A stretch of 64,000 nt of DNA, from assembly GCF_028858725.1 (NCBI RefSeq), contig NC_084759.1, positions 94,880,362 to 94,944,361 on the forward strand, given 5' to 3'. Shown here piece after piece: positions 1 to 64,000 of this stretch (positions are counted from its first letter, which is position 1; each line of letters starts with the position of its first letter). Origin of the DNA: Colius striatus (lineage: Eukaryota > Chordata > Aves > Coliiformes > Coliidae). Made by a program: the position numbers and the translations under genes. The notes below the pieces were generated by a model. That model did no database searches, was not told where the DNA came from, and saw only the letters and a list, made by a program, of their open reading frames with translations.

Positions 1-3000
1 CGGATATTTTTTGTTCATGAAAGCAAGAAACAAGAAGCTGTGCCAGGACAGATGCAGACCAGTCTTGCTCAAGCTTCCCACGTGCAGCTGTGAAGGTACA
101 TGACTGCAAACTGTGTTGTTTCAGCCCCAGGCCTTTGGAGATGAGGCTGGAAATCAAGTTCTTGCTGGCCTAGCTCTTTCATGGCTGTTTCTATCATGGC
201 TTTTTATGGATTGACTCTTGGGAGAACAGAAGGCCATTCTTGGCATGTTGTTGCTCCAAGAAGGGCTGGTACATTTCCAGCTGTTGCTCTGTTGATGTGC
301 CTGTTTGCTCTTACTCTTTATTCATTTATTTATTTGGAGGGTCAGAGCTGCCAGTGACCCCATTGGGTGCAGACTCTGCAAGCAGAAACAGCTGATGCAG
401 CCTCTGGTTCCACCCTCACCGCCATGCAGGGCACTTGGTGGAGGCAAGCTGACTCCAGTCCAGCCCTTTGGGAAGGCAGGTTATCTCAGAGGTCTGGAAG
501 CACATGTCAGACTTGAACTGGTTTGCTCGCTTGGCAGGCTTGATCTGCAGCGGGTTTTTGACAGTGGTCATGCATTTCTCAGCAGCTCTTCTCCTGCTTG
601 TCAACCCTTTATCAAAGTCCAGGTCAACGACAATGGCCAAGACATCCTGACATCTCTTCAGGGCTCCTCTCAGGGCCTACCTGGACAACCCTCAGGGCTG
701 CGCCACCGTTATGTCAATAACCCCTATCAAATTCCTTTCATGTTCAGTGCTAACCCACTCATCATGAAATCCCACTGAACCCTCAGCCCCTGCCACTTCC
801 TCAGGTAGTAGACAGCAAGCAGAGGGGTGCCATAGTAGTTTTAGGGTGTCGTCTGCAGGTCACCAAGCCTCAGCAGACCCCAGAAGGAGGGTTTTGCCAA
901 TCTCACAGCTCAGGGGCATTCAGTCCATATTCAGTCCATGTAGAGCCCTGGCATACAGGGGTCCAGGATGGACAGCTGTGGAGAGGCAAATTTTGGCAGT
1001 GGCCTTCAGCTTGCTATACTTGGTCCACATATTCATTGGAAAAAGCTCTGGAGTCTGCAAATCAAAATGATTGGAAATTGAGGGGTGCAGATACTCTCAG
1101 GACTTGAAGGCATTTTGTCATAGAAGCAAAAATCCTCTGAAATCCTGTAAAATTGTATGCATGTGCTTGGGTGTGGCTGGCTGCACTCAGCCTTCTTTCC
1201 GTTCCTTTGTGTAGTTTTTGTTACTGATAGGCTAAAAGTTCCCAACTGTTCTGTACCCTAGGAAACATTATTTCCTAACTTTTCTTAAACAGATTTTTTT
1301 TCTGTACCTAGCTTCATCTTTTACTACTGTGATTTCTTTACCTTTTTTATTTTTTTAATGTACTCTTTTCTGCCACAACAGAGTGTTATTGTTATTGAGT
1401 TTTGCCACTGTTTGGTCCAAGCCAACTGCCTGGAAATTTTTTACTTCATGTGGGCCATATCCTTAAAGGGAGTTTCCAGAGCCTGATCTCATAAGGCATA
1501 TTCCAAGACTGATATTTCCAACTGATAGCCAAGATGAAATCCACACCACTCTCTTGGCTTTCCACACTTCTCTAAATTCCAGAGATGCAGCTTTCCAACA
1601 TAGACATCTCCTTTTTTGGACAGGTGCATATTCCCCAGACGCTGTCTCCAGCAAAGGCAAATTAGGCAATTGAGTTAGTTTTGGACTCCATTGCCTTTGG
1701 CTTCATTACCATGTCTGGTTTAATAACTCCTCAGTTTGAGCCAGGATCTACTATTTATGCTCTCTGCTCCTGACTGCACTCAGTAGCCATGTTCCCACTG
1801 CTGCAGCTCAGTTAGTCAGACCTGAAAAACAGAATGTGTTCTGAAGGTAGGAAAAAACATTTGTAGTTCCAGGCTTGTTCTTTCGGCCCAGTATGGATAT
1901 TTTCCAGAAGATGACGAGTATTACTGTCCATTTTGGAGAAAGATCAGGTTTTGCCCAGTGCCAGCATTGTCAGGAGGCTATCAGTAGTGACAATTCTTGC
2001 TTTGTAGACACAGTTGATCAATTTTTCCAGTCATGCAACAGTGTTGAGGAGCAGATTAAAATCTCACTCTCATCATGAGTCTTAGATACAGCTTTCAGAC
2101 GTCCGTCACTCACACCAGGTTCTGTGCAGTGAAGCTTCACCTCCTGTGCAGTGGCCACAGCTTTTCCAGACAGGCTAATGCAAGAGAAGTGCCAGGCTGG
2201 AGGGTGAACCCCACAGCTGTGGGAAGTGCTCTCTACAAACTTTGGAAAAGTTTGCAAGCTTCCAAAAACAAATTCACCACCGACATATGACAAAAGTCTA
2301 CTGATATCCCCTTTGGTGTCCTTTTGGAGATGAGCCCATTCCTGTTCACACCCAGAAGTAATCAGCTTTTGCAAAGCAGCCCAGGGTGGGGGAGTGTGGT
2401 GAACCCCATCATCTGCCCGTGCTCACCGTATAGTGTGGGCTTTACATCCTGTATTAATAGTTAAAATCAGGCCTCAACCCCACTCAGGTAACAGACCTAA
2501 TAGCTCTGTCCCCTTCCAAAACCAGGCACATCCATCAGTTCAGTGCCAACCTCTTAGCCTTTAAGCAGCATTGAAGTTGCTTTGTCTTCCCTTTTATTTC
2601 CTCTCCACCTCAGGGAGACATATATGTGTGTACATATAGTTTCAATCACATCTGATAAAAACCTTCAACTCCTAACAATACTCTGTTTCTACAGAGTCCA
2701 GGCAATTGATGGCCAAGTATTTCTAACTGAAATAGTGGCTATGCTTAGGTAGAAGCCATGTGACTGTGATGTCACCAAGGGAAGGCTGATAAGCTCAGTC
2801 TTGGCAGAGAGTCCCTAATGCTGGAAACCAAATTTCATTAGTTTTCACAAGGTGCCTCACCAGTCTGTGTGGGAAACCACCAGCAGTTGTACTAGCTCTG
2901 TTCTGAGAAGTTTAGGCTCTTACTTTAGGTATTGGCTTCATTTACTTTTTTGAAGTTTCCACATTTTTCTGTTTCCATTTGGAGGCCTGTTTTGATTTTG

Positions 3001-6000
3001 GCAAGCGCTTCTCCTCTGGGTTCCATCACGGATCAAGAGCTAAAATTATACACTTTTGGAAAGTCTGGTTTGACATCAGAACTACTGCTCTGGCATGGGA
3101 CTTCAGCTCATGTTCAAGACTTCATCAGACAGCTAGATGAAAAATAAGAAATAGATTATTTAAATTGCACACGGTATTTGTTAGCAAAAGAATCCTAATT
3201 TTTTTTGCTCCATGTAGGACTGGAAGACAACTAAATTCCCTGCAGAACAGTTTTCTCAAGTGTTGGTTTTGGAAAGAAAAAAAATTTCAAACTCACAAAA
3301 CATTTTATTCAGATAAAAATAAAATGTTAAATTTCAAAATCAGCAACTTATTTTAGCTGCTACATATAATACAATACAGCAGTAAAAAACATCTACTGTT
3401 TGCCTAACATCTTGCCTACTGTTTATGTGTATTTCACTATGTTCTGTATTTCATTACGATTTTACTTGGCATTTTAAAATAAAGGGTTTGTGATGATTTT
3501 TAGCTTGCATAAAGGGTGTGTAGACTGGTGACATCATAATGGGTAATTGGTATGTAACTGATAATTGGTATCCTAATTGCTTCGTTAATAGGGACTTTGT
3601 CCATGGTAATTGGTAAATTTGTTATTTAGCTAAGTGGTATAATGGAAGTTGGTGAAGCACCCAAAAAGCACATTAGGTAGGAGTGTCACTGCTCGGGACC
3701 CACTTGCGTACACAGGCAGCGATGGAGGAGCTGGCAGAAGGCAGGGGCCAGACCTCACACCTCCTTCTCGGGGTGAGCAGGATGCTGCTGAGCCTGGGTG
3801 GCCCATGAACTGCTCAAGTGCTAGTGGGCCTATCCTCCCACACTGCAGGCACGCCCTGGCCCATTGCCCCTGTGTGGGGTGCTGTGTGCAATGTCAATGC
3901 AGGAAAACAAGTGGTCCCAGCGCTGATGCCCAAACCCCAGCCTTCAGGGCACTGCCTTGCTGCCAGAGGCAGGTCTTGCTGGGAGGGCAGTAAGGCGAGA
4001 GCAGGAAACACAGATGCAACACCTAAAGGGTAAGAGAGCAATTGGAAGTGCCTTTTACCAAATCCCAAATGCACTTGGGAGGCAGCAGCTACACCCTGAG
4101 ATTTTCTGCTGCATGGACTTGCTAGGGAATGTTGGAAGTCTGAAATTACAAGAGTAAAGGTCCCTACCCTGTAGTTCTGACTGGCTATGTAGACATTGGG
4201 TGGGGAGGGAAAACAGGCAAAAAGTAACCCAGCAGACTAAAGGTAGCATGGGAAATAAAATACATACTTTTTTTTTGTCTCAGCCCCATGCCTTATGTCT
4301 CCTGCCTAAATTTTTTAAATGATGTTAAGACTGTGAATAATTGTTTTTAAAGCAGATGTACAAGTGGGTTTGTATCATATATACACACGAATGAGACAGA
4401 GTTTGGAGTATTCTCAAATAGTTACTCTGAAAAGGAGATGAGAGCAGTCCATTCCTCCCATCTCACTACATATTTGCTGCATTATCGTTCATATTTTCAT
4501 AACCAGCTAGGTACAGACCATTTCATCGGAGTTTAAGGAGCTAGGGCCAGCCAGAGTTGCAGGCACTGCAATGCTACCTGACAGGATACGAGCATCACTT
4601 TGTCCTTTAGGGACAGAACCACAACACAGTGACACTGATGTGTCCCATGCCTAAGGCCTAACAGGCAGAAAGGATGGTTTGTGTCTCCTTCATCCACCTT
4701 GCTAAGTCCCTTCATCAGCACACAAAAGCACAGACAAGCATTCCACCTCCAGCAGCACTCTTGTCACTCAGATTTTACCTTGATGCTGCAAACCCACAAA
4801 AGCCTGGAGTGACAGAGCAGCAGTTTCAGGAGTGTTCACTATAGAGAGTCTGAAGAGAGGAACGCCAAGACCAATTTTCTTGGGCAGCCCCAACAGTACC
4901 TACATGTGTGGTCCATTTCAGTAGACCATCAGGATTTTCAAGTGCACCCCCTGACGGCTGCTGCTGTGTTTTGATTTGCCTTTTGGTTTGCCTCCTGGAC
5001 CAGTCTCAAGAGCACGCAAAGGGGCTGGACACCACAGCTTTCAGACAGCGGGCAGCCTGCAGGGCACAGCAGGACAGACCTGGTGGCAAGGGCAGGTCTG
5101 AGTGATGAGCTGGGCAGTGTTAGAGTTGTCTGTAGCCTGACAGGCTCAGGAGGCCTCAAAAATGAGGCCGCCATCATTTTGGTACCTGGGGACACTGCTT
5201 GGATGCTACCACAGTTGTTCTGACTTGTTCCCTACTAGTGTCCATTCATGATCAGAAGATACCTAGAAAGAAAGAGTAACAAAAGTGGCATGCTCTTTTG
5301 TGTCTGTCTCAAGGATGGCATGCTGCAACCCAGGAACAATTAAGCAATTCCCCTTTGGAGAGGAGACAAGGAAATGGCATCTTCAATTTAGGTAACAGCA
5401 AGTATGATTGGCTGTTCCAGTGGATATAATGGGTGGGATGCTTGTCACAGCCACCAAGAAGAATTAGAGACTAAGACTTCTTTACAGGTAATTCTTTTGA
5501 CACTTTATATCCAGTTCTTGAACACTGAGGTTCTCATATATGCATTTTTTGAGGACCTTAGGCCCTAATCTGCCCTCTAAACACATGAACTTCTCAAAAC
5601 TACCAAGCACTCAATAACTGCAGTAGGGCTACTCATGTCAGGTTATGCTCCTGGTATACACGTATAAAGAACAAAAGCTCACACTAAAAGAGAAAGGTAT
5701 ACCCCAGTGTGAAATGTTAATAGAGATGAGTCAGTATTATTTTATGTTATATTCTCGTATGAATATGTACTACTTATTAAAGGATTTTTCTTCATATGTG
5801 TACAGTCTGAATCTGCCATCATTTTGCATCTGGATTAAAAAATCCAACATATAGGCTTTTCTTTTTCTGGGAGTATACTCTTCTTCTTATATCAAACTTT
5901 CAGACTTCAGCTCTCCCTGTGCTGCTGCTAACATGATGTGCCCCATCACTCATGTGCCTCAGCAAGGAGAGCATCCATACAGCTGAGTTAGATACCACAG

Positions 6001-6354
6001 CTTTTTTTTTGCATTAACACCTTCCCACTGTTAGTGGGAAATAAAACTGTTCCAGGGGAGAAGACATGGAATGTGGGGTATCTCAGTTTCAAAGGTGGGC
6101 AAGGAAATGCATGCCGTTGTTGGAGACTAGCATGTTTGTGCTGTTCAGCCCCATCTGTGCGGCTGACGAGTGAATGTTGCCAGTATTCACTCCCAGCCTT
6201 GTAAGTACAGCTAGGTGTGAGCAATTTAACAGTCTTGTACCAATAAGAACGTTTCTGTGGTAAAATTCTGCATATGCATCTGCAGGGGGAGGAAGGACAG
6301 ATCAGAAACCAGATGGGTCAAAATAGTTTTCACTTTCTTGTTTCTCCACAGTCA
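1..6354. other. Intergenic, no gene recognised
   Basis: I see no recognisable gene here. The open frames are short and look like chance, including the longest one near the left edge (305..778). By synteny KCNE1 would be the next plus-strand gene to the left of FAM243A. None of its expected features, such as a short protein with one membrane segment followed by a conserved SNDP-type motif, can be seen. Parts of 3150-3650 and 4250-4520 are AT-rich and low in complexity. Confidence 0.6.
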
Positions 6355-6405
6355 TGCACACACACACACACACTTGGACACACATGTGCGTGCACATGCA
6401 CACAT
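6355..6405. repeat. (CA)n microsatellite, imperfect
   Basis: A run of CA dinucleotides is followed by CA/TG-rich sequence with interruptions (ACACATGTGCGTGCACATGC). It looks like a decayed simple repeat. The cysteine- and valine-rich short open frames on both strands here are products of the repeat, not genes. Confidence 0.9.
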
Positions 6406-6481
6406 GTTCCCCTGACTGTTCCCATTTCTCCAGGCCAGATGCAGCCCTCACTTTGCCACATGCTTCTGTGCTCCTGTTTGG

Positions 6482-6796
6482 GATGTACCCATGAGTGCCA
6501 AGGGAGCCAGCTGATATTATTGCTAAACTGCTCTCCATCATTTTCAAACAATCGTGGAGGACCAGTGAGGTGCCTGAGGACTACAGGAAGGCCAATGTCA
6601 CAAGAAGGCCAAAGGATGAGAAGGATGACCCTGGAAACTACAGGCAGGTCAGTCTCACCTCCATCCCTGGGAAGCTGATGGAATAGCTCATCCTGGATGC
6701 CATTTCTAAGGGCATGAAGGAACAGATGGTTATCAGGGGGGCTCAACACAGATTCACCAGGGGGAAATCCTACCTGACTAATCTAGCCTTCTAGCC
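6482..6796 (+). mobile_element. CR1 LINE fragment (ORF2 reverse transcriptase region)
   Basis: The plus strand translates over 6495..6686 to a peptide with the CR1 ORF2 landmarks: a 'SIIF..SW' block, then 'EVPEDYRKANV', then 'DPGNYRQVSLTSIPGKLME'. These correspond to the start of the LINE reverse transcriptase domain. After an in-frame TAG the homology goes on in other frames ('GAQHRFTRGKSYLTNL'), so the copy carries indels. Both ends are truncated, there is no endonuclease or 3' tail, and it cannot be active. Confidence 0.85.
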
Positions 6797-7451
6797 TGAA
6801 CAACCTGGCATCACCTCTTTCTTTCCCCTCCAAGGCCTGGAACTGGGCAGGCTGAACACGGTGGACCTTGCCCAGGATGCTGTGCTGTTGGGCACCGGTC
6901 ACCAGGCATCACCTTCCAACACTGGGATTGGGCCTGCTCACTAGAGAGGTTTGGGTGGGGGTCTGCTGGTTCTCCTTCCTCCCATAACAAGACACCAAGA
7001 GTTCATCCCCTTCATTCACCCAGGGGGATTTCAAAGCGACATCTTCCTTAAGGCCACAGACTTGCCAAGGAGGAAATTTCTGCCACTGGTCTCAAAGCTC
7101 AGGCATTGGCTTACTCTCTGTGCTGACTCTAGGCTGCTCCTTCCTCTATATCCTCATCCCTCTGGACCTCTTTCACCTGGTTGGTGCCTGGTTGGGCCAC
7201 ACACACTCACAGGGCACATGGATCTACCCAATCCTGTGAGAAGGAATCACAGTGTTCAATATGAGCAAGTATCAGCTAGCTGTGCAGTTGCAGCCTACCC
7301 AGCCTGGTGGAACTATTGTTTTCCAAGATGCGATTTGATCAGCAACCTGGAAACCACTGCTGGTGCTGCCACTGATTGAGTGTGACAGTGCAGAGTAGCA
7401 CTGGGACAACAGGCATCGTGAGCTCTGCAAGTATACTTCATGAGCCTTCAG
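6797..7451. other. Intergenic, immediately 5' of the FAM243A remnant
   Basis: I see no gene in this stretch. It would hold the promoter or 5' untranslated region of FAM243A, but I find no TATA box, CpG cluster or convincing splice acceptor. The open frame at 6951..7379 has no recognisable content. Confidence 0.5.
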
Positions 7452-8181
7452 ATGCCACCATGCAGGGCATTGCAAATCCACTCCTCAGTAATTCACAGAG
7501 GCTGCTTTGATGCTGCTTCAAAGAGGCAGAGCCTGCCGTATTTAAGAGCTCTGAGGATGCTGCAGCTTAATAGTTTCAATACATTTTTAGCAGAAGCAGA
7601 TAGTCCAGAATATCTTATAACAGGAGGAAAAGTAGCCAAGGAGGCCAGTCTGCATTGCCCAGTATGGACACTTGTTCATGCCGGCAGATGCCCACGGTGG
7701 ATGCCCTGGAGATACAAACTGGTATTGAGAGGTTCTCTGCCCATCCATTAGCAGAACCTTGTGTGAAGCTCTGACCACATCCTATGGGAAGTGCATAATG
7801 GTGACAAATGGATAAAATGCAGCCAATGTGTGCAGGGACAAAAGAAGGGAAGGAGATGGAGAGGGGAGCCCTGCTGCCAGTCCCACCGGCAATCCACATG
7901 TACAGTATTAAGTGTTGCCCTGGTTACTAGAGCCAATGGCCGTGATCTTATTCTTGTGCCTTCATCTTACAACCATCATCTATCCTACGGACACCACCTG
8001 GGCTTCTTTGAAATGGTTTATTACAGACAACAGCAAGAACTTTGCCCTGAGGTCTGTAGAGAGGACCCACTCCTGTAAGTGTACTCTCTTCAGTGACTTG
8101 ATTGTTAAAGGAATAGAGAAGATGACTCCAAACATATGGAAGGTAGTGACTCATGAAGAAATGGGAGAGCTTCTACCTTGA
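7452..8181 (+). pseudogene. FAM243A: FAM243A (C21orf140-like) gene, nearly full length but frame-broken
   Basis: FAM243A is a protein of unknown function, about 250 residues from one coding exon in mammals. Here about 243 codons' worth of sequence is recognisable. The first frame (ATG at 7452, beginning MPPCRAL; an in-frame ATG also lies at 7440) carries 'LPYLRALRMLQ', 'SPEYLITGG', 'VWTLVHAG' and 'WMPWRYKLVLRG', then meets TAG at 7749. Homology continues in the +1 frame ('SYGKCIMV' near 7780), which meets TAA at 7813. It returns to the first frame near 7880-7970 ('TVLSVALV', 'DLILVPSS') and shifts again near 7970-7985 into +1 for the conserved end ('TWASLKWFITDN', 'CTLFSDLIVKGIEK'), with a stop at 8179-8181. 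That makes at least three frame changes plus one nonsense codon. The plus orientation, opposite to SMIM11, matches human synteny, so this is the orthologous locus and not a retrocopy. The family match is from memory of the human protein. Assembly error cannot be excluded. Confidence 0.8.
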
Positions 8182-8559
8182 CACATTTTCTTAAATGGTT
8201 CTTCCTGCAGTCAGGCTTCAAATCTGTTTTGATTGCTGTCAAATGAGTTACCCTGCTCTAGCCCTGCTGAGCCTTTCTCATAAAAAAATGTAAACTGTAA
8301 GGACTACATGCCAATAGCACTCATAAAAGAGACAATTTAAAATCAAAATGTCTTGGTTTAGGTGTATTCTATGACTAGGCTGATATGCTTGCATCAGAGA
8401 GGGTGCAAGCCTTATCACAAAAGTGGGCCAAACCATGCCTAAGATCCACTTTCTGTATTCTGTTCTGAATTCCAGTTTCTGTCTTATATTTGTTGTGTTT
8501 TTTCCCAGACAGTACAGAAGCATGTTGACAGTCTCTCACTTGGTTCCCCCTATTCACTC
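8182..8559. other. Intergenic between the FAM243A remnant and the interspersed repeat
   Basis: No gene is seen. The first part may be the old FAM243A 3' untranslated region. An AATAAA-type signal in plus orientation is not evident within the first 200 bases after the stop. Confidence 0.4.
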
Positions 8560-9536
8560 TCATCCTTGTTAGGATGGCAGAGGCCCCAGCAAAATGTGAG
8601 GAAAAAGATAACCAAGGATGTTTTGGATTAAGACAAGGGCAGGGAGGGCTCGCTGACAATTACGGTTCTAGGCAAAACAGACTCCAGTACTCGACTTAGA
8701 GAGGAAAGTAGGAAAGTTTGTTCTGCTACCTACAAGAAACAGAACAGAACAAAAAGCAAAAATAGAGCAGGATGATGAGAAAATTATAACCAGCACTTTA
8801 AGATCTCTCTCTCCCTTCCCTCCTTTCTTCCCAGGCCCAGCTCACTGCTCCCAATATCTCTACCTCCTTCCCCACTCAACAACTCAAGGGGGCAGGGAGT
8901 GGGAGATGTGGTCAGTCTCTCACACATGGGCTCTGCTGCTTCTCTCTGCTCAGATGAGGATGACTCCTGGCATTCTTCCCCTGCTCTGATACGGGGTCCC
9001 TCCCATGGGACACAGTCCTTAACAAACTTCTCTGGTGTGGGTTGTTCCCAACAGCTGTGGCTTCTGCCAATACAGGGTCCCTCACACGGGACACAGTCCT
9101 TGGTGGATATCTCTGGCGTGGATTCTTCACCAAAGTTGCAGTTTCTGCAGATACAGGGTCCCTCCCTTGGGACATGGCCTCTTCTGAGCATAATTTTAAT
9201 GAGCTTCTTTGTCATGGGTTTCTTCCCACAGTTACAGCTTCTGTGAATATGGGGTCCCTCCCATGGGACATGGCCTGCTACGGCCATAGTTTCTGCCCCT
9301 GGCTCAGGGTCTTTAATGAAGTGAATCACTGCCCCTGGCTAGAGAAGAAGAAAGAAACAGGAAGAAGCCTCCTCTTCCAGCTTCTTCTTAAAAAGTGATC
9401 GGGGAGTCATCTAATTGGCTCAGCCCCAGAAGTGGGTCTGGCTCAGAGCTGGGGAGAGTTGTGAGCAACTACTTGCAGGACCTATCTTTACAGCCCCTTC
9501 CCCCTTACCAGAAATGGCTGTCATGTCAAACCATAA
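8560..9536 (+). mobile_element. Avian interspersed repeat (LTR-like) with internal tandem units
   Basis: I recognise this from memory as a common avian dispersed repeat. In order it has an AC-rich stretch with 'GCAAAACAGACTCCAGTACT' near 8670, a C/T-rich section with 'CTACCTCCTTCCCCACTCAA' near 8860, and 'GGGCAGGGAGTGGGAGATG' near 8890. Then come tandem units each containing a variant of 'GGGTCCCTCCCATGGGACA', and a tail with 'TCTAATTGGCTCAGCCCCAG' near 9410 that ends near 9535. I cannot state its formal family name. The overall plan (unique flanks, a minisatellite-like core, a CCAAT-like ATTGG box) suggests an LTR or non-autonomous element. Open frames on both strands (8784..9329 minus, 8899..9246 plus) are side effects of the repeat units. 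Confidence 0.65.
8994..9270. repeat. Tandem 81/81/96-bp units inside the interspersed repeat
   Basis: The shared box GGGTCCCTC starts at 8994, 9075, 9156 and 9252, giving spacings of 81, 81 and 96 bases. Each box is followed by a 'GGGACA' and a variable spacer with 'TTCTCTGG' or 'ATATCTCTGG'. Because every spacing is a multiple of three, frames stay open through all units on both strands. That explains the repeated 'VPWEGP'-like peptides. Confidence 0.85.
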
Positions 9537-12500
9537 CAGCATTCCAGTTCTGAATCCTGTAGGTCAAGCTTCTTTTTGACCCTCACCCCGAGCAGGGAAT
9601 ATGCTGGAGAGTGAACGACATCAGAGTCCACAGAAGTCTGAAGACTTTAATGCAACTTTCCCATCATACACACATTAACATCTGCTATCAACTCAGTTGT
9701 TCGTTGAACCCAGTACCTTGGTTCCTACTGTGGCCTCCAATAAACACTTCAGTGACAGATAAAAGAAAGCTCTCTAAAATGAAAGTTCCTCTCTGAAGCC
9801 TAACAATTAGTAGTTAGTTGGTTCAGGCTTTAAAGTACGAAGAGTTCAGTCTCTCAGGATAAAATATGTCACTCATCATTGGAGTTTTTCTTTATCCATG
9901 ACATCGATTACTGAGATGTAATGATTCCTCATGGAACTGAGTTCAAAAGATTGTTTATGAGTGATGCAAAGTAATATTTTTTAACAGCAGCTTTTTTCAA
10001 GTTCATTGAATATTTCAGTTGTTTGTTTTAAAGTGGCTCCCAATTTACATTCTCTGCACTGCTCATTACTGGGTGTGTGTTTATTGTGTACTTCTAAGAG
10101 AACTAAGACCATAAAAACATAAAAGAAATGTTATGAAATGATTCACAGGTTCACTAAAATGTTTTAATACGCTGAAGCAAATCTGTGCAGTTTTTCTCCT
10201 GTATGTGGGAACTATCTAAATGAGCATTTAAATTTGGTGTGGCAGAGAGATATCTAGAAACAAGCCTCATCTATCTTCAGAAGAATCCACACGTATGATT
10301 CTTTAGAGCTGAGATGTGAACGTACAAAGAAAAATAACCATCTTTTCTCAGCTTCATATTCATCAACAGAAACATCTGCTCACTTTTTACAAATATGGGA
10401 TGTCGCAGAGAATGGAAAATTAGGTACTTCAAATGCAAGGAGGAAAGAGAGGGCCAGGGAAGCAGAGCAACTGGAGACGGTCAGAAATGTTTTTGTTGTC
10501 CTTGTCTCGTGGCCCTGAACGTAATTTCACGTTGGCTTGAAGTAGTGATTGCTCCACTAAATATCAATGAATACGAAGTGGCGTGAAATCAGCATGAAGA
10601 AAGAAATAGGCCTGGTGCCTAGTTACCACAAGGATAGGCAGTAATTGCACAGCAGCTTGGTTTTCTTAAGAAATAAGTGGTGCACACCTCACTTTCCCAA
10701 TAACTGTTTACCTTCATCTGATGACGCTGCACTACGCTATTAGGGAGAATAACAGTCTGCTGTAGTCAAACCAGCATAAAGCTGGTGACTTCATTGCTGC
10801 GTTCTGGATTCACATGATGAAGGAGACCAAACCTGAAAGGAGCAGAGACCCAGACTGCTGCCTCACCGTAGCTCAGCCCTCTTGCTCTCTGATGCTGTGG
10901 CTTATGCAGCTGCGAGTTGAGGGCTGCATTGCAACACTTCTTCGTGGACAGGGTGTGTCTTCTGCCTTCCCTAATTCACAGAGGAGTCCATGGGACCAAG
11001 TGCAGAATCACACGCTTTCCATCCATTTTAGCAATAGGGAAGCATCAAATGGAAGTGATTTCTGTCACAGGAATTTCTTTGCCTTTCCTGTTTTGTGTTC
11101 TTTGGTAAAACGAGGATGAAGCCTCCATGAAAGGTTTCACTGAAACGAGCACAAGGAAAGAGGAAGTGTTTGGTGATGCAACTCCCAGACAGCAAGAAGT
11201 CATCCTTTTCCTGCAAAGGCCTGGCAAAACCTTACTGAACACCTTCAGTTTTCCCAGCCTCTTGTTCGGAGGCTGAGGGCTGGCAAAACTTTTCTATCCA
11301 GCCTTATTTAAAGTGTATGGAAACCTGTGGGCTGGCAAAACAACTGAGTCTGAAATCAAATAAACTTTGGTATTTTATAAAAACACCCTCTCCTTTCTTC
11401 CTCCCTCCCCCTTTGCTGCTGCCTAAGGGTAATTACAACCCATGTTTTCTAGAAAATGTTGTAAACCTTTGTACTGAGGAAAAATATTGTGGCTCATACA
11501 GTTCTGACTCAACTGGTAATTTAGGATGACAAGCAATTCCTTTAACATATGACTAAACAAGCTAATAAGAGGATGTTACCAAATAGCACGCACCTTATTC
11601 AAGAGCACTTGAAATAGCATGCATGAGTTTAATATCTTCTTGGTAGGATTTTAAATAACTATTATTTTATTAGGTTTGCTAGCAACAGCTCTTGTTGTGA
11701 GGCTCAGAACACTTTGACCATTGCAGGATGTCAAAGCAAAGCTTTTTGTTCCTACTCATGACTCTGTGTGACTGAAAGGCATCACTAGAAGAAAATGATT
11801 AAAGTATCTTTGCATAAAGAGGAGCAGCAGATGCAAATGCATATGTTGATGAAGAAGCTATAACAGATGTCCCTCTGCTCCAAGTTAGCTGGAATGCAAA
11901 TCACCTGAATTTTTATGATGTCTCATTGACTAATTGCTTCTAAATGCTTTTCCAAGACTCATCTCCATGGAAAAAAAACCCCACATTTATTTTCCTTCAG
12001 CTCATGAAGCAGGCCTGTGATGACTGGCTCAACTCATTTTTCTTTCTTATTTTCAAGTCCTCTGCTCTAAAACCATGCTGCAATCCAGGGTACAGATGGG
12101 ACAAATGCACTTGGGGCAAGAGCCTATAGAGGCCCAAGCCAGGGATGTAATGATGGCACATAAGGTGTGAACTTCTGTCACTGAGCAGGCAGAGTGAGTC
12201 CTATTTCGGCCACACCTGAGAACTGGGAGCAGGCTGGTTGGGTAGTGGAAAGACAACCAACATTGCTCAAAGCCCAGCCTCTGTCTCCGGGAACTTGTTC
12301 CTTGACATTTCCTTTTGCAGTGACCATGTGGATGAGGCATGGAGTGAAATGCATAGATGAACAAAGAAGGGATTATAGGAACACTGTTCTATGTAAGAAA
12401 TGCAAACCAAGAAATTTGTTTTATAAAACAAATATATCTAAGAGCCAGATTCATTTATTGACTTAAAATTGTACTTAACTGTCACTGTCTGACATTTCTT

Positions 12501-14300
12501 GGTGGGTAGCTCTACATCTCCTCAAATCAATGAGAAACACCGTGCCAGAAAATTATCCTGAGTTTGGGCCAGAGGAATAGCAATCACAGCAAATCAAAAG
12601 ATCCATAGGACTGGGGAAGTGCCACACCATAAGAAGCCGAGGCACTGGACAGCAAAATCAATCAATACGAGGAAGTCCAGGGGAAAAATAAGAGACCAAT
12701 AAAAAAGAGTAGTCACCCATGCTGTTTCTCATGATCAATAAAAAGTGACTACATACAGTCTCTGCTCTGTAACGGCCATCTGAAGAGCCTTTGGATAGAC
12801 TGGAAACAGTCTGTTGGTCCGGCAGCCTTTGATGCTGGTACACATGGATATTTCCAACAGCCCTCTCGTCAGATTCAAAGAGGGAGAAATTGATGCCATA
12901 TGGAGATACATATAAATATGGGCCTAGTCACTTCTTTGTGCCCAAAACAAAACTTTTCTCTATGGGAACATATGAGGAGTTCATTGCTATGGGGATAACT
13001 GTTCTGGCAATCAGCAGGTATTTCTGTTATCAGCTGGAGAAGGGCCAGCTGGTGACCCCAAGATTGGCACACACATATGCCAATGAAGGCCCAGCTGAGC
13101 CTAGATGATATGCTGGGTTTCTTCCAAGTAGCCAAGACAAATCACTTTTGAAAGCCAAAGCCAAACCAAGAAATTATGTGGGCTGTGTATGCCACCTCCA
13201 AGCCCAAACCAGTTAGTCACAGTCAGACTATATGAAAATGGCTTCTGGTACATGTCCAGGGGGAAACTCAGGTATTAAAAATTTTACCTGATTAGTCTCC
13301 AGACATTCACGTGGGTTGTATGTCTGTTTTCCACATGACTGAGAGCATGTCAGACACAAGACCAACAAAAGGCAGCCAACCCCTTCATGTGACATCTATC
13401 AGCTCCTCACTAAACTTGACTTGAAGACTTACAACGTAGTTAATAAACAAGGAGAAGATGCAACAAGTTTGGAAGCAATTTTGCAAATACTGTTAACAAC
13501 CACTGAAAGCTGGAACAAGTGAGGTTTGTTTCAGTTTAGTCTCCTGGTTTCACTCACAACAGACCTCGAAAGGGAGATGTGAGAGTTTGCTGCAGTGCTC
13601 CTCTTCGGACAGAGTTGAGATCAGGGAGTTGACAGTCAGCAGGTAAGCAGAGATGCTGACTGAGTGTCATAAGTTAAAGCTGGAACCAAGTAGAACTGTG
13701 AAGGACTCTACCCCAGGCAGAATATTTGCAGGGCTTTTACTAAAAAGAGCAAGAATAAAAAACATCTGGAACTGCTGATCCCCAAGGGGAAAACTGAGGA
13801 AGGAAATGCTGGAAATAGTTTTTTGCATCTGAGGCTTTTGGAAGAGCTAACAAATATTGAGCTCCCTGACTTGCTGCACAATGGCTGGAGAGCAATCCCT
13901 CCTACTCTAGGATGCTGCTCAGGGAGCTCTGCCTTCCTCCTGCACCACTGCTGGTGTGTTTCCAGTAAAAGTCTTGTGGCCTTCTGACTAAAACTGTTCG
14001 GTGGTACTAAAATCAAGCTGACTTCATTTCAGCCAAAGTCTAAAAAGGATGAGAAAATAGTCCAGCTGAATGCTTCTTCATTTATTTTTCACTTTAAGGA
14101 TCACATACACTCCACAGTCACTGACCTCCCTCAGGTTGGAAAAGTCCTATTCCAGTAGCCACTTCAGTCATCTCAGAACCTCTGAGAGTTTATTTGCTTT
14201 CTCTTAAAAGCCCAACAGCTCCATTTGCTATTACTACACAAAGATTTTGGCTTCTGTTAAAAAACACAAGCCTCTGTGTCAGTAAAAGAAAGCTTGAAGG
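9537..14300. other. Intergenic, no gene recognised
   Basis: No coding exon, RNA gene or transposon could be recognised. The open frames are all short (the longest near 12053..12364 minus, 103 codons) and without known motifs. The composition is ordinary AT-rich intergenic DNA. Confidence 0.5.
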
Positions 14301-14304
14301 TACA

Positions 14305-14787
14305 CACACGAGAATGTTAAGTCAGATTTATTTCTCAGTCTTCAACACTTGGCACTGATGACAATGACAACATCCCATAATGCAAGTGGGGTGCTGAAAG
14401 CTGGCCATCTGATAGACAACATGAATGTCCTTTTTGAAAAGAGTCATTTCATGGAACAGGAGAGACTCCATAGTTCTGTGGGCAACAGAAGAGTGTGATC
14501 TGCCTCGCTTTCTGGAAGGGGAACATGTACAAGAGGATCCTGTGTAGTCATACACGCTGAGCACTTCAAGGCTCTCTACCCTTGCTGTCTCATCCTGTTT
14601 GCAGACACTCAATCGAATTGAATATTTTGTTCTTTTCCTTAAACTTGTCAAGACTAATTGTATAACCCTTCTTTCAGTAAGAAACCAAACTTCAAGGTCC
14701 CCAGACGATTTCTGAACAAGAAACCTAAACAAATCTGAGCTGTTGTCTCCCCCCAGTGTCAGCACAATTTCTTGTTCAAGGCTGCAA
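14305..14787 (-). other. Candidate terminal exon of an unknown minus-strand transcript
   Basis: On the minus strand a strong 3' splice acceptor (a long pyrimidine run, then CATGTCACAG at 14797..14788) is followed by an open frame to TAA at 14328. About 153 codons lie downstream of the acceptor, and the frame stays open into the pyrimidine tract, with no ATG near its 5' end. The stop codon overlaps AATAAA (14327..14332), and a GT-rich element (GTGTGTGT near 14308) lies about 18 bases further on, as at real poly(A) sites. The peptide alternates hydrophobic residues ('DLFRFLV', 'DLEVWFLTER', 'VIQLVLTSL', 'YSIRLSV') and has a Cys/His-rich end. The strand-like spacing reminds me weakly of the fibulin C-terminal module, but I do not claim that identity. 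A chance open frame of this length is expected about once in a window this size. Confidence 0.3.
14327..14332 (-). promoter_or_regulatory. Poly(A) signal AATAAA overlapping a stop codon
   Basis: Reading the minus strand, GAGAAATAAATC contains both the TAA stop of the candidate terminal exon and a canonical AATAAA. A GTGTGTGT downstream element follows within about 20 bases. This is a well-formed cleavage site by sequence, though no transcript evidence is available. Confidence 0.4.
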
Positions 14788-14843
14788 CTGTGACATGCAG
14801 GAAACCCAAAGGCATAAGAAAAAAAGAAAAAGCTGTAACCCAC

Positions 14844-16567
14844 CTACTGAGAACATAGATCAAAACTCTGCCTTGGTATGACAGAAAACTGGGAATTCAG
14901 GTCTGGGAATGGATAAGATCTCTTCTTATTTTGGAAACTCTAGGCTATCAGCCTGCTGTGGCACCCATCACAAGCTCTAAGGGTTATCTGTGCTGTAGCA
15001 CTACTCCACAGTTAAAGTAAGCAAGGTTGGACCTGGCTTCGAAATCTTACACATACAAAGATCTTTTCTGATTTGGCTGCAGACAAAATAAGGTGATGGT
15101 GTGGATGACTTCAGAGGAGAATCCTCACAGCTCCTTTCTTCCCCATTCAAGCCCCAGACAAAAAAGAGGCTTGTTCTGTTAATTCCCATCTTGCACATGC
15201 TTGGCAATGTAGGGTTCCCAGATTTTAACGCTGGTCCTGATTGCTTTGAGTGCCAAACGGTGCCAAAAAGATGCTCACGTGTTTTAGTGCTAAATGACTT
15301 GCTTTACAGAGAGATTGTGTGCCTTTGATCCTGTCTTACAAAGCAACTTTATTGAAGGAGAGATTATCTCTGCTTCCAGTTCCATAAAAAACAAACAAAC
15401 AAACAAAGCCAAAAAGCTGATTATTACTACTGGTCTGGAAAAACCTGCTCTCAGTTGAAAGTCTAAAAACCATCTAGTTTGGGGTCAATATTCAAAGGCA
15501 TGCATCAAGCCAAGACTTTACTTACTTTTGAAGCTGGTGGAGACTACACAAGCCTTACAATTTCCTCTTAAGGTTTAGGCATGTGGCTTAGCTGAGCACC
15601 ACAGTGCATTTCCCTAAACAGCTGTTTAATGGAGGTGGTTAGCAGAGTCTGTTCTCACTGAACATCGCAGAGCCATTTAATTAAATTACCATTCAATCCC
15701 ACCTTTGCACAGACAGATGACTGCTGAGGTTGTAGGAGGAAACTGCTGTTTTGTAATGGCACTAGGAATGTCTGAGCCTAGCAGCCCCGAGGCCACTGTA
15801 GCAAGGATGTTGCTCTATCCCAGGAACAGGATTCTGTGATGCTTATATTCCTCAGTCACCAAGGTGACTGCATGAACAATGAGACTTGAAAAATCACTGC
15901 AGCTCCCGGTGAGTAACTACCACAGGCAAAGCTCCCTGAGGATCAGCCACATCTGCTGCACACAAACTCAGTCAGGTAGCACTTGCGAGGATATGGCAGC
16001 AGCATGTGCTGGTGCAATTACAGCAGGCAACTCAGCCTGCAGCCACAGGGAGAGGGCAGGAGTAAGCCACCCCAGGGGCCTCCCACGTTCTGCTGGATTC
16101 ACAAGGCTTCTGCAAGGGCTCTTCCATCTCTCTTCTTTCTTCCTGTCCCCACTCCACTGGCAGATTTCAGGTCCATCTTAACTTCCAGAAGATACAAGGA
16201 TCTAGGAAGTGCTTTATAATGGAAACATGAAGGGAAACGTGAAAGAAAATGTATTTATTTGCACTCCTACACATGCTTAAGCCTTTATTTCTGTGAAAAA
16301 AGTATCTCCTCTGTCGATTAACTTACCATGCCAAGGATTTCGTGTTACTGCATATGAAGGAATAGCAATGGTAATGAACACCCTCGCTGATTCACAGGCT
16401 AAGCAGCAGAGAGCCATACACAGTTCTCTGATACCGTGTATAGTGAAATAATATAATAAATCTCCTAGCATGATAACTCCCCAAAGGTGATACTGTGATT
16501 TGCATTAATCTAAGGAAGTTCTAGGCATAGAAAGTGGTTTGAGAAAGACTTGCTTGGACATGGAGGG
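14844..16567. other. Intergenic, no gene recognised
   Basis: I found no coding sequence. If 14305..14787 is a real exon, upstream exons of that minus-strand gene should lie here or beyond. No EGF-like or other recognisable module was found by eye. A short (AAAC)n run lies at 15386..15407. Confidence 0.45.
15386..15407. repeat. (AAAC)n simple repeat
   Basis: About five AAAC units follow a short A run. This is an ordinary microsatellite with no visible functional context. Confidence 0.85.
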
Positions 16568-17245
16568 CATAGAACTGTTACGGTTGGAAAAGACCTTTAA
16601 GATCATCAAGTCTAACCACTAACCTGACACTGCCAAGCCCGTCACTAAGCTAAACCTCAGTACTTCATCTATGCATCTTTGGAATATCTCCAGGGACAGG
16701 GACTCCACCACCCCCCTGGGCAGCCCATTCCAATGCTTAACAACTCAGTGAAAAAGTTCTTCCTAACGTCCAATCTAAACCCCCCCTGGGGTAACTTGAA
16801 ACCACTTCCTCGTGTTCTGGAGGAATTTATTCTGGAGAGATGGACCCTCACCTCACTACAGCTCCCCTTCAGTTAGTTGTAGAGAGTGGTCATATCTCCC
16901 CTCCGCCTCCTCTTTTCAGGCTAAACATCCCCAGTTCCCTCAGACATTCCTCATCAGACTTGTTCTCCAGACCATTCACCAGCTTTGTTGCTTGTCTCTG
17001 GACATGCTCTATCATCTCAGTGTCCTTCTTGCAGTGAAGGGCCCAGAATTGGACACAGCATTCGAGGTGTGGCCTCACTTGCATTGAGTACAGGGGGACA
17101 ATCACCTCCTGGGTCCTGCTGGTCACACTATTTTTTATACAGGCCAGGATGCCATTGGCCTTCTTGGCCACCCAGACACACTGCTGGCTCATGTTCATGT
17201 TGGAAAAGCTCCTCTCCAGGGTTTGTTCATCTGGATTCAACAAAG
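16568..17245 (-). mobile_element. CR1 LINE, 3' part (ORF2 end plus 3' untranslated region)
   Basis: From 16568 to about 16870 the sequence is the reverse complement of the CR1 3' untranslated region. Landmarks read on the plus strand are 'GGTTGGAAAAGACCTTTAAG', 'ATCATCAAGTC', 'GACTCCACCAC', 'CTGGGCAGCC' and 'AAAAAGTTCTTCCTAA'. From 17243 down to 16890 the minus strand encodes the ORF2 carboxyl end ('[20 protein letters not shown]', then '[12 protein letters not shown]', then '[14 protein letters not shown]'). The human-readable direction is therefore right to left. The copy is 5' truncated, as most CR1 insertions are, and its terminal octamer repeats have decayed. Confidence 0.9.
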
Positions 17246-19383
17246 GGCCAACAGGCCCCAGATTTACACCTCTGCAGGAAGCATCTGTTCTGAGGAAGAA
17301 CCCTCCTCATTTCCTTCTGTCTGTTCATGAACCTTGTACATACCCATGATGCATTCAAAATGTTTTTTCTCTTTAAAACCAGCCCTTGCAGCTAATCTTT
17401 AAGATCTGCTTCCCCTGCAGTTCTGACTGTAGCATTTGAGTGAGCAGCAACCAAAGACATCACTTTTTACAAAGGATTTTTTATTGCATAAATAGAGGCT
17501 TAGATACTTTGCTGTACATATAAAAAGTTGAAATACAGTTTAGGTGAATGGTACTCTTGAGGGTTTTATTCCTTTGACACATCCTTCATCTACAGGAAAG
17601 CTTCGTTCTCCTAGGAAAGGAATCCAACGTAAGCTGCCAAGTGTCAGAAAATCTGCAGGGTGGGGAAACAGCAGTGAGAACAGCTGGCAGGATACGCTGG
17701 CAGCACACGGGCTAAATCTGCCTGCCCATGTGGCATGCTGCAATCGCAGCTAATCACAGCTCTGCAGTGCTGACACTAGAGAACATTTTTGGGCTAGAAG
17801 AACTCACCCTTTTTGCAATCCCATTATAGAAAGATATGTCTGACAGTTCAAGAGATGGTAGAATTTAGGAAGGACCGGGCCTCTGGTAGGCAACACCAGG
17901 CAAGCAAAGTGTTTTCTGCAAAGCCAGAGATACTTTAACACCAGTCACTGGACAAGGCCAGCATCACAGGCTGAACACAGGCGCCTTGTGTCCTGAGCTC
18001 CTTACCCTAGTGCAGCAATCTCCTTGGGCTATGGGTCCAAGAATGCCCTGGCATCTAGCACACACAGTACCCTGTGTTCCCCTCAAGTGGCAGGCTTGCG
18101 TGCTCGCAAGGCAACCCATCTCTCCTTTCTTTAGCAATAAAACTCCATACAATTTACTCTGACTTGTTCTGCCAAAACGGAAAGCAGTGTTCTCACAGCA
18201 TTTAACCAGTGGCTAGCAGAACTCATTTAAAAGTTTAAAATTACATAAGTCTGTCCAGAGATAAGCCATCTGTCTGATGTAAACAGGAGACTGAAAAACA
18301 CCTTTGGCTTTGTTGTCTTTTTTCTATGCAAGTTAACCACTTTGTTCCCATGGCTATTTCCAGGGCCCCTTTCAAGACACAGTTTCCAATCTTGGTTGCA
18401 CAAAATAAAACAGTGATAGGTTTGAAACCAGAACTAGCAAACATTTTTAAAAACTAAAACTCTCTTCACATGTGAGGTGATGACCTCAAAAGGAGAAAGT
18501 AAGTTTTTTTTAGTTTAATGAGGTGTAACATTACTTCAAACTCCCACCGAGTTTACCAAGGGCAGGCAGGAATAGAATTCTCACTTTGCTGCAGAACAGA
18601 GACACGTGAAATTGATACAAAAATCACATACAAAACAAGCCGGGAATGTAATTGTAGCACTAGGCAGTACTCATTCTGCTAATGGACTTGATCCAACAAG
18701 GCAGTGATTGTTCAAACTTGGAAAACAGAGAGAAGCAGTTCAGCACCTGGGGAATGAAACCCCAAAACTTCAAGGAATTTTGCAATGTTCATTTTGCTCT
18801 TTGATACAGAAAGACATCCTTTTTTCTCAGTGAAGTATATATGGTGGATGTAACGAGGCTTAACCTGTGGCATTTAAGTTACCTTGGGAAGTTCCACGGC
18901 ATGAGATTTGGCCCTTCTGTTCTACAACTTGTCATGTATTTCACAGAAATGTAATGGCTGATTCTTTTCTATCTTAATCATGTGACTTAAGGCCAAGAGG
19001 ACTTACTGTATCATCCTGTCTGGCACACCTCTCGTGCATCTTTTGCCCAATTTAACAGCCTCTTTACACATCAGGATTTCCTGTGCCATTGGTTGGGTGT
19101 AAAACTTCAGAGAGACTAAGAACAGAAAAGGAATACTGGGCTAAGAGCTCCCAAAATCACGGGCCATGGCTGCTGTCAAGTTTTCTGGTGGTAACTGCAA
19201 TTACTACAAAGAATGGGCATGATATGGGTGTGCAAATATGCTGATACATCACAGGAAACAAACATTACGAGAACTCTGCTGATGGTGATAGTTCTAACTG
19301 CACAATTTGAATGCATCAAAGTCAAAATATGAGATTAAGCTGAAGACCGGGGCATCAAATAAATTCTATACCTGAGAGACTCT
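17246..19383. other. Gene-free stretch, possibly SMIM11 3' untranslated region in part
   Basis: No other gene is visible. The part right of 17480 could be a long SMIM11 3' untranslated region, because the first AATAAA on the minus strand after the SMIM11 stop that I could find lies at 17480..17485. No strong homology supports this length. Confidence 0.35.
17480..17485 (-). promoter_or_regulatory. Possible poly(A) signal for SMIM11
   Basis: TTTATT on the plus strand reads AATAAA on the minus strand, within TGCAATAAAAAATCC. It is about 1.9 kb past the SMIM11 stop codon. Variant hexamers nearer the stop may be used instead, so the assignment is tentative. Confidence 0.3.
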
Positions 19384-21229
19384 TCAATCACCCTTCTTCT
19401 CTGCTTCTCTTTTCAATTTCTCTTCCCGTTCCCTCTTCAGCTTCTCTTCAATTTTTTTGCTTTGGTACATTTTTACTCCAGCAAACGCTAAGCAAAGGAT
19501 CAATGTTTTAGCTGCCAAAATGTACATCAGCAATGGGAAAGTCTCCAAAGCCTGAAATGCAAAGTAATATGTTTAGGCAGTTACTGGAATACTTGGACAA
19601 TAAAGATGAACTTACAGGGATGCTCTACAGCTTCCTACAGCAACGTCATTATTCAAAGCAATGGTAATGCTCCTCTGTTCATAGAATCATAAGAAACTGT
19701 GCTGATCAATGCCTAGCAGAAAGGACAAAAATGAGTCCACTCCACTCAAGTTTGTACCTGAAGCCCCTCTGCACAGGCCTTTGTTGCTTTTGTTTGCTTT
19801 ACAGCAAATAGAATACTGGTACAATCTGGAGCTAAAACGAGGGAAGAATCAAACATCTTAAGATCATCGTAAAAGTGGAAATGCTTCTGAAGAATTCCCA
19901 CATGAGCAATGGATCCATGCATATCAGCTACCAGATATCATCCCCAAAGACACTTTTGTGCTCCTAGAAATTTCAATCCATGTCAGTTTTGCAATTAACT
20001 TGCCCAGATCTGGAAGGTATAGATAAATGCCTTTAAACTCAAAGAAGAGAAAAAACAAAAACCACCAAAACACACAGCCTCCCATGATTCAGTTTCAGGA
20101 GTTTCTAATGCCTGGAACCACTGAAATAGCACGACATACTTGAATGTTATAAAAGCATGCTACTCTAAGTGCACATGGAGTGGAAAATAAAATGCAAATG
20201 GGTAATGCTGTGAACTTGGAATACAAATATAAGTAGAGAAGCACAGGCACTCAGTGAAAGATGACAATTCCAGAAGGGTACTGAAGGTACATTTAACTTC
20301 CCAGCCTACTAATTCAAAGAGCCAACTGGCTAGAAGGGTAAGTCCAGTCTCACAGGTTCACAGGGCCAGCTCTCCCTTAGCAAGCCTCCCAGTACTCCCC
20401 TGTACCCTTAGCAGCCTTCCAGTCCCTCATAAAGCTGTTTGGCCATTGTCAAACTACTGAATTTATAAAAAGCCCTGTATCCATAGACCATTGGTGTGTG
20501 TCCTTAAAGTCCACAAATCAGAGGCTCAAGTGGGGTCTTTTATAATGCTACGTTCACCTTTGGCATCAGGCCACTCCTCTCCAATATTACTAAAACCCTC
20601 CATTCTCTGTCCATCTCTCCACATACGATGGGAGATAAAAGTGGCAAATTCTTTAAACCACAGGTCTGCAACAGCAGAAAGATAAAGCCAAGGCTTGGGG
20701 TTAGCACTGCTTTCTTGCCAAATGGCTTGATTTAACATGTTAAAATTGTCCACGCATGAGGTACTCGCTCAAACATTTCTGTGCCCTAAACATGTATCGT
20801 GCAGAATGTTTATTGCCCCAAGACATCGAAAGACATAGTGGAGAAAACAACCTCCAGTGGAATTTGCTGAGGAAAGCCAAGTCAAAGAGAAGTCTGGAAA
20901 GGGGAAAGCCAGCAGGAGTGGAGAGGAGTAGAGCACAGCTTGCCTACCAGTTCTGTGCTCAGGTCTAAAGTGTGAGGCTCCAACAGCAAACACTGGGACC
21001 AGCCTACAAGGTGCAAGCACGTATGGCAAGAAAGCGTAACAAGAAGTCCTCTGTCCTTGAGGTGCAGAGAACAACCTTCACCATTTTCTTTCTAGGCAAG
21101 GAAACCATAAACACAGGACCCACCCGACCATACCTTACATGCATCTGATTGAAAGAGCAGAAATTCATTGCTTTACAAATACGTTTTATGAATGGGAGAG
21201 AGCCTCACCTTCCAGTTAAATGCCACCAT
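19384..21229 (-). CDS. SMIM11: SMIM11, small integral membrane protein 11 (two coding exons)
   Basis: Coding exons are 21209..21229 (seven codons, MVAFNWK, then donor GTGAGG) and 19384..19551 (acceptor TTTGCATTTCAG; 55 codons and TGA at 19384..19386). The junction is phase 0 and the product is 62 residues. Residues 8-16 ('ALETFPLLM') and the hydrophobic stretch of about 13-33 ('YILAAKTLILCLAFAGVKMY') match the human SMIM11 plan, which starts MNWKVLEHVPLLLYILAAKT. A highly charged helical tail of K, E and R repeats follows. The protein is a predicted single-pass membrane protein whose role is unknown. The start is strong (AAGATGG). The 5' exon probably begins at 21297, after a TTTAG acceptor, with a further non-coding exon in the CpG island at 26.0-26.2 kb. 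SMIM11 lies downstream of KCNE2 on the same strand, as in mammals. The avian N-terminus has two extra residues before the shared NWK. Confidence 0.88.
19552..21208 (-). other. SMIM11: SMIM11 intron between its two coding exons
   Basis: This phase-0 intron runs from donor GTGAGG (21208..21203) to acceptor CAG (19554..19552). I see no transposon, RNA gene or further exon within it. Open frames inside (for example 20254..20460 plus, 20769..21074 minus) have no recognisable content. Confidence 0.75.
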
Positions 21230-21297
21230 CTTGGCTGCCTGATTATATTGCCCGTCCCACAGCAGGCTGCACTCAGGCACCGACGAGCGTCACGCTT
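21230..21297 (-). other. SMIM11: SMIM11 5' untranslated part of the start-codon exon
   Basis: Upstream of the ATG the minus strand reads back to CTGTGCCTTTAG, a plausible 3' splice acceptor ending at 21298. This would give a 68-base untranslated segment joined to the CpG-island exon. No ATG lies in this segment. The exon boundary is inferred from the splice signal only. Confidence 0.5.
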
Positions 21298-24200
21298 CTA
21301 AAGGCACAGACCAGGGCAGGAGCATCTTGAAGAAACAGAAATTAAAAAGAATCACCCAACGTGTTTCTACCCAGCACGTCCACCCTGCAGCTCTCTTGAC
21401 AAGCTCATCTGCTGCACGGCTCCTGGCAGTGTCCCAGCACCACACGGCTCAGAAATGACCTACATGGATCTTTTTGGAGCTGAGTGACGGCCTGAAGCAC
21501 GGCCTGTGCTGCTGAAGGACAGGCGTTTGACGGGCCCCGGGCAGGTGCTGCGCTTGTGCAGAGCGAGGCCGAGTTTCCATCACACACAGAGCACCTCCCA
21601 GCAGCTGCCCAGCCAAATGCACCGTGCTGTCTGCTTCCCAAAGCTTGGTGCATGTGCACGTCCCACCAGCTCACTCACATTTGAGACCCAGTGGATTAAA
21701 GTGCACTCGGAAGAGCTGTCTTGTGGTTTTTAAGTCCACCTGCCCTATTTGGAGCCTGAATGCCTAACAAATTCTAGGATCTAGTGTAATTTACCAGTTC
21801 TCTCTGAATTACTGATAAATTAAACACCCCATACAGCCCGTAATATCATGGAACTGAGTCAATCATTCACTGGATCCCTTCAGTGGTCAACATCCATTTC
21901 AGAGCTGAACTTCGAGGCTGAGAAATGCCTGAGGGGCTGCTGAAGGCTGAAGCGCACAGCCACAACACTGCCTTCAGGGCTCTGCTTGCTGCTCCACCAG
22001 CACCAATTTCAGCTGCTAGATTTCAGATTAAGTACATATCCCTGCCTGATCCCCTTGAGCTGTCTCCTGTATCAGTAACAAGAGTCCCTGTTGGGCAGAA
22101 GGAAGCCCTACATCTTAGTCCAAACCTTCACCAGCAGCTGGTCTGAATAAATCTCCAACACACCACAATAGCTGCTGCTGATCTTTTTTCAGAAACAAGA
22201 TGTCAAGTAAATGTTCTCGAGGCTCCTGCACTGCTCAGCCAGCTTCTTCACAAACGCCCTTATTTATCCACATAGGGTATTCTCTTCTCTTCTCTTCCCC
22301 CAGGTGCAAAATCCTCACCCTGCAGAGCATACCCAAGAAACATCCCCATGGAGGGGCACCACTGGTGATCTCTGTTACCGAGATCGAACTATACTGAAGC
22401 ACTGGTGTGGCCAATTTGTTTGCCATTCAGTATTTACTGTGTTCATCGTGAGTTGCACAGTTCCTTTCCCCAACAAAATGTCAGGGCAGCTGTGAACTAA
22501 TGAGTCAATAGTGTTACACTTCCAAAAAAAAAGGCATTTTAACTTCTGAAGTTTCCTCCAGGATTTTGGCAATGGTTAAGATCTGAAGTTTGCTGACAAT
22601 TAGTCAGCAAAAACCCCATATCAGAGCAGACTCTGGTTCTCACTGCACAGTTCAGATGACTATATGCTTCTCAATAAAACCCAAGTTACACAAGCCTGAC
22701 TTGATCTGAAGGGACTGCACTGCTCAACTGGGGTGTCCTCACCTCGAAATGATGACTTGGGTGGGGGCTTCATCAGATACAGCCTTCACTCTTCTAAATT
22801 GCTGTAAACTCTGTGCTTCAGTCGGAATCAATTTTGCAACATGTTGTAAAAAGACAAGAACTCGGCCATTCAGACACACGCTAGCATCTGGCATACGATG
22901 CTGAAAATGGGGTTTTAGTGATTTTTTACATACAGAAAAAGTTTCAGAGTCAGCAAACATTATGCAAGCATGATTGCAGGGTACTGTCCTGCCAGCAAGA
23001 AGCAGAGTATAATGTGTATCACAATGTGCACTCCTGCAAATGCTCTTGTTTGTGAGTTGATTATTTAAGCATTTAGCAAAACAATCCTCTCTGCTGAGAT
23101 GCTAGCCTGAATCTGCCTGAATTTTATATCTACTAGGAGTAGCTGTCCTAGGTACAAAGGACAGGAAGCCAAGAAATTCTCTCTGTGTTCTGAAGAGTGG
23201 TGTTTTGATCCCAAGTGTTTCCCGTGGGAGCTGACACTTTCGATGGTCCATCCTCATAATGTCTCCTCAGTTGGAAATAAGCAAGGGAGCCACCGCTCTC
23301 TCCACACTGCATTACCACAGCCTGTGCCACCAGCCTCCAAGTGGTCAAGCACTTCTCCCCACTTTGTCTCTTGACTCTTTCGGACTCCATCTTGATGCAG
23401 ATCTTATTAAAAACAGCTGAAACCCCAGGACAGAAGAAAATAGGTGGAGCTGGGGCATGGGGTAGGGACAAGAAAGTAGGAAGAGGAGAGAAAAAGGTAG
23501 GATTTACTTCACATTTGAAAAACAGTATTTGTTAATGTTAAGGTTGGCAATTCAAATGCAAAAAGCTCAGACACTACTTTCAAGGTTGTGCTATCTTAAA
23601 AGCATGAAGGCAAATAACAGCTGAAGTTTTGTGTTTGCCTTTTCAGAGTCAGATAAGGCACAGATAGGAGTTCCTAACACACCTACAGTCAGGCATTGTT
23701 CATTCCCCAGGAAAATGCAAGCTCCCTTCACAAACACAGAGCTACTGGGAGTGAAAACTCAGCCCCACAGAAGGTCACTTAAATTACCTTCACTCACAAG
23801 CAAGAAGGTCTTGTAGTGAGCCACATAAGAAAGAATCAGGAGGACAAGGCTCTACCTGAAGTCCTGCTGAAGATTCTACGACACATACTCCATGAACTAT
23901 CTATCAGATGCTTGTGGAGTCCTATGCAGCGTAGGGACAAAATGATATAACTCCACACATCTTGGTGGCCTTTGCCACTGTGACTGCACCTCACAGTCAC
24001 TAGCCTATTTACACTCAGACCTACTGGGGAAGCAGATCAAGCTACAGCAGATGTGAGAGGAAGAGGGTCTGCCCATACTGCACACCTCAGTGCTGTACTA
24101 GCAATCCTCTGTTAGCTTCAAATGCTCTGCGGTCTTCTGGGTCCAGAGCAGGCAGACAGGGTCACCAAACACGGCTTTAGGAGCCTGTGTTCTCAGCAGG

Positions 24201-26037
24201 GCTGAAGAGTTCCCTGGGGATTCTGTACAACGCTGTGTTGCGCAACACAATCACCCCAGACAGAATAAGGAGTTGGGCCCCAGTCAGATGGGAAGTCTGT
24301 GGTGCAGTGCAGAATTGAATCCAGGTCTCTCAGCTGCTGAATTACAGCTCCAGTCCACCACAGGAACCACATCACAACCCAGCCACTCACACCATCATTT
24401 GCTTATGTAGCAGCAGAGCATTTGACTGGCCTGCATGCATCAGGAAACACCTATACAGGCATTTGGGTACTCACAAACCCACTTGAATTGTCTTGGCTGA
24501 ACATCTCATGCAGCCTGCCAGTAACTACATCTACTCAACAACATGGGACTTGAGATATTATTTTGTCTACTGGGGATTTCTGAGCAACTCCATTTTATCC
24601 ATTTGTGAAAAGCTATAAAAGTCACCAGTCACAAGGCCTCAGAAAGCAGGGGCAACTAAGGTTATGTGACTGCACTTAAAAAGGAGTGATGGCTGAGTGT
24701 GTCCTCAGAAAAAAAGAAGACTACTGGGTCATATGAAAATATAGTAATATGGTAAAGTCCACCATCTGCAGAGAAGCACAGTGAAAGCACTATGATACAG
24801 AGTTGCTGCACTAAGAATCCACCACAAACCACTGTCATAAGATGCAGCAGTTCACAACCTTCAGTCAGAAGCACAGACCTGTGTACATTTATGGCCTCTA
24901 TGTGTAGAGGAGTAAAGAGACCACTCCATAAAAAGACCTATATAATCATTCAGTTTACACTAGTGTCACTGTATAGAAATTCCTACATGAACACCAACTC
25001 AAGAAACATCAAAAACATAAAGCCATATAAGACCTTCACACCTGAGGAAGCAGAAATGACAATAATAGCAATTACTCTGGCAGCTCCCCACATGCTCCAA
25101 ACTCTGGAAAATAAGAAGAGACCAGATGGGACGTACCAGTCATGACATTTGGAATAAAACCAAATAGAATCAAGACCAAAAACATCAGTAGCACATTAGA
25201 ATGCTCCACTGTGTCTCCCAAGGCATCATTTCAACCATATCCCAGGGTCTCTGCAAACTGCAGCCCCTCGCTTGCTACCTCCACGTTACTCTAGGAGATT
25301 CTGCTGGGCTGCCAGCCTCCTCTGCCTCCATCCTCACCCCAGCTCTGCTGTGGCCCTTGGTCACCTTTCCTTGTCCCTGCATGCCCAGAACTGCCAGCAA
25401 CCCATGCTGGCATGCACTCCATGAAAACAAAATTTTCAACAAACAATAACTTCACATCCCTCTTTGTCACTTATTTGCTTATTTCTTATAAAAACGCCCA
25501 ACAAAATTTGTCAGACACTTCCAAGCTGCTGTGCATTATACCCGGTGGTAACACACCAGAACACAGCCAAAATTAGGCTTGACGCAGTTTATAGCCAGCG
25601 AGTGTGTTCCATGCCCGCGGATTCTAGAAAACGAGTGTGTCTCCGACAGCTTTTACCTCACACACTCCCTGGTCCGGAGGTTATTGCAAGGAGGGAGCTT
25701 CTGCTCCCGCTTGGCCCAGCCGCCGGCGCGGGCAGGAAGCCGGGAGAGCAAGAAACCCCGGGGGGCAAAAGAAAGGGCGAAGGCAGGTTAGGCAGATCAG
25801 CAGCGGGCTGGCAGGGGGGCAGGAGAAGCAGGAAGGCCGAAAGCTGTGGGTTCTGGGGCGGCCGGGCAGGGCGGCAGGCCGGCGGGCAGGCAGCGATGCA
25901 GGCAGGGCAGGAAGCAGCTCCCTGCCGATGTCGTGCCGCCGCCCGCGCCTGCTCGCCTGCCCCCTCAGCACGGGGCGGCGGGCGCTGGGCCAAGCAAGGC
26001 TATGGAGGAAGGCCCAGGGGGAAATCCTGTCTCCTAC
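21298..26037 (-). other. SMIM11: Probable SMIM11 first intron
   Basis: This is the interval between the inferred donor (GAG then GTAGGA at 26038/26037) and the acceptor at 21298. No other gene or clear transposon was recognised. The section 25600-26037 is already GC-rich and belongs to the CpG island. Short open frames such as 23148..23471 minus and 24792..25145 plus show no motif. Confidence 0.45.
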
Positions 26038-26038
26038 C

Positions 26039-26053
26039 TCACAGGGCGGCCAT
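26039..26053 (-). other. Short upstream open reading frame (MAAL, stop) in the inferred SMIM11 leader
   Basis: ATG at 26053..26051 sits in a strong initiation context (GAGCCATGG) and reads four codons before TGA at 26041..26039. The stop ends one base before the inferred exon edge, so the whole frame lies in exon 1. If the leader is spliced as proposed, such a minimal frame would be expected to limit or tune SMIM11 translation. Confidence 0.4.
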
Positions 26054-26078
26054 GGCTCTGGGCGAGAAGGCGCGACAA

Positions 26079-26095
26079 ACTACATCTCCCAGCAG
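26079..26095 (+). promoter_or_regulatory. ZNF143/SBS-like promoter box
   Basis: ACTACATCTCCCAGCAG matches the well-known vertebrate promoter motif of the form ACTACA-nn-TCCCAG bound by ZNF143 (Staf). It lies in the CpG island next to the inferred SMIM11 first exon, where this motif is commonly found near transcription starts. Confidence 0.6.
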
Positions 26096-26680
26096 CGGCA
26101 GCGGCGAGGCCCGGCGGGGCAGTCCCGCCTTCCCCCGGCAGAGCCGCCTGTCCCGCAAAGGCGCAGCCGCATGGGGCCGCAGCAGAAAGTAGCCCCTCGT
26201 TTCTTCCAAAAAAAAAAAAAAACCCAGGATAATTATGAGGTAATGCAATTCCCACTTGTCCCAGGGGTTTAGGTACGAGGGTAGAACAGCCCAGGTCTCG
26301 ATCCTCAGCCTCGCTGCGCAGCCTCTCAGCCGTGTCGCGGTCCCCGGGAGCAGGGCCGGAGCAGAGGCCGGAGCTGCTGTCTGGTTTTAGCGGGGAGCGG
26401 GGCGTGAGCGGGCCCAGCAGCTGCTGGTGATGTTGGTGCACCTGGATACGTTTTCCGGGGGTGCTGCTCCGACTGGACCTTGCCAAAAGAGGCTCTCCGT
26501 GACCGCGGCATGGCCGTAAGGCCAGTTGGCCCCGGAGTCCCTCCTCCCGCTCGGTGCAGCACCACATTTGCGCTTTTCCCCCAAAATAAAAGTCCCACAG
26601 CCGCGGCCGGAGCCGAGCAGCCGGCAGTCACCCACATTCCACCCGAGGCAGGTGAGGGGGAACGGGGCATGCTGGGTGGG

Positions 26681-27814
26681 GAGAGCCTCAGCATAGAGCC
26701 ATGCTGGGAGCTGACAAGCCTTTGCCAGCACTGACAGACTGAGTGACTTCTTACCCTGCCTGCAAAAGGCACATCTGGGAGCACGACAGCACCTGCTGTA
26801 CCAAATCTCAAAACCAGTCTACAAAGCAAGCCAAAGCTTCCTACAAAGAAAGCCCTTTGTAGTTTCTTTTTTAAGGTGAGCAAAACAAAATTGTCAGAAA
26901 TGCAGCAGCAGACATGGCTGAAGTGTTTCAGCCAAAACTTTCTAAAAACAAGCCCACACAATAGACAGCCAGCATGGGAACTTTTAGCTTGAGTGAGTTA
27001 AGCCTGGCAACATGAATCGGTGCTAAACCCAGAGTCTTATAAAATGAAGCACGTTTTAATACTAGAAGTGTCACCAGTTATGCTTCTAATTATTTGCTGA
27101 GAGCCAGCATTGTGATGCTTCAGCAGTGCGGGAGAAGACAGACCATCCGTCAGCCATTGGAAACCAGTACCCAACTTGTGAATGCCTTAGGAAATACAGC
27201 AATGGGATAACCTTGATAGCTGCATATAGAAACCCCTTATCAGAAAGTCAGAAAGCAGAATCTTAGTGGTCTACACTGAGCCCTGGCTGATGGCATGTGT
27301 CTAGCACCACCATCACCCAGCTTGTATCCCAGGTGGACAGATTGCTCCAGAGAACCAAAGAGCAACAGAAGAGACAGCTTGGCCAGCTGTAGACTTGAGA
27401 ACAGATCATAAACCACCAGAAGCTGCCCTGGACAGCCAGGGCATGTTCCTAGATGAGGCTGCTAGTTCAGCAGCTCCACTGGTATAAAAACAGGCCTTAT
27501 CAGGTGGCCATGAGTCAATCTTTGCTGCCAATGAATAATGAAATAAAAACGAGAGCCAGATCATTAAAAAAGTAATTTGGAATCAATGTGTGTAGGTATA
27601 GGTTAGCTCCTATGATTCATATAGTAACACATTGTTCAGTCAAGAGATGGAGATTTTGATATTTTACTGCATATTTTCAGATTATTTTTAAGATGGGGTT
27701 AAGTCATACAGTTTGGATCCAAATTGGCACTTTTAACCACTAATTCACAGTTATTCTGAGGTGGTAACATCCAATCTGCTTCTGGATGTTGAAAAAGCTA
27801 AAAAAAAAAAATCA
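26681..27814. other. Intergenic between the CpG island and the KCNE2 3' end
   Basis: No gene is recognised. A TATAAAAA string near 27483 in plus orientation has no associated gene. The KCNE2 transcript may end near 27815, just past its AATAAA. Confidence 0.45.
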
Positions 27815-27833
27815 AATTACTCATTCTAGTGGT

Positions 27834-27839
27834 TTTATT
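27834..27839 (-). promoter_or_regulatory. KCNE2: Probable KCNE2 poly(A) signal
   Basis: TTTATT on the plus strand is AATAAA on the minus strand, about 230 bases after the KCNE2 stop codon. It gives a short 3' untranslated region. An alternative more distal site cannot be excluded. Confidence 0.5.
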
Positions 27840-28070
27840 TTCCCAAAGAACAGAATATGAGGGCAAAGCACAATCATGCATTTTTCGTGTGTGTTCCCCG
27901 AGCTGCTGTGCCAAAGTCCTCGTGGGAAACAGTGATACTGATTTCTTTGGCACTCCGTTCCACATTGACCCATCTGTTAATCTGAGGAACAGTTTCACAG
28001 CTATTTGTAATTCCAGTGGGTTCCCTGCACATGGCTTTATGATTTTCTTATTGCTGGTGTCTTCAAAAAG

Positions 28071-28448
28071 TCAAGGCGATCCAAGGCTTCCTTTCTCCCT
28101 TGCACCCAAGTTTTCGTGGATCACACACTTGAGGTCTTCTGGATTCAGAACCTGGCTTTTATACTTCTCACCCCAATCCTCAACGATGTACTGGTGATAG
28201 GGGTCATTAGAGTGCTCTCGCCTCTTTGATTTCACAGTACTCACCAAGATTGCCACAATAATGAAGGAGAACATCCCAATCATCACCATCAAATAAAGGA
28301 TAACGTAATCAAAGTTTTCAGCTTCGACCTTGGCTTGCAATTTATCTGCTGCTTCCGTCATGTTTTTCCTCCAGCCGTTCATGTAAGTGAGAAAGGTTTC
28401 CTTGAAAATGTCTTCCACTGCCCGAGTGAAGTTTTGCATTTCAGCCAT
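28071..28448 (-). CDS. KCNE2: KCNE2 (MiRP1), voltage-gated potassium channel beta subunit
   Basis: This is a 125-residue single-pass membrane protein that assembles with alpha subunits such as KCNQ1 and KCNH2 and changes their gating. It is known from heart and from gastric acid secretion. The N-terminal outer part has two glycosylation sequons, N6-F-T and N29-M-T. The membrane helix spans about residues 48-70 ('[20 protein letters not shown]'). The juxtamembrane signature '[20 protein letters not shown]' (about 70-89) is essentially identical to human KCNE2, and 'EKYKSQ' and 'IHENLGA' near the end are shared. Human KCNE2 has 123 residues, so the length fits. The whole coding sequence is in one exon, as in mammals. 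A 3' splice acceptor (TTGTCTTTTGTAG, ending at 28464) lies 15 bases before the ATG, so at least one non-coding exon lies upstream at higher coordinates. The gene is intact. Confidence 0.97.
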
Positions 28449-28463
28449 CTTTGCAAGATATGA
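28449..28463 (-). other. KCNE2: KCNE2 5' untranslated end of the coding exon
   Basis: Fifteen bases separate the acceptor TTTTGTAG (AG at 28465..28464) from the ATG, whose context is AAAGATGG. The upstream non-coding exon and promoter could not be located by eye. Confidence 0.65.
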
Positions 28464-31400
28464 CTACAAAAGACAATGTGATACTTATTTTAATCAAGGA
28501 CCTCTGTTAAACCAGTTACATTGGTTTATTTTGTTTATGTTATGACAATTAGGTAATATAATAACACCTGCCATCTGCCACTTGAAAGTGCAGCACCAGT
28601 TTTAGATCAGCTGAGATTCCCCATCTCCGAGTGGTTCGATATGTTCAGAGACCTGAGGAGGTCTCACTTCTCTCCTCGTTCAAGTCACATTCAGGCTGTG
28701 GGAGGCCAAATATGCCTTGATGAAGACCAGTGAGCGTGGACCCCTGTGATCCAACTTACAGGGGTCAAGATATACTGCTTTCCTTACTGAGGCAAACCCA
28801 AGCAAAAAAGCATTATGCCTGGGAGAAGACAAAGTGCATATGGGGTCCTGTAAGAGCTGGCACAGTGCCACTCCAGGATCTCTCAGGGAGGGATGTGACC
28901 TTCCCCCTTTCCTGTTTGATGTAAAGGCTGGCGTACCCATGCAAACACAAATGAGTCTGTAGGAACGTTATAGCCAGACAGCTGCAAGGCCATGTCTGTG
29001 CTGCACCTCTCCCACCCATCCCAAAGCTTGCCACAGTCAGACCCAGCTGCTGCTCAGAAACCCATGAATCAGGTCTCCATCCTACAGGGGACATCTCCCT
29101 CCAGCACATACCTGCTGCAGAGCTCACTCTTGCCCAGGGGCAAGGCTCTCCCAGTTTCACAAGCACATAGTGTGGATGCCCCTGCATTAGGACCTGTCAG
29201 GAGTTGTTGTTTTCAGTGGTCTTTCTCTAAGTCTAGATTTCAGAGTTGCTAACTTTGCTAGCAGAGGAGTAGAGGGTGGGAGAGAGACCCTGATGAGGCT
29301 TCCAGACTGTTAACTCTTGAACAGAGCAATGCAGGAGGGAGGAAGAGAGGAGGGAGATACCTGCTCAGCAAATGATTATTTATCAGTCCAAATAGTCCCC
29401 CGATCAGTCACTCTGTGCTGGTTCTGGGCTAGGTCTGAGGCAGAAACCATCACTTACCAACTCCAGTGAAGGAGCTCTCAAGAAGCTCTGAGGAAAGCCA
29501 CTTTCCCTTTCTACCTTTCCTACATAAAAAGGAGAGTGTGATTGGATTGCAGCCTACTAGCCAGAAAAAAGCAAAGGGCACAATGGGGCATTTAAGCGTG
29601 ATGCTCCTGTCTACCCTCTACTGTTCAGTGCTTCAGGCCAGCCAAGCCCTACGTGTGGCAAAGCTTCCAAAAAAAGTCACTTGATCTGAGTACAGTCTTC
29701 AAGCAGTAGTGAGCTTACTGCAGCCTATGGTAAGAGGCGGTGAATTTTCATCACTAATAAGAAATTGTGTCTTTCAAGTTGGAATTCGGCAATCTGCCTT
29801 CCTCTCCTTGGTGGACTAGCCTAGCAATATCTGTGTGCAGAGAACAGGCATGAACACACAGAAAGACACAGGTACACGTGCAGGTAGATCTCTCTGCAAT
29901 TACACACTGTCACACACTCAAACACAGGGGCTAAAGGTAATCTAATGAAAGTAAGCATGCTATAAGGAAATCCAAATACAAACCACCTTGACAGATTTTT
30001 TGTGTGTAAAATATGCTTTTTCTTTGATTCAGAACAAAAATTCCTATGCTTTTTCAATAGTAAATAAAAAATTACCAACAGAAACTTACCTTTCCTGTGC
30101 CCTTCTTCTAATGAGAGTCACAGTAACGCTTGGGATTTTAAAAGTCCACTGGATACTCTTGAAAGGAGCAGAGGTATCTTAAACTTTAAGTAGCCTCCAG
30201 CCTGCAGAAGGCTATAAGCAATTTTCTGTTAAATGAGTGCCTTGTACTGCATGCATTATGTTTATATTAAAGTTTAAATCTAATCTCACCCGGAAAGTCA
30301 AATATTGGCTGACATCCTATCAGATGCTGAGCACTGCTCTATGCTTAATAGTGAAATTTCATGTATTGTAAAAGAGCGCTGCTGTGCTTTCCTGTGCATA
30401 AACAATGATGCAGCTCAATCTTTGTCAACCCAGGCAGGAGAAGAGTAAAGATGAGCTCTGCTGTTTAATGATAATAACAACAGCCACGAATTCCTGTGGC
30501 TGATACAGGCACGAGAGGCTGAACAGGAGATGTGAAAGGCCTGCCAGCTTATCAGGCTGCTTAGCACCCATGATTTGTGTTTCCTTTTCTTCCACCAGGA
30601 TCATGCTTGTTAGTGACCAACCCCTCTATGAAGCCCATGCTGTGAGAAGCAGGTCTTCATACACAGCCAGGACCAGCTTCTCTGAGGTCTGTTCTGTTTG
30701 TATCTCACTGATGATCCGGAGCAGCAAAAGCCAAAACTGGCTTTAGAAAAAAGCAGAATTAATTAGTGTTGATTTTATTTCTAGTGAATAGCACATGCTG
30801 ACACCTAACTGAAAGGCTCTGAGTCACACCTTAGAAAATAAGTGTGCTCAATGAAATGAGATGACTTTGGTTTCAGTCAGCAGGGGTTCCTGGATATGAT
30901 TGGGACATCCACAGATGAGAGATTAGAGTGGAATTGTGGTGCAAAGTGCTCCACAAACACGTGAGCTGGGGCAGACCTTCTATAAAATATATTTTCATTT
31001 CACAGGTGGTCCTGCCTAAGCAATTTGCAGAGAAAGTGATTTCTCAGGTAGCTCTGCTTTGAGAAGATAAAGCAAAGACAAACAACCACATAATCAACAG
31101 CTCACATCAGAAGAAGGGAGATATGCTCTTGGTATGGAAAAGTGTTAATCCCTGAGGAAGCCCTGCTAGTGCTGTGCTGCTGGTATTGTCATGGTTACTG
31201 CTATTATTTCTTTTGGATGATTTTCTGTGCATGAACACTCCAGCACAGGGGCGAGTTGCTGGCAGCATTTCCTCTCTGATCCCCCCGCTTCTCTCTGGCA
31301 GTTTTCCACCTGCTCTTGGTTTGTACCCCTCCAAGTCAAGGTAGCTGGCGAGCTGCTTCTGTTTGCTTTGATGAAGCCCAGGACCACGACAAGTCCAGTC

Positions 31401-32044
31401 TCCTGCATTGTGCATCTAGAGTCAAACCCTGGTTAGTCCTGGCTGGATAAAGCCACCTGGGGCCACCAGTGTGTTGTTAACAGAGCAGCTCCCAAATGCA
31501 GGGCTGTGAACATGGCTTATGGAAATAAGAAGAGGAGCCATAGCCTCAGAGGTTCCCAAGCAGAGTGACTTGGAAACTGCAGCCCTTGACTGTCAATAAC
31601 CAGGTGAAAGGACTTACCTTTCCTTCAGCCAGCCTTTTCTACCATCTGTTCCTGGCCAGTCCTGTCTGGCCAGTACTTGCAGGGATACATTCATGTGCTT
31701 GCACAGGCATAGTTACGTATATAAAATATACAAATGTTGTCAAGGAGACATGAAATTTAACTACCGACTCTGTTCTCAATGAAACCATAAGACTCCTTGA
31801 ATAATACCATTCTGCTACATGTGCCCCTGAAGGTGACATTTGCTTGGGGTTTGCTTAGTCTTTATAGCATGAGGTGACCAAGTACAGACAGCATGGAATT
31901 GGTTAAAAAGAAGGAGGGGCAGACAAATGTCTTGGACAGGAAAGGTGACTGCCTTAATATTAGTCTCTCAAATGGAGACTAATCTTAATCAATTGCTTCT
32001 GGTCTCAGGACAGAGGTTGGTTTGGTCTCAGGACAGAGGTTGAT
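28464..32044. other. Region upstream of KCNE2, probably its first intron in part
   Basis: No coding exon or transposon is recognised. A non-coding KCNE2 first exon should lie here or further right, but I cannot pick it from splice donors alone. Open frames are short and anonymous. Confidence 0.45.
32001..32042. repeat. Short direct duplication, 19-bp unit, period 23
   Basis: GGTCTCAGGACAGAGGTTG occurs at 32001..32019 and again, exact, at 32024..32042. It borders the start of a CR1 fragment and may be a small replication-slippage duplication. Confidence 0.85.
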
Positions 32045-32470
32045 TGAACCTCCTGTGTCTACCTCAAGAATGGCTAGGTTATGGCAATCAGGAAAAGACC
32101 CTGGTGACTGGAAAAAGGCAAATGTCACACTCATCCTTGAGAAGAGTAATGAAGGCCCAGGGAGCTGAAGGATGATGAGCCATACCTCAAAGCATGCAAC
32201 AATTAAGGGGTAGATCCCTCTGGAAGCCATTGTCAGGCATGTGAAGGACAAAAAATGATTTGAAACAGCCAGCACAGATTTACCAAGGGCAAATCATGCC
32301 TGATGAAGTGGATTGCTTTCTAATGTGAGATGAAAGGGCTGTTTCAGTTTATGAAAGCAGAGTGGTAGTGGTGGTTTATCTTCACTTTAGCAAGGTTTCA
32401 GCATGGTATGTCATAGTATCCTTGTAGCCAGATTGGAGAGATATGGCTCATATGTGCTAGACCACTGTCA
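32045..32470 (+). mobile_element. CR1 LINE fragment, strongly decayed
   Basis: The plus strand follows the CR1 ORF2 region: 'GACTGGAAAAAGGCAAATGT' near 32107, then sequence equal to the 'RPVSLTSV' to 'QHGF..G.SCLT' span with frame breaks, then 'CTTCACTTTAGCAAGG' near 32380, the 'DFSKAF' block. Many indels and stops show an old copy. It is truncated at both ends. Confidence 0.7.
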
Positions 32471-33330
32471 TGGGCAAGGTAGAGTAAATGACAACCCATA
32501 GCAAATCTGGGTGCTGGGCTTTATGTAAGAACCAAGGACATCTGTGCCTTCACACTCATCTGCCAGCTCCATCGCAGCAACTGACCATTGACTGACAAGG
32601 CAGTGCTGTGGCAACATCTGCTTCTGCCTCCCAGGTGGTGTGGAGCAGGTGGGTCCACCCAATGACAGGGTATTTTCATCAGCAGGAGGTGTACCACAAG
32701 TGAACATGCATGGTATTTAACAATTAGGAGAAATGGCATTACAATTGGATAGATTTTCACATGTAGCAGCCATGTGATCTTGAAGACACCATCTGAGGAA
32801 AACATTCTCTTTTTCAGACATACAGGAGGTTCAGAACTGAACGATGCTCAATTGTTCATAACCTTCATGAGTTGATAACCCTTCTGAGGCTGTGTAGCAC
32901 TCTCTTATTTTGTTGGCTATTTTACAAATCCTTAGTTAGCCTTACTGGTGAGACAGTGAAGAAGGTAGCAGACATACTGAAGATCCTGTGGTTACACCCA
33001 GGTAGAACTCATAGAAGAGTTTACATGAGTTCATTGGCAGTTCACACCCCACACATTTTGATATATATATTGTAAATGCGTAAAGGGATACTCATAAGTA
33101 AACACAACAATGCATACACATAACATGCATAGATCACTATCTATAGGATTGGAATAGGGTACTCAGTTTTCTGTGTTTCCTGTAGAAGACAAGACTAACA
33201 GAAGAATGTAATTACTGTTGATCTTTGTTCCCCAGATGTTTTCCTTCTTAGAAGCTTCCAGTATACTGGATCATTGTTTTCCAATCCTCTGTGATATTTC
33301 CCCATATTATTTCTCCATATTCTCTACAAT
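32471..33330. other. Gene-free stretch between two CR1 fragments
   Basis: No gene is seen. It may contain further decayed transposon sequence, since both flanks are CR1, but no landmark is clear. The open frames near 32468..32805 minus have no motif. Confidence 0.4.
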
Positions 33331-33785
33331 AATAAACTTGGATCCACCTGAGGGTACTGATGGACCTGGCAGAAGTGCTCCCCAAGCCACTTTCTATCAT
33401 TAACCAGCAGTTCTGACTAACCAAGGAGGTCTCAGTGGACCTCCTAGTGGTTGGCAAATGTGACACTCATCTACAAGAGGGGCCAGAAGGAGGATCCAGG
33501 GAACTGCAGGCCTGTCAGCCTGACCTCTGTGCTGAAGAAAGTTATGGATTATATAATCTTGAGTACCATCATGAGGCACATACAAGACAACCAAGGGTTC
33601 AGGCCAGTCAATATGGCTTTATGAAATGCAAGTTCTGCCTGACTAACCTGATCTCCTTCTATGACAAGGTGACCTGCTTAGTGGATGAGGGAAAGGTTGT
33701 GGATATGGTCTTCCTGGACTTTAGTAAAGCCTTCAACGCCGTCTCCCACAGTGCTTTCACTAGTGCTGGCAAAACTGAAGGTGTT
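33331..33785 (+). mobile_element. CR1 LINE fragment (reverse transcriptase region)
   Basis: Plus-strand landmarks in order are an 'AEVLPKPLSII'-like start near 33370, 'GARRRIQGTAGLS' in a shifted frame near 33480 (the 'KEDPGNYRPVSL' block), then an open stretch with 'SQYGFMKCKFCLTNLISFYD' and 'VVDMVFLDFSKAFNAVSHS' near 33610-33760. This is the palm region of CR1 ORF2. Frame breaks and truncation make it a fossil. It is better preserved than the copy at 32045..32470 and may be a separate insertion or part of the same one. Confidence 0.88.
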
Positions 33786-34400
33786 CATTTGGGTTTTCCA
33801 AGAGGAATGCAATAAATACATCTAGAAAGAAAGAATGAACACGTCTACAATAATGCTTTGGATCAAGTGTCCCATACATCCTGTGAAGGTGCTAAACCTC
33901 AGCCAACCAGGTAACATCAGTAGATTGTTGCTTGTGAGGCTTTAACTTCTGGAGAAGTTGAAGGTGGTCTTCTATGCTGGCTGATTTGTCAGTTACATTG
34001 AAGCAACTCATGCGTTCAGAATTGAGTGTTCATGGTGTGAAAGGACAAAATAGTCTACCTTCAGTCAATTTTGTGATGTTCGTAGGTGTACAGCTGTCAC
34101 CTACTTAAAACCAACCAAAGCAATGAGAAATAGCAATGTCAAAATGACTTAACGTAGTATAATCTCGTAATACAGCTGCTGGCATTGGCACACCAATGAA
34201 ACACATTGTTAAAAGATCCAAACCTCCTTCAGTGTAAAATGCAGATGAGTTAGTTACAGTGGAGGCTGAGTAAAATATTGCCATACTGATCTTGCAGAAA
34301 TATGTGCAGTGAATGTGCTTGTAGCACAGACTACAAAGCACAACAAGCCAACCTTTGATAGAAAGAGGAAAACAGGAGTATCGTCTTGTTTCAGTAATAC
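33786..34400. other. Stretch between CR1 and the ERV-L relic, possible decayed retroviral 3' end
   Basis: No LTR could be recognised, although a 3' LTR of the minus-strand retrovirus would be expected here. An open frame at 34105..34341 minus has no recognisable motif. Confidence 0.35.
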
Positions 34401-34431
34401 ATATGCTGGTGCTCCAGCTCTTCAGGTAATA

Positions 34432-34767
34432 TTAGTCTGGGTTTTGTAACCTCTTGTGAGGTGATGGCCCACACACATTGGAGAGCTGTGTCTTCGCTTT
34501 TTTAGATTGGACTTCAATTTGATGTTGGGTTTGTGATACTGGTAATACTGTTTCAATACTGTCCCCTCTAGATAAGACACCGGTGTTTGTCAAAGATACA
34601 TAAAATACAAGAACTCGAGAACCTGATATCAACAAAGGACGTAAAGTAAGTGGAGAAGTTGTGGTAGAGAACCATACAGCATTATCAGGGGTTACTGTAT
34701 GAATTTTCATGTCTAGACTAATAGGTCCCAGTCCCGCTATGCAATCTGTAAGTGTAAATGATTCCAC
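34432..34767 (-). pseudogene. dUTPase-like remnant of the ERV-L element
   Basis: This is an open segment of 111 codons. It has 'AGLGPISL' near its start (compare AGLD in dUTPase motif 1), a Thr/Pro-rich middle, 'ISGSRV' and 'LSRGDSIETVLPV' (compare the GDRIAQ motif). ERV-L elements are known to carry a dUTPase after integrase, so both content and place fit, but each motif is degenerate. The central domain seems shortened. Alternative: an unrelated chance frame. Confidence 0.4.
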
Positions 34768-34792
34768 TTCCCCTGAGGTTTATGTGCATGTT

Positions 34793-34815
34793 GTGCTTTC
34801 ATCAGTAAACCAGGC
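34793..34815 (-). pseudogene. ERV-L RNase H start, truncated
   Basis: The peptide AWFTDE at this spot corresponds to the first catalytic aspartate block of retroviral RNase H (normally TDGS). It is followed within a few codons by a stop and then by the dUTPase-like segment, so the rest of RNase H and the integrase appear to be deleted. Confidence 0.5.
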
Positions 34816-35018
34816 ACTTTTTTGTTCTCTTCTATTGACTTGTCTTAAGGGGATGCCTCCTCCACAGGAGATGTAAGGATGTCTCCTTGAGGGGAGTTTT
34901 CCCTAGTATGGGCATAAAAGTTCTCCAATACCCTAAACATCCCAAAAAGATCTTTCACTGTAGTTTGCACAGGAAATTTCTGGACTGTTTGCTGTGTGCT
35001 ATTTGGTATTTATCTAAC

Positions 35019-35738
35019 CTATCCATGCCAAAACGGTCCCCAAAGTTGTACAGCAGTACCAGGGCCCTGTAATTTCTTTGGATCAATTACTCAGCCTTGG
35101 TCTTGTAAATGTCTTGTCGTCGATTCAGCAGCTGTTTCAATTTCTGATTTTGAGACGGACATAATCAATAGATCATCAATATAATGGTAAACACTGACAG
35201 TACCAGCATATAGTGCTAGATCACCTGCTATCATTTCGTGGCAAGTTGAGGGACCATGTTTGTAGCCCTGAGGCGATACCTGGAAAGTATATTGCTTTTG
35301 TTGCCAGGTAAAGGCAAACTGGTCTTGGCTTTCTGAAGCAATTATAGAAAAGATAGGATTAGCAAGATCCATCACCACCTTCCAAGACTTTACGTTTTTG
35401 TTGTTTTCCATAATCATGTCTGGTACTGTAACTGCAAGAGGGCAGAGGGTAACTTTATTCAGTTCTGTATAATCTACAGTCATTCTTCAAGTGCCATCTG
35501 GCTTTCAGACAAGCCAAACTGACTTATTAAAAGCATTCATAGTTTCCCTAATTCCCAATTCTTGAGGTGTCTGAATGGTTTGGGTAATTCCCTCCTCCCC
35601 CCTAGAATATGATATTGATTTACAGTTACCACCTTGGTAGTAACATGTGTCACAATCAGATTCCACTTTGGGAATCCATGCAGGACAGTTATAGATCAAA
35701 TGGCAAATGCAGCTTGTGAAGTGAACTTTGTGAAACAA
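35019..35738 (-). pseudogene. ERV-L reverse transcriptase, interrupted by in-frame stops
   Basis: One continuous frame carries the reverse transcriptase: an upstream part ('GIRETMNAFNKSVWLV'), 'MTVDYTELNKV', 'QYTFQVSPQGY', the active site 'HYIDDLLI' (YIDD at 35183..35172), then the 'KLQGPGTAVQLWG' block. Three TGA stops interrupt it at 35507..35505, 35489..35487 and 35093..35091, and TAG at 35021..35019 ends it. All are in the same frame, so damage here is by point substitution rather than indels. The family is judged from the ERV-L-like wording of the motifs. The protein is not functional. Confidence 0.85.
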
Positions 35739-36023
35739 AAGTGACTATTTAAAGTTTCAACCATGTGTCCTGGCAACACATCAATACTCAAAACACATTC
35801 CTTAACTGGGGCAATTAACACCATAGCAGTAAACGGCACAGCATTTCCTATTGTTAAGGACACTGTAGCTTGGAGAGTGGAGGTTGAACTTTCCTTTATT
35901 GATATCACCATGCAATACAGTAACTTCAGCTCCAGTATCCAGGAGAGCTAATGATGTAAAATCCTGCCATCCTGCCACTCGATAGTTAAAGGAACATGGA
36001 GGTATTGGTCCTCCTAGTGGCAA
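35696..36023 (-). pseudogene. ERV-L aspartic protease, frame-shifted
   Basis: The first frame (36023 downward) holds the catalytic 'LALLDTGAEVTVL' with DTGA at 35939..35928. The later part of the protease ('APVKECVLSIDVLPG') lies in a different frame (35911 downward), so a frame shift sits between, near 35880-35910. The layout is typical of a retropepsin just upstream of reverse transcriptase. Confidence 0.8.
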
Positions 36024-36129
36024 GGGACTACTGTAGGCAGTTTTGGGGGATGTGCCAGAGGTTTCTATTGCTTTGGCATTTGCAGTAGAGCATCATGCAT
36101 TGAAGAGGTAGGTGGGGTGGAGGGTAGGC

Positions 36130-36290
36130 ACAGAACTAGTAGTGGGGATAAGAATGTTTTTTTTGTATAAAAGCTAACTTTTGCCATTGACAAAACATTT
36201 CTGATGATGTGGTCCCATCTATTTCTGACTGTGGGATACCAGCTTGTACAATATCATTCCATGTTTGTTTCCTCATCTTTTGGTTTTGCT
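36130..36290 (-). pseudogene. ERV-L gag carboxyl end
   Basis: The minus strand reads 'TWNDIVQAGIPQSEIDGT' followed by an SSEM-type stretch. This is the conserved ERV-L pattern W-x-I-x-x-x-G-(I/V)-P-x-S-E-I-D-G near the end of gag or the start of pro. It directly precedes the protease. Confidence 0.6.
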
Positions 36291-36318
36291 GACTTTCCTT
36301 CAATCATTGGGAAAAGGG

Positions 36319-36505
36319 ATTATTAAACACTGGCACAGGCTGCCCAGGGAGGTGGTGGAGTCACCATCCCTGGAGATATTTTAAAGACATGTAGATGAGG
36401 TGTTCAAGGTCATGTGTAGCATTGGCCTTGGCAGTGTGAGGTTAGTGGTTCGACTCGATGATCTTAAAGGTCTTTTCCAACTGAAACAATTCTATGATTC
36501 TATGA
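36319..36505 (+). mobile_element. CR1 3' tail inserted in the ERV-L relic
   Basis: This is a plus-strand CR1 3' end with 'CACAGGCTGCCCAGGGAGG', 'GGAGTCACCATCCCTGGAG', 'TCGATGATCTTAAAGGTC' and the terminal ATTCTATG octamer repeats (ATTCTATGATTCTATG). Retroviral sequence lies on both sides and in the opposite orientation, so the CR1 landed in an existing ERV. It is 5' truncated, keeping only about 190 bases. Confidence 0.92.
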
Positions 36506-37760
36506 AACTTTATTTTTGTATTAAATCAGCAGCTTATGTATTTATACACAGCTTTTGCTATCTTTTTTTTCTTTCCTTTTGTTTAAACTACACATAATAT
36601 GTCAATTATAGGGTTCATTACTTAGGATCATGAATTTTGTAGGGTTCATTCTTAGAAACAAAAGAATATATCTGTTAAGTGTGGTTATTGGAGAGGTATG
36701 AGTATCCTCTCATATGTAGTTTTCCTTCAGTATTTCTTCTGTTCTGGTTAAAGCAAAATATTGTGTTATTCACCATGACTTTCAGATCTCAAACCTTTCT
36801 ATATACAGACTTAACCCTCAGTCTTTTCAGCCTTTAACTACTGATAGGCTATACTACTAACTACAGATACTTAAAGTGCCGATAGTATTTAATTAGTTTT
36901 CCCACTGCTTGGGACTTTTTACCTTCTTGATAGCCCTCCTAGATTCTTTCTGGTATTTATGTTTGCTTAAAAGAACATTAGTGAATTTGACGGTTCTGTT
37001 GCTGGATCTGGCTGCTGCTTTTCAAATTGTTATCCGTCAGTGGATCACTCTGTAAAACAAAAAGACCTGCCAAGGTTACTTGGTTTTTATAGTTTGGCTT
37101 TAACTGTGATGGCTGAAACATTTCCTCTTAAGATTTCTCATCTATTAATTTACTTTGAATAGTTTGTTTTGGTTGGTTTTTCACTGTAATACAATTTTTG
37201 CTACATCTGAGGATGTTTTCCAGCTCCTTCTCATTTCTTGAAACAGTGTTATTAATTAAAGATTCTGACTCATTATTTTTTTTTGCTTTACATTTGTACT
37301 TGTAGTTTTTTTACTTATTTCTTGTGTTTTTATGCTGAGCACCTGCAGTGGGTCAGCAAGTGTAAGCTACCACTTCTTCAGGAGCTTTGACCTTCCCTTC
37401 TCAGACATTTAACTCTTCTGCCTCTGCTTGCCATTCCTCTAAACAAATCATTAGAGTTTCATTTGCTTTCTGTATTCACCTCCTGTACGATGGATGTTAT
37501 TTTCTTTCTCAAGGTAGGGGAGTTAGGATTTGTACATCCTTTCCTCTGAAGGGTACAATTTTCAGCACAACTCGGTGTTTTAATGTCTTGCCCTGTACTG
37601 GTTAGATTTTCTTTTTAAGTGAGGAAATCCTTTTGCAATTGCTTATTTTGCATGCAACTATTCTTCTGCCTTTCAGGGAGAAATGTTTAGAGGTTTCATC
37701 CTTAGCCTGTTTTCTGTGGCCTTTGCTCAAAGGTAAACATATTTTCTAGTTCAGTGGTTG
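36506..37760 (-). pseudogene. Probable ERV-L gag remnant
   Basis: Minus-strand frames are open in patches with hydrophilic content (for example 'MICLEEWQAEAEEL' near 37430, and a Ser/Thr/Lys-rich stretch near 37500-37600), broken by stops. The position between the gag end and the expected 5' LTR supports gag, but no zinc knuckle or other diagnostic motif was found. Low confidence. Confidence 0.35.
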
Positions 37761-40700
37761 GGGTATTCTGTTTTTCTGAGAGACCTTGAGACTCAACTGC
37801 ATGTTGTGCAATTTGATCACCTATTATAATACTTTGGGTATGTTTGTAAAAGTATTAACCCTCATCTTTGCCCATAGGATCTGACATGGATGCTAAGGGG
37901 AGGGACAGTTGATGTGCTGGAAGCTTGGTCTCTATGCAGAAGGATATAGACAGGATGTCCCCAGAACATTCATAGCTGGTAAATACATACTTCTAAGTAT
38001 TAGGATAACTCTGTGTCTGAAGACCACTCCCTAGTCACGTCAGAGACTCATATCAGCATGTATTATCCTTAATACCTTGTATAGAAACAATTAAAAGAGT
38101 GCAGGCAGTGGAGAAGGACCCTTGGAAATGGTTCTATTAAAAATATGTTTGACAGAGCAATATTTTCCAGTTGTCACAGAAGTGAGAGGAAAATCATTCA
38201 GAAGGAAAGTGAATTTTAACCGTATTTTGTTATGCAGTATGAGTGTAAGCAAGGTTGTGAAGGAAAACCTTTTGTGTCTATGAGAAAAGACTATATCTCA
38301 TCAGGATGCATTCAACGGTAAGGGACTCTAGCCTAAGCAGTTTCTCAGCTCCTAGTGCTTGAAAAAAAACACAAGGCAGGACAGGTCAGGTCTTAAACTC
38401 TGTCTGGTGCCAGGACTGCAAGATATTGGCACCTGCCATCCCACCAAGAAATCCACAGCTCCGCTTAGCCCAGGCTACAGGCATGGAGAAATCATGGCCA
38501 GGGGGAGACTGCAATCGTTCAGCTTTGTTGCTATGGTTTTATGTGTTGCTGTTGCAAAAGCTTTAGAGGATAAATAAGGGTGTTGCCTGCACATAGCATT
38601 TAAATGAAAAAGCAAACACTAATATTTCACCATGCCTGATGCTTAGTGACTAGTGACTTAAGGAAATTCCTTCCTCAGCCCCTTTGAGATCAACCTTCTG
38701 AACATAAGATGAAAATAAACACCTTTCCAAACAGTGACCACAGAAATGCTGTTTGCTGCAGACAGGGAGCTCTGAGGGAAGTTGTCCAACATGCTGCAGG
38801 TAAAGGACATCCTTACAATAGCCCTGGAGAACACAACCTGCTGAGTGACCTCCATCCTGAGCACGGGCAATGGGGATGGTGCCTGCATGCACCGGTGATA
38901 AACTGTGCAGCAACTGGTGGCACTGGGCCCCTCCTGTCTGCCAACACCAGGGTAAGACTAACAAGAGCTACCTGTTATGGCCATGTACTCATCAACACCT
39001 CAGTGTATGCCTGCACACAGACTGATCTCCTCTCATGTGGAAACTGCATACTTGCTGCAGCCCAGACACCCAACAGGCTTCTGAAAGGCAGATTTGGCTG
39101 CCAGCTCCTACACTAGCACAGCCTGAGAATTACATCCTTCTGTCTGGGAAGATAAGATGTGGCATCTCAAATGCATGTATGTGTGTCCCTCAGAGAAGGA
39201 AAGAAATCTGAAGTGCTCACACAGCTTCCCTCTTAAATATTGGGTGGATTTTCACCATACTTTCAGCTGTAATGAAAATACTGCTACCTGCAGCTAAACC
39301 CGGTGCAACACTTGAGGTTCTCTGAAGGCAAGGTCCTGCTCAAAGACAGTGTAATGAAAGGTGAAGCTAAGGGTAATACCTGACAGCAGCAATTTTGTTC
39401 CAAATGGATTAATCTGAACCTGTCCTTTGTGTGGGAAACTGCAGGTGAGTTGCTTGCTGGGTTGTACAGAGGAAGCACACACATGCAGACACCTCATGCA
39501 TACATAAGCACATCTCTGCTCTCTGCTCCTCACCCACACTTTCCCGGCCCTTAGGGAGGAATATGATCAGTAGATCAGCTGGAGCAGTTAAAGAGTTGGG
39601 GAGATGGTAGCAAAGAGTTGGATGGGTACTATAAATATCACCCAGGGCAGTGATACTGTCTGTGTCCTCCTGCCTTCTGCTTCCATGGAGTACCTTTGAA
39701 AACTACAGGCCATTTCCCATCAGAGATTTGAACTCACACCAATGCTGATATGGAGGTACTGCTCTCCCTCGTGCCCCTCACCTAGCCTGGCATCCAGACC
39801 TTTTGCTCTGATGCTTTTACAGCTGATAGCTACACTGCTGGGCCTGGAAATAAAATTGCATCATGATCAACCAGCCTTAAATGTTTGGGGATTTTTTTTG
39901 TCCTGACATTTGCTCCGATAAACACTACCTGTGTAGCTAAAGACTGGCTAAAGAAGTGTGTGTTGTGCACTTCGATTACAGATAGAATAAGGTCTTTTGA
40001 GCCATTATGTGTAGCAACTACTGTTCTCACATAGGAATGCTTGCCCTGTGCAGAGCCAACCTAGCCTAAGACTTAGATATCACCTATACCTGCACCTCAA
40101 TTTGACTTCCAGTGACGTCCACTGAACACAATGACAGGTGAACATTTTTTCTTTCTCTGTGTGTTGGCCGTTCGGAAGCCTGGGCCAGGGAAATGAAACA
40201 GCTCTTTACATGTTCTCTCTGCTTCCCCACAAGGCACCCAGGGACAGGCAAGCCAGGCCCTAGGTGACATGAGAAGGCCACAGGTATGTGCTGACCTGAG
40301 GCTTGGTTTGGGATTGTGCTGGGTAGCAATTCACAGCAATTGCAGCACAAATGTACAATGGTAGCAGGCATCATGCCACAGCGCTCTAGCAAAAAGGGTT
40401 TTCTCCCAGCCAAACTCAGTAGACCCTGGGATCTACTGTTAGTATCAAGGATTTTCTGGGGAATGGGAACTGGGAGAAGCACCCTTGCTGAAGCCACATT
40501 TTATTTTGAAGTCCTGTCATACAGCAGAGAGAAAGAAGAGTAGTAGTTACTGCAACAGGCCACGGGTTTGGCAGGAGATTGTCGCACTGACAGAGGTCAC
40601 TGATTGCAACAGCTCCTCTGGGCAGGGGCAGCTCACAGCTTCTAACAGGGCTGAATGCCCACATAACTCTGGTGGCTTCAGCTCTTGTTCCTTCTCCTTT

Positions 40701-43700
40701 CATGTCCTAACCACTGAGTGTGGCCTATAAACTGGATCCAAATCCTGACTGGGTCTCTTGAGTCTTACGAAGAAGTCCCCTTCCTTCTTCAGAGAATGCA
40801 CTGCTAAGGCATGGAACTTCTTATAGATGCTAGTATCTGGCAAGCATTTAAAAGTGGTTAGGTTGATTCAGAGAAGAAAAATGTATCAAGAGTTTTTGAG
40901 TAATAAAACATCATGCCCTGTCACAGCAGACTGGTGGGGATTATTCTGGGGAAGTGTGACTACATGCTTGCCCCACTTCTATGTTCTTTCTTAGGCTTCC
41001 AGGTTTATCTGTTCCCTTGGCTGATTTCTTCACTTAACAAAACATCCCCACCCTGTCTGGTAAGGGTGAAGGAGAGTTAGGAAGGAGGACAGTGAGAAAA
41101 GAAAAAAGCATGTAGGAATCAACCTGTCCAGTGGACAACAGAAAAAACAAAGGGAGGGATGTAAAGGTCACCAAGATGCTTCCATCAGTCCTCCCTCCTC
41201 TGGGGTCAAGGGTGCCATAACTTGATGAAGCTTTAGAAGGAATGAGGTAAATAAAAAGGGGAAGGCAAGGAAACAGACGGAGCCTTTCTAGGATGCTCTG
41301 CGTGGGTCAGAAGAGAGATCATAACCTGCCACTCTCAGGGTGTTTGCGTGCCAGGGTGTTCCTCTTGCCACGGAAAGGTAGATGGATTTGTGGCTGACCC
41401 AGGATAGACATCCTTAAAATACTGTAGCCCGCTGATACTCCAGAGTGGGCTTCAGCCCCAAGTTTGATGGCGATTTGATCCGTAGCTGAGAGCTGGATGA
41501 GGACAAAGGTGCAGAGGTACTTAGACCAGCTTTAGTACAAGGCTTGCCATCAGCAGCCCCTCTGGTACGACCCGGATTGTAAGCTTGCTAGTTCTTCACT
41601 CCTGGCTCAAGAGAAGACCACAGAAGCTAGTGGGGAATTCAGATGGACAGAGCAAGGAAATCTTGGACTAGAGCTGGAGTTACTGCCAATATCCACTTTT
41701 GCAGATCTTGATTTGTCAACTCACGCGTCTGCAGACTTGCAGACTTGTTGCTGAAAAGTGGCACATATGAGTGAATCATCTGTTTTCATAACTCCTCAGC
41801 AAAACAAGTGGTCTGATTCACACGGGCAGGAGAGCTCAGCTATTTCTCCAGGAAGGCTGCTGTACCCTTAGCAAGGATGCATATCAAGACACCTTTTAAA
41901 GCTATGCTGTTTAGAAGACAGAGGACTGAAGGCAGGGATTAAATTCTAGCCCCTCAGGTCTCTGAAAAATTATAAGACACTCATGGATCTTTCAAATTTT
42001 GTTGGAAGCATTGTACTGCAGATCCTGACAGCAGATTTGTTACTCATCCAGTGGCTAGATCTACACAGACAATTTCACCTGCTTCAGAGCAACAGGCTGT
42101 ACTCTAAACTAGCTTGCAGCCACAGGTAAAGACTCTGTCTTACCTCACATTTGATCTCTCTCCTTACAGAGACATTTAGCCAGTGATCAAGACCTTTCTC
42201 CTGCATGGCCAAGAGATGCTTTAGCTGAGGACAGGCCCCTTTTAAAGCCTGACAGGTAGCTAGGTACCGCTGGCCCATTTCTCAGAGGCTGTGAGAGAAA
42301 GCACTGTTAGAGCAGCATGCCTTCCCAGTGGGTACCCTCTGGAGTCGGTGACTGGCAGAAGGTAGGAATTTAAAGTGCTTGCCAAATAGCACGCCTGTCT
42401 GCCTCTATCCAGAGCCTAATGCAAACCAGTCTCCTTTGCACAGGAGGCTAATGGAAGTGCCAGCAACCAGCATGGTCTCACATTAAACAACTTTGTGTTT
42501 AAAACTCCAACTTTGTCCCTATGCTTAGATGCAAATGCATGACTACATATTAGCATATACATTTATGTATTTTAATCCCTTCTCTTTGTAAAGGCTATGT
42601 GAATACTTTACTACGGAGTCGGGGAGGAGAAATGGACCATAGACTTCAAGATACCACCTGAGGCTCAGCTTAAGCTGGAAAGTTTGATAAGAGAGCAAGT
42701 GAGGATGTAAATCTGCAATATTTAATGCAGGATCAGAATAGAGCTCAATTGCCTGCTTCATCTATCCCTGTGAAGACCCTCAGTGGGAAATCAGCTTTCA
42801 CTGCACTTCTGCAGTTCTTAGGAGCACACCAAGGCCTTTTCCCACACAGATACGCAGTGGGCAAATGCTGCCTGTCTGTTGGAGCTGCTACTGGCCCTGG
42901 ATCTTGTACTGGAGGAAGGCTGCTAGCCAGCAGTGTGCTACCTGGTAGGATCTCACTTTCAAAACCCTGGTACTAGTGAGCAAGCACATTGCTTGAGTAT
43001 AGCAGCCACCCTTCAGCCACCCAAGCCCGTGTGGCTCTGTCTCCCATGTTGGGAAAGAAGAGATCTGAGAGCTGCTCTACTTGCCCTGTGGCACTTTGTT
43101 ATTGGTGGAGTCCAGGCATTGGCAACCCATGCGGAGTGCTTGTGCCATGTTATGCTGCGCAGGTAGGAAGAGTAGCCAGCACAGGTCATGCTGGTATGAG
43201 CACATGGTCACTGTGGCTGGGTGCAACCTGTTGACAAGCTCAGCGTTTTGCAGAAATCTCAAGTTAGGGGAGAGCTGCTATATACTTTGGGTTTAATGCA
43301 CTCTGTCATGGCATGTTTTAAAAAGTGTTGTTTATTTCTCCCAATTTGTACGCCTGGATACAGCCTAGTAGAGATGCTCAATGCTCATACTTGAAGCCAT
43401 AATGGAGTCCTGTGATCACAGAACCAGTGGATTCCACTCACACAATGATAATGAAAGGGGAAGCAAAGACCAGGACAGGACATTTTATTGAAACAGAAAA
43501 CCAGAAAGCCAAGCATCCTGCACAGACTCATGCAATAGCATCTTTTGAGCCCAACTGCACTGTCAGAGAAAGTTATATTACACTGATACTTATTTTGGCA
43601 GAAAAAAAAATCTATGTTTTACACACAGCAATACAAGTCATTGAGGTCAAAACATCATCCCGAGGCCCCACATAACCCTGAGAGCTCTAAAAAGTAAAGG

Positions 43701-46700
43701 CAATTGATCATTTCAAACCCACTGTCAGGGAAGGAAAACAAGTATGTCATCATGGGAGTCAAGAAATAATTGCTCATTTAACCTGGTATATGTTGCTTGA
43801 GCACAGGCACATTTCTTGTTCCCTCAGCCTTTCTTGACCTTGGGCCCATTTGCTTGTATGGCCACAATCCAGTTGCGCAAACTGGCCATGCAATCGGCTT
43901 GCGTTCAGCTCCTGCTTCAAGCAGAAAAAATCCCGTCTCTGGAGCAGCAGACAGAGGCCACCCACACCTATGCTGCTTCCTCATCTTTCCCACCCCTTCC
44001 CTGATATCCAGCTTGGGGTGTGGGGCTGGTGGCATGCAGGGACATCTGGCCCACCTGGCACTGGCCTGCTCTGGATTCAATGTTGACCCTGCCCTGAGCA
44101 GGGCTGGCTCCCTGCCATCCCCTATCCTGCACAAGCTCCCCCAGGAAGGCGCTGGGAGCCAAGGCAAGCTCCTCATGTTGATCTTCACACTGCCTTGGGA
44201 CAGCTCCCAGGCCCAAAAGAATGTGTGAATTTAGATATGCCATGAACTACATAACTCTATGAGTATTCCCATGGTCAAGAAGTGCAGTGACTCTGCAGAG
44301 ATGGCAGCGGTCTTCTCGTGGTTTTCTAAAATCAGCTGTAACCTTCCCATTGACATTAATCTCAATTTAGGAAGACAGCTAGGGTGCAATTAACTACAGC
44401 CTTATTGGAAGTGGCTCTTATGTACATGCCTAACTTTAAACAAATGTTTAAGTGCTGTTCTGAATAAAGATGATTTCTTGAACTGGAGTTTCCGCTGGGA
44501 GCTGGAGTGGATCCAGAAGAAGGTCATTCTGGGTAAGCTGTCTGAGGGATTTAAACAGATAATTTCATACATCTATTTAGCACCCTATCTGGAGTAAAGA
44601 AGAGTAATCTTTTAATTGGATTCCATGTGATTACCCTACTGGATCTACTAACCTCCATCACTCTAGAAACTGTATTCTAGAAACTAGAATACTATAAACT
44701 ATTCTAGAAACTGTATTAATCAAAGGCTCCAGTAAAAGCTACATTAAAAAGCCATAGACTGTTGTTTCACCTTAGATTTCAAAAATACCATAGATGTGGT
44801 GTCCAGGAACACGTGCTACAAGCATTGTGGTGTGGCATGTACAATTATCCCACCAAAGTCACAAATGGAAGAGTGTTTTGGTCCTACTTTCTTTAGTTCC
44901 AGAACTATATAATGTGTTGTTCCTTAAAGAGTCTTCTTCGAAATGGATGAGTTTACCATTTCTGCTCCTGCCTTTCACTGGCCATTTCTGAGATGGAAGA
45001 AAGAGGAGAAATTTCCATTTTCATAAAAATTCAGTCACCTTTAAAAAAAAAATCAGATTTTTCAGGGTACTCACAAAGATGTCTGCAGGCCAAACTGATT
45101 GGAGTATGCACACTTTTTTGTTTGTGTAAGTATGTGATTGTTGTGGTTCATGTAAGAACATGTTCACAACATTTCTATCTCATATTGGTACCTTACTCTG
45201 TTTTTGTGTCATTGCAGATCATTCAGAGGTCTTGTCATCTCAGTGGGGTAACCACAGTCCCCATGCTAGTATCTCCTGGATATCTCCCAAAGCAGCATTG
45301 AAGGCACCAAAGTATAGCAGTCAGTATGGAGGCTGACAAGGGTAGATCTGGCCGCCCTCTGTCAGCTCTCTAGGTTAAGAGGTAGCTTCGTATTGCAATC
45401 TAATGCACCAAATCAGACTCCTATTTTGTGCCTTTCGGCAGGAATTACCATAGCTCATGCACCTGCTTACAGCCATCACTCCTTCTCCATTACCAGATCT
45501 AGCTACAAGCCCAGTGCTAAATGCAACCCTTTGACCCAAAAGCAGCACTATTCCTGAGCTTGGACACTGGCACATTCAAGAACATGCTGATCCATGTGTG
45601 AACTAGGGGAATAGATGTACTAACCATTGAGGAATCTGTGTGATGGAGGAGTCTTAAAACACTTGGGTGCAGTGTGACTGTGCATTTTCTAACTCAGTGG
45701 AGGCAATCCTGGCACTTCATTTTGAAGTGCTTGCTGCTATTGTAATGACAGAAAGAAAAACAGTACAAGATTCCTGATGCAAATTAGTTATAATAGTCAC
45801 AAGTAGATTTCAGATACAAGTTATTAGTTTGATCCCGCAAACATTGGAGAATGGTCTGGAGTCAAGTGGGTGCTTATTTGTCTGTCTATCTCCTCCTCAT
45901 CCTCTCCAGATGCTTTCAGAGCTGACAAACTTCAGCTTGTTGTCCTTGAGGCGCTGTGAATCAGTAGACTACAAAGGACAGACTGCTTGCCTGGTTTTGT
46001 GCATATATGTCTCCACTGAAGTTAGCCTTACAGATATTCCACGTAAAAAAAATCATCACTCATCTCTCTTTTTCCTATTACTGAAGTTCTTCAACCTGGT
46101 GATTACATCTGCTAAACAAGGACTTTCCATTTTTTTAAAGGGAAATTGTCCATTTACTCCAAGGTCCTTTGGAGAATAGCAACACTGGAGGTAAGGGAAA
46201 AGCAAATAGAAAGGCATACATAGGATCTATGTAAAATATAGACTCCACACAATGTAATGGACAAAGTTTTGCCTTGTGAAGTAGCTTTTACAGTAATGAC
46301 GCCAGAAGCTGTATCTTTCAATGGTCACAAAGGAAAACAATTCTCGGTCAGAAGCACCATCTGCTGGTGGACACCAATTCTGTTACTTCAGTTGGAAAGT
46401 CTACGGTGAAGCTAGTTTAACAGACCACCTCACAGACTGTTGGAGTTGCTCTAGAGGCATCTTTGAGACCTTAATCCAAACCCTAAATGTAATATTTACC
46501 CATTTTTCACACTAAATTCCTCATGGCACTGTGTTACTCCAGTCCCTAGCTAAGAAGTTTCACCAGTAGATATTCGCTTCGACAGAAGCAAAAAGTTTCC
46601 TCTGTTTAGAAAAGGATCAGACTTTTACCCTCCTCTCACTAAAGTCAATACAAGAACTTTCACTGTCCCCTGCAGTGAAAACAGTCCCAAGTGTTTTCTC

Positions 46701-48282
46701 AGTGACAATAGGAGAAGTTTCTTAGCATTGGGCTACAAAGGCTGTGTGTCTCCCCATTGTCTATGGAGGTCTTGGTTTTCATCAAATGGAGATTTCTCCC
46801 TGCCCAGAAGCACAGATTAAGGGCTATGTATTCTGATGGGGCTGAAAGAGTGACTACATTTCAGCCAGCAGACAGACTGAATGACTGAAAATGTCCCCGT
46901 GTTTCAATCTGAAGGGAAGGTGAAAAATACTGGGGTTTACGTTATCCTGGAAATGGTCAATGAGTTTACAAAAGCATTCTGTTGAGTAAGTTTCCTATGT
47001 TCCTTCATTAAAAAAATGTGCTCCAGTGACATAATTCAGAAGCCTTGCTTTACAAGGATACAGAGCTGACCTTTCTGATCTGAATTCCCTCAGCTCAGGC
47101 AGGGTTCAAAATATGAATCCAGACGTGGATTTAAATGCTGCAGACCATTCTGTATAAGAAGCTGAACTGTTGATATTCCCTCCTGTTAATACATCCACAT
47201 TTGACCTGAGATCTCAGTGCTGTATCATGAGCCCACCTCTGATCCTAGCCTGCAGTGAAAAATTGAAAGGTTCCTTATAGCAAGCTGATCCTCCTCCAGA
47301 AGGACCTCAAACGTCCAAATTCCAAATGTAATAATGTGGATGGGTTGGCTGAAGAAAAAGAGGCTCAGATTGAAGATGTCCCTATTTCTGGGCTTTGACT
47401 TTGCCAGCCCACAGTCAAAACCACCATATTCTGCAAAAATAAAATAGAAAACAGTTTCCATAGCCCAGGGCTCACTTAAAGTAATTTCATCTTCTCAGAG
47501 GGAAGTCTCAAACCTCTCATAAAAGTCAGACTTTCTGTTAAAACTGATCTATAAAACTTTTTTTTTTCTGCTTTCTCTATTCAGATTTTTACTTTTGATG
47601 CCAAGAATTACCATAAAGCTAATACAACAGTGAAGTGCTCAAAATAGGGCTGAAGAGTAATATGTCGTTTGTGTAGCCACTTATCAGGAGGACCAAAGCC
47701 GGGGGAGAAGATTGCTCACATGCCTTACTTCAAAGGCTCCATATCAGTCTGCATTTGGCACACAGCACAAAGCCATTTGCTTGACCTGCAGCTGTGGCTA
47801 AACATCACGATAAATGAAAAGGACCCGATTAGATATAAAAATATCTGGGTCACTTTTGCCAGTGAAGCAAAAGCAGACCTCATCTCTTCCAGAGAGATAT
47901 TTTTTCCCATAAATCAGGACAATGGGATGTCCTTCACATTTTCTCTTGGAGCACATTGGACACTGCAGAGGATGCAGGTCCCACCAACTCCAGCTGGCAT
48001 CGTTTCTCTAAATACCATTTCCTATTTGAAGGACTAACTGATATCTTATTAAAGGAGCAAAATGTTTCTCTCTAGATATCAGTCTAGTAACAAAATTCCA
48101 AGTCAGCAGCCTATGGTGTCCCAAAATGGATTCTTCCTTTGTTCTTTTTTTTTTTAATGTACGCCACAGAAAACTATGAAACAAACAAGCACACCATGAA
48201 GAAATGGCCAAATAGGTAGTGACTCTAACCTCATAAGTTACAGCCATTTTTCTCATTTGTCTTGTACTGATAGATAGAGCCT
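37761..48282. other. Intergenic upstream of KCNE2, no gene recognised
   Basis: About 10.5 kb in which I see no exon, RNA gene or clear transposon. Longer open frames (38709..39116 plus, 40084..40497 minus, 43797..44228 plus) have no known motif and no paired splice signals that I could support. The 5' LTR of the ERV would be expected near 37.8-38.3 kb but is not recognisable. Confidence 0.45.
44662..44717. repeat. Short direct repeat, 15-bp unit, period 41
   Basis: TCTAGAAACTGTATT is at 44662..44676 and again at 44703..44717, with a partial third match (TTCTAGAAACTA) between them. This is a local duplication of no known function. Confidence 0.8.
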
Positions 48283-48469
48283 ACCTAATGGAACAGGCTG
48301 TCTCGGGAGGTGATGGAGTCACCATCCCTGGAGGTATTTAAAAGACGTGTAGATGTGGCCATTAGGGACATGATTTAGTGGTGGACTTGGCAGTGCTGGG
48401 TTAACAATTGGACTTGAATATCTTAAAGGTTTTTTCCAACCTAAACAATTTTATTATTCTATTATTATA
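48283..48469 (+). mobile_element. CR1 3' tail
   Basis: Plus-strand CR1 3' untranslated region with 'GGTGATGGAGTCACCATCCC', 'CTTGGCAGTGCTGGGTTAAC' and 'CTTAAAGGTTTTTTCCAACC', ending in drifted octamer repeats (ATTATTCTATTATTATA). It is 5' truncated and older than the copy at 36319..36505 by its substitutions. Confidence 0.9.
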
Positions 48470-50516
48470 CTCTTCTATCTGAAGTCTCAAAGGTGCCTTA
48501 GCCACACCCTCACCTCGGTCTTACAGTGACTGCTCTTTTTGCTGACATCTTTTAACAACCTTGATGTATTTTAAAGCTCACATGCTTTTAGAAGCTATTT
48601 GCTGAAAATACAGACACAGTTTTGCTCCCGTAACTCTAAACAATCTGGAAGCTTCCAGATGTGCGACATGTGGTGCGAGATTTTCTTTAACAAGTTGAAA
48701 CTTTGAAGGGAGCCTTAGCTCACCAGGTGGGAACAGTATGAGCTGTGCTCTGCAGCATCTTGTGGCTGATACAAGTCTAAGGAAGGGTAAGAACATTGCA
48801 TCTGAAGGAGAAGGATATATATCACCCAGAGACAGAGCCTGGCTGCTGGCACAGAGCTGCCTTGAGGTATGCCATCCCAGGAAGTCTAGGTTTTCAGGAC
48901 TGCAGGGAGCACTCTATCCTCGTATCTGTGGGCTTTCTTTTTTTTTTTCTTTTTTTTTTGTGTTAACAGGACCACCAAATTGAAACTTTGATTTGCTGAC
49001 TATCTTTCAAGGAAGCAACTGAAAGCATAGACTTTTAAGCTGTGTAGTACCTATTAAAAGCAGCAGGAGCTAGGAACTAAAATAGCTTTGAGAAGCTGAG
49101 TGGTTTGTCCATCACTGAATGACTCTGTGATGGGACAAGAGGCCGAACCTAGGTCTTCTCAGCTGTGACTGTTTCTGCTGACTCACTGACTACTGGTACC
49201 TTTGATGTAAAGACTGATTTATGAACCTCATCCTCTACAAAACATGCATCAAAACTCTCATTCTTATAGAAAGCCCTACCTTATGCCTAACATCCATGCT
49301 ACTTGCATGGTGAAAATCTGCTTCAGAGACCCCCCTCAAATCCAACAGTGTTTGAGAACTGCACTTGTTCTTTCAAATAAGGATCCTTATTATTAATTCA
49401 TAGGTGAGCGATATTTTTAATTGGTCATTAATTTCACATCATAGGTGGCTGAAGCTTATATAACAAGTTAAGTAAGAACCAAAGGCTCATCTGAACAGTC
49501 TTGGACCTTGTGGAACTGGAGATCAAATGCTATGTCAGGAATCATTAATAATTAATTGAAACCAACTATCCCATTTAACGGGAGGAATTCAGGAGCTCAG
49601 AGACATCTTCGCAGCAGAATCTGATCCTGATTCACATCACTGTGTTTCTGAGCTTTTCCTAGGTTAACCAGAATCCTAGCACAATGTTCCAGGTAAAATT
49701 TAAGGCATCTTCAACTCCTGAGAGGGAAATGCACGAAATGTATGTACCTGACCAGGATCAAGGTTCACAGCCTGCATAGCATCACAATGAGCATTAGGCA
49801 GATAGTAGTAATCCTCTTATTACATCTAATTGCCTTCCACCCCAGACTGAAACTCAAACATCTCATCTTCCTCTTAGAAAGCGAGTGGAGTCTCAGGTAG
49901 GAAGATGGAGATGAGGAGGAGGAAGCCCGGGGGTACTCTGCATGGTGCCTGGGCTACTGAGGATTTGTGAGATGGGTCTGTCAAAACATCATCCAACCCC
50001 AAAATTTTTGACAAGCCAGTGAACTCATTTTGTTGCTGTTTCTTCAGGCAGCTGTCATGGTGATGGATTCAGTCCACAGAGAGAGTGCTAAGAAAACACT
50101 GTTGTTGTATTGTGGAGAGCACTGCACACTCCAGCACAGCACTCTCTTTTCTGCCCCTACAGCTGTCTGCTTTGAGACATCTGACAGGAGCTCCTGGATG
50201 TGCATATGAATAAGTTCAGAGACAGATTAATCCAGAGGTCAGCCCATGGACATCAAAACCCTCCTCAGGGCTTGCTCTAATTCAGAAATCAGGATAGCAG
50301 CACCTGCACCAGATGAGCACACATCTGGGCTTGGCCCAGTTGAGTTAATGAATAATTAACTGGGTGACACAGTAACCCATGAGCATCCCTCTGGCTAGAC
50401 AAAAAACCATGGGGAACAAGGAATTGATTGTCTAACTTCAGGTTTGATATATGCATAAACTTTTGAAGATGGGAACTGAACCTAGGAGGGTCTAGTGGGC
50501 TGAAAAGGTTCCCCTG
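48470..50516. other. Intergenic, no gene recognised
   Basis: Nothing coding is recognised. A T-rich low-complexity run lies at 48929..48960. Confidence 0.45.
48929..48960. repeat. T-rich low-complexity tract
   Basis: Two runs of about ten or more T are separated by C. A simple sequence tract without context. Confidence 0.8.
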
Positions 50517-50838
50517 GAATCATAGAATCATGGAATTATTTTGGTTGGAAAAGACCTTTAAGATCATCAAGTCCAACCTCTAATCTAACACCGCCAAGCC
50601 GACCCCTAAACCATGTCCCTGAACTACACAGCTTTTAAATATCTCCAGGGATGGTGACTCCACCACCTCCCTGGGCAGCCTGTGTCAGTGTCTAACAACC
50701 CTCTCAGTGAAAAAGTTCTTCGTAATCTCCAATCTAAACCTCCCCTGGTGCAACTGGAGCCCATTTCCCCTTGCCCTGTTATTCATTACTGGGGAGAAGA
50801 GACCAAACCCCACCTTGCTTCAACCTCCTGTCAGGGGA
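50517..50838 (-). mobile_element. CR1 3' end, minus strand
   Basis: Plus-strand reading begins with the reverse-complement octamer repeats (GAATCATAGAATCATGGAAT) and then 'GGTTGGAAAAGACCTTTAAG', 'ATCATCAAGTCCAACC', 'GGTGACTCCACCACCTCCCT', 'AAAAAGTTCTTCGTAA' and the start of ORF2. This is a well-preserved CR1 3' untranslated region in minus orientation, 5' truncated near 50838. Confidence 0.93.
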
Positions 50839-51124
50839 GCAGCTGGTGGGAACACTGCAGTCTAGTGGGGATCAGCTTGTGGGGGAACAACTCTGCCAGT
50901 GAGGTTAGTTCCCTCAGATTGATGCTTACACACATGGTGTCATTCTGGAGGCAAATGCCGGGCCTGGGCCTCTATCATTTGCCGGCAGAGCTGTGCAGAA
51001 GGAGGTATGATTTACACTGGCTGAGACACACTTAGCCTTTCCTCTGAACCAGAGGATGTACCTGGTTCCAGATATACCACAGATTCCAAGATCCAAAGGG
51101 CTGAAAACGCAATCCATATTTTTC

Positions 51125-51390
51125 AGCGTCGGAATCTGGCCACCCAAAAGGCTGTCGCCGGTGCGGGGGACAGATAACCCTACGAGCTGGCACCTCTGTT
51201 TTCTCTCCCGCGGTGACAAGCAGATCGGTGTTCGCTCTTGCTCTGCCTACACCCGCCTGAGGAGAAAGCGAAGCAGAGGCTCAGCTCTCCCGCATCGGGT
51301 GCCGTTCTCGGGAGCGACCACACTGTGTCCCCACAGAGCTGTACTTCCCTCCCTCCGCCTACCCGCAGGAACGCGTCCAACTGGTAGCTC
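51125..51390. promoter_or_regulatory. Small CpG-rich patch, possible promoter or enhancer
   Basis: About 20 CpG dinucleotides lie in roughly 265 bases (for example GTCGCCGGTGCGG, CCCGCGG, CGCATCGGGTGCCG, AACGCGTCC), in contrast to the CpG-poor flanks. A TATA-like CATAAATATACC lies just to its right at 51400..51412. It could be an unmethylated regulatory element or a promoter of a non-coding RNA or of a distal KCNE2 5' exon. No exon can be demonstrated. Confidence 0.45.
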
Positions 51391-51535
51391 ATCTGCATGC
51401 CCATAAATATACCCCCCCTCCAGCCCTGCTCTAACCCCTACTTACATGGTTAGAGCTGGCAGCAAAATCATTCTGACCTTCAATTGTGACCAGTCCGCTC
51501 AGTTCAGGCTTGGTGAGGCGAGGACGGAGAGCCAT

Positions 51536-51597
51536 AAAAAAACCCCGACCCAACAAACCCCCAAAACAAACAACAACAACAAAAAAACCCAACAACA
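51536..51597. repeat. A/C-rich low-complexity stretch
   Basis: Runs of A and C with (CAA)n units, for example AACAACAACAACAAAAAAAC. Simple sequence. Confidence 0.8.
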
Positions 51598-52495
51598 TGT
51601 AAAGGTCAAAATTCAAGGTCTGCTGCTCATTACTGAGAAATAACAACAGCAACCTTCCTCGTTTGCATAATACATTTCATGCTGAGACCTGAAATGTCCC
51701 AAACACAAAGGTAAGCACTGCTAGCCTCATTTCACAGAGGGAGAAGCATGCCCACAAGTGCCAAGACCACACAGAGGCAAGGAGCAGACCTGAACCCCAT
51801 TAGTCTCCTGTCTGTCTAGGCCCATCCCACTGGATCATACTCCCACACCTGTGCGATAAGGTGACAATGTGGGGTTTTGTTTCTTTCTACCCTTAAATGT
51901 AATGTCTCCCAGGCTGAGGGATGCAAGTGAAGCAGCTCCTGCGTTGCCACCAAGCTGTGGCTATTGTGCCCTTTCAGCTGCCCTGGCAGAGTGGGAGTGA
52001 GCAGCTCCCCTGACCTCCCTGAGGTCATGCACCTGAGACACCCCAGCACATATAGAAACTGGCATTTCGGAATTATCTGGCCCACTACAGCAACTTTTAG
52101 GACATCTCTGGATCTCTGTGACCACACACAGATGTCAACAGCATCTCTGGAACACTAGAGTGTGCCAACACATATCTGGAATGACAGAACAACGTGGGCC
52201 ATGACACCTTACCCTCTTCCCGTGTTCCTTCAAACACAGCAGGTCTCTTGAAAAGCTGGGTACTGCATTTAAGACACATGTACATTTCCACAGCCAGGTG
52301 TGCCAACCACCTGATACACAAGCGTGGGGTTCCGGGGCCAGATAAGGCTAATGGGGAGGAGAAGTTGAGGGCAGTAGGGAAAAGAAATACATGAAGGGCT
52401 ATGAGTTCACAAAGCAGAGCTGCAGTGCCGATGGGGTACGTAGACATCCCTGGCCATACTGCTCATTGGGGGAAATGCAAATTGGAAGGCAGTGA
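51598..52495. other. Intergenic, no gene recognised
   Basis: No supported feature was found. Short open frames on both strands at 51816..52447 lack motifs. Confidence 0.4.
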
Positions 52496-53152
52496 AGGGC
52501 AAAGGAGAAAAAGTTAAAGGATGCCTTCAAGACCAAGAGCAGGAGCAACTACTTGAGACAGGAAAAGATACTTCTGCCTCCAGTATGGAGACTTTCAGAA
52601 GGCCCACAGGCAGTAAAGCCCTTGGATAACAGAAAGATAAGTCCTCATCCACCAGCAGGTTGCAGCAGATTCGAAGGAAAACTCTCAGCTCTCATAAGAG
52701 AGGTTGGCAATGACATGACAGAACATCCATGGGACAGCAGGCCTCACCTTGGACCACCAGCTGGATGTATGCACCACCAGCTTGTCAGTAGTAGTCACTC
52801 TGGTGAAGTTCATTTTTTCCTAGCAGCAAGCTGTCTGCCCCCAGGGCCAGTCCACCAGCCCTAGCTCAGCTTGGCACCCATGCCATCTCTCCACCTACCA
52901 AGGGCACACCACCAACCCCTCCAGCAATCAGTCAATCTAGCATCAAGGACTCTTCTGCTAAGGAATCAGCAGATGACACTACCAGTTTTGTCAGTCCAAA
53001 ATAACTTGCTGGGAAATCTCCTATTCCTCAGGATGACCCCGAAAAATATACCTAAGCAACAAAAGGAGGAAACCAGTGATTCTGGTTTTGAGCAACATAA
53101 TTTTCTGCCAATAGATCATGGCATAGGAGCCCAAGAGAGAGTCATGGATTAG
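52496..53152 (+). other. Long plus-strand frame with a single internal stop, unidentified
   Basis: One frame is open from just after a TGA at 52493 to the TGA at 53150..53152, about 218 codons, except for one TAG at 52862..52864. It has no ATG near its start. The product would be Pro/Ser/His-rich with repeated 'PPAGC' peptides and no known domain. It may be a fossil of a retroelement ORF1 or another once-coding repeat, or chance. I cannot identify it. Confidence 0.25.
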
Positions 53153-56100
53153 GATAACTGAGGGCCCTGGGACTCTTTTGGCTCTATTTTTTCTCGGTCC
53201 TTTTGATTTTTGTCACCTTTACAGAGGGGTGCCTTGTGTTCTGATACCACAGATTTTATCAAATAGAAGAGCAAACAGCCCCTAGCCTGGACTGACTGCC
53301 ATAAACAGCTATCAGAGAGATCTGGGGTCTGACTTACAGATTAAGAAAAAAAAAGCCAGGCCAGCATGTGGCTTGTGGTAATGCTCCCAGTCTTTCTCCC
53401 AGTATCATGACCCATGTCTTCTGGGCACAGTGAATATAAATGATCTTTAGGATTTCACGTTGCCCCAGTGATCAATGAAGAGCTTTTATTCTCTGTGTGA
53501 TGCCTTGTAGAGCTGCCTTGTCTGCTTCTGTTATGGTTAAGCAAGGCCTGTGTGGTGAGTGTGGGACAGGGGGATCTCTATGGCAAGCCTGTCATTGCTA
53601 TCAGTCCTCTGTGAACCTTCTCCTTCTCCATAACAAACCTGGACTGCCATACTCGCAGACAGAGTTTCTCACCACTATAAGCTGATCCCCAGTGTAAGGA
53701 GAGATATAGGGGGAGAGGGCTGACCAGCCTGCATGTCTTCCCTGGGATTGTGCTCCCTCTCCTGAGTCAGTGCAGCCAGATATGCAGTATAATGTGAGCT
53801 GGCTTTCAGGAATGACTTCTCGCCAGAAGCTTCTATATATGAGGCCAATGAAGATTACTGGCCCTTGACCACAGGAAAAGGCTTTACACTTGTTAACCAG
53901 AAAGTATTTTTACAATACATGCCTTTCTCTGGACTCAGTGACCTGTAGAAAGGTCCTCACCTCTGTCTGTTGGTGTCTCACTCCATGGACAGAGCAGACT
54001 CAACATGTCCAATCCCTGTCTCCAGTTAAGCAGGACCAGCTGCTCACCCCTGGGGCAGGCTCGTGAGGAAGATGCCCCAGGGCTTGTGCTCAGCTGATCT
54101 CCCAGGCAGTTAACTCTCAGGCATCAGAAGACACATTTGGCAGGAGCTCAAATGTGACTGACCTCTTCATGGCCATTTGAAGGGAGGCTGTGGAGGGTCA
54201 CACAGCACTGATAAAGATGAAAGTGGAGATAATCACATTGTGGATACTGATATCTCATGTCAACAGGCAGGAGAGTAAACACTCGACAGGAGTCGCAGGC
54301 AGAGAATTTCCAGGAAGCACAGGCACAACGTGCACAGTCAATGCTTCTGCTCATGGTATGTAAAGGCTACCTGTGGCAAGCAGAAAGCCCCAGGTACAAC
54401 CAAACCTTTTGGAATTGTCTTTGGGGACACCCTGGGGCAACACACAAAGATGATCAAGGATGGCCAGCTAAAAGGGTGTGCATGAGGCAGATGAGACTGA
54501 GGATAAGTATTAAGGGGGACTTGACTGAAATACTGTGGAGGGTTTGCCGGAGACATGCCATGCACAATGGATTGTTATACAGGGAGACAGGGTGCTCTAG
54601 TCCTTCACCAGAGCACCTCAAAGAGCAATGCAGATACAGGCAGGACTACCTATGTTCATTCATTCACTACTCCTGCTCTGGAATTACTCTTGGAATGCCT
54701 TAATCTTACTGAAAGCATGTGGCTTTATAGTTGCAGGACCACTCCAACTTCACCAAGCACTTGCCTAGTGTCAAGCCTCCTACCACAGTCTCTAGCTACT
54801 TCTTAGCACTTACACTGCTGCTGCAAGCTACTCATTTCTGACTACTTCATTAATGCAGGTGACATAAATGTCTTCTCAACAGTAGAAGCATGATATTAAA
54901 TTGTAAAGCCTTAAACATTCACTGTGCATGTCTGCCTCCTGAAAATCATGAAAAAACCCCTGCATCTTTATCTCACCCACAACTCTTGGCCCTGACCAAG
55001 TTTAGCTTCCTTTGCCTTCCATATCATGTTATTAATGTGAACTCTGTTACTGCAATCTGCACTTTCAACAATGATCATCATCTTTCTGGCTTTTTTTGAT
55101 TTACATTTTGTGTGGACGTAGCCTCTTTACAGCTTGAAGCTCAGGGATTATTTTTTAAGAGTTCCTGATAAGTCAGCTAAGTTGCTCTTGTGGAACTTGT
55201 ATTTCTTTCCTTCTTTTTTTTTTTTCCCTTAATGATTTGGCTATTGAACTAAGACCATTTTTTCATGCAGGTAATATTCCAATAACCAGATGTAGTCACA
55301 CAATAATTATCTCTATAACCAGACTTCATATAGGATTCATGGCTCCAAGCCCTTCACACAAGTCAGGTAGATGTTTTAAGCAGGAAAAAGAAAAGCAATG
55401 GCAGAGGAAAGACACTGACTTTTAAAAATACCACTCACTTCTCCTTGTTTAACTAGGTGAACATCAATTTTATGCACAAAATTATTATACACACTCTGAG
55501 AGACTGAGTTAACATGATTAGAAATTTAACTTGAGCATTTCCAGACTCTTGGTCACAGAGCTATTAATACAGATTCTAATTTGGGGTTTACATGGGAAAA
55601 AAAGGGGCAGCATTAAGTTGGTGGCAGTTGGGGTAGCTGGTTGTGTGTGCTCTCATCTTGCAGGCTGTTGAACACAAATAGCCGCATCAGGCATAGAGAT
55701 GAGTTCAAAAAGCAGGGTCCGTAACACGTGCCCAGGCTCTACTGATTGCGTCTGTCAAATTTCAACTCTCAGCAGATTTGCTGTCTCTTCTTAGAAATGT
55801 GGTTAGACATTTCTCTTTTCAAGATGGAAAAAATGTAGAGTTTTTTTTCCACTCTCCTATAATGTAAAAGTGACTAAACATCTTTGCTAAACTTCCACTT
55901 ACGCAGGCAAATTTAACCTTCAGGCAAACACCAAGCACGGAAAACTCCATCTCCAAAGGTAAGTGTTATGGAAAGTTAGGAGAGTGTGAAAAATAGAGGC
56001 CATAATGGAAACTATTCCTGCAACAGTAGGCAAATGATTATATTACCATATTGGATTCCTTCTCCACAGTGTTTCGTGTTTCAAGCCAACCCTGTAACGC

Positions 56101-56629
56101 ACAGTGCATTGAAGACAAACAAAGCCAATAATGAACTGACCAAAATTCAATGTTATTCCAAGGAACATAGTTGAGGTGAAGTAAGTTATGTGGAATGGAA
56201 GTTGAGGTTAAGTGAACACAAAGACAAAGGAATTTGTGCAGTTTGGGGTATGTGTAGTAAATAGCTTTGCCTTTGCATCTGGTACAAATTGGAGTTGCCA
56301 TGCAGAAAAGTGCATACCCTGGGCCAAAAGAGAGGTTGGTCTTAAAATTATTTCAATTGTCTTCGAAAACTAAATATTGCTTCTCTAGGATTTGTATTTG
56401 TGTAACTTCAAGATGTTCCATAGAGAACTCTGCAGAGTGCCAATGTTAAGATAAAATTACCCTACTATCTGAGGCAGAGCTGAAAGAAAGGCTCCTGTAC
56501 CTGTGACCCAAGATCTCTGATGAGACTCATGAAGACGGCTTCCAAAAAAGTTGATGGTTGAGGAGAAATAAATGGTCCCCATTTCACCTTTCTAACAGAC
56601 TCTTTCTTCTTGTTTGCTCTCTGCTTGAT
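53153..56629. other. Intergenic, no gene recognised
   Basis: Nothing recognisable. The 148-codon frame at 54257..54703 plus has no motif and no convincing splice context, so it was not called. Confidence 0.4.
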
Positions 56630-56677
56630 AGCTTTTTTTTTAAAAAAAAAAAGCTTTTTTTTTAAAAAAAAAGCTTT
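56630..56677. repeat. Palindromic alternating T/A homopolymer blocks
   Basis: The sequence alternates AGC, about nine T, 9-11 A, GC, nine T, about nine A, GCTT. GC dinucleotides fall at 56631, 56653 and 56673, so there are two near-identical self-complementary units of 22 and 20 bases. It can fold as a hairpin or cruciform on either strand. Confidence 0.85.
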
Positions 56678-59600
56678 CTGCAATTTATTAGTTTGCCCTT
56701 CCCTACACACTCCATCACTGAAGGAGAAAGAAAGGACAGAGAAAGACTGCAGACATCTATAAGCAGCAGCTAAAATGCTATTTCAAATCTGTCTTAAGGT
56801 GCATGGCTGAACTGAGTAATTTTTGGCTTCCCTTGGACTGAGACTCTTCTGTTAGTTGTCCTTTCCAATTTTGCAATACTTTTTACTTCACAGCAGGAGC
56901 TGCCTTATGATCAGTAGCTGAGGAGATACTTGAAGCCAACCATTCTGGGCTCATACTTGAGACAGAGACATGTGGAGATGGATCCTGTTAGCTTTAGTGA
57001 ACGCAGTATAGACACCTGCATTAAATTGCTCAAACCAGGCAAGAATAAGTGTTTTTAGGGTGTGACTCATCTGGCCGAAAGTAGATGATTGACTTAGGAC
57101 AAGAGACAATATGCTCTACAAGTGCTTATTTGGCTTTATTGACTATGAAAGGTATTGCAGGGTGACTAGTCCTGCTGGAAATGCCTACATCATCACTCTC
57201 TGCACATGACCAGATAGATCCTAGTGCTGCTTTCTGGTGGAAGTCAGGACACTGATCACCACATCTAATAGAAAGCCTCCTGATTGTCAGTGTTATCAGC
57301 CATTGTGTTACTATTACTTACTTCTGTTCTTCTTCTGAATGCTGGAAAAACTGTGAAGCAAAAGAAGACCATGACAGCTGGGTAACATCTGTTAGCTTCT
57401 AAATGAAACTGTGGGCCATTTAAAAATCATCATTTCTTGATGATTTTTTTCAGCAAGACAAGTGTTAACATAACCTGTTAAAATGACCGTGCTCATTGCT
57501 ATAGGAACCTGGGCTCTGAATTCTGAGACAGGAAAATCTGAGACCAGGAAGGAAAAGGAGAACATGTGTGGTACAAGAGCATAAAAAAAGAGAGCCAGAA
57601 GGAGGAAATAAGATTTATGTGGGAGCAAATCTATCAAGAGGGGCAGGAATGAGCCAGAAAAAGAGAAATATGAAAGGACTGTCTCTGCCTAAGTCTTCCT
57701 TAGTCCCAGTCATCTGGTATTTCCAAAAGAGTAACCTCACAGCCTACATGAAAAAAATGGCAGTATGCTTCTAAATTGTAGCAGGATTGCCAGAAATCAG
57801 AGGGTTCTTCACATGCTACTGGTCTTCACTGTCTGTGTTAGGCACATGGGATATCAGTGTTCTCTGAGATTCAGATAATCTTCTCTCTCTATCCTGCTCC
57901 TTACAGCTATTTGTCCCTATTGTATCTAGTCTTGCAATTTTCTTCTGCACCTCATGGGTCCCAAAAGCCATCAGATTTGAAGCCATCCCTAGAGGTCCCT
58001 TTGTCCTATACAATACTTAATTCTCCAAAACCTCCCTGACAGAAGGGGAGGCCATGCCTCCTTTCTCACCTTAGTAGGCAGTTTTCTTGCTCCTTCACAG
58101 GTCTGGGCATCAGGCTTATATTTACTTTATATCCACCAAATCTTGCTTCTCTCTGTCACCAAGAATTAAGGAACTCCTCATTGTAAAAGAATTGGGTGAG
58201 GGTGGAAATGTCTCCTCACAGTCTAGGGATCCTGGATAGTAAGGGATGGAAATGGGCTTTTTTGATATCATGTTAATTTCACAGATGTTTTATTTCTAGG
58301 TCATTGCAGACCTTTATTTGCACTGTTCCTTTCTTCAGCTACTCTTTTTTTCCTGCCTTTTGTTTCCACATCTCTCCATGGTGAGAGATCTGCTAACACA
58401 GAGGTCTCATTCACTCTCAAGCCTTCAGACCTTGCTGTTGCTCCTGGAGGTGAGTACACATCAGTGTAGATGTTCAAACTGCATGACATCACCAGGAGAG
58501 GTTTGTAAGTCTGCGGAAAGTTTGGGAGATCTCTTTCTCTCTCTATCCTTTCACTAATTGCCCTGCCCTCTCTTGTTGGCACATCTGATTTTCTTGAGTG
58601 GTCTTCATGGGAAGGGCTCCACTGTGCAATGATGACACAAGTCACTACCGGCCTGTGTCCCACTGTCACAGAAGGATAAGACATGGGTCACAAGAAAAAG
58701 GTCACTTGGACATCTGCATTTACAATTGCTCATTTCCACTCCTTCCTCCTTCAGTTCCCTGGGAACACAGGACCTTGTTCCCAGGCTGCTCCCTTTTTGA
58801 CACATTTACCTCATATGTGCATAGCCTGATATTTTCTGGACTAATCATACTCCTCAGACCCTTATCAGAACCTAGTTCAGGGTGATCTTTTCCCATTGGC
58901 AGTCTCTGTATTTTCTTTTAGGGTTGCTGCTGCTCCCTTTGTATGGGGTGCCTGCCATTTCAGTAGTGGAAAGACGTTTTCTTCTGGTTCCCAGAGCACT
59001 GCAGAGGGGTAATACTGGCTGAGAGCAGCTGATACTTTCTGCTCCAGTCTTCACCTGGGCTTAAGATGCATATCTCATCTCTTACAAAGGCCACAGAGAT
59101 TTTCCCTCACAGTTGACTGCAGCTGTAGCAGGTCACGGTCCTTCAGGTCAGTGGACTGGCTGTACAGAGGAGAAACCAGAGTCAAATAATGTGTGTAGCT
59201 TGAGTCACACCTTTTACCTCTCTTGTACCCCAGCTCTGGTGTTCTGATTAGCTGTCCACTGCACATTTGCATTCCCTATGCCCCTTGAGGAACTTAGCCC
59301 CTTGTTTCCACAAGCGGATAACATCCCAGGGCCTCAGGAAAAGCCACGCTGCCTGGATGAGGAGCAGAAGTGCAGAAACCATCCCATGGACAAAGTTACC
59401 AAGGACTGGGAGGAAAAAGGGCTGATTCAGCTTCAGAGTTTGTTGGTCAAGGCCAAATTCTGCCTGCTCACATCCATGCAAGTTTGTGGGATCCATGAAA
59501 TTCGGCACAGCGCTCTACTTCAGCAAGGCACAGGATATAAATATCTTGGTTTAAGACTGAAAAGAGAGACAGCTAAAGGGTTTCAGTTTAGTTTCAGTGC

Positions 59601-62600
59601 TGCAACATGAGATTCCCCAAGGACCCTGTCTGAACCTAGTAGAATTGTTGGCTACTGCACTGAAAGATAAAATAGTGAAGAACTAACATGGCTTATAATG
59701 ACTTGACTGAACTCAGATGAGAATTTAAATGCTAGTTTCCTGTGAGCCCAGCTGCAGGGGACTGTTGGGATGCAGCACATCAACTTTGGCCCATCAACAG
59801 TAAAGTTATTCTGAGGCTATCTGGCCCAAATTCACTCATTGGTTAGCTCAGCCATTTCAGAGCCCAGGAAAATGCCAACCTATCTCTGCCTCCAATTCTC
59901 AGAAATGTTAGCTAAACAAGACTCAGAGAGCATTAAATTGAGAACAAAACAAAAACAGAACAGGGCAGGGAAAGGAGTCTGTTGTTGCAACAGACTACAA
60001 GGAAAGGAAAGTTTGATTTTTATGTGTCTACATTTATTGTTAAAACTGGGTGTGATAAGGAACAAACTCTAAGCTTATAATGGGTATCCTTACAGTAGAT
60101 TTTAAAAAAAAACAAAAGTAACCTCTGCTTCTGACACATGATGCCAATTGCATGATGCTGAAGTCCAGAGAAATACTTGCACAGCTAATCATAAGGAACA
60201 GAAATGAGAATAGGGATGTCATAAGAAATCCAACATACAAGGTCTACCTAGTTCAAGTTTGCTCACTTGCAGTCACATCCAGTGACTCTGTATGTGCTGA
60301 TCAGTCTTACTTGAATCCTTCTTTATTACAGCTTTGCCTTGGGAGTTCCAACAATCACTAATGTTCTGCATACTAGAGAATCAAAATTATACCAATGCTA
60401 CATCTACCACGATCATAGATAAAATCATGGTAGCTGTGATATGCTAGTATCTCTGGGGAAATTTTCAATGCCACAGCTGTCAGGTAAACTTTGAATTCCC
60501 CTCTCATTATTTTGATAGCCATGCAGCTAAACATCTGTTTGTGCTTTTGAGAATTATCATTAATACTGCTACTATCATGAGAAGAAAAATTAAGCAGACA
60601 AAGGCAACAGATATCTTCACACATGCATCTTTACCTTCATGCATCTACGTTGTGCTGGTGGCCAGAAGAGTGTGTTGGAAATGCAAAGGTCTGAGGTGCA
60701 TGTGGAATACACTTTATGTTTGGTTTCTGGAAATCTCTACTGTTCTGGAGCCAAAAATAATTCTTTTCCTGCTTTTTTCCTACCATTTTTATGTGCACTT
60801 ACAGTGGCTCTACAGCTGGTGCAATTTAAAATAATACCATTTCCAAGGCACGACAATGGTTGTGGCATCATTGCTGCATTTCCAATGATCTCATTTTGTC
60901 CTGCATCTACATAATTTAGAATTCTTTATAGTTCTCTATAAATGGGTTTCTATTAAGTAAGCCATAAAAATCTTTTAACCTAAGGTCAATGTTTGGCTTA
61001 CAGTGTCTGTATTTAAATATGATTAGTGAAACTCTGCATTCTGATTATATAAATATAAAGTAAACTCACTGTAATTTTTCTCCTTTTTTTTTTTTTTAAC
61101 TGTAGGCAGAGCATGAGATTTACAGTTCTTTAGTAAAACTGAGGGGGTGAGAATATGATTTGATTACAAGAGCAAATATAAGATCATATGACTGAAAAAC
61201 TAATAGCCTCTCTTATTCTGATTTAGTCTGTTAAAGTAACTTTAGAAAAGGCTCAAGGCCTGAAATATTTGACTACTATTCAGTAAACTAGCCAAATAGC
61301 TTAGCAGAGTGCCCTGTAGAAAATCCTTGATTGACTTTCTGCATAACTGAATACTTTTCAGCTAACGTCTTTATGCAGCATTTTCTTACACATTGTAACA
61401 CATTGTAAACAGATGAAAATTTATTGAGCTTGTTTCTGTTTAAAAAAATTATTGTGGATATTTCAATGGAGTGTGCATCGTTAACTGAGTTCAGACTCCA
61501 GGGACAACTAATATTTTATATCCTAGATAGACCCATACTGAGAATTGGACCATGTCACAGCTGTGACTAAGCTCCATCAAATAGATCACAGTAAGTCACC
61601 TACGTGTGGTGAGGGAAGATTTGTCTAAGAACATCTTGAGTTAAATGTAACTCTATTACATCTTGTGAAAAATATAAAGCACATTTTCCCTCATAAAAAA
61701 TAATATGTGCAAGATCCATTGAAGACTTGTCTTGAAAATCTTTGTTGTATGGGTGCAAAACATCTAAATTATTCAGAGTGTTTGCTGGTGGGAGATGGAG
61801 TGTTATTCCACTGAGACACCAAATCAAAACTATTCCAAGTCACTCCTGAAAATGACTCCTGACTAAAAGAGCTGAAGGACAGAGCTCAAAAGAGCCAATA
61901 GTTTAAAGTTCAACTGCCTCAAGTTCTATATGGCTCCCTGTACTCCTTCATGTGCTGTTACCATTTAGGTTATAATGATAATGTATCCTACTTCAGGAGA
62001 CTGGGTTGACACTTTAATGATTTCTTCCGGTAAAGCCTCATGCCTCAAGAGGTCACAGGCAATGCAGTACTCTGTTTTGCTTTAGGCTGGAGCTGAACAC
62101 ACTGAAAGGCTGTGGAGAAGCTTGTATTGCCCTTGCAAAAACACGTCTATTTGAAAAAAGTCTCCAATATTATTAGCCAAACATATCTTTCTACCTTTAA
62201 AGGCACTTTAACAAATTACCAGAATTCCAAGGTGTTCCTGTTTACTTTTTATGCAGACCTGAAGACTACAGTAATATCATTCAGTGTAATGGCAAGAAGC
62301 CACTGTCAGAGAATGAGGATACATCCAGAATTAGGGTGAGATCTCCCTAGTGCTGTAGAAGGCAAAAAACATGCAGAAACAAACAGAAAATCTCCAGTCA
62401 TCACTCGGTCTCATCATTGAGATCCTTTATCATCTAGCAGCATTTGCGTTACTCCAGGCTGAGGCAGAGATCCTTGAGGACACAGGGTTTCATGCAAAGA
62501 AAAATAAAAGCATGAGCAGATATGCATGAGCAAGTCAGAAAGTCTCGTATGTAATAAAGATGTACATTGCAGTTAAATCTCTGATGAGGTCTTAATGCCA

Positions 62601-64000
62601 GTCTCATTGTCACGAGGGCTACCTCCACAGCAGCAATGACAAGCTGTCCTAACAGAAGGGTTCAATCACAAACCCTTACCCATTTTCAGGACCTCCAGAT
62701 GTATTTCCTGTAAGGTAAGTAAATAAACCTTTAGCTAATATTCAACTTGCCCATTAACAAAACTGGTAAAGGACTGTGATTACTGCTGCAGTTTACTCCA
62801 TGATGATTTCAGGAAAGCGTTAGATGGCAGAGCAGTGAGCTTTGTTGCTACACAGCCCGGGACACTGGTTATGGATATAGTTTTATCTTTCTAAACCAAT
62901 CAAAAAAAGAATCCAAGAAACCTGTAGAGACACACTTAAACAATGGCAAAGTCCAGTTTGTCTCAGGGATTGACCTGAACCTTCCTTTTAAATGTAGTTC
63001 TTGCTCCCTCTTACGAAGCTGCGATATCACAGTTTCCCAAGGTCAGGACTCAAGATCCATCTCCCCACCAGATGTTCACAGCCTGAGGATATCCTTGGGA
63101 AAGTACTCCTTCCCGAGAAGATGAAAACCTTTGCTTGTATCTTGTAACTATGCACACATTAGAGCTTCCCTTACAGAAGTTCTTTCTGTGGCATGGAGCA
63201 GGCAATATGCCAGGAGGATAGAGACTAGGACTACTTGCAGCTGGTGAAACTGTCATTAATTTACTACTTCAGTTGTATAGATCTTCAAACTAATTTATAC
63301 AGAAGGTCAAACAGATGTCTGCAAGAGCTGGAGAAGGAAAACACCACTTCTTAAAACTCTCTTACACCGACCACTTCTCTTCCTTACACCAAGCTGAATT
63401 AAAACATAATAGATATGTTTTGATGGATCTGAGCAGCTTCTTACCGTATCCAATGGTGTCATAGGTTCATCTGTGGAAAGAGTGTAAGAAACAGGGCATA
63501 TAACACAGTTCTTCCCCTGACACATCTTCTGCCTTTCTGGCAATCGGTGATTTACCATTTGGGCTGAAGGCTGCAGGCTCTAGACAGTGTTTATTAGCTA
63601 CAAACAAAGCCATCTTACATGAATTTGTGTAATCTGTCTTCTAACTGATTTAAACCTTTGGCCTCCACAATACGTTGTGATTATGAGTTTCATGACTTAA
63701 TTACATACTGTGAATTAAAAAGTCCTTCCTTCAGTGTATTTTAAATCCTCTGTCTGATACTTTTATTATCTTCTCCTTTCTTCTTTTATTACCGGAAACA
63801 GTAAGTAATCCTTCCCTGTTCCTCATTCTGCATGACTTTATGGACCTATATTACCATTCATCTCTTTCCCAATCTATTAGTCTCTTCTCCTACAGAAAAC
63901 ATTAAATATTTATCATCAGCTTTATTTCCCTCCCTCCTATCTTTTTTCTAGCTGTAATAACCAGAACTGCTCATAATGGATATGAACTTCTGTTTTTGGT
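56678..64000. other. Intergenic, no gene recognised
   Basis: No exon, RNA gene or clear transposon was recognised up to the right edge. Open frames such as 58301..58684 minus (127 codons) and 59278..59610 plus (110 codons) have no known domain and could be chance. By synteny the next coding genes upstream of KCNE2 would be the SLC5A3/MRPS6 pair, expected further right, beyond this window. Confidence 0.45.

Follow-up and report, generated by a model that had tools for sequence, protein, structure and literature searches.

What has become of FAM243A (C21orf140) in the bird whose genome contains the 64,000-nucleotide stretch analysed here (the window; C1:94880362-94944361, from an assembly of 1.21 Gb in 191 contigs)? 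The original prediction held that the gene is present at its ancestral place but broken. We are highly confident that the locus is a unitary pseudogene, namely the bird's single FAM243A orthologue, which deletions, insertions and a nonsense change have inactivated and which has since drifted, and a working FAM243A protein is presumably absent.

Identity and extent of the remnant

The FAM243A orthologue is the source of a near-complete remnant with a broken frame at 7460-8194 on the plus strand (Table 1). In a frame-aware alignment of positions 7400-8260 to the Phoenicopterus protein P0001, 168 of the 241 residues aligned were identical and the score was 803; among the controls, 15 mononucleotide shuffles reached at most 42 and 20 random pieces of the window at most 43. 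This bears out the prediction that nearly the whole gene is recognisable. The conserved blocks TWASLKWF and CTLFSDLI were likewise found in the remnant. A database search with its frame pieces returned 41 matches (best E 6.9e-84), all of which carry the label PF27940 in precomputed homologue records; the Pfam scans themselves did not output PF27940, even for the intact P0001, and gave weak, unrelated matches for the remnant pieces and the FAM243A family. For both FAM243A and KCNE2 in the window, the closest matches are bird proteins.

The boundaries had to be moved. The extent first proposed was 7452-8181, but the ATG at 7452 lies outside the ancestral frame and the TGA at 8181 closes a different frame that mismatches the family; both were rejected as ends of the gene in favour of those reached by frame-aware alignment to the guide proteins. 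The length accordingly changes from 730 bases, not a multiple of three, to 735, a multiple of three by chance.

Table 1. Coordinates of the FAM243A remnant, its lesions and the neighbouring genes (window positions unless prefixed C1)
Feature	Position	Strand	Basis or remark
FAM243A (C21orf140) remnant, former start to former stop, one coding stretch	7460..8194	+	frame-aware alignment; 41 database matches
Former start codon ATG, context GCCACCATG	7460..7462	+	aligned to Met1 with 4/8 guides (P0001, P0007, P0002, P0023)
Frame break 1, two codons short relative to P0001	7484..7488	+	reached by 4/8 guides
Frame break 2, five codons short relative to P0001	7734..7759	+	at 7758 with 5 guides, 7734-7740 with 3
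Premature stop TAG, ancestral frame	7749..7751	+	5/8 guide proteins
Frame break 3	7804..7813	+	frame-aware alignment
Frame break 4	7922..7923	+	8/8 guides
Frame break 5	7977..7980	+	8/8 guides
Frame break 6, two codons short relative to P0001	8149..8152	+	8/8 guides
Former stop codon TAA	8192..8194	+	directly after aligned C-terminus FYLDTFS, ending at 8191
KCNE1, open, 27 kb upstream of FAM243A, outside the window	C1:94860345-94860713	+	
SMIM11 coding exon, open, after TTTCAG acceptor, TGA at end	19384..19551	-	tblastn and sequence
KCNE2, 125 open codons	28074..28448	-	90% identity to bird KCNE2; Pfam ISK_Channel E 3.6e-13

Gene order and copy number

The genes at the locus run KCNE1(+), FAM243A(+), SMIM11(-), KCNE2(-), and the three neighbours are open; the SMIM11 exon was matched by tblastn at 19557-19393 (E 1.8e-17) with what we take to be the human SMIM11 sequence. 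This order mirrors the one that we presume for human 21q22, and the synteny with KCNE1, SMIM11 and KCNE2 supports the view that a broken FAM243A sits at its ancestral place.

A retro-copy or duplicate, with a working FAM243A elsewhere, could look similar, since nothing interrupts the coding sequence over the length of the protein and a lack of introns cannot separate a parent from a retro-copy. However, the remnant lies between KCNE1 and SMIM11/KCNE2, and a six-frame search of the bird's own genome with an intact relative gave three matches, all at the remnant locus, with no second or intact copy in the one 1.21-Gb assembly searched, which may be incomplete. We regard the chance of such a copy as vanishingly small. 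The remnant lacks the open frame of about 250 codons that characterises the family.

Several other features of the window were recorded. Some 800 bases beyond the 3' end of the remnant there is a tandem repeat at 8988-9174 (81-base unit, 2.3 copies), and a minus-strand open frame across it has no Pfam matches. Positions 6817-6897 (+) match the translated upstream part of the FAM243A relative P0015 (E 6e-7) and are perhaps conserved upstream sequence; the other matches of upstream translations of two relatives to the window were weak. Two reverse-transcriptase fragments, at 35094-35486 (-; RVT_1 E 9.3e-10) and 33417-33812 (+; RVT_1 E 0.0012, below the curated cut-off), are retroelement remnants.

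Frame breaks and premature stop

Frame-aware alignment to eight guide proteins, the check proposed along with the original prediction, confirmed the broken frame and corrected the list of breaks. Six were found where three frame switches had been described, near 7487, 7758, 7804-7813, 7922, 7977-7980 and 8149-8152, the first and last of them newly recognised. All six appear with each of the four guides that reach the start; the local alignments of the other four begin at 7485-7488 and show five. Read unaltered, the frame of the ATG at 7460 is closed after 16 codons. The TAA at 7813, previously taken to interrupt the gene, was rejected as the inactivating stop because it lies outside the ancestral frame; the premature stop in that frame is instead the TAG at 7749-7751, although with guides P0032, P0034 and P0201, which place break 2 before the TAG, no in-frame stop remains. 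Six breaks and a TAG are the kind of inactivating changes expected of a unitary pseudogene.

Might FAM243A be intact and the breaks be artefacts of assembly or base calling? Relative to P0001, two of the six are single extra bases, typical of long-read errors, and the evidence for the breaks comes from one assembly. Three others, however, are two to five codons short and thus unlike base-call errors, and no such damage is seen in KCNE2, KCNE1 or the SMIM11 exon. Together with the pattern of amino acid change described next, this leaves error a very improbable explanation.

Loss of constraint and age of the decay

The remnant's residues were placed in an avian alignment, with invariant columns defined from 31 avian proteins without a low-quality mark (27 named and four others), each of which was also tested against the other 30. 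The remnant was changed at 15 of 54 invariant and 51 of 187 variable columns, whereas the 31 proteins pooled were changed at 37 of 1769 and 1041 of 6063, respectively (Fisher p 4.5e-8). When four columns either side of the breaks were excluded, the counts for the remnant were 12/38 and 37/143 (p 1.4e-6). By these protein-column counts purifying selection has been lost: change is equal at invariant and variable columns, and the remnant therefore appears to drift without visible constraint. Its rate at invariant columns (0.278) is 13 times the pooled avian rate (0.021), beyond the reach of indel errors. Neutral evolution simulated from the codons of the window, at the level of replacement seen at invariant columns, gave a mean of 3.1-3.5 stops against the one observed (P(<=1) 0.10-0.18).

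The contrast with other birds is not perfectly clean. In Aptenodytes, one of the 31, the share of changes falling at invariant columns is 0.19 against 0.23 for the window, and with break-adjacent columns excluded it is 0.28 against 0.24, which weakens the contrast; Nyctibius, Tauraco and Podargus, with shares of 0.08-0.11, are also higher than most of the set. The Aptenodytes patagonicus protein (P0011), which bears no low-quality mark, has a C-terminus resembling a shifted frame near the window's sixth break, and in penguins, too, FAM243A may have started to decay.

A shortened protein could conceivably still be translated, perhaps starting at an upstream ATG and covering the N-terminal part, where a stretch of 109 codons (7422-7751) is open and spans most of that part; alternatively, the locus could be a non-coding RNA. 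However, the open stretch starts with wrong-frame codons, and residues 1-102 look unconstrained (6/26 invariant and 16/72 variable columns changed), so that retention of an N-terminal part was judged unlikely. The counts for residues 161-253 are 9/22 and 17/68, and the invariant columns in residues 103-160 are too few to tell (0/6 and 18/47). As for a non-coding RNA, no Rfam match reached the gathering score within the window. We consider a surviving product of either kind improbable, if slightly less so than sequencing error.

The damage had been described as recent, a view that these data do not support. The loss looks old, because the gene has six breaks, a stop, rates of change that do not differ between invariant and variable columns, and an end branch in the FAM243A tree of 0.39 changes per column against a median of 0.12. 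A rough conversion using avian neutral rates suggests that the gene has been decaying for tens of millions of years.

In that tree the window stands on a long branch beside Morus bassanus (unstarred support of 89/83, from a bootstrap that had not converged). The two share four rare residues, one of which is in no other row. At the three multi-codon gaps of the window, the avian alignment still has residues in Morus, so those deletions are not shared with it. In KCNE2 the window has K28 and K40, whereas the named rows that we take to be passerine have R28 in 11 of 11 and E40 in 10 of 11; the bird is therefore unlikely to be a passerine.

Damaged and missing records in other birds

By our own count there are 40 named avian FAM243A records among the matches listed (the second listing being the best 120 of 153). 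Ten of these are marked LOW QUALITY (Buteo, Sarcoramphus, Cariama, Ciconia, Apteryx, Morphnus, Morus, Haliaeetus, Leptosomus and Porphyrio), a label that can stem from poor assemblies, and three more are short though unmarked (Bubo, Colinus and a second Cariama model). The pattern of change in Porphyrio (12/52 invariant and 49/187 variable columns) and Bubo (8/42 and 27/159) is neutral-like, as in the window; Apteryx and Colinus, with 2/56 and 2/46 invariant columns changed, are close to the intact set, and the remaining marked or short records are intermediate. The Haliaeetus, Cariama and Bubo models (P0035, P0037 and P0041) do not contain internal blocks of their full-length relatives, as if introns had been annotated around breaks.

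None of the 40 named records listed (best 120 of 153 in one listing) is from a bird that we take to be a passerine, whereas in the KCNE2 listing (best 120 of 319) presumed passerines account for 13 of the 20 avian cluster representatives that are named; these counts reflect one name per cluster and a search that requires shared exact words. Repeated loss of FAM243A in birds is a supported lead rather than a result. The idea of a possible lineage-specific loss thus stands in part: synteny, the absence of other matches in the assembly, many full-length avian orthologues and neutral-looking change favour loss, but "lineage-specific" may understate it because other bird lineages also have damaged records. 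We are evenly divided on the broader proposition that FAM243A is a domesticated mariner-like transposase gene, retained in vertebrates from amphibians up to mammals, which birds have lost many times independently, perhaps throughout the passerines.

Predicted fold of the FAM243A family

The predicted family structure has an RNase H-like fold that, with moderate confidence, is most like that of the DDE transposases of the mariner/SETMAR group, with TM-scores below 0.5 on the query side. An initial structure model was of low quality (pLDDT 49), and sequence profiles searched against the PDB gave nothing beyond weak HACE1 and ABL-type matches (E at least 0.05). In contrast to the catalytic domains of SETMAR/Metnase and Mos1 mariner, column 47 of the FAM243A alignment is Gly in 97 of 97 members; column 125 is Glu in 42, Asp in 42, Gly in 12 and Ala in one, and 93 of the 97 carry Asp at column 185. 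We take columns 47, 125 and 185 to be equivalent to the mariner catalytic residues, assuming the motif positions as we know them. An active catalytic triad is doubtful, and the invariant Gly at the presumed first catalytic Asp suggests that FAM243A probably acted by binding DNA rather than cutting it. The gene could be dispensable in some bird lineages. It seems that this little-studied vertebrate gene descended from a jumping-gene enzyme.

Discussion

With working members of the FAM243A (C21orf140) family the remnant shares its neighbours, full-length similarity and recognisable start and stop codons; it differs from them in its six breaks, its stop and the lack of visible constraint. Erosion of vertebrate genes, repeated or across a bird clade, is described for COA1/MITRAC15 (PMC8709867) and for CNR2 in parrots (PMC9727682). 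The FAM243A remnant is, like these, a vertebrate gene loss, but it concerns a gene that is functionally uncharacterised. The portions of the literature on the gene and on gene erosion that were available to us contained no account of FAM243A loss. The event is of a known kind; what is new is the detail of the remnant and the hint that birds may have lost the gene repeatedly.

What was a vaguely broken gene is now a clearly delimited unitary loss, apparently an old one, and the gene concerned is conserved and uncharacterised, with a predicted fold like that of a transposase. If repeated loss is true, birds would be a natural knockout series for a gene of uncharacterised function, and a comparison of the bird lineages with FAM243A and those without it could reveal what that function is.
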